DNA of 64,000 nt from Nitzschia sp. DOCU1 (taxonomy: Eukaryota > Bacillariophyta > Bacillariophyceae > Bacillariales > Bacillariaceae). Location of the stretch: NCBI GenBank assembly GCA_951394045.1, contig OX595998.1:372001-436000 (forward strand), given 5' to 3'. Both the position numbers and the translations under genes were made by a program. Below the pieces are notes generated by a model. It did no database searches, had not been told where the DNA came from, and was given only the letters and a program-made list of their open reading frames with translations. This document shows, piece by piece, positions 1-64,000 of the stretch. Within the stretch, counting starts at the first letter, position 1. Each line of letters starts with the position of its first letter.

Positions 1-486
1 TGGAACATTCTTGCCCTTCCCCTTCGAGTTATCCAAAGTCACAATGACTCTGATTTCTCAATGAAAATATGTCTCGGCTTTTTTATAATAAGTCGTCAAT
101 GATATATGCCTTTCGGACGAAGCCACGTTTGGCTGTTCGGTTTGTTGCATGCAGAAACCGAAAGAGTGTCCTGCTCCTCCGTAGAAAAGCTACAAAAGCC
201 CACGTCGACGATGCGATAGGATATAATATGCCATCAATTTCCTTCATGCCACATCGGGAGCGATGCCATCAAAAGCGTAGCCAATCATTCCGCGATCATG
301 AAATGTGATGAATGTATCACGACACACCGAATGGCTAAAGCGCAAAGAGTGAGAGGTGACGGCAAAGGTCTGCGCCCCACTTTTCCTTTTGCTGCTATCA
401 GCGTTTGACGCAGGTTTTCATAGTACACCTCCTCTCTTCCTCAATAGATCTTTCCGCCCTGTTCCTGACGCATCATCAGCAGCAGT
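1..486. other. Upstream region of the AAA ATPase gene, no gene supported
   Basis: No reading frame here has recognisable protein features. The ATPase domain begins almost at the first methionine of the next gene, so an upstream exon could lie here or left of the window. A CAGCAG-type acceptor precedes position 487, but no matching donor can be fixed with confidence. Confidence 0.4.
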
Positions 487-3400
487 ATGCACGCCCCTTT
501 ATCGCTATTCAATTCCAACCATTGCCACGGTCGAGAGACCGAGAAGAAAGCTCTAAATGAGTATTTCGACAAGAGTCAGACTGCAGGAATCTATGTCACC
601 GTTCAAGGCAAAGCGGGTAGTGGCAAGAAGAAGCTTGTCACATCCAAACCTTGGGAGAAGGGAGCCGGAGAGAGTTCTACCTTTTTCGTCTCCACGACGT
701 TTTGTCAAGCCCAATCCTCTCAAGCGTTTTCTGCAATAACGCAGGGGATGAACGACTTGTGCGAAGAATGGGCAAACGCCCCCAACGGAGTTGAACAGAT
801 GCAAGAGTTCTGCAGCAACGAGTCACAGGATGATGAGATTCTTCAGCAGTTTCTGCCTAGTCTTTTCTCGATTGGCAAAAGTAGAACCTTGCGCCCATTT
901 CATGATTCAGTCGGTGGGTCGGTGCTAAGCGCGCCGTCCTTCCAAGTACCGACTGATCATTGGCGTGGTTTTGAGCGTCTGCGAACGTTGCTTTACAAAC
1001 TCTTACGCTTCATGAGCCGAGAACAGTCCAAAGTGATTGTCTTCTTGTTCAATGACTTGCAATGGGCTGACGCGAATAGTGTGGAATTGATAGGCTTTTT
1101 GGTCGATGAGAACATACCCGGTCTCTTATTGATTTCGACCTACCAGACCGAAGATGTCGAAGCTCCACTACTAGAGCCCCTGCACCAGCAGCATGCTGTT
1201 ATTGAACACTTGCACCAGCTGCACCTTTCGGAACGAGCGGAGGGTCGTGTCTTCAGCATGGCTCTTGAAGACTTCACAATAGACGAGCTCAACAGTATAT
1301 TTGCCAAGCTGACGCAGCGGCCCCCCGAAGAGACCCTTCCGCTGGTGCAAGTCATTCGAGATAAGACGGGAGGCAATCCACTCTTTGTGGAGCAGTTCCT
1401 GAAACTCTTACAACGGCAGGGTCTACTGACGTTTTCGTTCGCCACTCTGCAGTGGGACTGGAAGAAACCTTCGGAAATTAGGCAGGCAACATCAATTGTG
1501 TCGAACGAAGTGGCCGAAATGGTCGCTTCCTGTATGCGAAAGCTGAACCAACAAGTTCAAGAAGTCCTCAAGTTAGCCTCGTGCCTCGGGTCGCGATTCC
1601 CCGTACTGCTTCTTCAACAATATTTTCGGCTAAACGATGTTTTTATCAGGGTCGAAGATGCTCTTCATGAACTTGCGCTGAATGATATAATTCAAAAGGG
1701 TGGGAACAACGATGACGTCTCTGCCGAGTTTTATCAGTTCACGCACCACAAAATTCAAGAAGCTGCAGACTCGCTCTTTGATGGGGCGGAAGACCGCGAT
1801 GAAATGAGGTTGGAGCTCGGCAAGCTCCTGTTGAACATGATAAACCATGATGGACCTGCGACGTCCCCCGAACTCTGTGGTCTCCGACGCGACTACTTGG
1901 TCTATCTGGCCGTCGACCAGTTGAATCGAGTGCCAAGTATTTTGCTCTTTGAGGCCGGAGAAAACATGCGAGTTGATCTTGCTGAACTTAATCTTCAAGC
2001 CGCCAAAATGTCAATTTCAAAGTCTGCATTTTATCCGGCCATTTCTTTGTTGCGGTCGGGTATTGATTTGCTCAAAGCTGGCAAGAATCGAAGTCTTCTC
2101 AAGCCAGCCAAGAGCGTCGAGTTGGCACGACAGGCCAACAGTTTGATGCAGTCGTCTACTGGATCTTCGCGTTCGTCCCTTCCACTTATGTCGCCTGTGC
2201 GAGGATCCCGGCCGAAATTCTCCACCGCCAATCCAGAGGATGAATCACCCGCCGAGCTCTTGATGGCCTCATTCACTATGCTGGAGCTGTCGGTGAACTA
2301 TCATGGGATGGATATGTGGGTCGATCAATACAAATTGTCGTTGGAGTTGTACAATAATCTGTTGGAAATGGAGTACACAGTGGGTCATCAAGAAGAAGCC
2401 AGGACTGCCATAGATCTTGTGTTGGAGAAAGCCAAGACGCAAGAAGACGAATTCCGCGCTCGAGCCTGTTTGTTGGAGATTATTGCCAACGGCAAGGACC
2501 GAGACTTCAGGGGAGGGGCCGAGATGTGTGTCGAAATTCTAAAAACGTATGGTGTCAACTTGTCCATGAAGCTCAACAAGCTGCAAGTTGGCTTGGAAAA
2601 GCGACGACTCCGCAAGTCTTTACCGAATGGTCGACTGGAAGATCTCATGCACATGTCTCTCATGAAGGACCAGCGCGCTATTTACACTTCATTGTTCTTA
2701 GGAAAGTTGTCTTTCTTCGCGGCCATGGCGCTGGAACCCAACTTTACCAAACTCGTTTCGCTGCGGTCGTTTTACTTGTCTTCGAGCCATGGTATCAATG
2801 CCTACACCGCCCTGGCGATGGCGTCTTACGGATTCGCGTTTAGCAAGGAGAATGAAAACGGCGAGGCGATTAAATGCGGCGAGTTATCATACGAGCTGCT
2901 CAAGCGTTCGACGTCATCAGTACCTGGGCCCATGTATGCCCGCATCTTGTGCATGATCCACTGCTCAATGACTCCATTGAAACGGCCCTTCCCAGATCTT
3001 TTGGAGCCGTTTACGCGGGTGTATAGTGTTGGAATCAAGACGGGCGATGTGGAGTTCGCCATGACTGGAGCCATGTGCTATGGATATGTCTATCTCATGG
3101 TGGGCTTGCCTCTCCTTCCACTAGAAGGAGACATGAAGGCTTATGGCCAAGAATCCCGCCAGTTTGCTGTGACCCCGTCGGTGCAAGTCCAATTTCCAAT
3201 TTTTCAGCAGACCATAATAAACCTCCGTTACAAATCTCCCAATCCCACGGAGTTGCGGGGTTTCGCCATGAACGAAGAAGATCTTCTTGAACAAGTCGAA
3301 GGCAATGGCTCTGCCATGACAATGCGAGATATTGCGATCTTCAGACTTATGCTTGCATATGTCTTTCGGGACGTCCACACGGGCCGCCAAATGCTTGAGG

Positions 3401-4095
3401 ATCTTTCTAAATATCCACTGTTCAATCCCAACGTTGCAAGAAGTTACATGCGTCAAGTCTTCACGGGCTTGGTCGCATTCATGCTCTACAAGAAAACAGG
3501 AGTTCGCACATTCCTCAGAACTGGGAATGCAGCGCTTGATTTTTTTAAAGATGCCGTCAGGCATTCGTCTATAAACGCTTACCCTCTCCTGACCTTGTTG
3601 CAAGCCGAAAAGAATCCTTCTAAGCAGGGCTACGATGACGCCATTCGGATTTGTTCACGGTCTGGCCTACCCAACTTCGCCGCAATGGCCAACGAAAGTG
3701 CAGCGCTTCACTTTTTGAGAGAAGGGGACAAGGAGTATGGGTCTTTTTACATTTCTCGGGCGATTGCGCTCTACAACGATTGGGGTGCAAACGCCAAGGT
3801 CGCTCTTCTAGCGCAAGAGTTCCCCAACTGCAGCTGGCACCAAGAACAATACTCAGAAAATGGTGGTCCCATCACTAAGAATAGTGTTAAGGGGCGTTCT
3901 CAATACCGAGCAAGTTTGGCAATTGGAACCAAGAATCTGGCCCTTACTGGTCACGATATGGGAAATCTCACTCATGACACCGCTTCACAGCAGCATGACG
4001 TGTTGGCGGACAAAAAGAATGTTTGTTCAACAACCAAGACTCTATCTCTGCGTTCAGGTCGAAGTAGTTCTAGGTGTTCGTTTTCCAGCCAGTAG
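487..4095 (+). CDS. Large AAA-type (AAA_16-like) ATPase with TPR-like C-terminal region
   Basis: A 1202-residue open frame starting at an ATG. The N-terminus reads HGRETEKKALNEYF, the region that in AAA_16 ATPases precedes the P-loop. The P-loop at about residues 41-48 is GKAGSGKK, so the usual Ser/Thr after GK is Lys. A Walker B-like stretch at about 181-194 (VIVFLFNDLQWAD) fits the LFxDDLQWAD pattern of ATPases found beside protein or histidine kinase domains in signalling proteins. Residues of about 450-1120 are helical and TPR-like; the tail is Ser-rich low complexity. No kinase, GAF or cyclase domain is visible. The family assignment is from motifs. A role as a signalling or regulatory NTPase is inference, and the altered P-loop makes ATPase activity uncertain. 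The true start may lie in an upstream exon because the family normally has more sequence before the P-loop. Confidence 0.75.
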   Translation: MHAPLSLFNSNHCHGRETEKKALNEYFDKSQTAGIYVTVQGKAGSGKKKLVTSKPWEKGAGESSTFFVSTTFCQAQSSQAFSAITQGMNDLCEEWANAPNGVEQMQEFCSNESQDDEILQQFLPSLFSIGKSRTLRPFHDSVGGSVLSAPSFQVPTDHWRGFERLRTLLYKLLRFMSREQSKVIVFLFNDLQWADANSVELIGFLVDENIPGLLLISTYQTEDVEAPLLEPLHQQHAVIEHLHQLHLSERAEGRVFSMALEDFTIDELNSIFAKLTQRPPEETLPLVQVIRDKTGGNPLFVEQFLKLLQRQGLLTFSFATLQWDWKKPSEIRQATSIVSNEVAEMVASCMRKLNQQVQEVLKLASCLGSRFPVLLLQQYFRLNDVFIRVEDALHELALNDIIQKGGNNDDVSAEFYQFTHHKIQEAADSLFDGAEDRDEMRLELGKLLLNMINHDGPATSPELCGLRRDYLVYLAVDQLNRVPSILLFEAGENMRVDLAELNLQAAKMSISKSAFYPAISLLRSGIDLLKAGKNRSLLKPAKSVELARQANSLMQSSTGSSRSSLPLMSPVRGSRPKFSTANPEDESPAELLMASFTMLELSVNYHGMDMWVDQYKLSLELYNNLLEMEYTVGHQEEARTAIDLVLEKAKTQEDEFRARACLLEIIANGKDRDFRGGAEMCVEILKTYGVNLSMKLNKLQVGLEKRRLRKSLPNGRLEDLMHMSLMKDQRAIYTSLFLGKLSFFAAMALEPNFTKLVSLRSFYLSSSHGINAYTALAMASYGFAFSKENENGEAIKCGELSYELLKRSTSSVPGPMYARILCMIHCSMTPLKRPFPDLLEPFTRVYSVGIKTGDVEFAMTGAMCYGYVYLMVGLPLLPLEGDMKAYGQESRQFAVTPSVQVQFPIFQQTIINLRYKSPNPTELRGFAMNEEDLLEQVEGNGSAMTMRDIAIFRLMLAYVFRDVHTGRQMLEDLSKYPLFNPNVARSYMRQVFTGLVAFMLYKKTGVRTFLRTGNAALDFFKDAVRHSSINAYPLLTLLQAEKNPSKQGYDDAIRICSRSGLPNFAAMANESAALHFLREGDKEYGSFYISRAIALYNDWGANAKVALLAQEFPNCSWHQEQYSENGGPITKNSVKGRSQYRASLAIGTKNLALTGHDMGNLTHDTASQQHDVLADKKNVCSTTKTLSLRSGRSSSRCSFSSQ

Positions 4096-5163
4096 AGTTG
4101 ATCGCAGGTGTGTTTTCCTGGAATACGAACCCGCAGACTTGCTACCTGATGCACAGTGCGCGAAAAAGAGCCGCAGTGGTACCTAGTAGATGCAGCATGT
4201 GGTTCTTCTTCTTGTTCTTCTACAAGGACTGTCGATACGACTACTAGCATAGTCATAGCAGCATAGATTATTGTATTCGTAGAGATGAGTAGAGATAGAT
4301 ATTAGTTTCTGTCGTTTTCTTGAGCTAGGCTAGGCTAGTAGGGGAGGAGATGCTTCAAGAACTGGTGGCTGCTGGTGATGGTTGTTGTGCCTGGTGCCAG
4401 CGATACTATTAGGCACCCGCCGCCAGCAAAACTGCCAAAGGTAAATTACCTTGACCGCTATGGACGACCGGCATGGGAAAAGGTTGATGATGGGAGGAGG
4501 CTATTGATGAAGCCGTACCGAACCACGAACGATCTCGTGGTTAGGGTATCGTAGTAAATAGTATGGTACGTACTAGGCGTGATAGACTTGAATCGTATCA
4601 TAGTAGCTTGGAGTTAATGTGAAAGATATCTGTGGTCCTTGATGTTTCTGGCGTTAAGCGGAGAAAACCGAAGTTGCACTTCTTGTTCTACCGGTAAGCC
4701 AGTGCGGGATACCAATGATATTTTTGCAGTAGCTCCAATTAGAAGTTGTTGCGAAGAGAAGAAACATCGATGTTCTTCCTAACGAATCCGAACTTTGGAG
4801 TTTTGCCGCTGAATGCGTTTCCGCACCCCGGCCAGCCACACGACGCGGGATCCTAGAAAATCAACAAGCTCTAACTACGGTAGGTTAATTGGTAGAGACG
4901 ACCTCTCCCTTTGTTGTACTACCGGGTGCCGCTCTAGAGCGAGATGCGTTGACCGTCGAAACGGCTGCGCTCGAGTAAGAATCATAGTGTGTAAGCAGAT
5001 CTTTACCTTATACGCTTGCAGAACAATTACCTACTGAAAAATATTAATAGTACTAGAGATCTGTGGAAAAGAACGCAGAGGAGTGTCATCATCATGAATG
5101 GTCACCAGTTCCGGGCAATGAGCACTACTAACTGAATGTTGGTACTTCGGCAACATCGTAGCA
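4096..5163. other. Intergenic spacer, about 1.07 kb, no gene seen
   Basis: Both neighbouring genes end here (convergent 3' ends), so it should hold two terminator/polyadenylation regions. Only short frames without domain features are present, and no RNA gene or repeat shared with the rest of the window was recognised. Confidence 0.5.
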
Positions 5164-5919
5164 TCAGCTTGTACTCGGTCGGAAAAGAGGAGTGGTTCCG
5201 TATTCTATCAGAGCCAACATGGCATCGGCCGTCCCCATCGCCTTGGCAAACCGCCTCGCACACTTCGACTGCTCCTCTGATATTCTTCGTATCAATTCGT
5301 TCTTCTCGTTGGAGGGCAGGCCCTGATTCAAAGCAATTTGAGCCATAAGAACAGAGCCGATGGCGTCATTCCTTCTTCGCACTGCCTCCCGTCCCACCAA
5401 TGGAAAGGCAGCCTTTTCCAGTCCCCTCGCGGATTCCGCCTGGTCAGACGTACTGTTGATGGTGCTGACAAGAGCCAGATGCCGGGCACAGTTCTCGGAG
5501 AGCTCAGATTGACCATTATCGTCAATGGTGCAACTGGCATACGTCGAAGCCAGGGCTTCAGAGTAGTTGTTTGCATCACAGTCGATCTGCGTCTGAAAGG
5601 CGAGGAGATTCGCCGCAAACCTGGCATTTTTGACATTCTCATGGAAGTGGAGCTTGTGGTACCAAATGCTGTCTTTCTCCTCGTGGGTCATTTCCGACGA
5701 CGGACGCAGGATTTCCAAAACCCTCACCTTAACCCGTTCTGGCTCTTGTTCGTCGAAACGGACTCGTTTCCTAGATTTGGAAGGTTGAAAGATAACCGCC
5801 GTGTTTCTTTCGACTATCCGATCCAACGACTCCGAAACTACCACGGATTCCCACGTTGGGAGCTCAGGGCGTACAACGTGGTTTCTGTAAGTGGTAGATT
5901 GCAGCACGGTGATGTTCAT
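5164..5919 (-). CDS. Diatom-type small protein of unknown function (RVRF...EEKxxIWY motif)
   Basis: Intact 251-residue frame from ATG at 5919 to stop at 5164. It carries a basic KSRKRVRFDEQE block at about residues 48-59, followed by SSEMTHEEKDSIWYHKLHF at about 75-95. Diatom genomes encode many proteins with this combination of a V-x-F block and an M-T-x-E-E-K...WY block, none with a function I know. The rest is Glu/Ala-rich and probably helical. The first 42 bp of the coding sequence fall inside the 1.1-kb host repeat (5878-6978), so a copy of its 5' end also sits at 13617-13660. The gene itself is not interrupted. Before the insertions its upstream neighbour was the RIBA gene, about 0.5 kb away. 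Confidence 0.7.
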   Translation of the reverse strand: MNITVLQSTTYRNHVVRPELPTWESVVVSESLDRIVERNTAVIFQPSKSRKRVRFDEQEPERVKVRVLEILRPSSEMTHEEKDSIWYHKLHFHENVKNARFAANLLAFQTQIDCDANNYSEALASTYASCTIDDNGQSELSENCARHLALVSTINSTSDQAESARGLEKAAFPLVGREAVRRRNDAIGSVLMAQIALNQGLPSNEKNELIRRISEEQSKCARRFAKAMGTADAMLALIEYGTTPLFRPSTS

Positions 5920-6978
5920 TCTCTATAAATGATAGTTGCCTTGGGAGTAGCGTAACACCAAAATTACAATACAATGGACACACACCGATTGTGAGAGGAG
6001 ATGAAGTATGGGAAAAGGTTCGATCGAGTTGTCGTGGACTTTATCGAAGCGATCCTCCGGACTTTCCACCGGGACGAAGGTTCAATCTGTTCCGCCACAC
6101 GGATTCGACATAGGGAAAGTTTCCTATTCGTAAAGGACGATAATAAACACCTCATCGGAATTGAAATTCTCCGAAAATAATACCGCATGATAGCGTGGCG
6201 ACTCACAAGGGCAGAGGAATGCGAGCATGGCGCCCGCTTGACTACAGACGCCAAAACAAGTGACTGTTGAAGGTTCGGATTCACATTTTGCATGCCGGTA
6301 ACGTGACTCAGATATGGGACTTACTGGGAAGAAACTCATCGAAACAGAATGCCTACTACCGGTAGTAGAGTTCATGACCGAGCTCCGGAATATGTACTAT
6401 TACAGACCGCATACAATACATATGTTACTGTGCGCAGTACGAGCCAGTAGGGGGCTACCCGTACGGCTATCATACTTCACTTACTACTTATACTACTCTA
6501 TACTTCTACCGTAACCAGCCAGCAACCTCTGCCGCCGGCAGCTTTCATCCACCGCGACTGCCTGGAGAATGATCCAACTTTCCAGGCCTGTTTTATTTTG
6601 GGAGAAGTTTCAGTTTACCCATTTGTTTTGTATGTGGTACGACTAAGCAGCAACTTCTTGCAAGATGTCCTCCAGACCAGCGTATGCTACACAAATTGTA
6701 GATGATGATCATATGCAAGTTCTAATGTTTCAAATCTCGATTTTCTGCTCGGCTTGTAGCAGGTCGACGTGTACTGTATCCAACTCCTCGCGTCGACTCG
6801 CCCCTATATGCTCACGTTTTCATTCCGTTCCAACATTTCCCGTCGGTACTGTGCAATATCCACAATACTCGTCATAACAAAGCCATGCCGTTGGCAAAAA
6901 CGTTTCAGCTCGGGCAGCCTTGCCATTTCGATCGGATTCTCGTCGGACACAATTTCGCACAAGATACCCGATGGTCCC
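5878..6978. repeat. Host direct repeat, copy A (1,101 bp)
   Basis: This holds the 5' end of the small gene, an intergenic region and the last 58 codons of RIBA. The same sequence recurs as copy B, split by the Gypsy element into 13617-13729 and 24478-25607. By eye the copies differ by three single bases or so (for example near 6457/24957 and 6918/25548), a 5-bp difference near 5896/13635, and a 132-bp LINE fragment only in copy B. Copy A ends at ...GATGGTCCC (6978), exactly where the LINE begins. Confidence 0.9.
6804..6978 (-). pseudogene. Duplicated 3' end of the riboflavin gene (DHBP synthase C-terminus)
   Basis: Translates as the last 58 residues of the DHBP synthase domain, starting [15 protein letters not shown] and ending NENVSI-stop. 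It is essentially identical to the end of the intact gene at 25433-25607. It belongs to host repeat copy A and has no promoter or upstream exon of its own. Its frame continues without a stop into the LINE ORF2 on its right, so the two form one open frame. Confidence 0.85.
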
Positions 6979-9900
6979 TGGTTATCGCAATAGAAGTGCA
7001 GAGCTCCCGAGGGGAGAGGCCGATTCATGAATCGAAAACACAACTGGAGAAACCAATGGCTCGCTTTGCCGCCGAAGTTCTCCGCACGATAGGATCGGGG
7101 GTCATGTCCAAACGTAATACCTTTACCTCGGGCGATGCGTTCCTGAGTGGAAATTCTGCCGATAACCCACCCAAAGCTGCCGTATTCATCAGCGGCGCCT
7201 CCGTCGGTGACCATGGCGATATCAGATAAGTCAGTGATGTCGGCAAATGCAGAATAAACATCGCCCGCGATGATTTCCCAATGTTGGAGTAAACTCGAGA
7301 TGTGGTCGGGCTGAGAATCGATGAATTCCTGAAAAGTAGCATGAATGATAGTTGACGCAGGTGACGGAACCACGCGGGGAAATTGCATGGGAATACGAAA
7401 CCCGTCGCGAATTTCTTCACAGGAGACAGGAATTCCATCCGGACAGATGGAGTCACAGCGGACGGGTTGGGGGCTGAAAACATGCGGTCTCGTAGACGGG
7501 TGGACATCGTAGGCAATGCCCGTCCAACGATATAATGCAGAGGCATCGGGAGAAACCAAATGCACCCACGTACGTCGGAGTTTCTGGTTGGACACAAGCC
7601 AGCGGCCGAGGGGGCGATGAAGGCGTCGGTCAGAGTGTGCCAATAACCGTAGTAAGCGACGCCATTTGACCCATGAGGCGTCGGATGGCCGATCCTGCCG
7701 GGGTTCATTGCACCGCGAGATACTATGTGCATAGGATCGTTGGCCCCCATAGATTTCTTGCTGAAGATAGGCGCCGTCAACCGTAGCTATGTCGGAGACC
7801 GTGATGACCTCAAGATACAGGCGACATGCATTAATCACTCGCGTGTCATCGTCATTGAAAGCTCCACATTCCAACACAAAATCCATAATGTACATGTCGA
7901 ATTCACGTTGTAAAGAGGGAATGGTCAGACCAGCAATCGTGATTTGGCCATCTATGGACGCCAGAAACGAGCGCAGGGATTTAACCCAGAATCCATCCAA
8001 GTGGGGAAGCGGTCGTTGAGGATATTCCAGTAGCGCATATCCGGTGCCTGCGGTAAATTGAAGAACCTCGAGAGTGATGAGAGCCATATGCCCAGCTTGG
8101 CAATCAGGCGTGCAAAGATTGCGTAGCAACAGACGGATCTGATCAACACCTTGTTCGACCTTCAGATCTCGAAAGTCGAGGCCACCGAACCGAGGGGGGC
8201 CAAAAACAACCGCACGGGGGAATTTGCTGGAATAATTCATTTTTTGAAGAGTAACCGACACCATAGCCCGTTGTAAGTCGTCCAACTGGGAGACAGTGAG
8301 GTGGGACACTCCGAGGGAGTAGCCGATACTGCGGAGGAAGAAGCTCAAATAAAAAGTCCAAGCTTCACCCGAATTAACAAAACTTGACGCAAGGAGACGG
8401 GTGCACTTTTTGGATTTGGCCAGCAAGGTGCGATACTGTGCCCGGTGGTTCTCGGCAGGTGCTTGATGGCTCCCCAGGATTTTGTGGGCCGTGGTTGACG
8501 ACAATTGCTCAATGGTGGTCTCGTGACCGTTGTTGTCGCTTACGATGAGGCGTGGACCGAATTGGCCGGGCCGGAGCACTGGGGTGCCTTTCGAGGTAAA
8601 GTCCACCCACAGAAAATGATAATAGCATTTCGAAAGCTCCAAATCACCGCCACTAGCATAGAGAATATCTCGCCATAGTTGAGCGTCATGCTGGGCCTGT
8701 GCAACTATTTCCTCCATGGTACTGTGACGATGTCCAGTGGTCTGACTGTTGTTGTCGTCGACGAATCCCACCATGCCCAATCGAAGGGTTTTGGACTTAT
8801 CATAATTGAAGTATGTGGCTCCATAACATTGCTCGTCAAAAATATCAAAGTAGGTCGATCCGCTCAGAGCCCATGCCGGAGGTGACGACGTACTACCTTG
8901 CCCATTACCGAACACCGGATGATCATGAGAGTGTTGATAGGATGTTTTGGAGACACCAAGCATTGTTTTGATGAAGTATTGTGCAAATTGCAGAAAGTCT
9001 CCTTGGACCTGGGCCACTGAGGCTTGGAGACCGAAAGCACGGGCGATCAGCACGGTGATGTGTGCGAGCATACGATCGTAACAGGAAGTTGCATCATTGT
9101 TGAATTTCAGGTGAGGAAAACGCGTTGCCATAACGTAGTCATACTGTAGAATCTCGATCAGGATGGGGTCGAGAGCCTGACGTCCAGGACGGGAACCATA
9201 GCACCCAGGGTTGAGGAGATTCTGACTGTCCACCGAATGAAGAAGATCACGAAATTTGATTCCAAAGAACGCGTTCAAGGTTGCCTCGTACAAGTGGATG
9301 ACGCGCAATCGATGGAGATACGGGTTTCCAGGTTCTTTTTCGAGCATCGCCGTCACCACCGTTTTCCATAGATCGAAACAATAGCCTTTCTTCTCCGCAA
9401 ATTTTAGTGTGGAAAAATGAGCTTCCCAGATGGACCGTCGGGCATTCAGAAACTCCTTGAATTGTTCCGGTTGGCTGGCTGGATCGATACCAGACGGACG
9501 AACGAGGGCATGATAATGACTGAGATGGCGACCGGAAGGTGACGTAGTTGTACGCTCGTCCCACAGCTTGAATTTCTTGATCATCTCCGCCAACGTCAGA
9601 AGATGTTTGCGTTCAGGAGCGCGACGTTTACACGCCCGAAGAATGTTCTGCGCTTGTTTGTTGTCAGTCAGAGTGGTCACATCGCAGGTACCATCCAGAA
9701 TAGCTGTCGCAGTAGGGGTATCAGCGCCCCAGCCTATGGCCTTGATTATGGCGGGATCAGCAAGGGGGGTGTCTCGAGCCTGACCAAAGTGGTCTAAATT
9801 ACGGCGAAGCAGAGTAGCTTCAATCTCGGAGGGTTCTTGAACAAGTTTCCATTTAGTAGGGTCGTCACGGGGTACCGTCTTGGGATCAACCGACGAGTTC

Positions 9901-11615
9901 ACTGGTACTTTTAGCACTGTGATGCCACTGGCAGACCGCTGTTTGAGAGATGGGATCCGTTGGTACATCGTCTTTAGTTCCTGGGATTTATGATACTGAG
10001 CCTCCACTTTAGCCGGGTCGCGGTCTGGGTTGGCTTTTTGCAACGCCGCAACTCGCAGTTGATGGTATTCGGTTTGTCGGTCTCGGGCGGCTCGAGCAGC
10101 AAGACGACATTGGTGGCGGACCTGACGAATGGCTTTAATTGTCTCGGCATAGGAGTCTGGAAGGTGTATAGGTTCTGTAAGTGTCTCTTGTTTCTTCGCG
10201 ATTTGAGTTGACATATCCCATCCGGTCTGCATTTGGGATAAATGACGTTTGAGGATGTGTAGTCGAGTCATCGTGGAGTGGACCTCAGTAGTCCAAGGGA
10301 GACGCCGGTAGTATTTGCATTGTAGTTCAGCATGCAGCATGCCCCGGACCAAATCACGTTCCACTTTCTCAGCATCCTCTGTTGTAGCAGTCTCATCCTG
10401 AAGAAGCGCTCGGGCGCGGGCGTAAACTCGATGGAGATCGCAGTATTCGTCGAGAGCCAGCACGTATTTCACCAAGAGGGGAGGGACGTCGGTGCGGAGA
10501 TGACGGGTGGGTGGATTCGCGATGGGAACGGGGGCGCGATCGAACAGGCCAGGTAGATACAGATCCAGAAACAGCCCGCGATGGTCTGAAAATATCCGAT
10601 GGTTGAAGGGCTCGGTACCGCATGCTTTCACATGGGGTAGAAGACGTGGAGAAACGAAGATGTAGTCCACTCTTTTTACGCCGCGAGCATACGTTGGAGT
10701 CTCGCAGTCTAATCCGTGGCGGAAGGTATGACAGTCAGTCAGTTGACCAGCGTCCAATATTGCCTGAAGCCCGTGAACATCCTCCCCGGTTTCCTCATTG
10801 AAATCACCCATTAGAATGATGTCGCACTGGCTGTTCCGAAGGGTTTGGACATGCTTCGAAAGATCACTGATGAATATGGCACAAGGATTGGGGTCTCGGT
10901 ACCCTGCCTGCCGGAGCAAGGAGCGTTGCTGTTCATAGAAGGTTTGATCCCCATGATGTCCTGTCTTCTGAACGACTTGATAGGCCACAATGATGTGGAC
11001 TTCTCGGTTATCCCGACCCAGGAGGCTGAGGCCACACCACCGGCCATAGGAATCAGCATATTGCCCGCGCGTGCGCCCAACAAGGCAACCCGTAACACCA
11101 AGGAGCAGCCCACCAGGTTTATCAGGTCCATCGAATGGGATGGCGGAATGACCAAACTGCAATTTGCAGTGGTCCCAAATAGAGCGCTTGTAACGATAGA
11201 ACAGGTCAGAGGTGGACCGATGCTGCGAATTTATTTTAGTCTCCGCAAAGCCGAAGACGTCCGCATGCACTTCATTCATTTGCAGGAAGAGGTCGCCAAT
11301 ATCGACGCCATTATCTCCTAGTCTAATACCATTGACGTTCTGAAAATAAATCCGAATGGCCTGGGAGGTCCACTTCTCTGGAAGAATCTCAGTGCTCACT
11401 TTGCCTTGATCGGGAAGGGTCAACAAGGTGTCTAGGTCATCACCGTAGGGAATATTTGTCTTCAAGTTTGCGGGAGAGACCACCGACGGAGTGCGAGATT
11501 GATTGCGAGGGATGGTGCGTGAGGTAGGGGGTGGAAGTTGCGGCGTAGAGTGATATTTCATGGACCGTTGAGAGCGATGGTGTCGTTGCGGTGTGGATGC
11601 GTCCATGTTATTCAT
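6804..11615 (-). CDS. LINE 1 ORF2: APE endonuclease, reverse transcriptase, truncated RNase H
   Basis: The likely start is the ATG at 11615, overlapping the ORF1 stop. The endonuclease near the N-terminus shows FQNVNG, FAETK, ILMGDFNEE and FSDHRG, the residues of the exonuclease-endonuclease-phosphatase fold. Reverse transcriptase motifs follow: FNNDATSCYDRM (A), GNGQGSTSSPPAW (B) and VGFVDDNNS (C, the FxDD version). The RNase H begins with MVTDGGA and SYRAENFGG and reaches FYCDNQ, where the element ends at 6979. The frame then continues for 58 codons through the duplicated RIBA tail to a stop at 6804. RT and endonuclease look intact, but without a 3' UTR the copy probably cannot move itself. 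Confidence 0.85.
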   Translation of the reverse strand: MNNMDASTPQRHHRSQRSMKYHSTPQLPPPTSRTIPRNQSRTPSVVSPANLKTNIPYGDDLDTLLTLPDQGKVSTEILPEKWTSQAIRIYFQNVNGIRLGDNGVDIGDLFLQMNEVHADVFGFAETKINSQHRSTSDLFYRYKRSIWDHCKLQFGHSAIPFDGPDKPGGLLLGVTGCLVGRTRGQYADSYGRWCGLSLLGRDNREVHIIVAYQVVQKTGHHGDQTFYEQQRSLLRQAGYRDPNPCAIFISDLSKHVQTLRNSQCDIILMGDFNEETGEDVHGLQAILDAGQLTDCHTFRHGLDCETPTYARGVKRVDYIFVSPRLLPHVKACGTEPFNHRIFSDHRGLFLDLYLPGLFDRAPVPIANPPTRHLRTDVPPLLVKYVLALDEYCDLHRVYARARALLQDETATTEDAEKVERDLVRGMLHAELQCKYYRRLPWTTEVHSTMTRLHILKRHLSQMQTGWDMSTQIAKKQETLTEPIHLPDSYAETIKAIRQVRHQCRLAARAARDRQTEYHQLRVAALQKANPDRDPAKVEAQYHKSQELKTMYQRIPSLKQRSASGITVLKVPVNSSVDPKTVPRDDPTKWKLVQEPSEIEATLLRRNLDHFGQARDTPLADPAIIKAIGWGADTPTATAILDGTCDVTTLTDNKQAQNILRACKRRAPERKHLLTLAEMIKKFKLWDERTTTSPSGRHLSHYHALVRPSGIDPASQPEQFKEFLNARRSIWEAHFSTLKFAEKKGYCFDLWKTVVTAMLEKEPGNPYLHRLRVIHLYEATLNAFFGIKFRDLLHSVDSQNLLNPGCYGSRPGRQALDPILIEILQYDYVMATRFPHLKFNNDATSCYDRMLAHITVLIARAFGLQASVAQVQGDFLQFAQYFIKTMLGVSKTSYQHSHDHPVFGNGQGSTSSPPAWALSGSTYFDIFDEQCYGATYFNYDKSKTLRLGMVGFVDDNNSQTTGHRHSTMEEIVAQAQHDAQLWRDILYASGGDLELSKCYYHFLWVDFTSKGTPVLRPGQFGPRLIVSDNNGHETTIEQLSSTTAHKILGSHQAPAENHRAQYRTLLAKSKKCTRLLASSFVNSGEAWTFYLSFFLRSIGYSLGVSHLTVSQLDDLQRAMVSVTLQKMNYSSKFPRAVVFGPPRFGGLDFRDLKVEQGVDQIRLLLRNLCTPDCQAGHMALITLEVLQFTAGTGYALLEYPQRPLPHLDGFWVKSLRSFLASIDGQITIAGLTIPSLQREFDMYIMDFVLECGAFNDDDTRVINACRLYLEVITVSDIATVDGAYLQQEIYGGQRSYAHSISRCNEPRQDRPSDASWVKWRRLLRLLAHSDRRLHRPLGRWLVSNQKLRRTWVHLVSPDASALYRWTGIAYDVHPSTRPHVFSPQPVRCDSICPDGIPVSCEEIRDGFRIPMQFPRVVPSPASTIIHATFQEFIDSQPDHISSLLQHWEIIAGDVYSAFADITDLSDIAMVTDGGAADEYGSFGWVIGRISTQERIARGKGITFGHDPRSYRAENFGGKASHWFLQLCFRFMNRPLPSGALHFYCDNQGPSGILCEIVSDENPIEMARLPELKRFCQRHGFVMTSIVDIAQYRREMLERNENVSI

Positions 11616-13616
11616 GATGAGGTTGCGTGGCAGGGGGCGAAGATAATCCGTCCTGAGGGGGATCCTCGCAAGCGTGGAACGTGTTCTCAGCATCCCCCAT
11701 AGGGGCATCGTCGGGATGATTAACAACTTGATTCCGGTCCACAGCCATAGCAGATGCAGGACGCTTGGCCGGAGGGGACGGTATGCCAGCTCCGGCAGAG
11801 AAGCTCGGGGAGAATCTGCCGGTTAGATGGGTGATCAGTTGCGTGAGCAGCTGTGTCTGCTGTGCTTGCGCCTGGGTTTGTTGAACCTGAGCTTGTTGCG
11901 TCTGCGTCATGAAGTCCATCATGCGTTTGTTTTGTTCCTCTTGCCTGGAGAGAACGGTATCCAGGTAGCTGACCACAGTAGACAAATCTTGGGACTGGAT
12001 GGTCTTCGGGACGGATTGTCCAGCAGCTGACTCGGAAACGGATGCAGAATCATTCGGGGCTGGGGACAGAGCAGCAGGAGCCGAAGGAAGCCGAGACGTT
12101 GGCGTTGAGACTGCGGTCGCTGCCGACGACGGCGCGAGGTTGGTGTCTGATTGGACGCTCGTGAGATCGAACACCATTCGTGGCCGACGATTCCATGCAT
12201 TTTCCGCGAGGGGAGGCACTCCAATGTTATTCTCCGGCTGAGCAGCAGTTCGGAGCTTCTGACGAAGCATCTGAACTCGATTTTGCATCGTTTGCCCGGT
12301 CCCTGGGGCCGCGAACGTGAGGCGCGGATAAGCATTAAAATACGACAAATAGGAGGAGTCAACCACCAGCTGAAAGCGGTTCTGGAAAAACTCCGTCAAC
12401 AGTGCTTGGGCGTGCTCAAATTGATGATCCTCCACGATGAAAATCCAACGCCCCCCTTTATCCGTGTTGTCAGTTTCCTGAATAGAATCGATCATAGGCA
12501 ATTGGGTGAAGTAGTCCCAGATAGTTCCATTGAAGTTGGCGTCTGCGTTGGGATCTTGAGGCATGGGCAATTCCCATACAGAACGATGAAGATTCACGAC
12601 TGTAAGTCCCCGAAGATTCAGTGTGGTGTCGTTATTGTGCATGAGAAGTTCCCGGTATTCAGCAGCGCTGGCCATTAGGTGAAAGCCAATTGGGATCAAC
12701 TCGTGACCGACGGTCTCCGAAGGGATTTCCATCAATAGATTCTTCATGAATTCAGCGTACTTGTGCACGCAACAGACCGCCACTACCTCGGAACTAACCC
12801 TCTCAGATCCATTTCCGAATTGAATGAGGCGCTTAGTGGCAAATACCTCAGGTAGGGCTGCGTCGATTAATTCCAATTTCTTGGCATACTGCTTCTGTTC
12901 CGTAGTCAGGGAGAGTTTACCCAAGGCCGCGTTGAGGCGCCGAGTCAACGTCGGTTTGTGCGTCATATCGGCATGGGCGCCGCTCGCCCAGGCGATCACT
13001 GAAATTTCTTCGCTTTTTAAGTTCTCGCCGATCATCCACAGACGATGAGCCTGAAGCCAAGATAGAAGTTTCTTTTTAACAGTCGAGATATTATCTTCGG
13101 TGATAAGACAGTGAAGAATCTTGATGGAGACCTGATTCGAGGAACGGAGAGTGGTCTCCTTGCGGTGGAAGAAGGCCCGGTGTTCGGGCTCCGTCTGCGG
13201 AAAGTCGTCGAGGTTGGAAAATATAGCCGGCTTGGGATCCACGGCCTCGTTGGTCGGAACGAACTGGACATCCCCTTTAGTAACACTAGAGAGCTTTTTC
13301 AAGAACGCAAGATGAGTATGTCCCAGATTAAACGAGGAAGAGGATTGCTCCGCGGCCACGCGAATTTCCAAGGTAAAGGTCGTTTTACCTTCCTGAGCCT
13401 TCAGGACGGCCGTTGAAGCCCGGGTTTTTAGGATACTGCGTGCAGCAGACTGAGGTAGAGGCTGAGCAATGGGGGTCACCGGCGTAGGTGCCCCAGCAAC
13501 GTTGGAAACGGGGTTGGAAGTTCCCGTCATGGTGAAAAAAAAGGTGCGTAAAGGTGAAGGTGAGAATCCTACGGCTAAAAATTTAGCTTTACTAAATTCG
13601 TCGTTCGAAGAATTCT
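6979..13616 (-). mobile_element. Non-LTR retrotransposon (LINE 1), 6.6 kb, lacking its 3' end
   Basis: Two-ORF LINE reading leftwards: ORF1, then ORF2 with an APE-type endonuclease, reverse transcriptase and the first part of an RNase H. About 85 bp of 5' untranslated sequence precedes ORF1. The element stops abruptly at 6979, inside the RNase H domain just after FYCDNQ, where host repeat copy A starts. No C-terminal zinc finger, 3' UTR or tail is present. Host repeats of 1.1 kb flank it on both sides. Similarity to the ORF of the second LINE (58561-60905) shows that roughly 350 C-terminal residues are missing. Confidence 0.88.
11608..13530 (-). CDS. LINE 1 ORF1 protein
   Basis: 640 residues from ATG at 13530. 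The first half is a folded-looking region without a motif I can name. The C-terminal part (about 470-600) is Ala/Ser/Pro/Gln-rich, with a predicted coiled coil around LDTVLSRQEEQNKRMMDFM and a Gln/Ala repeat (QTQQAQVQQTQAQAQQTQ). Position and composition fit a LINE nucleic-acid chaperone (ORF1p). The stop codon overlaps the ORF2 start as ATGAATAA at 11615-11608, an arrangement suited to termination-reinitiation. No CCHC knuckle is visible. Confidence 0.75.
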   Translation of the reverse strand: MTGTSNPVSNVAGAPTPVTPIAQPLPQSAARSILKTRASTAVLKAQEGKTTFTLEIRVAAEQSSSSFNLGHTHLAFLKKLSSVTKGDVQFVPTNEAVDPKPAIFSNLDDFPQTEPEHRAFFHRKETTLRSSNQVSIKILHCLITEDNISTVKKKLLSWLQAHRLWMIGENLKSEEISVIAWASGAHADMTHKPTLTRRLNAALGKLSLTTEQKQYAKKLELIDAALPEVFATKRLIQFGNGSERVSSEVVAVCCVHKYAEFMKNLLMEIPSETVGHELIPIGFHLMASAAEYRELLMHNNDTTLNLRGLTVVNLHRSVWELPMPQDPNADANFNGTIWDYFTQLPMIDSIQETDNTDKGGRWIFIVEDHQFEHAQALLTEFFQNRFQLVVDSSYLSYFNAYPRLTFAAPGTGQTMQNRVQMLRQKLRTAAQPENNIGVPPLAENAWNRRPRMVFDLTSVQSDTNLAPSSAATAVSTPTSRLPSAPAALSPAPNDSASVSESAAGQSVPKTIQSQDLSTVVSYLDTVLSRQEEQNKRMMDFMTQTQQAQVQQTQAQAQQTQLLTQLITHLTGRFSPSFSAGAGIPSPPAKRPASAMAVDRNQVVNHPDDAPMGDAENTFHACEDPPQDGLSSPPATQPHHE

Positions 13617-13729
13617 GTGGTTTCTGTAAGTGGTACTGTAGATTGCAGCACGGTGATGTTCATTCTCTATAAATGATAGTTGCCTTGGGAGTAGCGTAAC
13701 ACCAAAATTACAATACAATGGACACACAC
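13617..13729. repeat. Host direct repeat, copy B, left segment
   Basis: 113 bp matching 5878-5985, including the first codons of the small gene read leftwards. A 5-bp CTGTA-type insertion near 13635 distinguishes it from copy A. It is cut at ...GACACACAC by the Gypsy LTR; the rest of copy B resumes at 24478 with CACACCGATTG. Confidence 0.88.
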
Positions 13730-14149
13730 TGCAGTAATCCCGGGTTCGTAATAAAAGAGTGAGCTAGTTTTAAAGATGTAGTATCCTAATTCGGAAGCTG
13801 CTCTTCCCGAACCAAGATTAAGAAGTAGTACCAGGATAACGACCTAGTAGTAGATAGGACAGATACGGATCTCTTGTCGGGCCTGGATGGAGTAGACCAA
13901 GGGGTCTTACGAGTAGTATAGAAAAGTGTAGAGTGGAGTCCCAAAGCAGTCCTGAGTGCCGATCAATTAGACTGCCGGGTTTGCCGAGAGAATACACATA
14001 CGCCCAGGAATATGCCCTATCGATTCATCAAGGCGATTCCCAGGTATAAGCCCTCGGACTTGGGGGGGCGAACCACATGAGTTACCAAAGCCGCATCGAT
14101 AACGCACATGGACTTGGAGGACCACCGACGAACAGACGGGGGACCTTCA
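13730..14149 (-). repeat. Gypsy 3' LTR (420 bp)
   Basis: Pairs with 24058-24477; I find a single mismatch, A at about 13995 against G at about 24323. It carries TG...CA ends on the minus strand, with the polypurine tract immediately upstream. Confidence 0.92.
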
Positions 14150-14162
14150 TTCTGCTTCTCCC

Positions 14163-17100
14163 CTATGCTGGAGTACCACGGTAGGGACGGAGGCGACGTA
14201 TATTAATACGTTCAAAGACATTGTTGCCTCGATGGATAGTTACCGTGCCGTTGACATGAACTTGTTCAATGGTGAAGGGACCAACCGCCCTTTCCTGCAA
14301 GGTAGTTGGGTTGTAGGTGTGGATCAAGACTTGGTCTCCCACTTCATAGTCCTTGAAGCGGCGACGGAGATTGGCCCGACGATTGTTATCGTCAATAACA
14401 GCTTGACGTCTCTCACGGATCAGTTCGAAGTCTCGAATGAGAGGGATTGGTAGGAGCATGTCTCGGCCGAAGACAAGAGAGCCAGGAGACACTCCAAGAG
14501 TACGATGAACTGCAATTCGAATGGCACGAGAGGCAGTCGCAATGGCAGAGTCTGCATGTTCCAAAGCAGTTGCAACATTGGCAGGGGGTTCACGTTTGCA
14601 GAGTATGCGAAGCGTGTCTTCAATTGTCTTGTGCATTCGCTCGCACACAGCATTGGCTTGAGGATTCTTGACGGTGATGGGACGACCTGCAATTCCTTCA
14701 ATAGCAAGGGTTGCTTGAAAGCCAGCTCCAACAAATTCGTTGCCAGCATCAAAGATGCATTCGAGCGGGCGAGGGTACCTTGCCAGCCAATGATTCTCGA
14801 ATAACATAGCTGCATGATGGGCCGACTTGTTTTCAATCCTGATAGTCTCAGATAGAGTAGTTGCGACGTCGACGATCGTCAGAGCTTCGATCGTGATGCG
14901 TCCAGTGTAAGGGACTTCAATTGACCATGGTCCAATGAGGTCGACAGCGACGACTTCAAAAGGATAGGTCGTGTCATTGCGTGGAGGCAAATGGCCATAA
15001 GCCATTCCTCCTTCCTTGATTTGGTCACAGCCGCAGTTGTCGACATGGTCTCGAGCCTTTTGCTTTAAACCAGCAATCCAGAAGAATGTTCGAAGAGACT
15101 TGTAGAGTCGATCTGCACCAGAGTGACCTTGGACTTGATGATACCAGGTGAGCGCTGGTTGCTCCAGAGCTTCAGGGATGACAATCCTCCACTCGTTATC
15201 GTTTGCTCGGCGGTAACAGACGAGTTCATAGCCATGAAACTCTTGTCGCTCATAGCCGTCTTGTTCCAGTAAAGCGAGACAGGCTGGATCAGCATCCTGA
15301 GCATCACGAATGCTCGGAAAGTTGAGTGGAAAACCATCAACTTCTTGAGGGTAAAAGAGAAGACATTCGGCCAACAACGAGTCGAGGTCTTCGTCTTCCT
15401 GCTTCTCCCCTGAAAGTGAAAGGCGAGAGAAATTGCCGTCAGGGGGAGTCTCGTCAGTCGTCTCCAAAGGAAGGTCTTGCTCGTTGGGAGGCGCATAGTG
15501 CGCGCTGGGGGGCACATGTGCAGGCATATGAGCAGGCGCAGCAGGCAAGCCGGGCGAGCCGATGCCGCTAAGCGGATTTTCGATGACCCTGAGCGGATTT
15601 TTGATGACCCAGGGAGGATTTTTCGCGCCCATAGGAAGACGTGACAGGGCGTCAGCCACAACATTGTCGATGCCAGGCTTGTAAATCAATTGTGGGGCAA
15701 ACTCCTCAATCAGGAGACGCCAGTGAAGCAGACGTTGTGATTTGAGAATGCTTTGGCTCAAGTTCTTGTGGTCAGTGTAGATAGTAATGGGTGCACCATA
15801 GAGCATGGGCCGATACTCTTCCAACACTGCCGTGATGCCAAGAGCTTCCTTGTCAGAGGCAGGATAGCGGCGTTGCGCATCGGTAAGCTTGCGGCTGAAG
15901 AGGGCAACAGTCTTGCCTTCTTGCATGATGCGGGCACCCAGAGCATAGTCAGAGGCGTCCGTCTCAATCTCGAATGGCTTGTTAGGATCAGGATAGGCAA
16001 GAAGAATTTCTTGCGCAATCACTGCCTTGATCTGCTTGAAGGCTTTATCGCAATCGGCATTCCAAGCCTTGCGGAAGGCCTTGGGATCGACTTTTGTCAA
16101 TGCGGTGAGTGGTGCCAGGATATGGGCACGCCGCTCCCAGAAATCTCGATAGAAGTTGATCATGCCGATGAACCCTCGCAGCTGGCGGAGAGTCTTCGGG
16201 CGATCAAGCTGAAGGATGCCTTGAATCTTTTTCTTCCAAGGTTTCAGACCCTCGGGGGTCAACCAATGTCCTAGCCAGTCAGTTTCCTTCACGCCCCACT
16301 CACACTTAGCAGGGTTGACTGAGTAGCCGTTTTGTTGCAATCGATGAAGGACTCGATCGATAACTTGGAGATGCTCATCCCAAGTCTTGTTGAAGATACC
16401 GACATCATCAATGAAGGCCTCAACACACTCATAGAGGAGGTCGGACAGAACTTCCTCGATGGTTGCTTGAGCCCAGTCAGGCGACTGAGTCAATCCTTGA
16501 GGTACACGTTTGCGGCGATACTTGCCAAATGGTGTGACGAGGACACAGAGCCACGATGACTCGTCGTCAAGCTCGTAGGAGTAATAAGCACCAGTGATAT
16601 CTATCTTGGTGAAATACTCATAGCCTTGTCGGCGGCGGAAGATGTCTTGAATCCTTGGCAAAGGATAGACCTTGCGCTGAACCCACTTGTTGAGTTCACG
16701 AAAGTCATCAACAGTCCTGATGGTTCCATCTTTCTTGGGGATAGCCATCATTGGCATGCCCCACTCGGACTCAAAGACTTGCTCAAGAACTCCAGTCTCA
16801 CACTGCCTCTTAAGCTCGTCGCGAAAGACCTTGGCATGCCTATCTGGAACTGGATAGGGTCGAGCGCAATGATACGGAATTGCATCTGGCTTCAAGTCGA
16901 TGTGAAACTTTCGATGAGGGTAGTAACCCTGAGTACCATCGAAGAGGGTATCATACTTGATCAAGATTTGGTAGAGCTGCTCTCGCTGCTCTGGAGTCAA
17001 ATGTACTTGAGCGTCGGCGACTTCTCGAACATCGGCGACAGTTGACTTGTTTGCTTGGATCTCATTAAGATGACTCTCAGCCCGAGTGATCGGCGCTGGA

Positions 17101-17411
17101 GCAACATCAAGAAGACGTCGAAGGGCGGCACTGTTGTTGAAGTACTGCCTGTTATGGAACGGAATCTCATCGTCATACCACTTGCATGTCAATGAGGACG
17201 ACAAGACGTCAATCTTCATCTTGTTCAGGAATGATCGACCAAGGATAAGGTCGTACTCGACATTGGGATTGTCAAATAGATAAACTTTCACTGTCTTGAT
17301 AGACCGAGTGTAGGAAAACTCGGGAAAGCGCACGTTGTGGAAGTAGACGTACTCAGTGGCTTGCAAGGCCCCAGAAGTAGTCGTGAACGTCATGGATTCG
17401 TCCTTGAACAC
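14163..17411 (-). CDS. Gypsy pol: protease end, reverse transcriptase, RNase H, integrase
   Basis: A 1082-codon frame without an ATG at its start; it opens with GTG at 17411 and overlaps the gag-protease frame by 22 bp in the -1 frame. In order: end of the aspartic protease (YDLILGRSFL), RT (FTKIDITGAYY, VPQGLTQSP, FIDD), RNase H (IETDASDYALGA, KEALG, IYTDHKNL), the HHCC integrase finger (WYHQVQGHSG, then CxC), and the integrase core with AVDLIGPW, CIFDAGNEF and NPQANAVCERMH supplying D, D and E. The RT motif is FIDD rather than YIDD. The 3' end lies 13 bp from the LTR, as in a complete element. Expression presumably needs a -1 ribosomal frameshift, or a single-base indel has split an originally continuous frame. 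Confidence 0.9.
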   Translation of the reverse strand: MFKDESMTFTTTSGALQATEYVYFHNVRFPEFSYTRSIKTVKVYLFDNPNVEYDLILGRSFLNKMKIDVLSSSLTCKWYDDEIPFHNRQYFNNSAALRRLLDVAPAPITRAESHLNEIQANKSTVADVREVADAQVHLTPEQREQLYQILIKYDTLFDGTQGYYPHRKFHIDLKPDAIPYHCARPYPVPDRHAKVFRDELKRQCETGVLEQVFESEWGMPMMAIPKKDGTIRTVDDFRELNKWVQRKVYPLPRIQDIFRRRQGYEYFTKIDITGAYYSYELDDESSWLCVLVTPFGKYRRKRVPQGLTQSPDWAQATIEEVLSDLLYECVEAFIDDVGIFNKTWDEHLQVIDRVLHRLQQNGYSVNPAKCEWGVKETDWLGHWLTPEGLKPWKKKIQGILQLDRPKTLRQLRGFIGMINFYRDFWERRAHILAPLTALTKVDPKAFRKAWNADCDKAFKQIKAVIAQEILLAYPDPNKPFEIETDASDYALGARIMQEGKTVALFSRKLTDAQRRYPASDKEALGITAVLEEYRPMLYGAPITIYTDHKNLSQSILKSQRLLHWRLLIEEFAPQLIYKPGIDNVVADALSRLPMGAKNPPWVIKNPLRVIENPLSGIGSPGLPAAPAHMPAHVPPSAHYAPPNEQDLPLETTDETPPDGNFSRLSLSGEKQEDEDLDSLLAECLLFYPQEVDGFPLNFPSIRDAQDADPACLALLEQDGYERQEFHGYELVCYRRANDNEWRIVIPEALEQPALTWYHQVQGHSGADRLYKSLRTFFWIAGLKQKARDHVDNCGCDQIKEGGMAYGHLPPRNDTTYPFEVVAVDLIGPWSIEVPYTGRITIEALTIVDVATTLSETIRIENKSAHHAAMLFENHWLARYPRPLECIFDAGNEFVGAGFQATLAIEGIAGRPITVKNPQANAVCERMHKTIEDTLRILCKREPPANVATALEHADSAIATASRAIRIAVHRTLGVSPGSLVFGRDMLLPIPLIRDFELIRERRQAVIDDNNRRANLRRRFKDYEVGDQVLIHTYNPTTLQERAVGPFTIEQVHVNGTVTIHRGNNVFERINIRRLRPYRGTPA

Positions 17412-18250
17412 TCGATACCATTGGGCAAGCTACCCTTCTTGGCCATTGGGTGACTTCCACCGTGATCAAACAAGGTCTTGTAGAAGTACTTGCCTTTCTT
17501 GTTGTTCACTTGTCCGACGACAGTCAACGTCGTAGGAACTAGATCAATGTCGACTTCTTCGAGTCGAGCAGCAGTCGACAGATTCGACTGATACTTCTTG
17601 CTCTTGCAACGAAGTTTGCTTGCTTCTTCAGGATCATAATACTCGGGGTCGAGCTCTTCCATGTGATTGAAGAACGATTCCTTGGCCTTTTCGTCTTCAT
17701 TGGCTTCCTCTTGCTCAAAGAAGTAGCTGCGGCCTTGAGTCAAGTTAGACTCGGCACCTTGAGGGTTGCTGGAGGCGTTCGAAGCAATTGCCGTCCTAGC
17801 ATTCCCATCAGTTGCATGGGCCTCACCTCGGCGTCCTTGATTGGCACCACGGCCTCCTCCTTGATTGCCGCCTTGGTTGTTGGCCTCGCCGTATCGATTG
17901 GCACGACACTGGCCCCAGGTATGATTGCCATGACCTGGGAGAGGGCATGGGTCATTGGCTTGAATGCGACGATAGCCTTGATTGTCGCCACCGCCATGGC
18001 CACCACCGCCATTGCGGTTTCCATTTCGATTGTTGTTGTTGTTGTTGTTGTGGCGTCCACCGCCATTGCCAAAGCGGTTGCGATTTCCACCTTGATTGCG
18101 ATTGCTTCTTCCACGGTTGCCAGATCGGCCACCGGAGCTGCGGTTGCCTCCGCTGTTGTTGCTGCTGGCACCATTGCCGCTGCTTCCACTTTGCTGTGGA
18201 GGGTTTCGAATCGCCTGCCGATCCATGTACTCGCGGATCTCAGCGATTGG
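17390..18250 (-). CDS. Gypsy gag C-terminal part with protease start
   Basis: Continues the gag frame interrupted by the DNA transposon; codons from 18250 leftwards read PIAEIREYMDRQ. A long Gly/Asn/Arg-rich region (GNRGRSNRNQGGNRNRFG and similar) is followed by CPLPGHGNHTWGQC, which spaces like a zinc knuckle (C-x5-H...H-x4-C). Then comes LFDHGGSHPMAKKGS, the aspartic protease active-site region, where the usual D-S/T-G is D-H-G. The frame stops at 17390 just after the pol frame opens. Confidence 0.8.
   Translation of the reverse strand, partial: PIAEIREYMDRQAIRNPPQQSGSSGNGASSNNSGGNRSSGGRSGNRGRSNRNQGGNRNRFGNGGGRHNNNNNNNRNGNRNGGGGHGGGDNQGYRRIQANDPCPLPGHGNHTWGQCRANRYGEANNQGGNQGGGRGANQGRRGEAHATDGNARTAIASNASSNPQGAESNLTQGRSYFFEQEEANEDEKAKESFFNHMEELDPEYYDPEEASKLRCKSKKYQSNLSTAARLEEVDIDLVPTTLTVVGQVNNKKGKYFYKTLFDHGGSHPMAKKGSLPNGIECSRTNP
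18243..18250. repeat. Target-site duplication GCGATTGG, left copy
   Basis: GCGATTGG directly before the DNA transposon. The same eight bases at 23353-23360 directly follow it, both within gag coding sequence, and the gag frame is continuous if the insertion and one copy are removed. Confidence 0.9.
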
Positions 18251-18275
18251 GGCAATTTTCTAGTACCTGTGGCCG
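18251..18275 (+). repeat. Terminal inverted repeat, left end
   Basis: 25 bp, inverted partner at 23328-23352 with five mismatches (positions 7, 12, 13, 15, 16). The same sequence recurs at 63489-63513. Confidence 0.9.
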
Positions 18276-18569
18276 AAAAAAAAAGGGGAGGGAAAAAAGG
18301 AAGTTTAAGAAGGGGAGCTCATGCCCAACGGCAAGCGCCCGTTGTAGAGCACCCGAGGTGCGCATTTGTAAATATTATTTCGTCCGTCCGTATCGTCGAC
18401 GTCGACGTCGGCATTCTTCTTGCAAATGCATTTCGAGTGTTGCTACAAAACAACAATCCAAATCCATCGACTACAAATCAACCTAAAGTCTCATCGACTA
18501 TAAATTAGCTACAGTGGGTTGGACTGCTACAATAGAGAAGGGACGATGACTCCGAATCAACAATCATCA

Positions 18570-21500
18570 TCACTCATTTGTATTGTCATCGCCGGGCTCT
18601 GGCTCCCATGGAATGTTGTCAATCCGCTTTGTTTGGTCAACTGGAAATCCTCTCTTCCTTTGATGCTCCGGTGTCCTGCATTCAAAGAACTTCCCTGGTT
18701 GCTTTTGCTTTGGCTTTGGATGGTAATCTGTCCAGTGGCAATCCAACTTACAATAGCCACACTCTCTGCATCGCTTTGGTAATCGTCTCTTCTTCATTTG
18801 AGGCTCAAGGAATGCATTGGCCTGGACATACTGAGCCGGTTCCACTGGCGTTTGGCCAGCAAAAGCTGCGACAACAATCCGCCTTGCTTCGGGGGCACTT
18901 TCCTCTTCCTCATCCTGGAAAACAGAAAATTGTACATCATCTTCCTCTCGTTCTTCTATTGGGGGAAGATCCATCATTGCTGGGAACGGATTATTCATTT
19001 CAACGGACGCTCGCTTCTGCCTCCTCTCGGCCGCATTTGAAGCCACCATGATTTTTGGAGCCTCCTCATCAAACGACACATCACTGCAACGATCCTGTCC
19101 ACGCAACGCTCGTCGAAGGCCCTTGTTCTGGTTCAATACTGGCAGCAACGTAGCTGCAACATTTCCAGCCTTCTTCATTTCTTGGTAAAAGTCCATCAAC
19201 AAGAAGGCGGTCTTGTAGGTCATGTCAGAGGCTGGTCTTCTTTCATCTTCCTCGTCCTTTACCCAGGCATTCCAGAAGCAAGTAAACTTTCCCCAACGGA
19301 TGGAAGTGAAGTTGTCGGCCTCATCAGTCAATCCATCAGTAGCAGATGTGGAGCCCCCCTGGAACCGAGTGTAGTGCTTTCGAAAAAACTCCTTTTCGCA
19401 GTCTGTGATGACTTTTCTGACACCTCGTTTTCGTCCCAATTTTCCGGCAACCCATGCGGCCGATGCAGTCAACTCTTGCATTCTTTCACTTGACTCCTCG
19501 TTGCTGGCATTATTGACAAGTGCATCCCAGGATCCATCTTTAAATGAATCCTCAATGCGACCAACAGCTTGGTCCAAGTCTTCTGTGCTTGTGTCGTACT
19601 CCCCAGCAATCAACCCGAAATCTTCTCCAGTCGAAGCAAAATATTTGGTACATTCGAATTTTGGATGGGGAGGCTCAACAAGCTCCTCCCAACCGCACCC
19701 AGCTTCAACCTCTTCTTCAATCTCCCATCCGTCATAGAAATGGGCATACCTTGACGGTAGCCCAAGAAGACGGATGTCGACGTCATGATTCCACCGGTGA
19801 ACAAATTCATAGAGTAATGCGACCACAAAGCCCGGGGAAATATTAAACCCACGTAATAATTGTCGTATTTTTTGGTGAAAGCCTTCTAATGCACTGGTTC
19901 CACGGAGGCATTTGAAAAGGGGTACACCAAGCGAGTCCGTTCCAATCTGTACGTAATACGATAGACCAGGAATATCGCTGAGGCAGCCCTTCCTTATGTG
20001 CCGCAGGGTAGACTTGTACAGATTCCACGCCTTTCGTCCAAACAACGGCTTGCCTGTCTTATTATCTTTCACATTTGCAAATAAGTTCACCACAGCGTTG
20101 AACTGTTTCTCAAGCTCCACTGGACCTGGGACTGTTCGCCGAACGCGCTTCCTGAAATAGTGCCATGGCAAACTGTTGATTTCATCGTCAGTCATGTTGC
20201 CCTTTTCCTTTAGAGCTGCTTTAAGGAACGATACATCCAAGTAGCTTGCGACAAAGAATGCATCTGACAACCTCGCCATGAACGAACCAAATGCACCATG
20301 TTTCTTGGACAATACCCGAGCAAATCGAATAAAGATATGCTCGATGTCCTGCTTGGTGTGGCCACCCTTGAAGTAGAAGTTGGTGGTGTATGGATCCTGG
20401 TGGTCCTCAGAAAAACCATGGTCGTCAAGGCGGGTGTGAGGTTCGTCATCCAAAGTATCATTTCCACCAGTGTCGTCCTCATCCTCCGACATTGATAGGT
20501 CATTTGGAGGGCTTGCCTCTGCTGTCATTGCTAGTTGTAGTGGCTCACTGCTCGCATCAGTCTCACCTCCCGTAGCCAGCACCGGGTCTGTAGCAACTTC
20601 TTTGCTCTTGGTAGAAAGAATTGGTTCAAAAACGCCCCCTTCTGGTTGGACTCGGGTGTGATTCAATAGCCATTTTACTTCAAGGGGTTCGTGGGCTGGA
20701 ATCGCAGCCTTTAATTCCTCAAGAGTTTTCCCTTGCATCTGTGTCGCCTTAGCAGCTGGACGCCGTATACATGTTATTTGAAACTTGGCGCACTTGTTAC
20801 TCTGTTGGTTGAAAAAGAGATGGCTGTCAGCAAGGCCAACGTAAGTCGCCTCTGCAACAACACTCGATTTATTTGGTGTGTATAGAAGTAACTTGTCCCC
20901 TTCCTTGAGGTTGTTTGCTCTTGGAGCGGTCGTCTCTGTAGGATCGACATATGGCATTGCTGTCATCTTCAGATAGCAGAGCATCTGGGAGTAAGAATCT
21001 AGTGCGGCGTACTCAATATGCTTGTCCGACAATGGTCCTGACCAATTCGAAATCCGGATGCTTTGATCCTTTTCAAGCTCAATGCCACCAAATAGAGCAC
21101 TAAAAATCTTGCCAAGGCTACCTGTCGCCGTTGGAAGAACGCCTCGATCCTTCGCCATGTGCTGCAGATTGACTTCGCCTTGCAGAGTGACGCCTATCTC
21201 CGCCAGTTTTGTCCGGTCTGCCGAGATTGAACATGCAACTTTCTTGATGTCGGGCGATTCAAGAAGCGTCACAAGTCCTTTTGGGAATGGCCGCTGAAAA
21301 ATGTATGTATCCAGTCCTTGTGTCGTGATTTGGATCGTGTCGGGGCCTTTCTTAGTCCTTGCCATTGCTACAGTCCATTCACTATCAAGTGAAACAACAG
21401 CCCATTCATTGCGCTGACATGATGCGATTATATCATTCGCAGTAGCATCTGCAACTTCGTTTGATGAAAACGTTGTCGGGCTTTGGTTCATAGTTAAATA

Positions 21501-22343
21501 CTGCACAGTCCTTGTGGTTGAATATTGCGCACTTGTTGTTGAATATTGTGTACTCGTCCCTGGATCGGGATCAAAAGAGTGCACCACGAACGAATCGAAG
21601 ATGGGGCTCTTCTCCTGATTGCTGCTGCCTTCATAAAACGACCGCTCCTGGCAGCAGCGATCGGTAGTGAAGATAATTGGCCCTTTAAATCCATGCAGCT
21701 TGTACCGACGGTTCAAGCCTCGCAGGGACCCTTCGACTTCATTGAGGGTAGTGCCGTTAACGAGCCTGAATAGCAAAATATGGCCATACTCATTCATCAC
21801 AGAGTACATGCCAACAAAACCCCGCTCGTTGTCGATCAGTACGACCTTGCCAATCTTGATAAAATGGTCACCACTCAGAAAGTTACCGCCATTCATTGTC
21901 ATTTTGTGACGGTAGTAGGGCACGTGCGATTCTATCTCTTCGAGCGTGACTCTCAGTAGATAGTTGAGCGATGGTAGAGTATACTCTGATCGTGGGTCAT
22001 CAAAAGGGAAAAATAACCGCTTCTCAATGATACGCTTCTTAGCCTTCATGAGCTCGCAGTATGATCGCCACTTCTTGGCGTCCATTGCGTGCGCTTGCTT
22101 GTATCGTTCACAGAGGGCATTGCGAAAGCCAAGAGCACTCATTCCGTGTGCTAGCTGTGACCGCATCTGTTCAATCAAGGTCCATCGAACCGCCCCTCTC
22201 GTTGTAGTTCGGCAGCCATGTTGCCTCCAAATACCCTGAACATGGTGGGGCTTGGGAAACCACGCCTGCATCATAACTATAGAACATAGAATTTTCTTCA
22301 CTTGCCTTCTCTCGTTGGATCTTACAGATGTACCTTCGGCCAA
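18570..22343 (-). pseudogene. Transposase, main part: DDE-like core with inserted DEDD 3'-5' exonuclease
   Basis: A 1257-codon frame opening with TTG, with no ATG where the protein logically begins; it continues the upstream 294-codon frame after a one-base shift. Counting from its first codon: a transposase-like part with GDHFIKIG (D159) and IIFTTDRC (D228); then at about 305-462 a 3'-5' exonuclease with VVSLDSEW (D320, E322), ISADRTKL (D376) and IEYAALDSY (Y445, D449), the DEDDy pattern of RNase D/WRN-type nucleases. A later transposase-like part follows with KQDIEHIFIRF, RKRVRRTVPGP, and CLRGTSALEGFHQ (E820). The C-terminus has a Cys/His cluster (RCRECGYCKLDCHWTDYH). The D/D/E assignment is inference. 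A frameshift separates it from its N-terminus, hence pseudogene in this copy. Confidence 0.78.
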
Positions 22344-23046
22344 TAAGCCCAGTTATACCATGCTCATCAAACACTCGTCGCACATATCCGCCCCAGCCAT
22401 TGTGGAGTACACATGACGTGTTGCCAGCATGGAATGGACAACAGGGCCTGTTATCCGGGTAGAACTCTGGCCATCGGCATTCAGGAGCCCAGAACATAAT
22501 GGGGCGGCATGCGAAATCACTGGGTGATAGGAGGGTACCAGGATCACGGTTGAGTGGTGCATTGTAGAAAAAGTGGTAGGGATCAGCAACTGGGTCGACC
22601 ATTAGCCCTCCAATTTCAGCAGGCCATCTCCCAACAAATTGGTGGGCACCATTCTCCTCAAACCTTACTCTATCTTTCAGAAAGATTTGGAGCTCAGTGT
22701 AGATCTTCAACGATGTTGGCCGGAATGTTCCCTCCAACATTCCTTGTTGGCTTGTTGCTGCTGCGAGGATGGATTCTTCTCTTATGCCTTCGTCCTCTTG
22801 TGTAGATTTTGCTCTTGCCGCTTTGTTTGCATTGCGAGTAATAACTGCTTTCTTTGCTCGCAGTACAAATTTAGGGTTCTTCTCCGTTGAATGCGCCTTC
22901 TTACATTGGGCTTTTTGAGCACTCATCAGTAGCTCCAAAGTGTGCTTCTCCCGTTGTTGTTTTTCGAGAAGGGCCACTCGTTCACGTCGAGCAATTTTCT
23001 CTTTCTCCAGATTTTCCGGTGTGTATGGATTATGGATCCACTTCAT
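22171..23046 (-). pseudogene. Transposase N-terminal part (DUF6729-like zinc domain)
   Basis: Starts at ATG 23046 (MKWIHNPYTPEN). A basic coiled-coil-like stretch (residues of about 15-90) is followed by a Cys/Trp-rich region with PIMFWAPECRWPEF, CCPFHAG, HNGWGGYVRRVFDE and RRYICKI. This order resembles the DUF6729 domain that I know in front of exonuclease-containing transposase-like proteins of fungi and algae; the match is from memory. The frame stops at 22171 after NYNERGGSMDLD, whereas the next frame reads RGAVRWTLIEQM over the same bases. Shifting by one base inside the run of four C (plus strand 22193-22196) joins the two parts. Confidence 0.7.
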
Positions 23047-23327
23047 TTTGTGCAAAGGCAGCGTTGAATCAATTCCAATTTGTTGGATTCATATTGCGAA
23101 ATGGGGGCCCAGTTTCGTCATTGGAAGTGGGCATGAAAATGATTCATCGTCATTTTGTCATTTTTGTGTTACTTCCGACGCAGTCGTGGGACGGTTCGGC
23201 GTGGAGGATGGCTTTCGCTCTAGTTTAATAAGCCCTTGCGATAACCACGATAACCATTTAGTTTATTTTTCGTCAGAGTGAGCGACGTTTTTAATAGGTT
23301 ATGTGCTCTATTTTGGCTTGCGATAAC

Positions 23328-23352
23328 CGGCCACAGCGATGAGAAGATTGCC
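23328..23352 (-). repeat. Terminal inverted repeat, right end
   Basis: Inverted partner of 18251-18275; 20 of 25 bases match. It borders GCGATTGG at 23353-23360. Confidence 0.9.
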
Positions 23353-23957
23353 GCGATTGGAGTAGTTGAGTAGGTCATATTCGCGTTTTCGAAATTGACT
23401 TGAAAGGTAGACGGCATGGCTTTTACGTAGACTCTAGCCAGTTCGTCGTCGTCAAAGCCACCATCATCTGGGGCATCAGCCAGTTGAGCCGCCATCCTTG
23501 ACGCTGCTCGAAGGCACAAAAGAAACTTGCCAGGCGTCATGCTCACTGGCTTCTTGATGGAACGTAGGTAGTCCATCTGATCAACATAGCGATAGCCTGC
23601 CAATAGCTCCGATTTGAAAGCTTGCAAGGCTTGATCAAAGTTGGCAACAGTTGGGTTCAAACCGTTGCTCACGAGTTCCCACACTGCCATGGGATATCCG
23701 TCCAAGTGGCTTGGGAACTTGGCGAAAAGCTTAGGTCCAGTCGTCCAGACCAAGGTTGATCGTGCTCTAGCAAAGAGCGAAAGGAACGTCAGGATCGCAA
23801 AAGGTGTTGCTTCATCGTTGAGACGAGGAACTCGAAGCTCAGTGGATTCCTCAACGCCATGGGCGTCTCTCTCGCTTCTGCGATGACGAACAAACTCGAT
23901 TTCCGACTCATCATAGTCTGGTTCGAGGGGGATAACATGGGCCTTGGTTGGCGCCAT
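23353..23957 (-). CDS. Gypsy gag N-terminal part
   Basis: The likely start is ATG 23957 (MAPTKAHVIPLEPDYDES). About 200 residues of capsid-like helical sequence (AFKSELLAGYRYVDQMDYL, TPGKFLLCLRAASRMAAQL) run to MTYSTTPIA, where the DNA transposon interrupts at 23352. In the current sequence the frame runs on into transposon sequence and stops at 23220. The partner segment is 17390-18250. Confidence 0.78.
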
Positions 23958-24057
23958 GGTCTTGAAGATAAGTCGTCTTGAAAGTTGTTTTGCAAGGGGT
24001 CGCCTATCGTTGCGATACACGGCTCGTTACGAAGTCTCACGTAGTTTCTGATCAGAG

Positions 24058-24477
24058 TGCAGTAATCCCGGGTTCGTAATAAAAGAGTGAGCTAGTTTTA
24101 AAGATGTAGTATCCTAATTCGGAAGCTGCTCTTCCCGAACCAAGATTAAGAAGTAGTACCAGGATAACGACCTAGTAGTAGATAGGACAGATACGGATCT
24201 CTTGTCGGGCCTGGATGGAGTAGACCAAGGGGTCTTACGAGTAGTATAGAAAAGTGTAGAGTGGAGTCCCAAAGCAGTCCTGAGTGCCGATCAATTAGAC
24301 TGCCGGGTTTGCCGGGAGAATACACATACGCCCAGGAATATGCCCTATCGATTCATCAAGGCGATTCCCAGGTATAAGCCCTCGGACTTGGGGGGGCGAA
24401 CCACATGAGTTACCAAAGCCGCATCGATAACGCACATGGACTTGGAGGACCACCGACGAACAGACGGGGGACCTTCA
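24058..24477 (-). repeat. Gypsy 5' LTR (420 bp)
   Basis: Near-identical to 13730-14149, TG...CA ends on the minus strand. On its inner side (below 24058) the sequence CTCTGATCAGAAAC, read leftwards, is where a primer-binding site should be, but I cannot assign a tRNA. Confidence 0.92.
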
Positions 24478-25607
24478 CACACCGATTGTGAGAGGAGATG
24501 AAGTATGGGAAAAGGTTCGATCGAGTTGTCGTGGACTTTATCGAAGCGATCCTCCGGACTTTCCACCGGGACGAAGGTTCAATCTGTTCCGCCACACGGA
24601 TTCGACATAGGGAAAGTTTCCTATTCGTAAAGGACGATAATAAACACCTCATCGGAATTGAAATTCTCCGAAAATAATACCGCATGATAGCGTGGCGACT
24701 CACAAGGGCAGAGGAATGCGAGCATGGCGCCCGCTTGACTACAGACGCCAAAACAAGTGACTGTTGAAGGTTCGGATTCACATTTTGCATGCCGGTAACG
24801 TGACTCAGATATGGGACTTACTGGGAAGAAACTCATCGAAACAGAATGCCTACTACCGGTAGTAGAGTTCATGACCGAGCTCCGGAATATGTACTATTAC
24901 AGACCGCATACAATACATATGTTACTGTGCGCAGTACGAGCCAGTAGGGGGCTACCCCTACGGCTATCATACTTCACTTACTACTTATACTACTCTATAC
25001 TTCTACCGTAACCAGCCAGCAACCTCTGCCGCCGGCAGCTTTCATCCACCGCGACTGCCTGGAGAATGATCCAACTTTCCAGGCCTGTTTTATTTTGGGA
25101 GAAGTTTCAGTTTACCCATTTGTTTACTAGAACAGTTGCCGCATAGGCATGAGACCTTTTCACAGACAACCTCGCATCGCTACAGCGGTAGGTGCCAGGG
25201 CCGGGTTGGGTAGACCTTTTACCCTGTCGGTTTAAAAATAGACTTCTAGTTTTTTTTTGTATGTGGTACGACTAAGCAGCAACTTCTTGCAAGATGTCCT
25301 CCAGACCAGCGTATGCTACACAAATTGTAGATGATGATCATATGCAAGTTCTAATGTTTCAAATCTCGATTTTCTGCTCGGCTTGTAGCAGGTCGACGTG
25401 TACTGTATCCAACTCCTCGCGTCGACTCGCCCCTATATGCTCACGTTTTCATTCCGTTCCAACATTTCCCGTCGGTACTGTGCAATATCCACAATACTCG
25501 TCATAACAAAGCCATGCCGTTGGCAAAAACGTTTCAGCTCGGGCAGTCTTGCCATTTCGATCGGATTCTCGTCGGACACAATTTCGCACAAGATACCCGA
25601 TGGTCCC
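24478..25607. repeat. Host direct repeat, copy B, right segment
   Basis: Matches 5981-6978, apart from a 132-bp LINE fragment at 25127-25258. It ends inside the last exon of RIBA at ...GATGGTCCC (25607), after which copy B continues into the intact gene while copy A switches to the LINE. Confidence 0.9.
25127..25258 (+). mobile_element. 132-bp 5'-truncated LINE fragment (3' end of the LINE 2 family)
   Basis: Apparently identical to the reverse complement of 58561-58692, covering the last codons, stop and 3' UTR of LINE 2 and ending in nine T. It is absent from the matching site in host repeat copy A (CATTTGTTTTGTATG), so it inserted into copy B after the duplication. It lies about 175 bp beyond the RIBA stop codon, probably within or just after its 3' UTR. 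Confidence 0.88.
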
Positions 25608-27504
25608 CGGCCTGCTAACACAGAAAGGTCCACCGCCGCCTCGGTATGCCCATCTCTCGCTAAAACTCCGCCCTCGCGTGCTCGCAATGGGAAAATGTGA
25701 CCGGGCCGCGAGAAATCAGTAGCTTTGGTATTGGGGTCCGCCAGCAAATTTACCGTTTTGGCACGGTCGGAAGCACTGATTCCCGTGGTAACACCTGATC
25801 GAGAAACAAAATGTGAGACAGGCACTAAATGTCGAATAGCCAAATTGCAAACCATGTGTCAACCTACCGTGCTCTTTCGTGGCATCCACAGTGACGCTAA
25901 ACGCCGTACTCTTTGGATCTTCGTTATTGACAACCATTGCTGGCAACTTCAATTCATCCATCCGCTTTCCTTCCATAGCAATGCAAATGACACCACTCGA
26001 GTATCGTATAATTTTGGCCATGTCCTCAGGAGTGCACGCATCGGCCGCCATTATCAAGTCGCCCTCGTTTTCTCGGTCCATGTCGTCTACAACCACCACC
26101 ATCTTTCCCTCTCGTACCGCCGCAATAGCATCTTCAACTGACTGGCGTCCAAAGCAATAACCGTCTTCGCGGGCCGTTACACCAGCTTGTTCCTCCTCCA
26201 AATCAATGACTGCAGTCATGGTATCGTTCCTGGTCAGAGATACTTGCACAGCATTTGCCGCCATTTCTTCTCCTTCCGTCAAATAGTCTTGAGCGACACT
26301 CGTGCGTTTCGGGATCATTTTTCCATTCTTGACAAAAAGTGGACTCAAATTAGCATGCGCCATGCGATCATGTTTGGCTTGCAAATAGCGGTGGTTATAC
26401 TGATTCGTCTGTGGAACCACCATGGGGAGAGTTTCCGTAATTTCTACTCCCAACGCTTGAAGACGATGAACTTTGCGAGGATTGTTTGTCATGAGTTGAA
26501 TACTGCCAATGCCCATGTCTTTAAGAATGTTTGGGACGGCACCATACTGACGGGCATCCTCGGGAAATCCCAGGTGCAAATTGGCATCCACCGTGTCCAT
26601 GCCTTCGTCCTGGAGAGAATAAGCGGCCACCTTGTTGGCCAAGCCGATGCCTCTTCCTTCTTGTTGTAGATAAATAATTGCCCCGCCATGTTCGGAAATA
26701 TACTCCAAGGCCATTTTCAATTGTTCTTTGCAGTCACAACTGGAGAAAGGAGAGAGTCATTAGCACGTGAATGAAAATGTTCTTGTCGAAACGAAGGTTG
26801 TCAGAAAACAGCGTGAGAGCTTACCGTTGGCTTCGAAAGACCTCGGAGGTCAAACATTGGTCGTGAATACGAACGGGGACATCTTCTAGAAATTCCCCCG
26901 ACGAACCAAAAGGTGGTTTATCTGCGGAATAAATCACGCAAGGCTCGTTTCCCGCAAACTCGTTGGCTGACTGCGCCGTGCGATAGGCCCGAAGACGGAA
27001 TTGTCCCACATCCGTAGGCAGATTTGTTTCTGCCACAAAATGCGCCGGAACGGGCACGTCCATGTAGTTAGCATCCTCCAGTTTTTTGGTGGACGAACTG
27101 CTTCCGTTGCGTTTTCCCTTTTGCACAGCACCATTCTTGCGTTTGGGGGCAAAGGCAATTGTATCGGTGGTAGAACCGCTCTTAACTCCATTCGCCCCAT
27201 TGGGCTCGTGGTCACCATTCAAACCCCCCTTGACAGACGTGCGGGGAACTTGCAGCACGCACGTCATCCCTGGGTTGGCAGATTTGCTGGCGGTTCCCTC
27301 CGACCCGCCCCGCATCGTCCAAAGCGAACGGGGCAAGAAGCTTGTAGTCACTAATGCTTCCGAAGAGCAGCATCCCACTAAGGAAAAGCTGAGGAAGGAA
27401 ATGAGGAAAGGGGAGAGAAATATTCGGCGGCAGGGTCGCTTGTGTTGTGTAGCGGAGGCTGCCGGAGTGTTCCACTCTAACGAGGTGTTCACCATAGAAG
27501 GCAT
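25433..27504 (-). CDS. RIBA: GTP cyclohydrolase II / DHBP synthase bifunctional enzyme, plastid-targeted
   Basis: Makes the two precursors of riboflavin: 2,5-diamino-6-ribosylamino-pyrimidinone phosphate from GTP, and dihydroxybutanone phosphate from ribulose 5-phosphate. Three exons: 27504-26825, 26739-25868, 25794-25433, with GT-AG introns of 85 and 73 bp; predicted 637 residues. GCHII comes first: zinc ligands [14 protein letters not shown] (C-x10-C-x-C, split by intron 1) and [17 protein letters not shown] follows: [50 protein letters not shown]. The usual order in bacteria and plants is DHBPS then GCHII, so this fusion is reversed. The N-terminus has a hydrophobic signal-like segment ([17 protein letters not shown]) before a Ser/Lys-rich linker, as expected for plastid import. 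The start is the ATG at 27504, with 27495 as alternative. Its last 58 codons are duplicated at 6804-6978. Confidence 0.9.
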
Positions 27505-29152
27505 GATGGGATTAATACGGAGTAGAAAATAGCAGGAGGACGGGTGGAATCTGGATAGGCTTTGCAAGGATGCAATTGATCGACCAGGAGTTTCGGGAAC
27601 CCAGTCGAACTCAACTCAAACGTGGTCGGTCGGGAACAGGATCGAACAGCAACGGCGACGGTGCGAAAAAGCCACAAACAATCGGCACAAAGAAAGCTCT
27701 TCTTGGATTTTCTTCCGGAGCGTTCTTGGTAAGCTCAGATATTACAACCAGAGCTGACGGCAATTGCAAATGTAGAGAGTTTGTTTCGTTTATGATATCT
27801 TGATACGAAGCAACAACCAAGCCTCCCGAGGCGACGCTTCTGGTTGTTTTTGTGTTCCACCAACTCCTTCGTTTCCGTCTCTTTCGTTCGTCGGTTCACT
27901 TTCGTGGACCTGCGTCATCACGCGGTGATGGGGAGGCTCTTGTGCTAGGCTTTCGTCGTCTTCCCGCCCTTTTTGCAATGGTGGTGAAGGTACCACATTT
28001 CTTTCGCCGGTTTTGATTGGCTGGTTGGGGGGGAGGAGGCCTACGACAGAGATTTGTGCTCAAGCCACGCCAAGTGGAAGCAGTTTGCGAAGCAGTGGAG
28101 AAATCGAATCCATCGTAGAATTCGTATGCTTATCGTCTGTCCATGCTTCGACCTCAGGCCATTCGACATTCTCTGCGCGGGTGGCGAAGGATCCTAATCA
28201 ACCCTTAGAAGTATTATCGTATATTATCAACAATAATTTACTATGTTAATCACTAAGGGGTAAAAATGTTCCGGCAGTGGTTGCGCACCCGCAACAGCTG
28301 CCTCGGGTTCGCATCGTCATCGACGCGCCAGATGAAGAGTGCAGCATCACACACAAGGCAAGAACGATTATACTACCACAACTGGTCTCTTACAGTACGA
28401 GAGAGACATGCTCAGCCCTCGAACAAAGAACTATTGGAGAAGATACTAGTAGAAGTAGCGTAATTGTTAGAAGAAGACGGCACTACTTGCTAGTAGGATG
28501 ACAGCGACAAACTCGTCCTCCCGCCAACAAGGAGACCACTACCTAGTAGTAGTACCACCACGTTGGGCAGGCGTATTCTTGTAGTGTACCTGGTACGCGT
28601 CATGGTGAAACTGACCCACTTCCTGTTGCGTACAAGCCTGGGAGAGAGTTGGTCTACCGTACTGCTGCTAATGTAGCAATCCCCCCACTTCTAGCAACCC
28701 ACCAGTTGCCCCTGGCAACGAGGATAGCCATGGTACGACGAGGGAAACGTACCCCTCGTGACTGGTAGTTTCTTCCGTGACCCAAGGAACTACAGTATGG
28801 ATTCTCCCTTCCTATTCCGCATCGACTCCGTGCCACTGTGGCGGACATCAAGTCAAAGCTATGGGGTGATCCATGAGTAGTCACATACGGCTAGCTAGAA
28901 AGGAATTTTTTCTCCAGCTTTTTGTGAAGACGAGCCGTCCTGCAGAGTGCCGTTTAGATCTCATAAGTTAAACATGGCTGATATCGGTAGATAGAATGAT
29001 ACTAATTGTTATGCATGGGAATTGGATGTGAAAAGTGTTATTAGCAAGTACACCCGAGTCTGATGACAAGCGTGCATGTGACTTCAACCACCTGTTAAAG
29101 CCTGCCCAGCATCCCTCGCCGAGCGAAAAAAGACAATAGCTTGTCGTGTCGT
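27505..29152. other. Spacer between RIBA promoter and PDH E1 terminator, 1.6 kb, no gene seen
   Basis: RIBA reads away to the left and the PDH gene ends at 29153. Short frames here lack recognisable protein features. No repeat shared with other parts of the window was recognised. Confidence 0.45.
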
Positions 29153-31955
29153 CTACCACTTGCCGGAGCAAATATCAAAAACGGCTTCAATTAAATCGCT
29201 TCCTCGCTTGACAACGGCCTTTTCCATACTCTCGGCGTATGGAACGGGCGCGTCGTCCATGCAGAGGCGTTTCACGGGTGCGTCCAACAAATCGAAGAGT
29301 TCTTCCGAGACTAGTGCGCTAATCGTGGCACCGACACCTCCACTCTTGGTGGATTCATCCAAGATGCACATCTTGTGAGTACGGGCAAGACTTGTGGCAA
29401 TCGTTTCCATATCCAAGGGCTTGAGTGATCGCAGTTCGATCAAGTCAATATCGAATCCTTCCTCTTGGATCGATTCAATGGCCATCATGGATTCCTTGAC
29501 ACCGTGCAAGTAGGTCAACACAGTGACGGCTTTGCCGGACTTGACGGATTCCGCCGAAGCTTCGTGGAGTAGAGCAGCCTTGTTCAATGGCATGCACTTT
29601 CCAAGGTCAACGGGGCCCTTGGATTCCTTCATCATTTTAACAGGAGCAAACAAGAAGCATGGACCGTTGTCACGGATCATACTCTTGGTGAGGCCATAGG
29701 CTGCCGCAGGGGAGGCGGCAGTACCAATCTTAAGTCCAGGAATACCCATGACGTAGGCGTGGAAAGGCTGCGAATGTTCCGCGCCCAAGGCTTGGTTAGG
29801 GGCAGTGCCACCGGCACCAATGATGGTCATGGGCATGTCAAATCTTCCACCGGTAGTAGCGTACGTGTTTCCAGCGGAACTGATTTCGGCCATACCGTAA
29901 ATACCAAAGTTTGTGTTCATCAATTCGACAATTGGACGGTATCCGTTCAAGGCTTCTCCGAGAGCCTTTCCAATGAAGTGACCCTCGTCAATGATTTCAT
30001 CAGCAGCTCGGCCTTTCCCGTAGGTTTGTTGCGTCAGCTTGGGGATATCATACGACGACCCGGCTTGAAGATCTTCAGCATGGATAGTGGTAGTAGGGTC
30101 CCGAAGCATTTCTTCGTGAATAGCGAGATTGATAGCATCACCGATTGAGATTTCGCCAGCTTCAGCCTTGGCTCGGAGAGCAGCAATATGATCTTGGATG
30201 GCCTTCATCTTGTCGGGGGCAATCGTTCGAGCGTTGACAGCATCAGCAAAAGCTGGGCCTTCTCGAAGGTTGTAGTCCGTGCTAGGAGCGTCAGGGAATT
30301 CCAATTCCTTAGCGAGCTCCACCGGTGGCATGGGAGATTTTTCAGCAAAGTCGACCGACTTCTTGACTTCAGCCAACACTTCCTTGCGAGCTTCCTTCAA
30401 TTCGTCCTCAGTGAAGACGCCGGCGGCAATCCACTTGTCTTCGAATCCCTTGATAGGGTCTTGGGCTTGACGGGCCCATGCCTTCTCTTCCTTGCGACCA
30501 CGCTCGTGTTCGGGGTCAGCGGGAGAGTGCCCGTTAAAACGATACGTGTGGACTTGAAGGATGGCGGGGCCCTTGCCCTTGCGAATATAGTCGATGACAG
30601 CCTTTCCTCCCTTCGCTACGTCGGCTGCATCCATACCGTCCACCAAAAGTCCTGGAACGCCATAGTGCTTTCCTTGCTCGTAGACGTTGCTGTTCCTTGC
30701 GATGTCAGGAGTGAAGGTGTTGATGGCACGCCCATTATCAATGACCAACAACAAAAGAGGCAGGTTATCCTTGGAGGCGGCATTTAGCAATTCGGCAGTA
30801 CGTCCGTTTTGGGCACCACCCTCTCCAACAAAGACGACAGCAATGCGGTCATCATTTGCTGGAGGGGCCTTATCTTGCTTTTTAAAGGAAGCATCATCCG
30901 AAACTCCAAGCTCACGATCCAACAGGATGCTCTTGGCCGCACCGCATGCATAAGGAAGTTGTTCACAGACCAAGGCCCATCCTCCTTGGAAATAGGTCTC
31001 CCTATCGAAAATGTGCATGGAACCGCCAGCTCCTCGGCACGATCCCGTATCCTTCATAAATAACTCTGCCATGACTTCGCCCGGGTCAACGCCAGAAGCA
31101 ATGGCGTGCGTGTGCTCACGGTAATACGACAATTTCTTGTCTCCTTTCTTGATGGCATACTCCACAAGCGCGGGAATACTCTCTTGACCGTTATCCAGGT
31201 GCATAAATCCACGAATCTTTCCTTGCATGTATTGCTGGTTGCACGCATTCTCGAATCCACGGGCCATTTGCATGGCACGGTACAATTTCATCAGATCTTC
31301 CTTGTTAGAGTCCAAAGCTTCGTACTCGGCAATATCGGCAGCTGTGTAACCAAAGTTTTCCATAAGCTATCGATGAAACAAAAGATCGAAAGGAGAACAA
31401 CGTTTCATTGTAGACCGCAACGAAGCAAAGATAAGCGCCGAAATGAACCAAAACAAAAAGATGAAGCAAGATATGCATTCGTACCTGTTCAGCGATGCCT
31501 TTCCATGGCAGGTTAATGGGCGGTCTCATGACTTGTGGCTCTTCTGCCTTCTACAAACAAACGACGGCGGACGCGGGGTAAGTGGACGTGTCGGCATTGG
31601 ATGCATCAGTCCGTATCTTAACGTCGTAGCATCAATGATACTTACTCCATTGACAACCTCGGCTTCAACCACCGTCGACATTTGCAAGAACGACGCGGGA
31701 GCGCCGACATGTCTGCTCGTTGAAAGTCGACTGGGGGCACTGACGACGAAGGGAGATAAGAGGAAAATTGAGTCTGTGGTCGATTTGCATGGCGGGGGGG
31801 TCCTTCAGGCAACAATGGAGAGAAACAAACATTTGCCTCCGAGCTCGCAGTGGGACACCCTTTCAGTGATCAATGCTGAGCACGAACGATTCCACTTACG
31901 TGAAGGCAGCAGCAGTCGCCACGCAGATGGCAAGGGCGGCAGAGGTAAATTTCAT
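29153..31955 (-). CDS. Pyruvate dehydrogenase E1 alpha-beta fusion, plastid-targeted
   Basis: Predicted 806 residues from four exons: 31955-31900, 31730-31646, 31550-31485, 31366-29153, all GT-AG and in phase. Exon 1 encodes MKFTSAALAICVATAAAF, a signal peptide with an A-A-F cleavage context; exon 2 adds a basic Ser/Thr-rich transit stretch (RLSTSRHVGAP), together a classic diatom plastid presequence. Mature protein: E1-alpha with RGFMHLDNGQES, YYREHTHAI, CRGAGGSMH, and the thiamine diphosphate motif GEGGAQNG...VIDNGRAIN (GEG where GDG is usual). A linker leads to E1-beta with ISIGDAINLAIHEEM, IGKALGEALNGYRPI and LRSLKPLDMETI. Normally alpha and beta are separate chains of an alpha2-beta2 enzyme. 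Expected role: pyruvate to acetyl-CoA in the plastid for fatty acid synthesis. A related branched-chain or acetoin E1 cannot be fully excluded. Confidence 0.88.
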
Positions 31956-32850
31956 TGTGTTCTTGTATCGTTAGAGGCACACGACAACACCTTAGAATGG
32001 TCAACAAAAGAAATGACACAACAAGCGTAAAGAGCTTTCCGATCAGCAATGTTCCGATCGTTCTGGGCAACGATAGACGTTTACTTTCGTCGGCGACCTG
32101 TCCGTCCAGTTGACGACGATGATGGTAGGAAGTCAGTGCCAAGTTGCAACTCAGAAGCAGTGATGATGGGATGACGACTGTGTCGATCAGCGCCGTCGAC
32201 GTCGGCCTACGTAAGACTCACCTTGAAACTCTACCACCACCCTAATTGTACCGTGACGTGTCCTTCGGGGGGCGCTAAAAGAGTGGGTTGGCTCGAAATT
32301 TAACCGCTGGCAGAACCAATGAGATTAGATCCAAAGATCGGGCCGTTAAAAGGTATCTTCGGGTTTGTCGACGTATCATCATCATCTGAAATTGCTGGTA
32401 TGATAGCGTGTATCGTAGAGTGAGAAAGATCTTTGGAACAGTGTCACGATCATCGCACACATCATCCACCTTCCACACGACGCCTCTTGGCGGTTTGGCG
32501 GCGGAGGATTGATGACGGCGATCTGTGAGGGTGTTCTTTTGTACTAGGACTCGGCGGGTCATCCTTGGACTTTGCGATTTGATATCCGAGCCGAATTGTT
32601 TGTCGTTTGTAGAACGAAATAGCTAACATGTCCACAGGGAGCGCAATTGTATTCTACAATACACCCGTCGAATTCGGTTCACCTTCTCGACATTCGAAGT
32701 TGGCTTAGAATTTCTGTCCGTCTAGTACACTGCTACTCCCGGGCGTCAAACGTAAAGGGCGACTTTATTTGCTTTGATTACTAGTACTATAGGAGTACGT
32801 AGTCTCGCAAGAAGCACGGGTGCGGCGGTAGCCTGCTTGGATGGTTGTCT
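31956..32850. other. PDH E1 promoter region and GDT1-like 3' flank, 0.9 kb
   Basis: Separates two co-directional genes on the minus strand. No reading frame with protein features was found. It should hold the PDH E1 promoter on the left and the transporter terminator on the right; no specific element can be named from sequence alone. Confidence 0.45.
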
Positions 32851-34102
32851 TTAAAATATTCCAAACGCAGTAGTGGCGGCAAAGACTAAAAAGAGTGTCC
32901 CTCCAATGATACCAATCACCTTCTCGGACAAGTATTTGGCTACCACAGCGCCTCCGGCCACTGCAATGCCTGTTGCCACAGCATGAGCTGCCGTAGCTCC
33001 CAATGCCACGCTCACGGGATTTTGGGCAGCGGACAAGGCGATCGTCGACAGAAAGGATCGATCTCCAAATTCAGCCGCGAAGACTAAGCCAAAGATACTC
33101 AACACACGGGCACTTCAATGGACCAACAAACGAGTTGATGAACGGGTTTCTGCTGGTGAGCCATCGGGAAGCGACAAATTACCCAGAGCGGCAGCAATAA
33201 TAATACTCACGCAATAGAAGCTTGCTTCGAGGCGTCATTGGCTTCGACTTCTTCCTCGGCTTCTGCCAACTCTTCATCCATAGCACTGGAACCTCCATCC
33301 ATTTCCAAAGCTTCTTTCAAAGTCTTGATGCCAAAGAACGCGAAGGCCAAAACGGCAGCTACATCATCCAATGGAATCCCATCTGCAAGGCCCGCCGGCA
33401 CCGCATGGAAGACTTGGCCAATTACTACCGAAATCACCGTCATAACCGCCAGGGCTCCCATTGACCCCACAAAAGAAATGAGTCGAGATGTTTTCATGGC
33501 TAACAATCCGGCGATAAAGAAGGTTTTGTCACCAATTTCACTCAGAAACACCAAGGTAAAGGCTTGATAAAATCCTGTTTCCCCAACAGAAGCAAAAAAT
33601 TTATTGGTAGAAGACGCCACTGCACTAGCGCCACCGCTCAAAGAGGCCAAATCAAAAGCATTAGTAACTCCTGGATACGCTGCCAGCACAGTAATGGCAG
33701 CCGCAGTGGCACCTGCCGCCATGGCTGCATTTCTTGGTGCCAATCCGAAGAAGGAATACTTTCGCCTCGGAGGGATTGCTAGATGCTGCTTTGCTTCTTT
33801 TGCCGTTTCCCACTCTGATGATGACGACGACCTCGACGTCCCGCAGAGTGACAAGGAGGGTTTGGTGAAGGCATTGTTGGGGGACATGGCGGAAGATGAT
33901 CGTACAGCAGGAGTGACCGCGACAAACCGCGAAAAACTGGCGAGAGTACCGTACAGACAGAGTACAAACCCCCAAACAGGCGGTTAGTGCAGAAAGAGTA
34001 TCAACTGCGCCAAAACTCCAACACTTACGAATATGCTTGCAACTCGCCCAGATTTAACACCGCCAAACTAATAGCAAGGCATTTGCTATTAAAAATCCTC
34101 AT
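32851..34102 (-). CDS. GDT1/UPF0016 (TMEM165, PAM71-like) cation transporter, plastid-targeted
   Basis: Predicted 348 residues in three exons: 34102-34029, 33936-33211, 33097-32851 (introns 92 and 113 bp, GT-AG, phases agree). The two signature motifs of the family are present: [11 protein letters not shown] in the first repeat and [11 protein letters not shown] in the second (E-x-G-D-K/R-T/S), each starting a three-helix repeat, with an acidic linker ([16 protein letters not shown]) between. Exon 1 encodes [23 protein letters not shown], a signal peptide with an A-x-F-like cleavage site followed by basic, Ser-rich sequence, which suggests the plastid envelope or thylakoid. Plant and cyanobacterial relatives move Mn2+ or Ca2+; the substrate here is inferred. 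The family is usually about 200-350 residues, so the length fits. Confidence 0.88.
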
Positions 34103-34806
34103 TTGAAAAATGTCTAGATTCGATTTAGAACAACGACGAGGTGATTCCTTCTGGAAAGACAATTCTCCGCAGGCAGAAGATCAATCCCATCCACCTCCTT
34201 GCCGCTCCTCTCCATACGATTAACTAAATCTTCGAGGCAAACTGCGAATCCATCCATCATCTGAAATCTCATGAACACCACGTGGATGACGTACGATACA
34301 TCCACGGGAAGCACACCAGACCAAATTAAAAAGAAAAAATGGACGAGATTTCCGTCATCCATGATACCTACCGACGTACCGGTATGTATGTGCGTTGGTA
34401 GAGGGCACATGACGATTTTCTTGGCAGACTAGGATGAAAGATATATGCCCTAACTAGCGAGGCAGGCGCTCAAACCATAGTATCGTTATTTTTCATGTTC
34501 ACACATTCCAGAGTTTTATATGCTCTCAAAGCTCTATTTAGATTCCAGCGATTTGCAAATGTATTCGATGCCGTATAACAATGACAAGGTTAATTAAGAA
34601 CCGAATCGCAACCCCCTCCTTAGATAACATAACACAACTTTTGGAGCACACTATTTGACTTGCCCAAAATACGAAGGTGCGTCAAATGGTGTTAGATCAG
34701 CTCTCGCATTCTCAAGGCACTCCCCGACGGCCATCATCTTCTCAACCATAAGAAAACAATAAAGAGCTGCAAGGCTAGGCTCAATGCTACCGTTTTAGTC
34801 TCGATA
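34103..34806. promoter_or_regulatory. Divergent intergenic promoter region, 0.7 kb
   Basis: Lies between the 5' ends of the GDT1-like gene (-) and the unknown 789-residue gene (+), so both promoters must be here. No core element can be pinned down by eye. Confidence 0.4.
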
Positions 34807-37176
34807 ATGTGGGTTGATTTTTCCGGCCGAGGTTCCCCGGACGTGGCCCTGAGCTTTGGAAGCGAGGAAAGCGACGTTCATCATGGGCCTCACGACCTAC
34901 GACTTGGCAGCAAAAAAGCATTTGCATTTGAAACATTTACGATTTCCTCTTTGATGGATAATGATGAAGATAACAAGTCCATATCTCAGCATCCGATTGA
35001 TACGCCCCTTTTGGGAACTTCTGTGGTCAGTCAAACCTGCCCGGCGGCGTTACGCACAAACCAAACACCCCACTCCCAATTATTCACGAAACCTCCAAAC
35101 AAATCAGGCCCTCCATCATTGCCATGTGATACATCGATCACTTCGTTCTTGCGATCTTATGTATCTGTGAAAGCAAGGGTGGGTGGCAAGAAGAAGGCTG
35201 CTTTGGAAGCACGAGATGACGACGACGACGCCAACAAATCAGCTGAGGACGCGCCACGACAACTGGACTCTTTGACAGTTAACACCTCTATTGGATCATC
35301 TTGTGAACATGACAGCTTCCCAGTGGGCACACAATCTGCATACGATATGTCCGTCTGTGAATCCACAACTACTGATGCACAATATGTGGTTGTAGACGAC
35401 TTTGACGACGAGGAACCTCTACTTGCTCTCCAGGCGAGGATCTTGCAAAATTGCTCGTGTACTAACCGGCAGCCGCAGCAAGCAAAGTATGTTCGGCGCC
35501 CCAGTAAAAATTTCTTGTGTCTAGGTTTTGGTGGGAACACAAGACAGGTCAATTTACATGGAACAAAGCCCGCACTCGACCTAAAGGTGTATCGAAAGCA
35601 CAAAGATATGGGATTTGATTTCGAGATGCCCGGAACTCCTGTCATCGCCGAGAACGTGAGTTTGCGGCAATTTATTGATGAGAGCTCAGCTTCTACGAGG
35701 TCCTTCGTGGCGGCTTCCGACTCGAGCACCTACACCAGCACCCTTCGCCGGATGAAACCAAAGTCTCTGTCTTACGAAGATCTGCAAGCGCGCTTCAATG
35801 GTGAAACTGAACTCCATGATGAACTAGACGAAGTTGTACAACGCACCGTGGAAGAGATATCAGTGGATGAAGAACAAAGCTGTGGCTTTCCAGCATTCAG
35901 TCGCATCCATTTCAACGCCGTCGATACGCTTCGAGCACCCTTGGACATGCAATTGAGCACTCTTTACGAGGACGACGATGAAGATTCGGATATTATTTGT
36001 TCTTTGGCATCCTTTTCCATGAATCAAATGAGCAATAGCATTTCTCATAAGCTGGTCAAATATATCCGTCGCGATGGGATGGGCTCGCTTGGCCACTGCG
36101 GAACATCAAAGGACGAGGGCGAAGGAGGAAGCAGTCATTTGCTGGGAGAAAAGTTGCTAGACATCGACAACCCATACTCAGAGACTTCGTTCTCTCGCCG
36201 TTGTCAACTGCAAAACGCTTCAGAAAAAAATGCGCAGGAAGACTGCATTGGCGACGTAAAGTCGATTGAGGCGACTAGTCCCGGTTCCGAACACACGGAC
36301 GACGACGAAGACGGCTTGATTTTTGACAACTTCGAGGACCAACCACAAGATGACAATGCGAGAAAAGCCAAACTGGTCGAAAACAAAAGGATATTACCAC
36401 TAAAGGTGCCAAAGGGTGGCTCGGCTCGGCGACTTGTATTTGACCCCGTCACTGTGGGGTCGGAATCGTCAAGGGAATATTATAAGGAGAAAATGATTTG
36501 GTTGACAGATGACTCAAGCGAAATCAGTGAATTGACGGACGACGAGCATCCTGACTCTTTCCACAAACAACCCCCCAACACAATGACGCCACAGGAAATC
36601 CTGGCTAAACAACTTAGCGAAACCAAAGGAGAGCTGATGAAGCAATTTTTGTCCATGAGTGATCTGATTTCGCCAGGAAAGGCCCACAGACCAAGCGAGG
36701 CTGCGGAGATAACTTTACCTCCGAAAGAGCAAGATGTACGCAACAGTATGGTCTCAGAAGGGAAATCTGCGACAGAGCCCTCGAAATCCGCCCGGCCCTT
36801 TGCTTTGTTGAAGCAGCCGACCTTTATACCAAAAGGCACCTTTTCCCAGTCCGAGAAGCGATTGCAAAGACAGGCATCCAAGCAACACCTGCCAAAGGAA
36901 GATGATAAGACTTTCTTTTGTGACGACCAAGATGGCGTTTCTTCCCCTGCGGTAAACCGACGGTCTTTTGAAGCCAAGGCCAACATCACTCGTAACTCCC
37001 AGTCCCAATCGTCTGCCTACCTTGTACGTCTGGCTACACCTGGGTCCTATCGAGGGAATGAAACGAGCGAGGAAGGCACTTCCCAGAAAGACAATGACCG
37101 GACGATTTTATTTTCTGATGACGACGAAAGTGATCCATTTGCGGATTTGCACTGCGTCTCCCGGCTTGCAATTTAA
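34807..37176 (+). CDS. Large acidic Ser-rich protein of unknown function
   Basis: An uninterrupted 789-residue frame from ATG 34807. I do not recognise a domain. It is rich in Ser, Asp and Glu with several acidic clusters (DDEDGLIFDNFED, DDDESDPFADL) and short conserved-looking blocks such as LSYEDLQARFNGETELHDELDEV and MIWLTDDSSEISELTDDEHPD. No signal peptide, membrane segment or coiled coil of note. Mostly disordered by composition. The length of the frame and the use of all codon positions make a real gene likely. Single-exon structure is assumed. Confidence 0.7.
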   Translation: MWVDFSGRGSPDVALSFGSEESDVHHGPHDLRLGSKKAFAFETFTISSLMDNDEDNKSISQHPIDTPLLGTSVVSQTCPAALRTNQTPHSQLFTKPPNKSGPPSLPCDTSITSFLRSYVSVKARVGGKKKAALEARDDDDDANKSAEDAPRQLDSLTVNTSIGSSCEHDSFPVGTQSAYDMSVCESTTTDAQYVVVDDFDDEEPLLALQARILQNCSCTNRQPQQAKYVRRPSKNFLCLGFGGNTRQVNLHGTKPALDLKVYRKHKDMGFDFEMPGTPVIAENVSLRQFIDESSASTRSFVAASDSSTYTSTLRRMKPKSLSYEDLQARFNGETELHDELDEVVQRTVEEISVDEEQSCGFPAFSRIHFNAVDTLRAPLDMQLSTLYEDDDEDSDIICSLASFSMNQMSNSISHKLVKYIRRDGMGSLGHCGTSKDEGEGGSSHLLGEKLLDIDNPYSETSFSRRCQLQNASEKNAQEDCIGDVKSIEATSPGSEHTDDDEDGLIFDNFEDQPQDDNARKAKLVENKRILPLKVPKGGSARRLVFDPVTVGSESSREYYKEKMIWLTDDSSEISELTDDEHPDSFHKQPPNTMTPQEILAKQLSETKGELMKQFLSMSDLISPGKAHRPSEAAEITLPPKEQDVRNSMVSEGKSATEPSKSARPFALLKQPTFIPKGTFSQSEKRLQRQASKQHLPKEDDKTFFCDDQDGVSSPAVNRRSFEAKANITRNSQSQSSAYLVRLATPGSYRGNETSEEGTSQKDNDRTILFSDDDESDPFADLHCVSRLAI

Positions 37177-37762
37177 GCGGGAAAAGGAAGGAAATGCTCG
37201 TTGTAGCCGCCAGACGAAGAGGGACGCAACAAAGTAAATTTTCGTCCATTCGGCTGGTTGCATTCATCGCCCAGCTAGGGAGTGCTACGGAAGAAAACTC
37301 GTGCCAATGCCTCGGGTTGAAGGGCAACTAGTAGTAGATTGTTGACTTCTGATGCTTCATGCAATTGTGGAAACTCTCTCCTTTGTAGGTATATTTATTG
37401 ACGCTGTCTTTTCTTCTAGCGAATAGAGGACAAGATTAAAGGCGTCTACTATGATACTATTTACGTGGGATCGACTGGCCCGGGACAAGAGGAGCATCAA
37501 AGAATATGATAGGCTTTTCCGGGGACACTTTTGGGATACCCTTTTAAGTGCACCCCCCCACCCCCACCCCCCGTCTGTTTCACCCTTTCTGGATCCGCGA
37601 GAAGCGGCACCACTATCGACGGCCTCTCATCAGAAATGCTGTGTGATGACGAATACATAGCTCCTTTTTCCTCAGCACGGTTGATTTTGTTATAGTGTTG
37701 CATTGCATTGCGAGATAGGGGGTTAGCCCGTGGTGGTCGTTTGGTATCCAGCTCTCGTCACC
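37177..37762. other. Spacer with a C-rich tract, no gene seen
   Basis: Between two co-directional genes. Contains a polypyrimidine run of nearly pure C at 37551-37573. The downstream gene has a good start context (CACCATGG) at 37763, so its promoter lies here. Confidence 0.45.
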
Positions 37763-39734
37763 ATGGCATCGCCTGCGTCCGACCACTTGACGCAAAAGAT
37801 GGAAGGAATCTTACAGTTGATGAATCAACGCGCCAGGGGTCAAGCGAGCAATGCTCAAGTGGAGGTGGCTGTGTCACAAGTTTTGGCCAGCATGGGAGCC
37901 CAACCTACGACGAAGAATAGCGGGAAAAAGCGACCGAGACCTGCAGCGTCCCGCACAACCGATGCAATCAAAGTGGACATGGGGAATTATGATGATGACG
38001 ACGAAATAGAACAACACGAAGAAAAGGTGAGTCCAACCAAAGATATGCGGAAAGAATCTGGGAGAGGAAGGAAACGAAGCGACTCCAAACGAATCCCAGA
38101 TGCTGAATACAAAGAGCTTTTGGAGGAAATACCAATGGGTAAAGTGGGCGCCCAAATGATGACTGCATTTGGTGATGGTCCGCAACCTGACTTGGACGCT
38201 CTTAAAGCGGCACTACAGGCCACACGTCAGGCCCTCCAATTTTCTATTTTGGATGCTCGTGCTCTGCGCCGCAAGGTTCAGGCCCAGTATTCTCAAGCCA
38301 AGCACGAAGCCTTTGCAGGCGTACAACCGTGGAAAACAATTACAAGCAACAATAAAAACGATCAATCTGTGTCTGAAGAGGCGGCTACTTGTTCTACCCC
38401 CTTACCAGAACCATCGTCGGATAATCCTGCCTCTTTCCCAAAAAAGGCGTTCCGGCGTATGGAAACCTTTGACAAGGCCGATCCGGCCTTGGTCTACCGA
38501 GCTCTCTTAGCGGATAAATCGAGAGAGCATGATCCTCTTGGTGCCCAGCCTAAATGTGGCTTTGACGCCGAACAATTAGGTTGGCTGTTTCCAGAAGAAG
38601 TCCGGGCTTATGATCGATGGAACGAGTTGCATGCAGAGTATTTGCAGAACGAGCGTGCCAAGGTTACAAAAAAGGAGGACGAAATCGATGATGAAGAGGG
38701 TGATTCTGACCGGGAAGCGCCCGCGCCCGAGCCTAAAATACACGACGACGAGGTAGAGTATATTGGTGGCCACTTGAAGGAACGCGCTGCCGTGTTTGAC
38801 GTACGGACCGGCCAGATGCCCCAGGATAGGTACCTTCAATTTTCGAGGGTTCGACAGGGTAGTTTTCTGCCTCCAAATCATCGTCGTAGTGAACTCGAAC
38901 AGGAGTGGGAGGCCGGTCAAGGCCGCGGACGAGCGAAGAGCGGCGATTGGTCCAAAATGTCAGCCATAGCCGTCCGCTTCTTGCATTGGCTTGGCTTTGA
39001 TCCTCCCCAAGTGCCACCTCCTGATAACGAAACTACACAATTGCTGGCTTTTTTGGGTCATGACCGCTTGGGGCGGATTGTGGAAAAGTCTATATATCTG
39101 CGGAATATCAAGCGAAAACGAGAATTGAACGTCAGCGTCAAGGATAATGAAGAGGACGATATTGAGAATCCTTCATCGGTAACTTTGCGAGAACTCTTGC
39201 CAGGAGAGCAGTTGACTTTGCAAGATGTTGAGGCAGTTTTGGACGATCCCGATGTCAAGCCGGCGGCACTATTTCCGAGCGAGCGAAACGATCATAGCGG
39301 TGGGGGGGCACCAACGAATGTGCAATTGTACTTTGGACCAGGGTTTGAGCAGCGTTTGGAGCTCGAACTGGAAGAGTATGTTCGCATGCACCCGATGGAT
39401 TGTATTCGTTTTAATCATGTAAGTGCTCACTTCCTCCTTCTTCAATTGTAGAATGATGGCCTCGTCGAAAACGAAGGACAATTGCAAGTCTGAGGAAGAC
39501 GATCCCATTCTACAGCAGGAGCGAGAATTGTTTGAGAGAATGTCCAAAACGTCGCAGGCCTACAGCTATAGCTTGGCCAATATGTTGAGAAAGCGCCAAG
39601 AACAAACGGAAGAAGGAAAGGACAAAGGCGATTTGATGCTGGCTGCCGTAGAAAGCAACAGTCCTGTCGCCGAGAGTACACCGACGACGCGTAGGAGCCA
39701 AAGAGCCCCGAGAAAGCGCTTGCATTCGGAGTAG
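37763..39734 (+). CDS. Unknown, probably nuclear protein; C-terminal exon uncertain
   Basis: Exon 1 runs from ATG 37763 (context CACCATGG; an in-frame start at 37730 is weaker) to a donor at 39419 after IRFNH. Charged and basic stretches (KKRPRPAASR, RKESGRGRKRSDSKR) look like nuclear localisation signals; an Asp/Glu-rich linker and a C-terminal YFGPGFEQRLELELEEYVRMHP helix follow. I do not recognise a domain; a chromatin-associated role is only a guess from composition. Two acceptors are possible. AG at 39451, with a strong pyrimidine tract, gives a 13-residue ending (NDGLVENEGQLQV) that stops at 39493. AG at 39488 gives an 81-residue charged ending (SEEDDPILQQERELFERM...) that stops at 39734. 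The second coding stretch looks genuine. Confidence 0.65.
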
Positions 39735-40383
39735 GATCTACCACCCAACGAATTTGAATGATCTTTCGGGCCCTTCTTGAGGACGGAGGGGCGGAGTGTC
39801 TTCACCATCACCAGACAGCATGAACTGGCTAGCTAGCGCACGCACTATAGAGGTGATGAAATAGCTTTTACATACTATCGTATCGTCGCCGAACAGAGAT
39901 CGACCCGCGGTGCCAGCACCAGAGGTGCGAGGATTACATTTCTACCTATCCCACTGTCTCTTTTTTCATAGTTTTTTGCGAGTCTGCATGATAGCTCTCC
40001 ACGTACCTGGTACTCGTCAACACCATAGGATCCGACTCATTTTCCATAGTTGCTGGTCCCACTACTGTAGTTAGGTTCGGTCGCGACTTGGTGGTGGACC
40101 CACACCCAAAAGTGCTGTTTGGTTTCAAGGTTATGAGCCAGTGCACCAGTGGAAGAGGTCCAAATCTCAGGGGTGAACCTTTTCTCAATTGGAAACTGAA
40201 GTCATCAGACGCCCACCCTTAAAAACATCTAACGACCTGAACTATTGCTTGGCACACGACGATTAGGATGTGATGTGTATTCGTTCGTTCCAAGCATTTG
40301 ACTTGCTCCATTCATATCTCGAGCGGAGCTCGCTGACTACAACAGTATAACCCGCTGTCCTTCGTAACAAGGGAAAGAACACC
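39735..40383. other. Intergenic spacer, 0.65 kb, no gene seen
   Basis: 3' flank of one gene and promoter of the next, both on the plus strand. Only short frames without protein features. Confidence 0.45.
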
Positions 40384-42215
40384 ATGGTTCGCTTCGATTC
40401 ATCTCTCGCTCTTACGACGGTGGCCTGCTTGGTTTGCAGTTCGAACGCGTTTATAACGCCGAGCCACCACCGTGTGTTCGATGTTGCAACGTGCGCTTCT
40501 GACGCGCCTTGCAGACCGGCCCTGTCAACCCAGTTGATGGTTTCAGAGAAGCAAACCAGCGATGAGGAATCGGCTGCCTCTACAGCCGACGATGCAGAAT
40601 TCCACCTGTCGGACCCCGCGCGAACGACGACCCAGTTCTTGAGCGGACTATGGCAACTTATTGCGAGAGGAAATACTCTAGTTCGAGGGGTGAGTAGCGA
40701 TGGGCGACGATAGCTCTTGCCTATAGTTCCCCGACACCATGAACCCATCACGAAAATTTCGTTCTTAACACCTTTCTTTTTTCTGTGAACTAAAAGGAGT
40801 CGTTGACTACGCTTTTTCCCAATATGGCCCCAGAATTCACGCCTCGCTATTTGAACTTGGTGACGGCGCACTTGGATTCCTGTAAAGACGTTTGCGATTA
40901 TTTTGGAATTTCAACTGCTCTGGTGCCCTACGTTTCGAATGGCAGAGTCGAGGGTTTCACCGTCCGATCCTTTCGAAATCCGGATCAAGACCCGGAAAAC
41001 ATGGAATTTGCCTATGATCCATTCTGGGACGATGGAGATGATTGGAACTATGAAGGAATCGACGACGTGATAGAAGCAGGGAAAAGGGCTGGGGGAAAAT
41101 CTGATAATAAAAAATATCCCGAAATTGCGAACAAAATTCCTGACGACGACGAGGAAATTGTCAACATTAGTAAAAAGTGGGTTGGGAAAATTTGCTCTGA
41201 CATGGGAATTTGTCCGTTTACAAGAGGGTCAGACTCCGCTGGACTCCCGATGGGACCAGTCTATTATGCCGTTGATCGGGCGACATCGATGGAAGACATG
41301 TACGCTCGCTATTGGCAAGAAGTGGTCCGAGTCGAGCAGCAGCCGGAACGAGACTTGTCAACGACCTTGTTGATTGCACCCGAATTTTGCATCGACAACG
41401 TGGAAATCTTTGAGAATTTCAGCACTACCTTGACGCAACCACTGTCGGCGTTGGGAGTGGAAGATTTGATTCAATTAGTTTTCTTCCATCCACACTGGTC
41501 CTTTCGAGATGGAGGAGAGCGTGGCGGCGAAGGAGCTGCTGCGAACTATGCACGCCGAAGTCCTTGGCCTATGATTAATATATTGAGAACCAATCAAGTT
41601 CGAGCGGCTCAAAAAGGCATTCCTACAGGTCTCGTCTACAAGCAGAACGAGAAGACCTTGTCTAAGATCGGCGTGGACAAACTGGAAACTATGCTGCGTC
41701 TTCGCGACTGGGGTGAGATAGCCGACGTTAAGGTGGACAGAAGAGACATGGAAGCATTGCGTGTTGCCCGCGACTTTCAAGAGACGGGTATCGTGAAGCC
41801 CGAGGATACATCTTTATTGATGGATGCCACCCCGGCAGTCAACAAATTGGACGGGAAACAAATCGAGCAGGGAGATTTGGTAAATGTCGTGGCCGAGGCA
41901 CTGGAGAAGCGTCTAGGCAAAAGCGGTGGAGGGGTTCAACGGTTGACAGGTCCTGAAACAAGTGCCGCTATCATGGCTAGCGATTTCCTGCTTTCGGAAT
42001 TGGAACGAGTTATTGCCAACGGACCCAAGCGTGCCCCACCTGTCGAGCTAAGTGCTGCTCATAAAGCCATCATGGAAGACTTCGAAGATCCTGCACAAGG
42101 AGACGGCCGAGATGATTTGATGGGCCAAGTGTTGTTTGGCAGGTCTGGCGTGTTGGATGGTGATAAACCTGACGACCATTACGCCAAAGGGATGAATCCG
42201 AATATTTTCTACTAA
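40384..42215 (+). CDS. DUF1415-type protein, plastid-targeted
   Basis: Two exons: 40384-40689 and 40797-42215 (intron 107 bp, GT-AG, phase 0), 574 residues. The N-terminus MVRFDSSLALTTVACLVCSSNAFITP is a signal peptide with a SNAF cleavage context, followed by Ser/Thr-rich sequence, so plastid import is likely. The conserved part (about residues 235-400) has WVGKICSDMGICPFTRGS, a run ending in STTLLIAPEFCIDN, LIQLVFFHPHWSF, and ANYARRSPWPMINILRTNQ. These blocks match the layout I know for DUF1415 (L-G-x-C-P-F ... T-T-L-L ... F-H-P ... N-x-x-x-R-S-P-x-P-M-x-x-L-L-R), a family without assigned biochemistry. The C-terminal about 150 residues are variable. Confidence 0.8.
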
Positions 42216-42390
42216 TGATCTGGAGACTCCGTTTCTACTCGACCTTTTGTCGTTCTCTCTAGAGCCATTAATACGTTATCATAAACCGTCAGCACTCTGG
42301 TTTGCAATAGGTTGCCCCTTGTGTGCATCTGCTATTTTCTTCCTATAGTGTTTAGAAGTCTTGATATTCTAACTCTGTTTGTTCCCACGT

Positions 42391-43196
42391 CTATTCGACC
42401 ATGGCCTGGACTCCAGCACCAAACGACGCATTTGATTCTTCTTGCATCGAAACTAGATCTGATTCTGTTGGCTGTTGTTGTGGTGTCGGCGGCTGTTGTT
42501 GCTGTGCCATAGTCTCCTCTTCGTCCCCCCACGAAATCGGAAACTTGGTGACCCGTGGCTTGTCTGCCAATATTTGCCGTTGAATGTGTTGGAGAGGAAT
42601 CGGATTGGGTAATTGAACGGGTTTCTCTTCTTTTCCTCCTTCTTCGGCCTCCATGGCTCCATTTTCGATATTTTCTTTCGGAGGAGGGGGGGCATTCGGG
42701 TCATGATATTCATTGTTGACATAGTAGCCGACGCGAACGAACTCCCGTTCCTTGTAACTACAGGTTACCAGTACGACCGTGACGCCCAGCAAGTCTTCCT
42801 GGGCCAACTGGGAAGGATCGGGCGCGTCGGCTTGCAAGACAAATTTATTCACACCCACCGGTACGGGTCCCACCAAAATTTCATCCAAGACTTGGTCGCG
42901 ACTGGCGTCTTGAGCGGAACCCACGTAAAGGACCTTCCATTCTAAATCTAAACCCAGGACCGCGTGAGAAATGAGCGATACAGTGTCTATCGTCCCTCTT
43001 TATTCTTACCATCATCCAGTTCTTGTAAGCATTCGAAGGTAATTTCGAATTGAAATGGATTCGTAAAACAGGTCGGGTTGTCGAGAACGACCTAACATCA
43101 CACAGCGGGAAACAGGTGTTGGAAATCCGGCTGGCTTATGATTTATTCTCACCCCAGCATAGCACTTACCATGTTGACAACGTTGACGAGAGCCAT
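42391..43196 (-). CDS. ASF1: Histone chaperone ASF1
   Basis: Predicted 221 residues in three exons: 43196-43170, 43091-43010, 42947-42391, GT-AG with matching phases. Exon 1 is only nine codons (MALVNVVNM). The protein follows the ASF1 core closely: VVLDNPTCFTNPFQFEITFE, LEWKVLYVGSAQD, DQVLDEILVGPVPVGVNKF, FVLQADAPDPS, GVTVVLVTCSYKEREFVRVGYYVNNEY and RVTKFPISW. ASF1 binds H3-H4 dimers and hands them to assembly factors in the nucleus. The C-terminal tail is acidic and Gln/Pro-rich, as in many ASF1 proteins. It is divergently transcribed with NAC-alpha across a 614-bp gap. Confidence 0.95.
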
Positions 43197-43810
43197 GATG
43201 CAGCTTGTGTGCAGGGAAGTAGTATGAAGGTTGAACTGCAGAAATCGAGGTCTCTAGTGCCCTGTGGTGAGTTATGTGAGGGGGGAAAGAATCATGCAAG
43301 GACTAGGAAACGTGCGATGCAGTAGAGACGATTTCAAATCAAGTGCGCGGCGCCAGCTCGAAGCGTTATAAAATATCAAGGATTTGAAAAATGAGTTAAA
43401 GCAACACTTATTTCACTGCCATGCTGAGGCTAAAAACTAATGTAGGAGGCAATGACACGGTCTCTCCTCGGGCGGTCGTCTTCTTTTCCCCATGATTTTA
43501 TTTGTCGCCTGCGTTCTCCCAATGCGGGGTGGCATTGAAAATCGGGTCCATCAAAACCTTCGCCCCTACACTATATACACAGACACACCCAAAATACCGA
43601 CAAACGAGCGCTGCGCTGGAACCCCCTGCCTGCGAGCCGCACAACCAATTGCGGGACACGGACGGACGTAGCTAGTAGTACCGGTAAGCGGTATATCATG
43701 TGCCACCAGAAAGCTGGGATGATGGGTAACCATGGGCGGTTGCAGAATCATTGATGCAATCATAGCACGTTTCTAGCACCCCCGTTTACCTTTGAAACCA
43801 AGTCCCCACC
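43197..43810. promoter_or_regulatory. Divergent promoter region shared by ASF1 and NAC-alpha
   Basis: 614 bp between two start codons on opposite strands. No TATA-like element is convincingly placed. The NAC-alpha transcript must begin here because its first exon has only three codons. Confidence 0.5.
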
Positions 43811-44552
43811 ATGCCCGAGGTAAGAACATCATGTAAAAGGGCGGGCAGCGTGTTAGTTGTCCTGTTTGGACTCGGTGGATCTTCGTTTCTTCGTCGAAGA
43901 TTCACCAGAACTGTCCAGAGTAGGGGGTGACTTCGTCCCATCGATTTCGAGTCAGATCATCTTACACTTGTTTCCGTCGTCCAATTCCTAGATTGAAGAA
44001 GTTGATGACGATATTCCCGAGTTGGAGGAGCAAGTCCCTGACTTGGAAGCCGCCGCAGATCCCGCGGGTGGCATGGACATGCCTTCCATGGGCGAAGATG
44101 GTGCCTCCAAGCAAAATCGCAATGAAAAGAAATCCCGCAAGGCCATGCAAAAGCTTGGTATGCGCCCCGTCCCTGGCGTCTTGCGTGTAACCGTCAAGAA
44201 ATCAAAAAATGTCTTGTTTGTCATCAACAGACCAGACGTCTTCAAAAGTCCTACGGCCGATACTTATGTTGTATTTGGAGAAGCCAAATCCGAAGATTCT
44301 ACCGGTGCCAGTCAAGCAGCCGCTGCAAAGCAATTCCGTCCGCCGCAAGCGCCCGAAATGGCGCCAGCTGCACCCGCTGCACCTGCGGCCCCGGAAGCGA
44401 CCGAAGACGAAGAAGTCGATGAGACGGGCGTCGAGGCAAAGGATATTGAGTTGGTCATGTCGCAAGCCGGTTGTACTCGGGCCAAGGCGGTAAAGGCTCT
44501 CAAGGAAAACGATGGCGACTTGGTGAATTCGATTATGAGCCTGACAAAATAA
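43811..44552 (+). CDS. Nascent polypeptide-associated complex subunit alpha
   Basis: Two exons: 43811-43819 (Met-Pro-Glu only) and 43992-44552, intron 172 bp, 189 residues. The acidic N-terminus ([19 protein letters not shown]) precedes the NAC domain with [38 protein letters not shown] and TYVVFGEAK. An Ala/Pro-rich linker leads to a C-terminal UBA domain ([19 protein letters not shown]...DLVNSIMSL), the hallmark of the alpha subunit. It dimerises with the beta subunit and binds ribosomes to protect nascent chains. The length matches the family. Confidence 0.95.
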
Positions 44553-44958
44553 GGAATTCGATTATACTAGTTGTTGATTCTACCAGTTGAGATGGTATTT
44601 GGCTACTCTAATTGTTCGATGAAATTGAATTTGGTAGCGACCCACCATCAGAGGCCCGAAAGAGTAATGCGATCCACTTGCGCACCAAGGGTTTTCGTCG
44701 AACCAAGTAGGAAAGACAACAGGGTGTCTCGTCATCATCGCTTACAGTTCGAGTCTCGTCTTGGCACTGAATGAAGCACCGCTGTTTGCTACCATTTCGA
44801 AGCTTTCCCAACCTCATTCCACGCACAAAAGCAAAATAAGTGATACACAGGAATGAAAAGGGAACATAAGTCGAAGCTTTAAGTTGCCCTATTCATGACA
44901 ATTGTTTAAGTTTCCATTCCGCGTTTTAACAATGGTGGAGTCCGCATCCCTGCCCAAT
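44553..44958. other. Convergent 3' spacer between NAC-alpha and the kinase gene
   Basis: 406 bp holding two 3' ends; no gene or repeat recognised. Confidence 0.45.
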
Positions 44959-46513
44959 TTATTCTGCGATCTGCTCTAATTCCCCACTTCCTTTTTTGAA
45001 CTCTGCACTGTTGATCGATGCCAAAGTACTTCCCTTTGCACCCCTAAAGACAAAGGTGGATCGTCGTCTTTGATGTTCAAGTCCGTCTGCATTTCCGTCG
45101 CGCACTCGTACACACTCATTTCTCAAAATTTTGTAGATCTGCGTAAAATTGGGGCGCTCCGAAATTTCTTTGGACCAGCTACGGCGCATCAATGATTTGA
45201 TAGGCACGGGCCAAGACTCTTGGACAAATGGGCGCTTGTTTTCTCCGTTCCAAACCCGTTCCCGCATACTCTTCATTCCATACACTTCAAAGGGGGTCTT
45301 GTCGGAATACATTTGCCAAAACATGATGCCGAAAGAATATGTATCGCACAAAGAATTGTAGGGCTGTTCGTTAGCGACTTCGGGGGCCTGCTCGGCGGAC
45401 GATGGACCAAAGAACATTAGAGATGCAAGTGCCGGCCGAAGTTTTCGTTCCCGCGCTACATACCATATAACGAGGCGAGCCAGTCATAGCAGTGAGCTTG
45501 TAGAGACCGTCGGAGTCCGGGGTCACGTCAGAGGTAAGCTCTCTGGCCAAACCGAAGTCGAAGATTTTGACGTCGTCACGCTGCAGAGGACGAACCGGCA
45601 CTGTCAGAATCGCACGAGGCAGCCAACTCAAGCAAAGTAATCCAATACGTACAATATCAAATCCCACATTCTCGGGCTTCAAATCACGATACAATATCTT
45701 GCGACTATGTAAGTGTCCAAGGGCGGCGCACAGATCAAAAGCGGCCACCAGTTTTTCCTCCAAGATATCCTTCTTTTTGTTTCCTTTGCGGTCGAAAATG
45801 GCGCCTCCCAGGCCAGTGTTGCGCTTGCCACGTTTAACCCACTTTTCCATTCGATGCTCCATGGTGTCGTACAGACGATCCATCACAATGAAATAAGTTT
45901 CATCGAACGGGCTAACTTGGGCGCACGCCCGCATTTTGATAATATTCGGGTGTTCTATGTCGCTCAAAGCTCGCGTTTCTGTAGCCATGTCCATGATCGC
46001 CTTTTCAGGGCAGCCCACGTCCCAGGATATTTAGGAGGACGAGGAAGGTGAGCTACTACAAAATACGTGGTGGAAGGCGTCTGAAGCATAATTACCACAC
46101 TGTACCTGGATGAAAGTAGGCGGATCTGCGATAACGCTCGGGCTGAGCATTTTTGCCGCATAACGAGCATCGCCACCCTTTCGAATGCAATGTTCCGCGA
46201 TAAACTGACGCGATTCCATGGTACCAGGAGCGGCTTCTTCATCGTCGTCAGATCCGGCTTTGGCGGCTTTTCCAGCTTCAAAACCCCGAACTTCGTAGAC
46301 CGTACCGAAACCCCCTTTGCCCAAAACTTTACCCAACGCAACTTCGCTAACTTGAAACTGAGGAAAGGTGCCCGATTTATCTTGGATTTCCGAGTTGGCG
46401 AAGGTCTTCGTAATTTGCTTTTCAGCATAAACTTTGCCGGCATTCCGGAGCGCAACTTTTTGATCCAACGAAGCTGCGTTACTACTCGTACTGCTTGCCT
46501 TTGGAGCTGTCAT
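44959..46513 (-). CDS. Protein kinase (TKL-like)
   Basis: Four exons: 46513-46106, 46000-45653, 45580-45464, 45387-44959; introns of 105, 72 and 76 bp are GT-AG and keep phase 0; predicted 433 residues. Start at ATG 46513 (MTAPKASSTS). Catalytic features in order: glycine loop GKGGFGTVYEV, ARYAAKML lysine, an alpha-C region with TRALSDIEHPNIIKM, YRDLKPENVGF, VKIFDFGLAREL, SPRYM-APEVANEQ (joined across intron 3), CDTYSFGIMFWQM and RPNFTQIYKIL. All catalytic residues are present. The RPxFxxI ending and SFGIMFWQM resemble tyrosine-kinase-like Ser/Thr kinases; diatoms have a large family of this kind. The substrate is unknown. The C-terminal about 45 residues are basic and low complexity. Confidence 0.85.
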
Positions 46514-47433
46514 GGTAGCTGAGACTAAGGGCGGGTCGGCAAGGACGGGTGTAAGAGCATCTAGAGTAGCTGAGAAGCTACTTCGACGAAAGGAACGTTC
46601 CCAGCAAACGAAAGATTTGCGGGCCGACCTGCGTCGCAAGAGCTTGTTGAAGGAATGCCTGACTAACTGTACTTTTAGGCATAGCTATTCATTATGTTAA
46701 TACATATTTATAATATTTTTCCCGCCAAATCCAAAGGTCGCACAGACGTTGAAACGGAAAGCACATGCCTCGAACACCGGCGATCGGCACGTGCCTCTTT
46801 CGTCGCCAGTGCGCCAAATCTGGCCCGGCCCCTACATTTTGAACCTGCGCAAACCCTAGTGGCGAATAAGATTCTTTCGTTATCAACATCTAAATGAATG
46901 AATATCTGAAATACCCCCAAGCGTTTCAACGGAGCCAAAATGTGCCACCAAGTGCGCAGCGAGTCGTTTTCGCGAAAATTTTTGGATACACATTCGGCGC
47001 GTGTGGTTGTTGCCGTACCTGGTATGATACCAGGTAAAGAGAAATTTTAGCCATCGTGGCCGGCGATGGCCCGCTCGCCCGCAACGCCCCACTTACAAGA
47101 CTCTTTTGTGTAGAAGATAGTGGTCGTTGTGCGTGCAGCAGCGGCACCGCCATCGGCCTTCATTAGGACCCACCATTGAGGTCGTTGTGGTGTTTGTGGA
47201 GTTAGTGATCGTCGTTCCTTTTGGTGGTTCTCGTGGTGCTGCCACTGTAGGTTGAATCTGGAGGACGTGTTCCACGCAACCCTTCGGTAGTGTAGTTGGA
47301 AGAGTTTTGGCGGGTGCTGCTGGGGTAGGCAGATTGCATCATCGCTGAAAGGGACTCTTGAGAGGAGGAGTTTGCACGTGGTTGGCCTCAGGTAGAGTTC
47401 ATTCTGGAGAACGGACTAGAAGTCGCACGCACC
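46514..47433. other. Divergent spacer, 0.9 kb, no gene seen
   Basis: Lies between the kinase start (-) and the next gene (+), so it holds both promoters. The kinase frame stays open a little upstream of its ATG, without another ATG. Confidence 0.4.
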
Positions 47434-48381
47434 ATGAACAACGCGCAGTTTCAGAACCTCTTTGACTCCGTGTGTCGGTGTTTCGGCCACGCGCCAAACA
47501 GTCAAAGCGGTGGTCCCACTGCCTCTGGACTAGGAATCACCTCTTCGAACAGTCTGGAGCACGGGCAGCCGCAGCCCGCGCACAAGACGATCGAAGAGTC
47601 CCACTCGCAAGTCGGCAAGCGAAGAACGAACCGATTAGGACTGCAGGATGAGCAGTGGGACGAACTCTTTGAAAAGGAGACGAAGCGTCCTCCCAAGGCA
47701 AGTCCGCCGAACCAAGGTTCTGCGATGCAAGATCTCAGTACCGCGCAAGCGCTAGCACAGGCAAAGCTCGCAGCAAACCCGCCACGGTACAATCGATCGA
47801 AACGGAAGAGACCCGAAAAGGCACGAGAAGAGATCTTTCGCAGCAAGGATGTCCCGGCAGTGCGACCGACGGCAACCACGAACCAGACTCCGTTTTCTAG
47901 GCTCCTTCACCCGTCCCTTGCCATGTGTTTTGCCACTCCCATACGCGGCACGGAAGACGAACCCGATGAGACGAGGTCAGTGGACAACTCTGACACAAAC
48001 ACGCTCAACACATGCGAGGATACGATTACATCTACCGTGTACTATGAGAACAAGCTGGCGCACATGACGGAAACGAGACCACCTATGCCGCTCTTCAATC
48101 AATTCAAGATTGGACAGAAGGACGAAATTCGAGATATCATGGCGGCCGATTCTCACTCATCGGTGAACATGATTCGATTGTTACAACAGCAACAGCAAAA
48201 GGCAGCCGCGCCGAAAAACGAAGAGGCTCACCGCAAGACAAACGCTCAGCGGCCCTATCGTCAACAACGAGACGAAGAGATGGAAGATGTGCTTCCAGAT
48301 GTTAAGGCCGTGTCAGACTCGTCCGGGTCGGATGGTTCGGTGCGGCACCCTTCATCACGTCGCAAGGTCTATGAAGCATAG
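47434..48381 (+). CDS. Protein of unknown function, Gln/Asn/Arg-rich
   Basis: An intact 315-residue frame (start context CACCATGAA). I do not recognise a domain. Notable blocks are LGLQDEQWDELFEKETKRPP, RYNRSKRKRPEKAREEIFRSKD (basic, possible nuclear signal) and PMPLFNQFKIGQKDEIRDIM, with a Gln run (LLQQQQQKAAA) and an acidic/Ser tail. No signal peptide or membrane segment. Probably largely disordered. Confidence 0.6.
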   Translation: MNNAQFQNLFDSVCRCFGHAPNSQSGGPTASGLGITSSNSLEHGQPQPAHKTIEESHSQVGKRRTNRLGLQDEQWDELFEKETKRPPKASPPNQGSAMQDLSTAQALAQAKLAANPPRYNRSKRKRPEKAREEIFRSKDVPAVRPTATTNQTPFSRLLHPSLAMCFATPIRGTEDEPDETRSVDNSDTNTLNTCEDTITSTVYYENKLAHMTETRPPMPLFNQFKIGQKDEIRDIMAADSHSSVNMIRLLQQQQQKAAAPKNEEAHRKTNAQRPYRQQRDEEMEDVLPDVKAVSDSSGSDGSVRHPSSRRKVYEA

Positions 48382-49261
48382 CATAAGAGTAACTGTGTAC
48401 TGTATCAATAGTCTAGAGAAACCATGAAACTTTTCTTCTAGCGAATGATGTTAGGTGGTGTGGGGAACGCACTTGTCTTGGAAGTTATCAATCAATGAGG
48501 AACAGGATCGGCAGACTCTTCATGGAGATGGTAGAACATAGTGGTTTTTAAAAGCCCAACGACCACCATATCTTCGTTGCGATTTCGTCGCTATCTAATC
48601 GCTCGAGGCTGCTTCGGCAGCACGAACTTGCCTTTTCTTATGCTGCACTGATTATCAGTACCACCTAGAGTCACCTTTGTATTTCGATGTTTACTCACTA
48701 TTGTACTATGCTGTATTTCGTTATATCTAGCCAATTGACTATGGGAATTTGGAAATGTCACCACAATAGACTAGTTGCGGCATCAGAGCTTCATCATCTG
48801 AGGTTCAAAGATTAAGTTTGAAGTGGCGCTGCTCCCACTCCTAATGCCAATGGCGGTAGCAATGAGAGGGTTCCACTTGCCAAAAAGACGAATGTCAGCA
48901 ATAATGGCTATATGGATGGCCAACCGTCGGCCACTTAGCCAGCACTTGGTAGGGTTCTGACAGAACTACGCTGTTTCCGTCCAAAAGAGCCCTCTTTTCA
49001 TGTTTTTTTGGGAATAAACTGCTACTAGTGTTGCTAGTGTATTTATTTGTAGGGAGCTCGGCCTTCGGCATGGGGTTGTACGTGCGAGTGCGTTCGTAGA
49101 AACGACGCTCGACCAGGAGCAAGCGGGTATATGTGCCCGGCACGTGCTCGCATAAAGATAGCGAACGCCGTTGTATCTCGGGTCATTCGCCTTAAGTTCG
49201 ACAAAAGCAGATGTTTGGTCCGTCTAGTCAAAAATCTGAAATTTCAGCCGGCTGAAGTTTC
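48382..49261. other. Spacer leading into the second repeat field
   Basis: No gene recognised. The right part contains a roughly 99-bp segment (48922-49020) related to 51818-51914 and 61272-61368. Confidence 0.45.
48922..49020 (+). repeat. Direct repeat unit, diverged copy
   Basis: Starts AACCGTCGGCCAC and includes GGGTTCTGACAGAACTACGC. Related copies in the same orientation lie at 51818-51914 and 61272-61368. This copy is more diverged than those two, which match each other. The first two copies bracket the inverted-repeat element 49262-51807. Confidence 0.7.
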
Positions 49262-49469
49262 GGCATACCCCCCCTCCGTAGCTAGCTCAAATTTTATGAA
49301 GAAAAAAGGGGGGAAAAGAAGGAAAAGAATTCGAAACCAAATGACCGCCTTTAAACGAGCATAATTACTACCAAACAATGTATTTTAACGACCAATTTTG
49401 CAAGGCAATAAATGGCGTGCCAGCGTGCGCGCATTCATGCCATTGCGGCGTGCCACCATACAGTATGAG
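49262..49469 (+). repeat. Long inverted arm, left
   Basis: Inverted partner of 51599-51807; mostly identical, with scattered substitutions and small indels in the G/C run. Confidence 0.85.
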
Positions 49470-50967
49470 TGCGGATCTTTCAGCCACAAAAACACAATGA
49501 CGGCGTCGACGATTGCAAGTGCTGTAGTAAGTATTTGTTACCGCCGTTTGTTGCAATCGCTCAACCACTCATCGAAGCCTATTCGAGCTGCTTCTCTGGT
49601 TATTACAGCTCGTTTTGGCGGAGAATGGTTCTAATTTCACGAGGCAAGGATTTGATGAAATTCCTCGTCGACCAACGAGGTTGTTGATGCGGTTATCGCT
49701 CGTTAGAGGACGATTCAGAAGGTACAAACCAGGTAAGTTGTCGTTCGTGTTATTATAGATACGTCTATTGTTTTGGATCTTTTGTAAAGCGCTCATTCAT
49801 GACGCTAACGCCGCCTTTATTTTTATGCATCTTTGTCTTCTGGCTCATCTTCGGATGCCATCACGACGCTGCCTTTGGTTTGCCGATCAATTTCAAAGAC
49901 ACTGGAAAGGACACTGGAGACGATGGAAAGGTCGTGGGACTCTACAATCAAACATCTTGGTGGTACCATCGTCGGCTCTTAGCGGGATGCTCTTGAACGC
50001 CTGCGACTGTCTTGTTAGACAATGGTCAATTTTCGAAAAAGAATGTTCTACAATCATTCCGGCGGGGTTTCTAGGGTGGTGGCAGTCTTCCAATATTCCT
50101 CTTTTGCGGGTACTGCAAGTGGTATGAATAGCACATCCCGCTTTTGATGTAGAACGACTCGTACTATTGGGGCAGTCAGAGAGCTTGGGATGAGTGAACA
50201 ACAAAAACAGCTTTGAGAACCCAATAGAGGACAAATTATAATCAAATAGTTATTTTTTGTAGACCTCTAAATGTAGAAACGTCTTAGAATAGGAATAGCG
50301 AGACGAAGTGTGATGTGATATCGATTTTGATCGTATCATACAGTGCACTTATCACACGACAATCACTAATATTGTAGATGACGGCGAAAAAAAGGTTTGT
50401 CTTTGTAGTTCTGAATGAAATTTGCCCAGTTCAAACCCTGAAGGAACATCGGGTGCTTTCTTGTTCTTGGCCCCCCATCTTCCAGCCCAAGTAGTTGAGC
50501 CGTGACAAATAATATTTGGATGAGCACAACGTACGCTATTGCCAGCTGTTGAGAGTGGTGGTTCCGGTCCATGGTGAAATAGAATAATAAAATAGAACCT
50601 TGACTGTTGATTGTTGGCTGTAGTTGCTGTCCGGCAACGCAAAGCTTAAAATTAAATCGTCTTCAAATGCTGCAAAATTACAGATGGAAGGAGTTGTTTG
50701 AGTTTGAATGGGTGAAAATGCATGCCGGTGCCCTTTTAGCCCTTTTGAATTGTCCAGAAGTGCAAGGCTTTAAATTGTCTGCAAACGATGCAAACTTACC
50801 GATGGCATGTATTGTTTCATGTATTGTTTGGGTTTGAAAGGGTGAAAGTGAAACGATTGCCGCTCTTTTTCACTTTTGAAGTGTGTGTTATCCGCTTTCG
50901 TGGCGCCGTCACATTTATCGTTTCGCCTGCCGTCAGCTAGAGTCAATTGATTCATTTCTAAGAGTCG

Positions 50968-51231
50968 ATGGATTCAATCATTGCGGACCTGGTGCGGACA
51001 AAAAGAGTCCGCAATATTTTCACCCAACTTCGCAGGGAACTCACCATGCTCTACGCTCAGAAAGCAGCAATGCGTGACATCGACACTTACATTTTCATGG
51101 AATCCGTAGAGGCCCACATGGCAACAACACCAACCGACAATCTCCCTCTTCAGAACTGGATCAATCTGAATGAGCCCGCTATCCAGCGAAGCATCCGGGC
51201 TCACAATGCACTGCCAGCACCCCCCATTTGA
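50968..51231 (+). CDS. Small unknown reading frame inside the inverted-repeat element
   Basis: 87 residues (MDSIIADLVRTKRVRNIF...). Helical composition with no domain I recognise. It overlaps a GCGGAC palindrome at its start. Could be a captured exon or chance frame. Confidence 0.25.
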   Translation: MDSIIADLVRTKRVRNIFTQLRRELTMLYAQKAAMRDIDTYIFMESVEAHMATTPTDNLPLQNWINLNEPAIQRSIRAHNALPAPPI

Positions 51232-51598
51232 CCACTCATCATGGCAACGAAAATAAATACAAAAAGAACAGAAAAAAGACAGAAAAAGGAACACTCCACC
51301 CAAAAAGACAGAAACACCAGAAAATAACCGAACAACAAGCAGAACAAAGAAAAAAGAAAGAAAGAAAAAAAAAAAGGTGGGTGTAAGATAGTTGCAATCC
51401 TCGCAGACTTCAGTCTGCCGGGAACGCGGGTCGACTGCCTAACAGCAGAGCGGCAGCGTTTAATAAATAAGACCTCTTAACCCCCCAGAGTCCGCAATAT
51501 TTTCGTTAGCACTTGCGGACCGAAAAGTCCGCACTTTTGGGCGGGAAAACTGCGATAACGGTCGTTGCGGACCAAAAGTCCGCACGTAAAGAACGAGC

Positions 51599-51807
51599 CT
51601 CATACTGTATGGTGGAACGCCGAAATGGGCATGAATGCGCGCACGCTGGCACGCCATTTATTGCCTTGCAAAATTGGTCGTTAAAATACATTGTTTGGTA
51701 GTAATTATGCTCGTTTAAAGGCGGTCATTTGGTTTCGAATTCTTTTCCTTCTTTTCCCCCCTTTTTTCTTCATAAAATTTGAGCTAGCTACGTGGGGGGG
51801 GTATGCC
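51599..51807 (-). repeat. Long inverted arm, right
   Basis: Partner of 49262-49469. Its outer 37 bp, from CATAAAATTTGAG onward, recur at 61225-61261 as the start of the duplicated block. Confidence 0.85.
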
Positions 51808-51817
51808 ACAACTGGCA

Positions 51818-51914
51818 AACCGTCGGCCACGTAGGTAGCACTTGATAGGGTTCTGACAGAACTACGCTGTTTCCGTGCAAAAGAGCCCATTTTTCGTGTT
51901 ATTTTGGGAATAAA
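51818..51914 (+). repeat. Direct repeat unit, second copy
   Basis: See 48922-49020. It lies immediately right of the inverted-repeat element. Confidence 0.7.
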
Positions 51915-52039
51915 ATGATAGTGTAAAGGAATAAACTGATAGGGTAAAGGAATAAACTGATAGTGTATTGACACAAAGGGGCCGGAAGTGCGAAATTAAA
52001 AAATATATCACCAAAACCTGCCTCGTTTAGCCACAAGAA

Positions 52040-52434
52040 TGTTAAAAACTAACGTACTGTGGAATCGAACCACAGAGCTAATCCAATCACGCTGTCTTAA
52101 CAGTCCTTATTAAGGTATATCAAGTACACAAATCCTTCGTACTTTGACATCCTCCCTACTTGATATTCCTTATTCTACGTTGCCCGTTAGCCTCGCCCCC
52201 CTCTCTTATTCGGGCTGAGACACCTTTTCGCCCCTTGTTTATCCTCCCTGGCCTGAGGAGTCGGCAAACCGCAAATAACGCAAATATCCAAGTGCTCTCG
52301 GGTTTCGAACCCTGGACGTTACCATGTTAAAAACTAACGTACTGTGGAATCGAACCACAGAGCTAATCCAATCACGCTGTCTTAACAGTCCTTATTAAGG
52401 TATATCAAGTACACAAATCCTTCGTACTTTGACA
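52040..52434 (-). mobile_element. TRIM-like miniature LTR element, 395 bp
   Basis: Two identical 110-bp direct repeats (52040-52149 and 52325-52434) with TG...CA ends surround 175 bp. Read on the minus strand, the interior begins TGGTAACGTCC right after the first repeat, as a tRNA-primed binding site should, and ends with GTAGGGAGGA right before the second, a polypurine tract nearly the same as that of the adjacent Copia. It codes for nothing. The repeat contains a tRNA-like T-arm (TGTGGTTCGATTCCACA) followed shortly by TTTTT. CAAGAA precedes the left repeat at 52034-52039 and also follows the solo LTR at 62376 in the second copy, consistent with a target duplication. Confidence 0.75.
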
Positions 52435-52436
52435 TC

Positions 52437-52926
52437 TGTTGGAAAATGAGGTGCCGACGTCATCGGAGTCCATCGAGTCGGCAGTCCGTTTAGTCGTCTG
52501 CGCTCTGAGTCCCCGACTATCAATTTCGGATTACTAGAGAGGAAGAAAACATTTGGAGTGGCAACGGAAAGATTCATTATTTGGGATCTTGGAACGGACG
52601 CTGAATAGCTTGACGTGAAGCTAATTTAGCTAAACAACTACAAGGGGACAAGCGATAAGAAAAGTCTTCATGTTGGAAGACTAGAATAAAGCAAAGAGCG
52701 ATCGTTTGCGATAATGTCGGAAGCAGCGATGGATGGAGAGAGTTTAGTATTGTAGTCATAACTCTAAGGAGCGAAGTGTGTGAAAGAAACTATCTAAAAG
52801 TAGAGACCTTTGCATTGGCAAGTTGCAAAGGACACGAGCAGTATCATTGACGACGATTGGCAAGTGTGGTCAATCTACCTAGTCAAGAGTTCAGCTGACG
52901 AGGTACAGACTCGAGAGATTTCAACA
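52437..52926 (+). repeat. Copia 5' LTR (490 bp)
   Basis: TG...CA ends; matched by the partial 3' LTR 58357-58560 and the solo LTR 61891-62375. The following bases TGCTTGATCAAGC occupy the primer-binding position, but I cannot assign a tRNA. Confidence 0.92.
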
Positions 52927-53005
52927 TGCTTGATCAAGCGATTGATTGAACTCTCACGGAGAAATTGGTCGAGCGACGAATTTGCGAAAAAGCGCAACAC
53001 GAAAG

Positions 53006-56000
53006 ATGACGAGCAAGGAGGACACTACCGATTCGCACACCTTCAAGGTGTTCAAGTTTGATGGATCGGAACCATCTAAGTTCAGAGAATGGAAGATCAA
53101 GTCTATGGCATACGCGAGACGCAAGAAGTTCTACAAGGGATTCACGGACGACTTATCCAAAACTACGGACGACGACGAGATCGCGATCAGGGAGATGGCG
53201 ATGGACTACATCATTTGTGCAACAGAAGGAACCGCGTTCACAATGATAACGACTGAGACGGAAGATGACCCGAAGAAGGCATGGGATATTCTAGTCGCGT
53301 CATACGAACAGCATGATCAAGAAGATTTGCAGTCGGTGCAAGAAGATTTGGTAAAAATGATGATGAAGAAAGGAGAAAAGCCAACAGACTTCAAAAACCG
53401 AATCTTTCTCATTAATGAGAGACTTGCAAAGATCGATAAGAAGTACGTGATGGATGAATTGCAAGTCAAGACCCATCTTTTGACGAAGCTGACGAGTGAG
53501 TACGATGCGGTAAAGACGGCGCTAATCGTACATGGCATCGCGAAGAAAGAACTGGGCGAGATCACGCGAGACCTCGAACGTCGCTGGAAAGAAATGTATG
53601 ACGGCGGAGATGGAAAAGGAAAGAAGTCTTCCGAGAACGTTGCAATGACCACTGAAAAGGTTGACAAAAGGAAGAAGAAGTTTCAGAAGAAATTCAAGGG
53701 CCTTTGCAAATATTGTGGAAAGCAAGGGCACCGAGTCCAAGACTGCAAAGGAAAAAGAGCCGACGAGGAGAAAAGCAAGAAAGGCGACGGAAAGCCCATG
53801 ATGGAGCATCGTGTGTGCTACAAGTGCAAGAAGCAAGGGCATCTGGCCGCCAATTGCCCGTCCAAGGACTCTGAGACTGGATTTGTTGCAGCGTTTTGTG
53901 TCGAAGCGGTAACAAAAGATAAAAATCACGAAAATGGAACCCAAGTCCATGATGAAGACGGAGTTAAGGCCCAAAACGAAAAAGGAACCGCTTTCGATGC
54001 TAACAAGTTCGAGAAATGCGATCGTGAAGTCGATTGGGTGACCGTGGCCGGAACTCCGAAGAAGAGGACGAGTGAACCCGTTGACAAAGTCTCGACGCGA
54101 AATTACTTCGACATATTGGAAGACGATGATGAAGACGTCGACGAAGATACCCAAGAAGATGCAAAAAGCGACTCTGGCAGTGCCAAGAACGATGCCGAAG
54201 GCAAGAATCAAAGCAGCACCGCTGAGAATGACGAGGAAGATGACTCGCTCCCCGATTTGATCGAACACGAAATGGATGACGACCACGACCCATCCGACTG
54301 GTACAACAACGAAGAAAGCGACGACTTCTGGGACAAAGGATGGAGCTACGATGCAGGCGAGATTATTCGTTACGCCGACGATGAAGACATGTGGGACGCT
54401 GTTGAAGAGGACGAACGAAGCATTGAGTCAGATCTACCGCCATTAATCACGAGAAGCGACTCAGATGACTCATTGGACTACGAAAATTACTACTGGAACG
54501 AGTGGTTCAATCCACAACAGCCGGCGCAAAATGAAGACAACCAAGAAACCGTGTTCACCATTGGGGAGGACGACGAAGGCCAAACCCTCTCACCGATTGT
54601 GATGTCTCTCAAGACGTCTGGAGGGAAGAAAATCAGGTGGAAGCTTCACAACGAAGACAGCAACAACAAGACGGACATCGATCTACTCGTCGACACCGGT
54701 GCGTCGCTGCACATCATCAACGAAGACAAAGCCCTGACCAACCGAAGACCATCCACCACCGAAGTCAGAGTGGGAAGCAACGAGTTAGTGGCTTGTGAAG
54801 ATGAAGGGATGCTGGGACTTGTGACCTATGACAACCCACCAGTGAGACTATGTCTCGACCCAGTCTTGCATTGCCGAACCTTCGCGACGAACGTGATGGG
54901 GATAAAGCCGCTGCAAAAGCAAGGATGGAAACTTATTATGAGCGAGGACGAAGGCTACATGACACGAAACAACGAACGTGTTAATTTCATCAAGAAGGAA
55001 AATGGGATGTGGTATCTGCGCGCCAGGCGATGCAAAGTTTACCCAACTGTAAACAACGTTGCAACGGAAAATGTGGATGATCGCGATATTTGGAAAGACG
55101 TGCCGGACGATCAGCTTGGCCCCGACGGAACACCCAAGCCAAGACAGCCATACGGAAAGGGAAACAAGATGCCGGCAACAATGGACATTTCCGAAGCGCA
55201 CGACAAGTGGGGGCATAAGAGTCCCCAATTATTGCACAAGACCGCGCGCTACTATGGCGTCAAGCTCGAAGGAACCTTGCCACCATGCGAGGGATGCGGT
55301 CTGGCAAAAGCAAAACAGAAGGCAGTAAGCAAGGTCTCCTTGGCCAAGGCTAAGAGAGTGGGCGAACGAATCTATCTGGACGCAGCAGGTCCATTCACCG
55401 AAACCCTGGGCGGATCGAAATATCTCTTCTGCGCTGTCGACGAATTTTCGAGGAAATCATGGGTAAGATTCAACGCGCGAAAACGACCCATGGTGGACTT
55501 TGCACGCGACATAATCATGGAACTACGAGGTTTGGGATTCAATGTCACCTATCTACGATGTGACAACGCGGGAGAAAACGTTGCCCCACTATCCAAGTTA
55601 TGCCTCGAACTGGGAGTTACGCTGGAAAGAACAGCACCACATACCCCACAAATGAACGGTGTGGTGGAACGAAGAATTCCTGTCCTGATAACACGAGCAA
55701 ACGCATCGATGCTCGCAGCTGGAATTAACGAGGAAGGTCGACAACGTTTATGGGGCGAAGCCATCAATTACCACAATACTATGGAGAATGTGACCCTATC
55801 ATCAGTGCGGTCCGAGCCGGCGAACGCCGTGGTTTATCAAGACGTGACGAAACTCGCCGCACATCTAATTGAGTTTGGCCGTCCCGCGATCGTCACAAAC
55901 TGTGCTCAAATCACGGGCAAGTGGAAACAAAAAGGCATAAAAATGCTAATGGTTGGATATGCCCAAGGCCGCCCGCCGGACACGTACCGTATGTACAACC

Positions 56001-58369
56001 CGCAAACTCAGCACGTCATCGAGAGCCGCGACGTCGAATGGCTCACATTTTCGCGCCTCGACCCGCGAAATGGCATTTCAATTTTTGAGCAAGACGCGGA
56101 AATCAAGGAATTGCCACCCAGCATCGACGATACACCACCACCTGATACAGATGCACCCCGCCCCCACATTATTCCTCAAGACGAGGATGTTCCACCTACA
56201 CACTCCAATCGCGCCTCATTGCCGCCGCCGCCAGCAGGGAGGAATAAACAACCAGCCAGTATTTTGCGAAATCGAAATTCCACAGCGGCTGTTTTGTCAG
56301 ATTCTGACGACGACGATGATGATCCAGCACCTAAGTCGACAACCCCCACTCCAACTATCGAAGAGGAGTCGGTCCAGGGTGAAGAAGAAGAAAAAGAAGA
56401 CGATGGGAATAAAACTGGGGAGGAACAAAACGCTACAGAAAATGACAGTGGGGAGGAAGAAATCGCGCCACCACCGAAGCCGATTAAGACCGCTGCGGAG
56501 CGAAAACGAGAAAGAATCGATCGAGAACTACGTCGCCTCGACACCTCCTACAATCCCATGGTTGAGAATCGTTCGGAAGTAACGGAATTCACGGAGGAAG
56601 ACGGCACAAAATCCATGAAAGAAGTCAACTTTTGCTACGAAAATGTGATGATGTTGGAGTCGGATTACGGGACACCAACGACGATGAAAGAGGCCCTGAA
56701 CGGACCGGAAGCAGAGCAATGGAAGAATGGCACGGCCAACGAGATAAACAACTTCATCAAACGAGGTTGTTGGAAGAAAGTGCCAAAGTCCGTTCCGCGA
56801 CAATTAAACAAAAAGTTGATGAAATCCAAGCCGGTCTTCAAGAAGAAAGTGGAACCAGACGGTTCAATCAGATACAAGGTCAGGATCTGTTCGAAGGGAT
56901 TTACAATGATCCCCGGAATCGACTTTCAACAATCGCATTCCCCAGCTGGAACCGACACGTCAACGCATGTTGTGTTCGGAATTTATTTATTCAAGGCCGA
57001 CGATCCAGACGAAAAGAAGCGCTTTTATCTCGACTCAATCGACGTGGAAGCGGCATTCCTGGAAGGTGATAAAGAGGATCGAAGCTTCATGGAGTTCCCC
57101 GAAGGACTACTCGAGTTGGGGTTCATCACTGAAGAAGAAGCCAACACGATGTGCATTTAAAGGTTAAAATCAATGTACGGGGATGTCGACGCTGCGCTTA
57201 TATTTTTCAAGACGTATTCCAAACATTTAACGGAGGAGATGGGCATGCAACAAAGCAACGTGGACCCGTGCGTGTTCTTCCGACGAGACGACGAGGGAGA
57301 AACAATTATTATCGCGGTGATTCATGTCGACGACACGCTATTGTGCGGCACAAAGGACGCGATTGCGCAATTCAAAAGCGGAATTAAGAAGCGATTTGGA
57401 TTCACGAACCAAGACGGCTTCACAAAACACTTAGGTGTTTGGTACAAGGAAAAGCACGACAAAAACGGAGAGCGTTATTTAGAGGCCGACATGCACGACT
57501 TTGTGGATGGAATCATCGACACCTACGAACGATTGACCGGGAAGAAACCCAAAGGCTACGATACACCCGGAACGCCAGGCATTTCGTTGGAGAAAAACAA
57601 GGAAGACAAGCCACTTAATGCAACAGACTACAGAACGATCGTCGGGAAGATCAATTATTTGGTCTGCAAGTTGTTGCCGGAAGGTGCAAACGCGGCGCGT
57701 GAATTGGCAAGACAATTTGGAAATCCGAACGAAGATCATTGGAAAGAGTTGGAAAGATTCGTTGGTTTCATATGGAAACACAAGGACAAGTTGAAACTGA
57801 TTTTTCGGAAGCCAAAGGCAATGCGATGCGGATCGAACGCCGATTCAAACTACGCGACGAACAAAGACGATCGAAAAAGCGTATCTGGGAACCTACATAC
57901 TCTCGGAGGGATGCTTGTGAGCTGGCTATGCAAGACACAACACATCGTCACGCTGTCCAGCACCGAGGCCGAATATGTCAGTGCGGCTTTGGCGGCATGC
58001 GAAGCAAGATTCTTGATGATGCTGTTGGACGAAATTTTCTACGTGGAGAAACCAGGAATCTTGATGGAGGACAACACAGGATGCATCTTCCTCATCAAGA
58101 ATCCATCGGTCGGTAGCCGGACCAAGCACATTGAGGTCAGACACCATTTCATACGAACACTCTACAACAGGAAAGAGATTGTCCCTGCCTATGTGAGAAC
58201 AGATGAAAACGAAAGCGACTTGATGACGAAGAATCTTCCAGAGAAGTTACACTCTAAATTTGCAGAGAGAGTGCGAAATGGGAATTTGCGTATCAGAGAA
58301 GATTGGGAGAAAATTGTGTTCGAAGTCGATCACCCAGTCGAAGCGCAGAGGGAGGATGTTGGAAAATGA
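53006..58369 (+). pseudogene. Copia gag-pol polyprotein with one in-frame stop codon
   Basis: First ATG in frame at 53006. Gag has two CCHC knuckles (CKYCGKQGHRVQDC, CYKCKKQGHLAANC). Then come a long acidic stretch, protease (LLVDTGASLHII), the integrase finger (H...WGH..., CEGCGLAK), the integrase core (YLDAAGPF, YLRCDNAGEN, HTPQMNGVVERR), RT (YKVRICSKGF, DSIDVEAAFLEG, IHVDDTLLCG) and RNase H (GSNADSNYA, LSSTEAEYVSA, EDNTGCIF). All domains lie in a single frame except that TAA at 57158-57160 stops it in the RT palm. The reading frame resumes unchanged, so this is a nonsense change, not a frameshift. About 1,790 codons in all. Confidence 0.9.
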
Positions 58370-58560
58370 GGTGCCGACGTCATCGGAGTCCATCGAGTCA
58401 GCAGTCCGTTTAGTCGTCTGCGCTCCGAGTCCCCGACTATCAATTTCGGATTACTAGAGAGGAAGAAAACATTTGGAGTGGCAACGGAAAGATTCATTAT
58501 TTGGGATCTTGGAACGGACGCTGAATAGCTTGACGTGAAGCTAATTTAGCTAAACAACTA
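58357..58560 (+). repeat. Copia 3' LTR, first 204 bp only
   Basis: Ends at TAAACAACTA where LINE 2 starts; the intact LTR continues CAAGGGGACAAG at this point. Confidence 0.9.
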
Positions 58561-60905
58561 AAAAAAAAACTAGAAGTCTATTTTTAAACCGACAGGGTAA
58601 AAGGTCTACCCAACCCGGCCCTGGCACCTACCGCTGTAGCGATGCGAGGTTGTCTGTGAAAAGGTCTCATGCCTATGCGGCAACTGTTCTAGCTTGTGCC
58701 ATGCTCGCCTTGAGAGCAGGTGTCCAGACTCCAATCCAGTCTTCGATCTGATCAAGGTTGGGGTGTGCATTGAGATGGTGTTCCACCGTGGGATAATACA
58801 TGTGACGATCGCTCGGCATGGTGAGGGGGCGCCATTCGTATAACTCGGTAAGTTGTGAACGTAATACCATGAGTCGCTTGGCCTTTTGTTCTTCTGCGTC
58901 TTTCCCATGGCGTTCCTTGTTTCTCACATCCCACAGTTCAAACCAATGCTGGAGGAGTTTGCTTCCAAGTTTCCGGACCCAGGCTAAGCCATCGGCCTCC
59001 TTCTTGTCCAAGTGGGTACGGGCACCGTACTCACGATGGAGCCGTTGCCAGTGAATGCTCCATCGGGCTCGAAACAAGTGGGACCATCCGATATTGTTTT
59101 GGGATTGGATGAGGATGTGGTAATTTGCAGGATATTGGTCGTGTTCTATTTCCGGCAGGCCATTGAGCCATCGTGTCAAGCCATCGCGCAGGATGTCTGC
59201 TAGAACTGGGTCGGAGGATGTGGTGTTGGTCGTGGTTATGATGCTTGTCTGGAGTTTTGTTCGCCAGGTGCGGCGAGAGTCGCCGGGGCAAAGAAGAACA
59301 TGGTCATTGGACTCTGTTAGGTTGTCGCAACACGGGCATCCTGCAGGGTAGTGGTGGTTGTTCCGATGGGCAATGTCCCCAGTGGGTGCTATAAGGTGAA
59401 GATGCTTGACCAATGTGGTCTGTTGCTTTTGGTGGTTGCGCAGGATTTGTTTATAGACGGGCCAGTCGACTTGGAGTTGGGTGTCCGGAGTCCAATTGAA
59501 TAATTTTTCATAGTACTTCATCAGTTTTGGTATGGTAGCTGCATCACGTATGCGGGTCTTGTAATAACTCGAAATGGATTCCCCTTGAATCTGAAGTTGG
59601 GCTTGTGTGGACGGGAGCATTGGGGCGCACGGAATTTCTTGGCCATGATCTAGTTGGAATTGACTTGCCTGGTCATCTGCTTCGCAATTGAGTTGCGCGG
59701 ATAAAGAGAGAGTTGCGCGGGGTCTCGCCTCATCTTGGTGGCCCTTGACCCAAACCAACTTGCTTGTGGTGTCCGTAAGTCGTGCTCTAGATTGGACAAT
59801 CATTTCAATAAGGTCCCACTCTGGTGCCATTGTTGCATTGGGGACGTGGTACTTCCATTTGCTGTGTTTCTCGATCCGCTTGATGACGCTGGTACTGTCG
59901 ATAAGGTGAGAGAATTCGGAGGTGATGGGACTACCTGTGTATTGTGCGAGTCGAAATAACAGACGATATATAGCCAGAGCTCCATATCCCTCCGCCCGGA
60001 ACGATTGTGGACGTGATCCTGGTGCGGGTCCTCTTCCACGGAACAGTCGAACTCCATTGTGGCTTACACAGACATACCCAAATGTGCCAGACACGGTAAT
60101 AACAGATCCATCCGTCGCCACCTTGAATTTGCCTTCGTTCAGGTGTTGTATGATGGTATGGGGATCAAACAGTAACTCGAGATGCGAGAGAAGCTGCGAC
60201 TCCCAATCGCTTAATGATGCGATCATTTCGCCGAAGGTCCCTGTGAGAACTACTATTGGTTGCTGCGCTGTAACCTGGTAGTTAAGGATTGGCCTGTGAT
60301 CCTGGCCAGTGTCGATAGCATACACAGGGTAACCTTGGGCTGCTGTGGTGGGATTGACCAAGTCGATGCACTGGTATCTCCCGGGGGCGGTGGCAGCCAG
60401 CGCTTGATACTGTTCCCTATCCCGATGAAGGTACAGGGTGTCGGTGACAGGATCGTGGACATAGGTGGATCGACGGCGGCAGATGTCATGCGGGACTATC
60501 CATTCGCGGAGGGATTGATGCAGCCTTCCATTGGGATCAGAGAACGTGCGGAGGAAATTCCTCCATGACAACCAAGCAGGGGAATATGGACGAGCTTGAT
60601 TGAACAACTCGGTTGTCATGGTGTGGCGGTTAGATGTCATTGAGCCATCCATTATGCCTGGTAGAAGTCTGGTGCCTATTGCATCGGCTATATCTGCGAT
60701 CGTTATCACCTGGAGAAAGCGACGGCAGCTGTTGATGCGATCCAGAACTCGGTCGGAGTATCCTTGGGAAATAGCCAGTTCCATCAGGTATTTATCGCGT
60801 TGGCGTAGCAGTGGTGGAACGATGTCGCTCTCAGGTGGGAGGTGGATGCTGGCATGGATGGAGGCAAGAAATTCGGTCACCGAGTTGATCCATGCCACAG
60901 GATGA
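58561..60905 (-). mobile_element. LINE 2, 5'-truncated non-LTR retrotransposon, 2.3 kb
   Basis: Reads leftwards and ends in an oligo-T tract (A run on the plus strand, 58560-58569) set into the Copia LTR. It keeps the C-terminal part of ORF2 and a 112-bp 3' UTR; endonuclease and reverse transcriptase are missing. The right boundary is placed where similarity to LINE 1 ORF2 stops, so it is good to about 10 bp. A 132-bp offspring with the same 3' end is at 25127-25258. Confidence 0.85.
58673..60905 (-). CDS. LINE 2 ORF2 C-terminal fragment: RNase H and zinc finger
   Basis: About 741 residues, open at the 5' side. It is similar to the end of LINE 1 ORF2 (for example WINSVTEFLASI against WVKSLRSFLASI). 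RNase H shows FKVATDGSVI, FRAEGYGALA, HLIDSTSVI and CEADDQAS, that is D, E, D and D. A later CPCCDNLTESNDHVLLC fits a CCHC finger, as at the C-terminus of many LINE proteins. It shows what LINE 1 has lost. Confidence 0.82.
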
Positions 60906-61224
60906 CAGGGTGTGGCTTTGGATGGATTTGTCCACAGAAAGTCGGATGTGCCGACATAGGCTTGTGCCCAACTTGATTGCTATGAATATCCAAATAAGGG
61001 AATTGACAGATTTTCGAAATGAAATTCTCAATGGGGACGTGTCGACGAAGGGATTGGAAGAGTTTCTCACTCTTTATGAAATAATCTTCATCCCAGATCC
61101 AAGCAATGCACCATCCTTCAGTCCCTCGGTTAGTATGTCTCCTTGGGCAAGTCCGTCAGCTAGTCCCGGGCCAACCCTCATCGAATCCAGCCAGCCAAGT
61201 GCCAGTCCATCGGATACTGCACGA
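60906..61224 (+). pseudogene. Fragment of a secreted-type protein with PSxxPS repeats
   Basis: Plus-strand frame containing IRELTDFRNEILNGDVSTKG and then PSFSPSVSMSPWASPSASPG, a Pro/Ser repeat typical of diatom extracellular or cell-surface proteins. No start or stop of its own, and it is cut on both sides by repeats (LINE 2 left, duplicated block right). It is not found elsewhere in the window. Origin unknown: original target DNA, captured transcript or filler. Confidence 0.45.
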
Positions 61225-61493
61225 CATAAAATTTGAGCTAGCTACGTGGGGGGGGTATGCCACAACTGGCAAACCGTCGGCCACGTAGGTAGCACTTGAT
61301 AGGGTTCTGACAGAACTACGCTGTTTCCGTGCAAAAGAGCCCATTTTTCGTGTTATTTTGGGAATAAAATGATAGTGTAAAGGAATAAACTGATAGGGTA
61401 AAGGAATAAACTGATAGTGTATTGACACAAAGGGGCCGGAAGTGCGAAATTAAAAAATATATCACCAAAACCTGCCTCGTTTAGCCACAAGAA

Positions 61494-61888
61494 TGTTAAA
61501 AACTAACGTACTGTGGAATCGAACCACAGAGCTAATCCAATCACGCTGTCTTAACAGTCCTTATTAAGGTATATCAAGTACACAAATCCTTCGTACTTTG
61601 ACATCCTCCCTACTTGATATTCCTTATTCTACGTTGCCCGTTAGCCTCGCCCCCCTCTCTTATTCGGGCTGAGACACCTTTTCGCCCCTTGTTTATCCTC
61701 CCTGGCCTGAGGAGTCGGCAAACCGCAAATAACGCGAATATCCAAGTGCTCTCGGGTTTCGAACCCTGGACGTTACCATGTTAAAAACTAACGTACTGTG
61801 GAATCGAACCACAGAGCTAATCCAATCACGCTGTCTTAACAGTCCTTATTAAGGTATATCAAGTACACAAATCCTTCGTACTTTGACA
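61494..61888 (-). mobile_element. TRIM-like element, second copy
   Basis: Copy of 52040-52434 within the duplicated block, with repeats at 61494-61603 and 61779-61888. Confidence 0.75.
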
Positions 61889-61890
61889 TC

Positions 61891-62375
61891 TGTTGGAAAA
61901 TGAGGTGCCGACGTCATCGGAGTCCATCGAGTCGGCAGTCCGTTTAGTCGTCTGCGCTCTGAGTCCCCGACTATCAATTTCGGATTACTAGAGAGGAAGA
62001 AAACATTTGGAGTGGCAACGGAAAGATTCATTATTTGGGATCTTGGAACGGACGCTGAATAGCTTGACGTGAAGCTAATTTAGCTAAACAACTACAAGGG
62101 GACAAGCGATAAGAAAAGTCTTCATGTTGGAAGACTAGAATAAAGCAAAGAGCGATCGTTTGCGATAATGTCGGAGCAGCGATGGATGGAGAGAGTTTAG
62201 TATTGTAGTCATAACTCTAAGGAGCGAAGTGTGTGAAAGAAACTATCTAAAAGTAGAGACCTTTGCATTGGCAAGTTGCAAAGGACACGAGCAGTATCAT
62301 TGACGACGATTGGCAAGTGTGGTCAATCTAGTCAAGAGTTCAGCTGACGAGGTACAGACTCGAGAGATTTCAACA
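61891..62375 (+). repeat. Copia solo LTR (485 bp)
   Basis: Full TGTTGG...CAACA LTR without an element interior. It differs from the 5' LTR by small indels (one base near 62172, four bases near 62328). The right flank is CAAGAAATGCC. Confidence 0.88.
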
Positions 62376-62590
62376 CAAGAAATGCCGCAAATCCAAAAAC
62401 TCTTAACACGAGACATCGCGCGAAAAGCTTCTAAAACAGCCCAAAAGAGGGGGTTGAGCATTTCGCAGCTAGATTTGGCTATAGAATGACTACGGTGCTG
62501 CAATTTTGAGGATATATAGTTAACTACCATAGCCCGGCGCTGCTAGGTTTATAGGTTCGTAGCAATCAATCTCGGCTACTTAGTAATTTC
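62376..62590. other. Unique-looking segment between solo LTR and inverted-repeat element copy
   Basis: About 215 bp with no gene; probably the original right flank of the TRIM/Copia nest. Confidence 0.4.
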
Positions 62591-63488
62591 GTAATATTAG
62601 CAATTGTCGTGTGATAAGTGCACTGTATGATACGGTCCAAATCCATATCACACCACACTTTGTCTAGCTATTCCTATTCCAAGATGTTCCTACGTTTAGA
62701 GGTCTACAAATAATAGCTCTTTGAATATAATTTGTCCACTATTGGGTTCTCAAAGTCATTTTTGTTGTTCCCTCAGCCGAGGCTCTCTGACTGCCCCAAT
62801 ACGGGTCGTTCTACATCAAAAGCGGGATGTACTATTCATACCACTTGCAATACCCGCAACAGAGGAATATTGGAAGACTACCACCACCCTAGAAACCCCG
62901 CCGGAATGATTTTAGAACATTCTTTTTCGAAAATTGACCATCGTCTAACAACACAGTCGCAGGCGTTCAAGAGCATCCCGCTAAGAGCCGGCGATGGTAC
63001 CACCAAGATGTTTGATTGTAGAGTCCCACGACCTTTCCATCGTCTCCAGTGTCCTTTCCAGTGTCTTTGAAATCGATCGGCAAACCAAAGGCAGCATCCG
63101 AAGATGATAATAGGAGCCAGAAGACAAAGATGCAATAAAAATAAAGGCGGCGTTAGCGTCACGAATGAGCGCTTTACAAAAGATCAAAAACCATAGACGT
63201 CTCTAAAATAATATGAATGATAACTTACCTCGTTTGTTCCTTCTGAATCGTCCTCCAACGAGCGATAACCGCACCAACAACCTCGTCGGCCGGCAAGGAA
63301 TTTCCTTCAAATCATGGCCTCGTGCAATTAGAACCGTTCTCCGCCGAAACCAGCTGCAATAACCAGAGAAGCGGCTCAAATAGGCTTCGATGAGTTGTTG
63401 AGCGATTGCAACAAACGGCAGTAACAAATACTTACTACAGCACTTGCAATCGTCGACGCCGTCATTTTGTTTTTGTGGCTGAAAGATC
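62591..63488 (-). repeat. Second, inverted copy of part of the inverted-repeat element interior
   Basis: Reverse-complement similarity to about 49470-50365, with substitutions and indels (for example 11 bp missing relative to copy 1 near 49858). It is cut at 63488 by the second DNA transposon, where copy 1 continues GCGGATCTTTCAGCC. Confidence 0.8.
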
Positions 63489-64000
63489 GGCAATTTTCTA
63501 GTACCTGTGGCCGAAAAAAAAAGGGGAGGGAAAAAAGGAAGTTTAAGAAGGGGAGCTCATGCCCAACGGCAAGCGCCCGTTGTAGAGCACCCGAGGTGCG
63601 CATTTGTAAATATTATTTCGTCCGTCCGTATCGTCGACGTCGACGTCGGCATTCTTCTTGCAAATGCATTTCGAGTGTTGCTACAAAACAACAATCCAAA
63701 TCCATCGACTACAAATCAACCTAAAGTCTCATCGACTATAAATTAGCTACAGTGGGTTGGACTGCTACAATAGAGAAGGGACGATGACTCCGAATCAACA
63801 ATCATCATCACTCATTTGTATTGTCATCGCCGGGCTCTGGCTCCCATGGAATGTTGTCAATCCGCTTTGTTTGGTCAACTGGAAATCCTCTCTTCCTTTG
63901 ATGCTCCGGTGTCCTGCATTCAAAGAACTTCCCTGGTTGCTTTTGCTTTGGCTTTGGATGGTAATCTGTCCAGTGGCAATCCAACTTACAATAGCCACAC
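63489..64000 (-). mobile_element. Second copy of the TIR DNA transposon, left end only
   Basis: The first 512 bp match 18251-18762 without a difference that I can find. The flank is GAAAGATC, the expected 8-bp target duplication to look for beyond the window. It includes the 25-bp terminal repeat and the 3' end of the transposase. Confidence 0.92.
63808..64000 (-). CDS. Transposase C-terminus, partial, runs off the window
   Basis: Matches 18570-18762 and ends in WEPEPGDDNTNE. The Cys/His cluster is partly included. Whether this copy has the frameshift seen in the first cannot be seen here. Confidence 0.85.
   Translation of the reverse strand, partial: CGYCKLDCHWTDYHPKPKQKQPGKFFECRTPEHQRKRGFPVDQTKRIDNIPWEPEPGDDNTNE

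Follow-up and report, generated by a model that had tools for sequence, protein, structure and literature searches.

How does a eukaryotic transposon multiply if its transposase carries an exonuclease inside the catalytic core? The usual description of eukaryotic DDE transposons is that they move by cut-and-paste. The window analysed here, a stretch of 64,000 nucleotides, holds one element and the start of a second copy of the same family. Together with their relatives in the genome, four divergent families and a dozen arrays in all, they appear to record a reaction like bacterial copy-out, one that is asymmetric and leaves the donor in place. This suggests that the family increases its copy number through a copied-out circular form, as bacterial insertion sequences are known to do.

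Ends, target duplications and copies

The element at 18251..23352 is real. As proposed in the initial annotation, its 5,102 bp end in imperfect 25-bp terminal inverted repeats (TIRs; 20/25 identical), and an 8-bp target duplication, GCGATTGG, flanks it on each side (Table 1). The second copy with an identical end, noted at 63489, was also found. It lies 45 kb away at C14:435489-440592, has its own duplication GAAAGATC and is 99.96% identical to the window copy, the sole difference being 2 nt of length at window position 22244.

The left-TIR sequence has nine copies in the genome at three mismatches or fewer, as against none for the reversed control, and the right-TIR sequence has nine copies across the genome. 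At 24 of 27 sites, in a tally without one-ended copies, the duplications are identical at all eight positions and the targets are unrelated; 24 different duplication sequences were recorded. The empty site TTGTCATATTTTTGTGTTAC has the 8 bp once. The initial annotation had suggested looking for these ends and 8-bp duplications in further copies, and both are present there. A scripted TIR scan around the frames recovered the known ends of L022 and L023 and gave nothing useful for L051, L052 and L053, whose ends were defined by copy-to-copy comparison.

Table 1. Positions in the window of the element's ends, coding features and second copy.
Feature	Positions	Strand	Remarks
Target site duplication, left copy (GCGATTGG)	18243..18250	none	Identical 8 bp at 23353-23360
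Left TIR	18251..18275	+	Gene-3' end; putative donor end in copy-out
Transposase gene	18570..23046	-	Window copy broken into frames 18570-22343 and 22171-23055
C-terminal C-x2-C ... H ... C zinc-type motif	18678..18770	-	
Catalytic E (E820 / E1055)	19884..19886	-	On helix 948-961 of the model
DxxH motif (D901-H904, sister protein)	20337..20348	-	Between exonuclease and E
DEDDy 3'-5' exonuclease	20964..21443	-	Inserted between D2 and DxxH
Catalytic D2 (D228 / D463)	21660..21662	-	Immediately after a strand in the model
Catalytic D1 (D159 / D394)	21867..21869	-	Within a strand of the predicted RNase H-type fold
DUF6729-like Cys/His region	21999..22539 (approximate limits)	-	Aligned region of relatives scores PF20499
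Right TIR	23328..23352	-	Gene-5' end; putative recipient end in copy-out
Target site duplication, right copy (GCGATTGG)	23353..23360	none	Identical to left copy
Second full copy, start	63489..64000	+	Runs on beyond the window end; own duplication GAAAGATC

The transposase and its domains

In the window copy, a 2-nt deletion at about 22244 causes a frameshift that splits the transposase gene. The sister copy has a single open frame of 1,506 aa between stops, or 1,492 aa counted from M, so the two window frames are one broken gene and not two exons. An intron between them was rejected, since the sister copy reads through.

Conservation was assessed in an alignment of 31 rows (A2). Four rows are frames from this genome and 27 are relatives, out of 40 found; the other 13, including P0032, P0040 and P0022, were left out. 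The candidate catalytic residues named in the initial annotation, D159, D228 and E820, are D394, D463 and E1055 in the numbering of the sister protein; each is kept in 29/29 A2 rows with a letter there. The core also has an invariant DxxH motif, absent from the initial list. Its D901 and H904 are kept in 30/30 rows with a letter.

The 3'-5' exonuclease, first placed at about residues 305-462, was recovered as a PF01612 match at ORF residues 301-460 (E 1.7e-7). In the AlphaFold model, this domain matches the WRN exonuclease. Exonucleases filled the structural match list of the whole model, and the D-D half was therefore folded alone. Here, the predicted structure resembles retroviral integrases and ISCth4. 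Foldseek listed nothing below 1e-3 for this half, the best match being Mu transposase at 0.018. Of the RNase H fold anticipated around D159, D228 and E820, the D-D half looks RNase H-like, and it is this half alone that the assessment covers. Conservation and predicted structure both support the reading of the protein as a DDE transposase in which a DEDDy exonuclease lies between D2 and E.

The DUF6729-like zinc domain was not detected in the window protein itself. In relatives, however, the aligned region scores PF20499 significantly, with E 1.9e-12 in L053 of the same genome and E 2.3e-17 in P0024. Where present in A2, C241 is conserved, and so is C203 except in P0024. For Dada, a CCCC zinc finger is described at the N-terminus; here, most rows have H at position 206, and five (L053, P0024, P0029, P0031, P0033) have C. 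No mention of DUF6729 was found in the literature searched. Within their last 220 residues, 32 of the 40 relatives show a loose C-x2-C ... H ... C pattern, and so do the window, L051 and L052 families; it is missing from L053, its C6 and C10 relatives and P0031.

Array junctions and a proposed copy-out model

Four related families, and shorter relatives with the same ends, form head-to-tail arrays in this one genome. The spacer between neighbouring copies is 6 bp long at 31 of 33 junctions. In 10 of 12 arrays, dropping the two bases that adjoin the gene-3' end from the 8-bp duplication of the same array gives exactly this spacer, and a spacer taken from the donor flank is an IS256-type trait. 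The polarity is fixed: in all ten matching arrays, the missing bases lie on the same side and the donor-side end is of the gene-3' type. The set of 12 excludes the 7-bp array C4:1343110, whose outer ends were not found in the stretches examined, the 2-bp junction at C6:2825808, where one end is truncated, and the array C1:3871012, taken as a segmental copy of C1:3843306. For two carried spacers, no donor loci were found outside the arrays themselves. The 6-bp junctions were overlooked in the initial annotation and are the strongest evidence on mechanism.

IS256-type copy-out/paste-in would be expected to leave such a 6-bp spacer, derived from the element's own duplication, if the gene-3' TIR serves as the donor. 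We propose that the element is a Dada-like DDE transposon that most likely moves by such an IS256-like route, and whose transposase combines a zinc region, a split core of predicted RNase H type (D, D, DxxH, E), a WRN-type DEDDy exonuclease and a C-terminal zinc motif. In this model, read from the sequence of one genome, the transposase would initially nick the gene-3' TIR. The freed 3'-OH would then attack its own strand at a point 6 nt beyond the gene-5' TIR, within the 8-bp duplication. The result would be a closed single-stranded circle that contains a 6-nt spacer, together with a 3'-OH at the flank that follows base 2 of the duplication. Host replication primed at this 3'-OH would restore the donor and produce a double-stranded circle, which, once cut at both ends, would insert with an 8-bp duplication. 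The donor could become an array, with full 8-bp outer flanks and inner spacers of six of those eight bases, in either of two ways: through repeated rounds of the polymerase on the circular strand, or through recombination of the circle with the donor copy. The exonuclease may act on the 3' ends that remain at the flank.

In an alternative scenario, which we consider unlikely, the element is cut and pasted with an offset. Here, double-stranded DNA would be excised with one cut precisely at the gene-3' end and the other 6 bp beyond the gene-5' end, and the ligated circle would recombine with a remaining sister copy. The same 6-bp circle and arrays would be expected, and hAT and P transposases, which fall in the same C/DxxH group by their shared motif, are cut-and-paste enzymes. 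However, this scenario requires asymmetric double-strand cuts, yet insertion uses both exact ends, with the 8-bp duplication abutting both TIRs. Moreover, arrays that keep the donor are almost as frequent as two-ended single insertions with TGTCCGG-type ends (9 loci, one of them a segmental copy, versus 10).

It is rather improbable that the exonuclease is a passenger with no role in transposition. Rotifer retroelements also carry DEDDy exonucleases, with a role described as unproven (PMC5408684), and an exonuclease is reported for only some Dada elements (PMC3706591). In the present family, on the other hand, PF01612 is matched by 31/31 A2 rows, with identity to the first row as low as 22%. 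The five exonuclease catalytic residues are kept in 30, 31, 29, 31 and 31 of the 31 rows, and Y680 and D684 of the YxxxD motif in all of them. No relative without the exonuclease was found among the 40. The three without a listed PF01612 match are an N-terminal fragment (P0032), a C-terminal fragment (P0040) and a protein deleted from mid-exonuclease to beyond E (P0022). With the DxxH-E region as the sole query, 27 of 28 matches were listed with PF01612. A search for relatives in viral contigs gave 22 pattern matches, of which none was confirmed. The exonuclease is tied to the transposase core in a form that is open to in vitro testing.

It is very improbable that the arrays arose without the transposase, by slippage or general recombination between the 8-bp duplications. 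Repeats often duplicate in tandem in eukaryotic genomes, but this process predicts 8-bp spacers, where 31 of 33 junctions have 6 bp, and in all ten matching arrays the two bases are lost on the same side.

Relation to Dada and other transposons

The initial annotation took an exonuclease-bearing transposase to be unknown from transposons, which is wrong. Kojima and Jurka (2013) described DEDDy exonucleases between D2 and DxxH in the Dada transposases of Laccaria bicolor and Ectocarpus siliculosus, the only ones reported to have them, and supposed that they process 3' ends (PMC3706591). The initial annotation made a similar suggestion, of a nuclease that processes ends or gaps. The exonuclease-in-core architecture is thus not new. 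The mapped ends and junctions are: all Dada elements described there with clearly definable termini are located in small RNA genes (PMC3706591). The earlier reading keeps its DDE core with a DEDDy exonuclease and its mapped termini, and loses the claim that such a protein was unknown.

The comparison with Dada was made by published description. Exonuclease-bearing Dada elements are described with the same order of D, D, DxxH and E and a DEDDy exonuclease between D2 and DxxH. They likewise have a large single transposase with a C-terminal CCHC-like zinc motif, although the zinc spacing differs here. In Dada-U1, too, the flanks are of 8 bp and tandem copies lie 6 bp apart (PMC3706591). In contrast, the present element has 25-bp TIRs, where none are described for the U6 and U1 families, and 8-bp duplications, where 6-7 bp are published. 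Its family has many unrelated target sequences, where Dada elements with definable termini sit in small RNA genes, and it has no intron, whereas introns are described for the published superfamily except in Perkinsus.

Kojima and Jurka read the duplications of Dada-U1 and Dada-tIA as 6 bp (PMC3706591). The arrays described here could be read likewise, as repeated same-site insertions with a true 6-bp duplication and two bases of target preference, but we regard this as hardly credible given that nearly all duplications match at all eight positions in unrelated targets, that the empty site has the 8 bp once, and that same-site reinsertion should add GG or CC to the outer flank, seen by inspection in none of the ten matching arrays.

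The copy-out model would explain why the Dada duplication was read as 6 bp and not 8 bp, and why 6 bp of old flank appear to be carried along. It offers one explanation for three published puzzles, namely flanks of 8 bp around tandem copies that lie 6 bp apart, an older 6-bp flank in place of the target sequence, and replacements on one side only (PMC3706591, PMC8869645). Dada's published 6 bp may be the junction spacer itself. In its widest form, the proposal is that of a replicating eukaryotic DDE transposon with IS256-like figure-eight circles from a fixed donor end, arrays built in situ by rolling-circle re-copying that starts at the 3'-OH within its own target duplication, and a core exonuclease that acts on this 3' end. 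The whole Dada group would behave alike, with its 6-bp duplication and carried flanks being copy-out spacers. We consider the chances of this wider proposal to be about even.

IS256 and ISCth4 share the 8-bp duplication, the TIR-TIR spacer of ~6 bp from the donor flank and an RNase H-type core with C/DxxH (PMC7780238). The present protein differs in its 1,492 aa and the exonuclease inside its core. Either end is described as donor there (PMC7780238), whereas the gene-3' end is the fixed donor in the ten matching arrays here. No bacterial Mutator-type transposase profile was found for the first A2 row (Pfam, E up to 10) or for three proteins in NCBIfam (E up to 1), and no bacterial transposase profile is among the 25 most frequent of the 31 Pfam families matched by the 31 A2 rows at E up to 10; HMMER filters may mask very weak profile matches. 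Membership of hAT, KDZ, MULE, P or IS256 by sequence was rejected, as no profile match was seen.

Zisupton/KDZ and hAT elements also have 8-bp target duplications (PMC12730594), but no Pfam transposase profile was seen among the 31 A2 rows, again within the 25 most frequent families. KolobokD encodes a DEDDh 3'-5' exonuclease, and KolobokP is described with multimers and with excision footprints that were compared with IS3/IS256 copy-out (PMC9587614). Kolobok duplications are TTAA, however, and not 8 bp (PMC9587614). KolobokP multimers share a long terminal direct repeat, whereas the spacers here come from the target duplication, and the exonuclease here is of the DEDDy type (YxxxD), inside the catalytic core, and not DEDDh as in KolobokD.

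The element, its copies and its transposase

The terminal inverted repeats (TIRs), the 8-bp target site duplication and the second copy described in the initial annotation were all recovered (Table). Our analysis rests on one genome (52 Mb, 63 contigs; assumed eukaryotic on the basis of its size and repeats), in which deleted or partial copies are also present. A search with the 25-bp ends, as had been suggested, returned nine occurrences of each at ≤3 mismatches and no control matches, and other copies carry 8-bp duplications. The sister copy on C14 is identical to the window copy except for a 2-nt difference in length at window 22244. It reads as a single open frame, 1,492 aa long from M. 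The window's two frames therefore represent one broken gene, and an intron between them is rejected.

Table. The element, its full copies, related families studied in the same genome and the single insertions read.
Feature	Location	Description
Element	window 18251-23352	imperfect 25-bp TIRs, 20/25 identical; 8-bp duplication GCGATTGG
Second full (sister) copy	C14:435489-440592	starts at window 63489; genome search with the element
Third full copy	C9:567473-572665	91%; genome search with the element
Family L051	C15	1,539 aa
Family L052	C3 and C10	
Family L053	C15	1,552 aa
Single insertions		four of the window family
Single insertion	C1	one more of the window family, assembled from segmental copies
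Single insertion		one L051-type
Single insertion		one L052-type
Single insertions		nine with TGTCCGG-type ends

By eye, flanking frames on the minus strand (window 17390-18226 and 23220-24020) resemble parts of a retroelement gag gene, which the element appears to interrupt; Pfam lends this reading no support. At locus L023, another TIR, related in type (GGCAATTTTTTGGTAGTCCTGGCCG, position 302), lies ∼830 bp before the C9 copy. Both ends are preceded by the same 5' flank, pointing to a local duplication or to a second element of a related kind.

Several related families occur in the same genome, and searches of metagenomes yielded 24 relatives at first and 40 in total. PF01612 is the only Pfam family above the cut-off in the window protein. 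The claimed DUF6729-like domain was not detected there; it is significant in relatives (L053, 1.9e-12; P0024, P0031 and P0033) and slightly under the cut-off in P0021. The proposed catalytic residues and exonuclease motifs held up in an alignment of 31 rows (four host-genome frames and 27 of the 40 relatives). D159, D228 and E820 (D394, D463 and E1055 in the numbering of the sister protein) are each kept in 29/29 rows with a letter there, and a DxxH motif (D901, H904) in 30/30. Within the 3'-5' exonuclease, D-x-E (D555 30/31, E557 31/31), D611 (29/31) and Y-x3-D (Y680 and D684, both 31/31) are conserved, the exceptions being one N and two E. No relative lacking the exonuclease was found among the 40; of the three with no PF01612 match listed, two are fragments and the third carries an internal deletion. 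Judging from conservation alone, the exonuclease is probably needed; its role is a guess.

Target duplications and tandem junctions

Among 16 single insertions, with one-ended copies outside the count, 14 show an exact 8-bp duplication and one a 7/8 match, while a rearranged C16 locus with three ends has none. Head-to-tail tandem arrays with both outer flanks read behave similarly (10/11 exact, one 7/8), giving 24/27 exact duplications overall, with an A+T content of 65% versus 51% for the window. For the C1:3841 array, the empty site in another copy reads TTGTCATATTTTTGTGTTAC, and the filled site is flanked on both sides by TATTTTTG.

Inside the arrays, adjoining TIRs are separated by shorter spacers. 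With AGCTACCTACGT-type ends, for which the search pattern permitted spacers from -4 to 20, all 27 junctions at 10 loci have 6 bp; one of these loci, C1:3871012, resembles a segmental copy of another, C1:3843306. L053-type ends gave five junctions at four loci (6 bp in three junctions, 7 bp and 2 bp in one junction each) and the window family a single 6-bp junction, so that 31/33 spacers measure 6 bp. The exceptions are C4:1343110 (7 bp) and a tandem remnant at L056 (G000:C6:2825300-2832000), which has a truncated end and a 2-bp junction.

In 10 of the 12 arrays with at least one readable outer flank, the spacer equals the duplication minus the two bases adjoining the gene-3' type end. In nonautonomous arrays this end was identified from its resemblance to coding-copy ends, and for GGCCAATG-type ends by elimination. 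The opposite polarity occurs in 0/12. Comparisons between arrays matched in 0/132 cases at that place, and in 1/132 with any offset and strand allowed. C15:1331057 and C4:3732189 carry 6-bp spacers unlike their own duplications; a search for the donor of these spacers found none. The only two 7/8 duplications (G000:C10:1917661-1928196 and C17:77971-79263) both mismatch on the gene-3' side, at the penultimate base (AG or TG versus CG). This base is one of the pair absent from tandem junctions; with n=2 the coincidence may be chance.

For TGTCCGG-type ends, arrays are not rare: they occupy nine loci (one a presumed segmental copy), compared with ten single insertions that have two ends; there are also one-ended copies. 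Three apparent segmental copies of one region of G000 (C1:3840185-3847243, C1:3867881-3878635 and C1:3368563-3370912) contain a deleted window-family element. Nested in it, an array of another Dada-like family has three units in one copy and six in another, and is missing from the third. The size of this array seems to have changed after segmental duplication.

A proposed copy-out model and its alternatives

Copy-out predicts the observed form of the junctions. Here, the gene-3' end (left TIR, the putative donor) would attack 6 nt outside the gene-5' end (right TIR, the putative recipient), within the duplication itself. The 3'-OH remaining at base 2 of the duplication could then prime replication, and more than one round on the circular strand would leave the outer duplications complete and the inner spacers at 6 bp. 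A cut-out variant, in which an off-set double-strand cut would yield the same circle, appears less likely to us. If instead a second copy had inserted beside the first, GG or CC would be expected outside, and in the ten matching arrays the flanks, as printed, show neither. Exchange or slippage between the two 8-bp duplications would give 8-bp spacers, in contrast to the 6 bp at 31/33 junctions.

Copy-out would have counterparts in bacterial ISCth4 and IS256, described as making 8-bp duplications with TIR junction spacers of 6-8 bp and of 5, 6, 7 and 19 bp, respectively, junction insertion working best at 6 bp (PMC7780238). The nearest eukaryotic parallels found include KolobokP, with multimers and IS256-like footprints, and KolobokD, with a DEDDh exonuclease (PMC9587614). 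In the literature searched, which excludes most subscription journals, no report was found that takes target-derived 6-bp junctions of a eukaryotic DDE transposon as a sign of copy-out.

Relation to Dada

Kojima and Jurka (2013) defined Dada by DDE and DxxH motifs with N- and C-terminal zinc motifs, and described Laccaria and Ectocarpus members whose DEDDy exonuclease lies between D2 and DxxH (PMC3706591). Published features of Dada include duplications of 6-7 bp and small-RNA targets in the absence of TIRs, neither of which we found for the present element. Because of these two differences, and because the comparison was made with the published description rather than with any Dada sequence, the element is Dada-like rather than a member of Dada.

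Dada-U1 has 8-bp flanks yet 6 bp between tandem copies, and its duplication was taken as 6 bp, with 8 not ruled out by the authors; Dada-tA is flanked by a 6-bp sequence that its target lacks (PMC3706591). Kojima (2022) again gave 6 or 7 bp for Dada and speculated that the element takes an old flank along when it moves, in some cases on a single side (PMC8869645). The copy-out model accounts for the spacing in Dada-U1, the foreign 6 bp of Dada-tA and the travelling flank. At L054 (G000:C10:434500-440300), a Dada-like C-terminal frame adjoins a long frame identified by eye as a Copia-type polymerase, and two such Dada-like stretches stand 10.8 kb apart.
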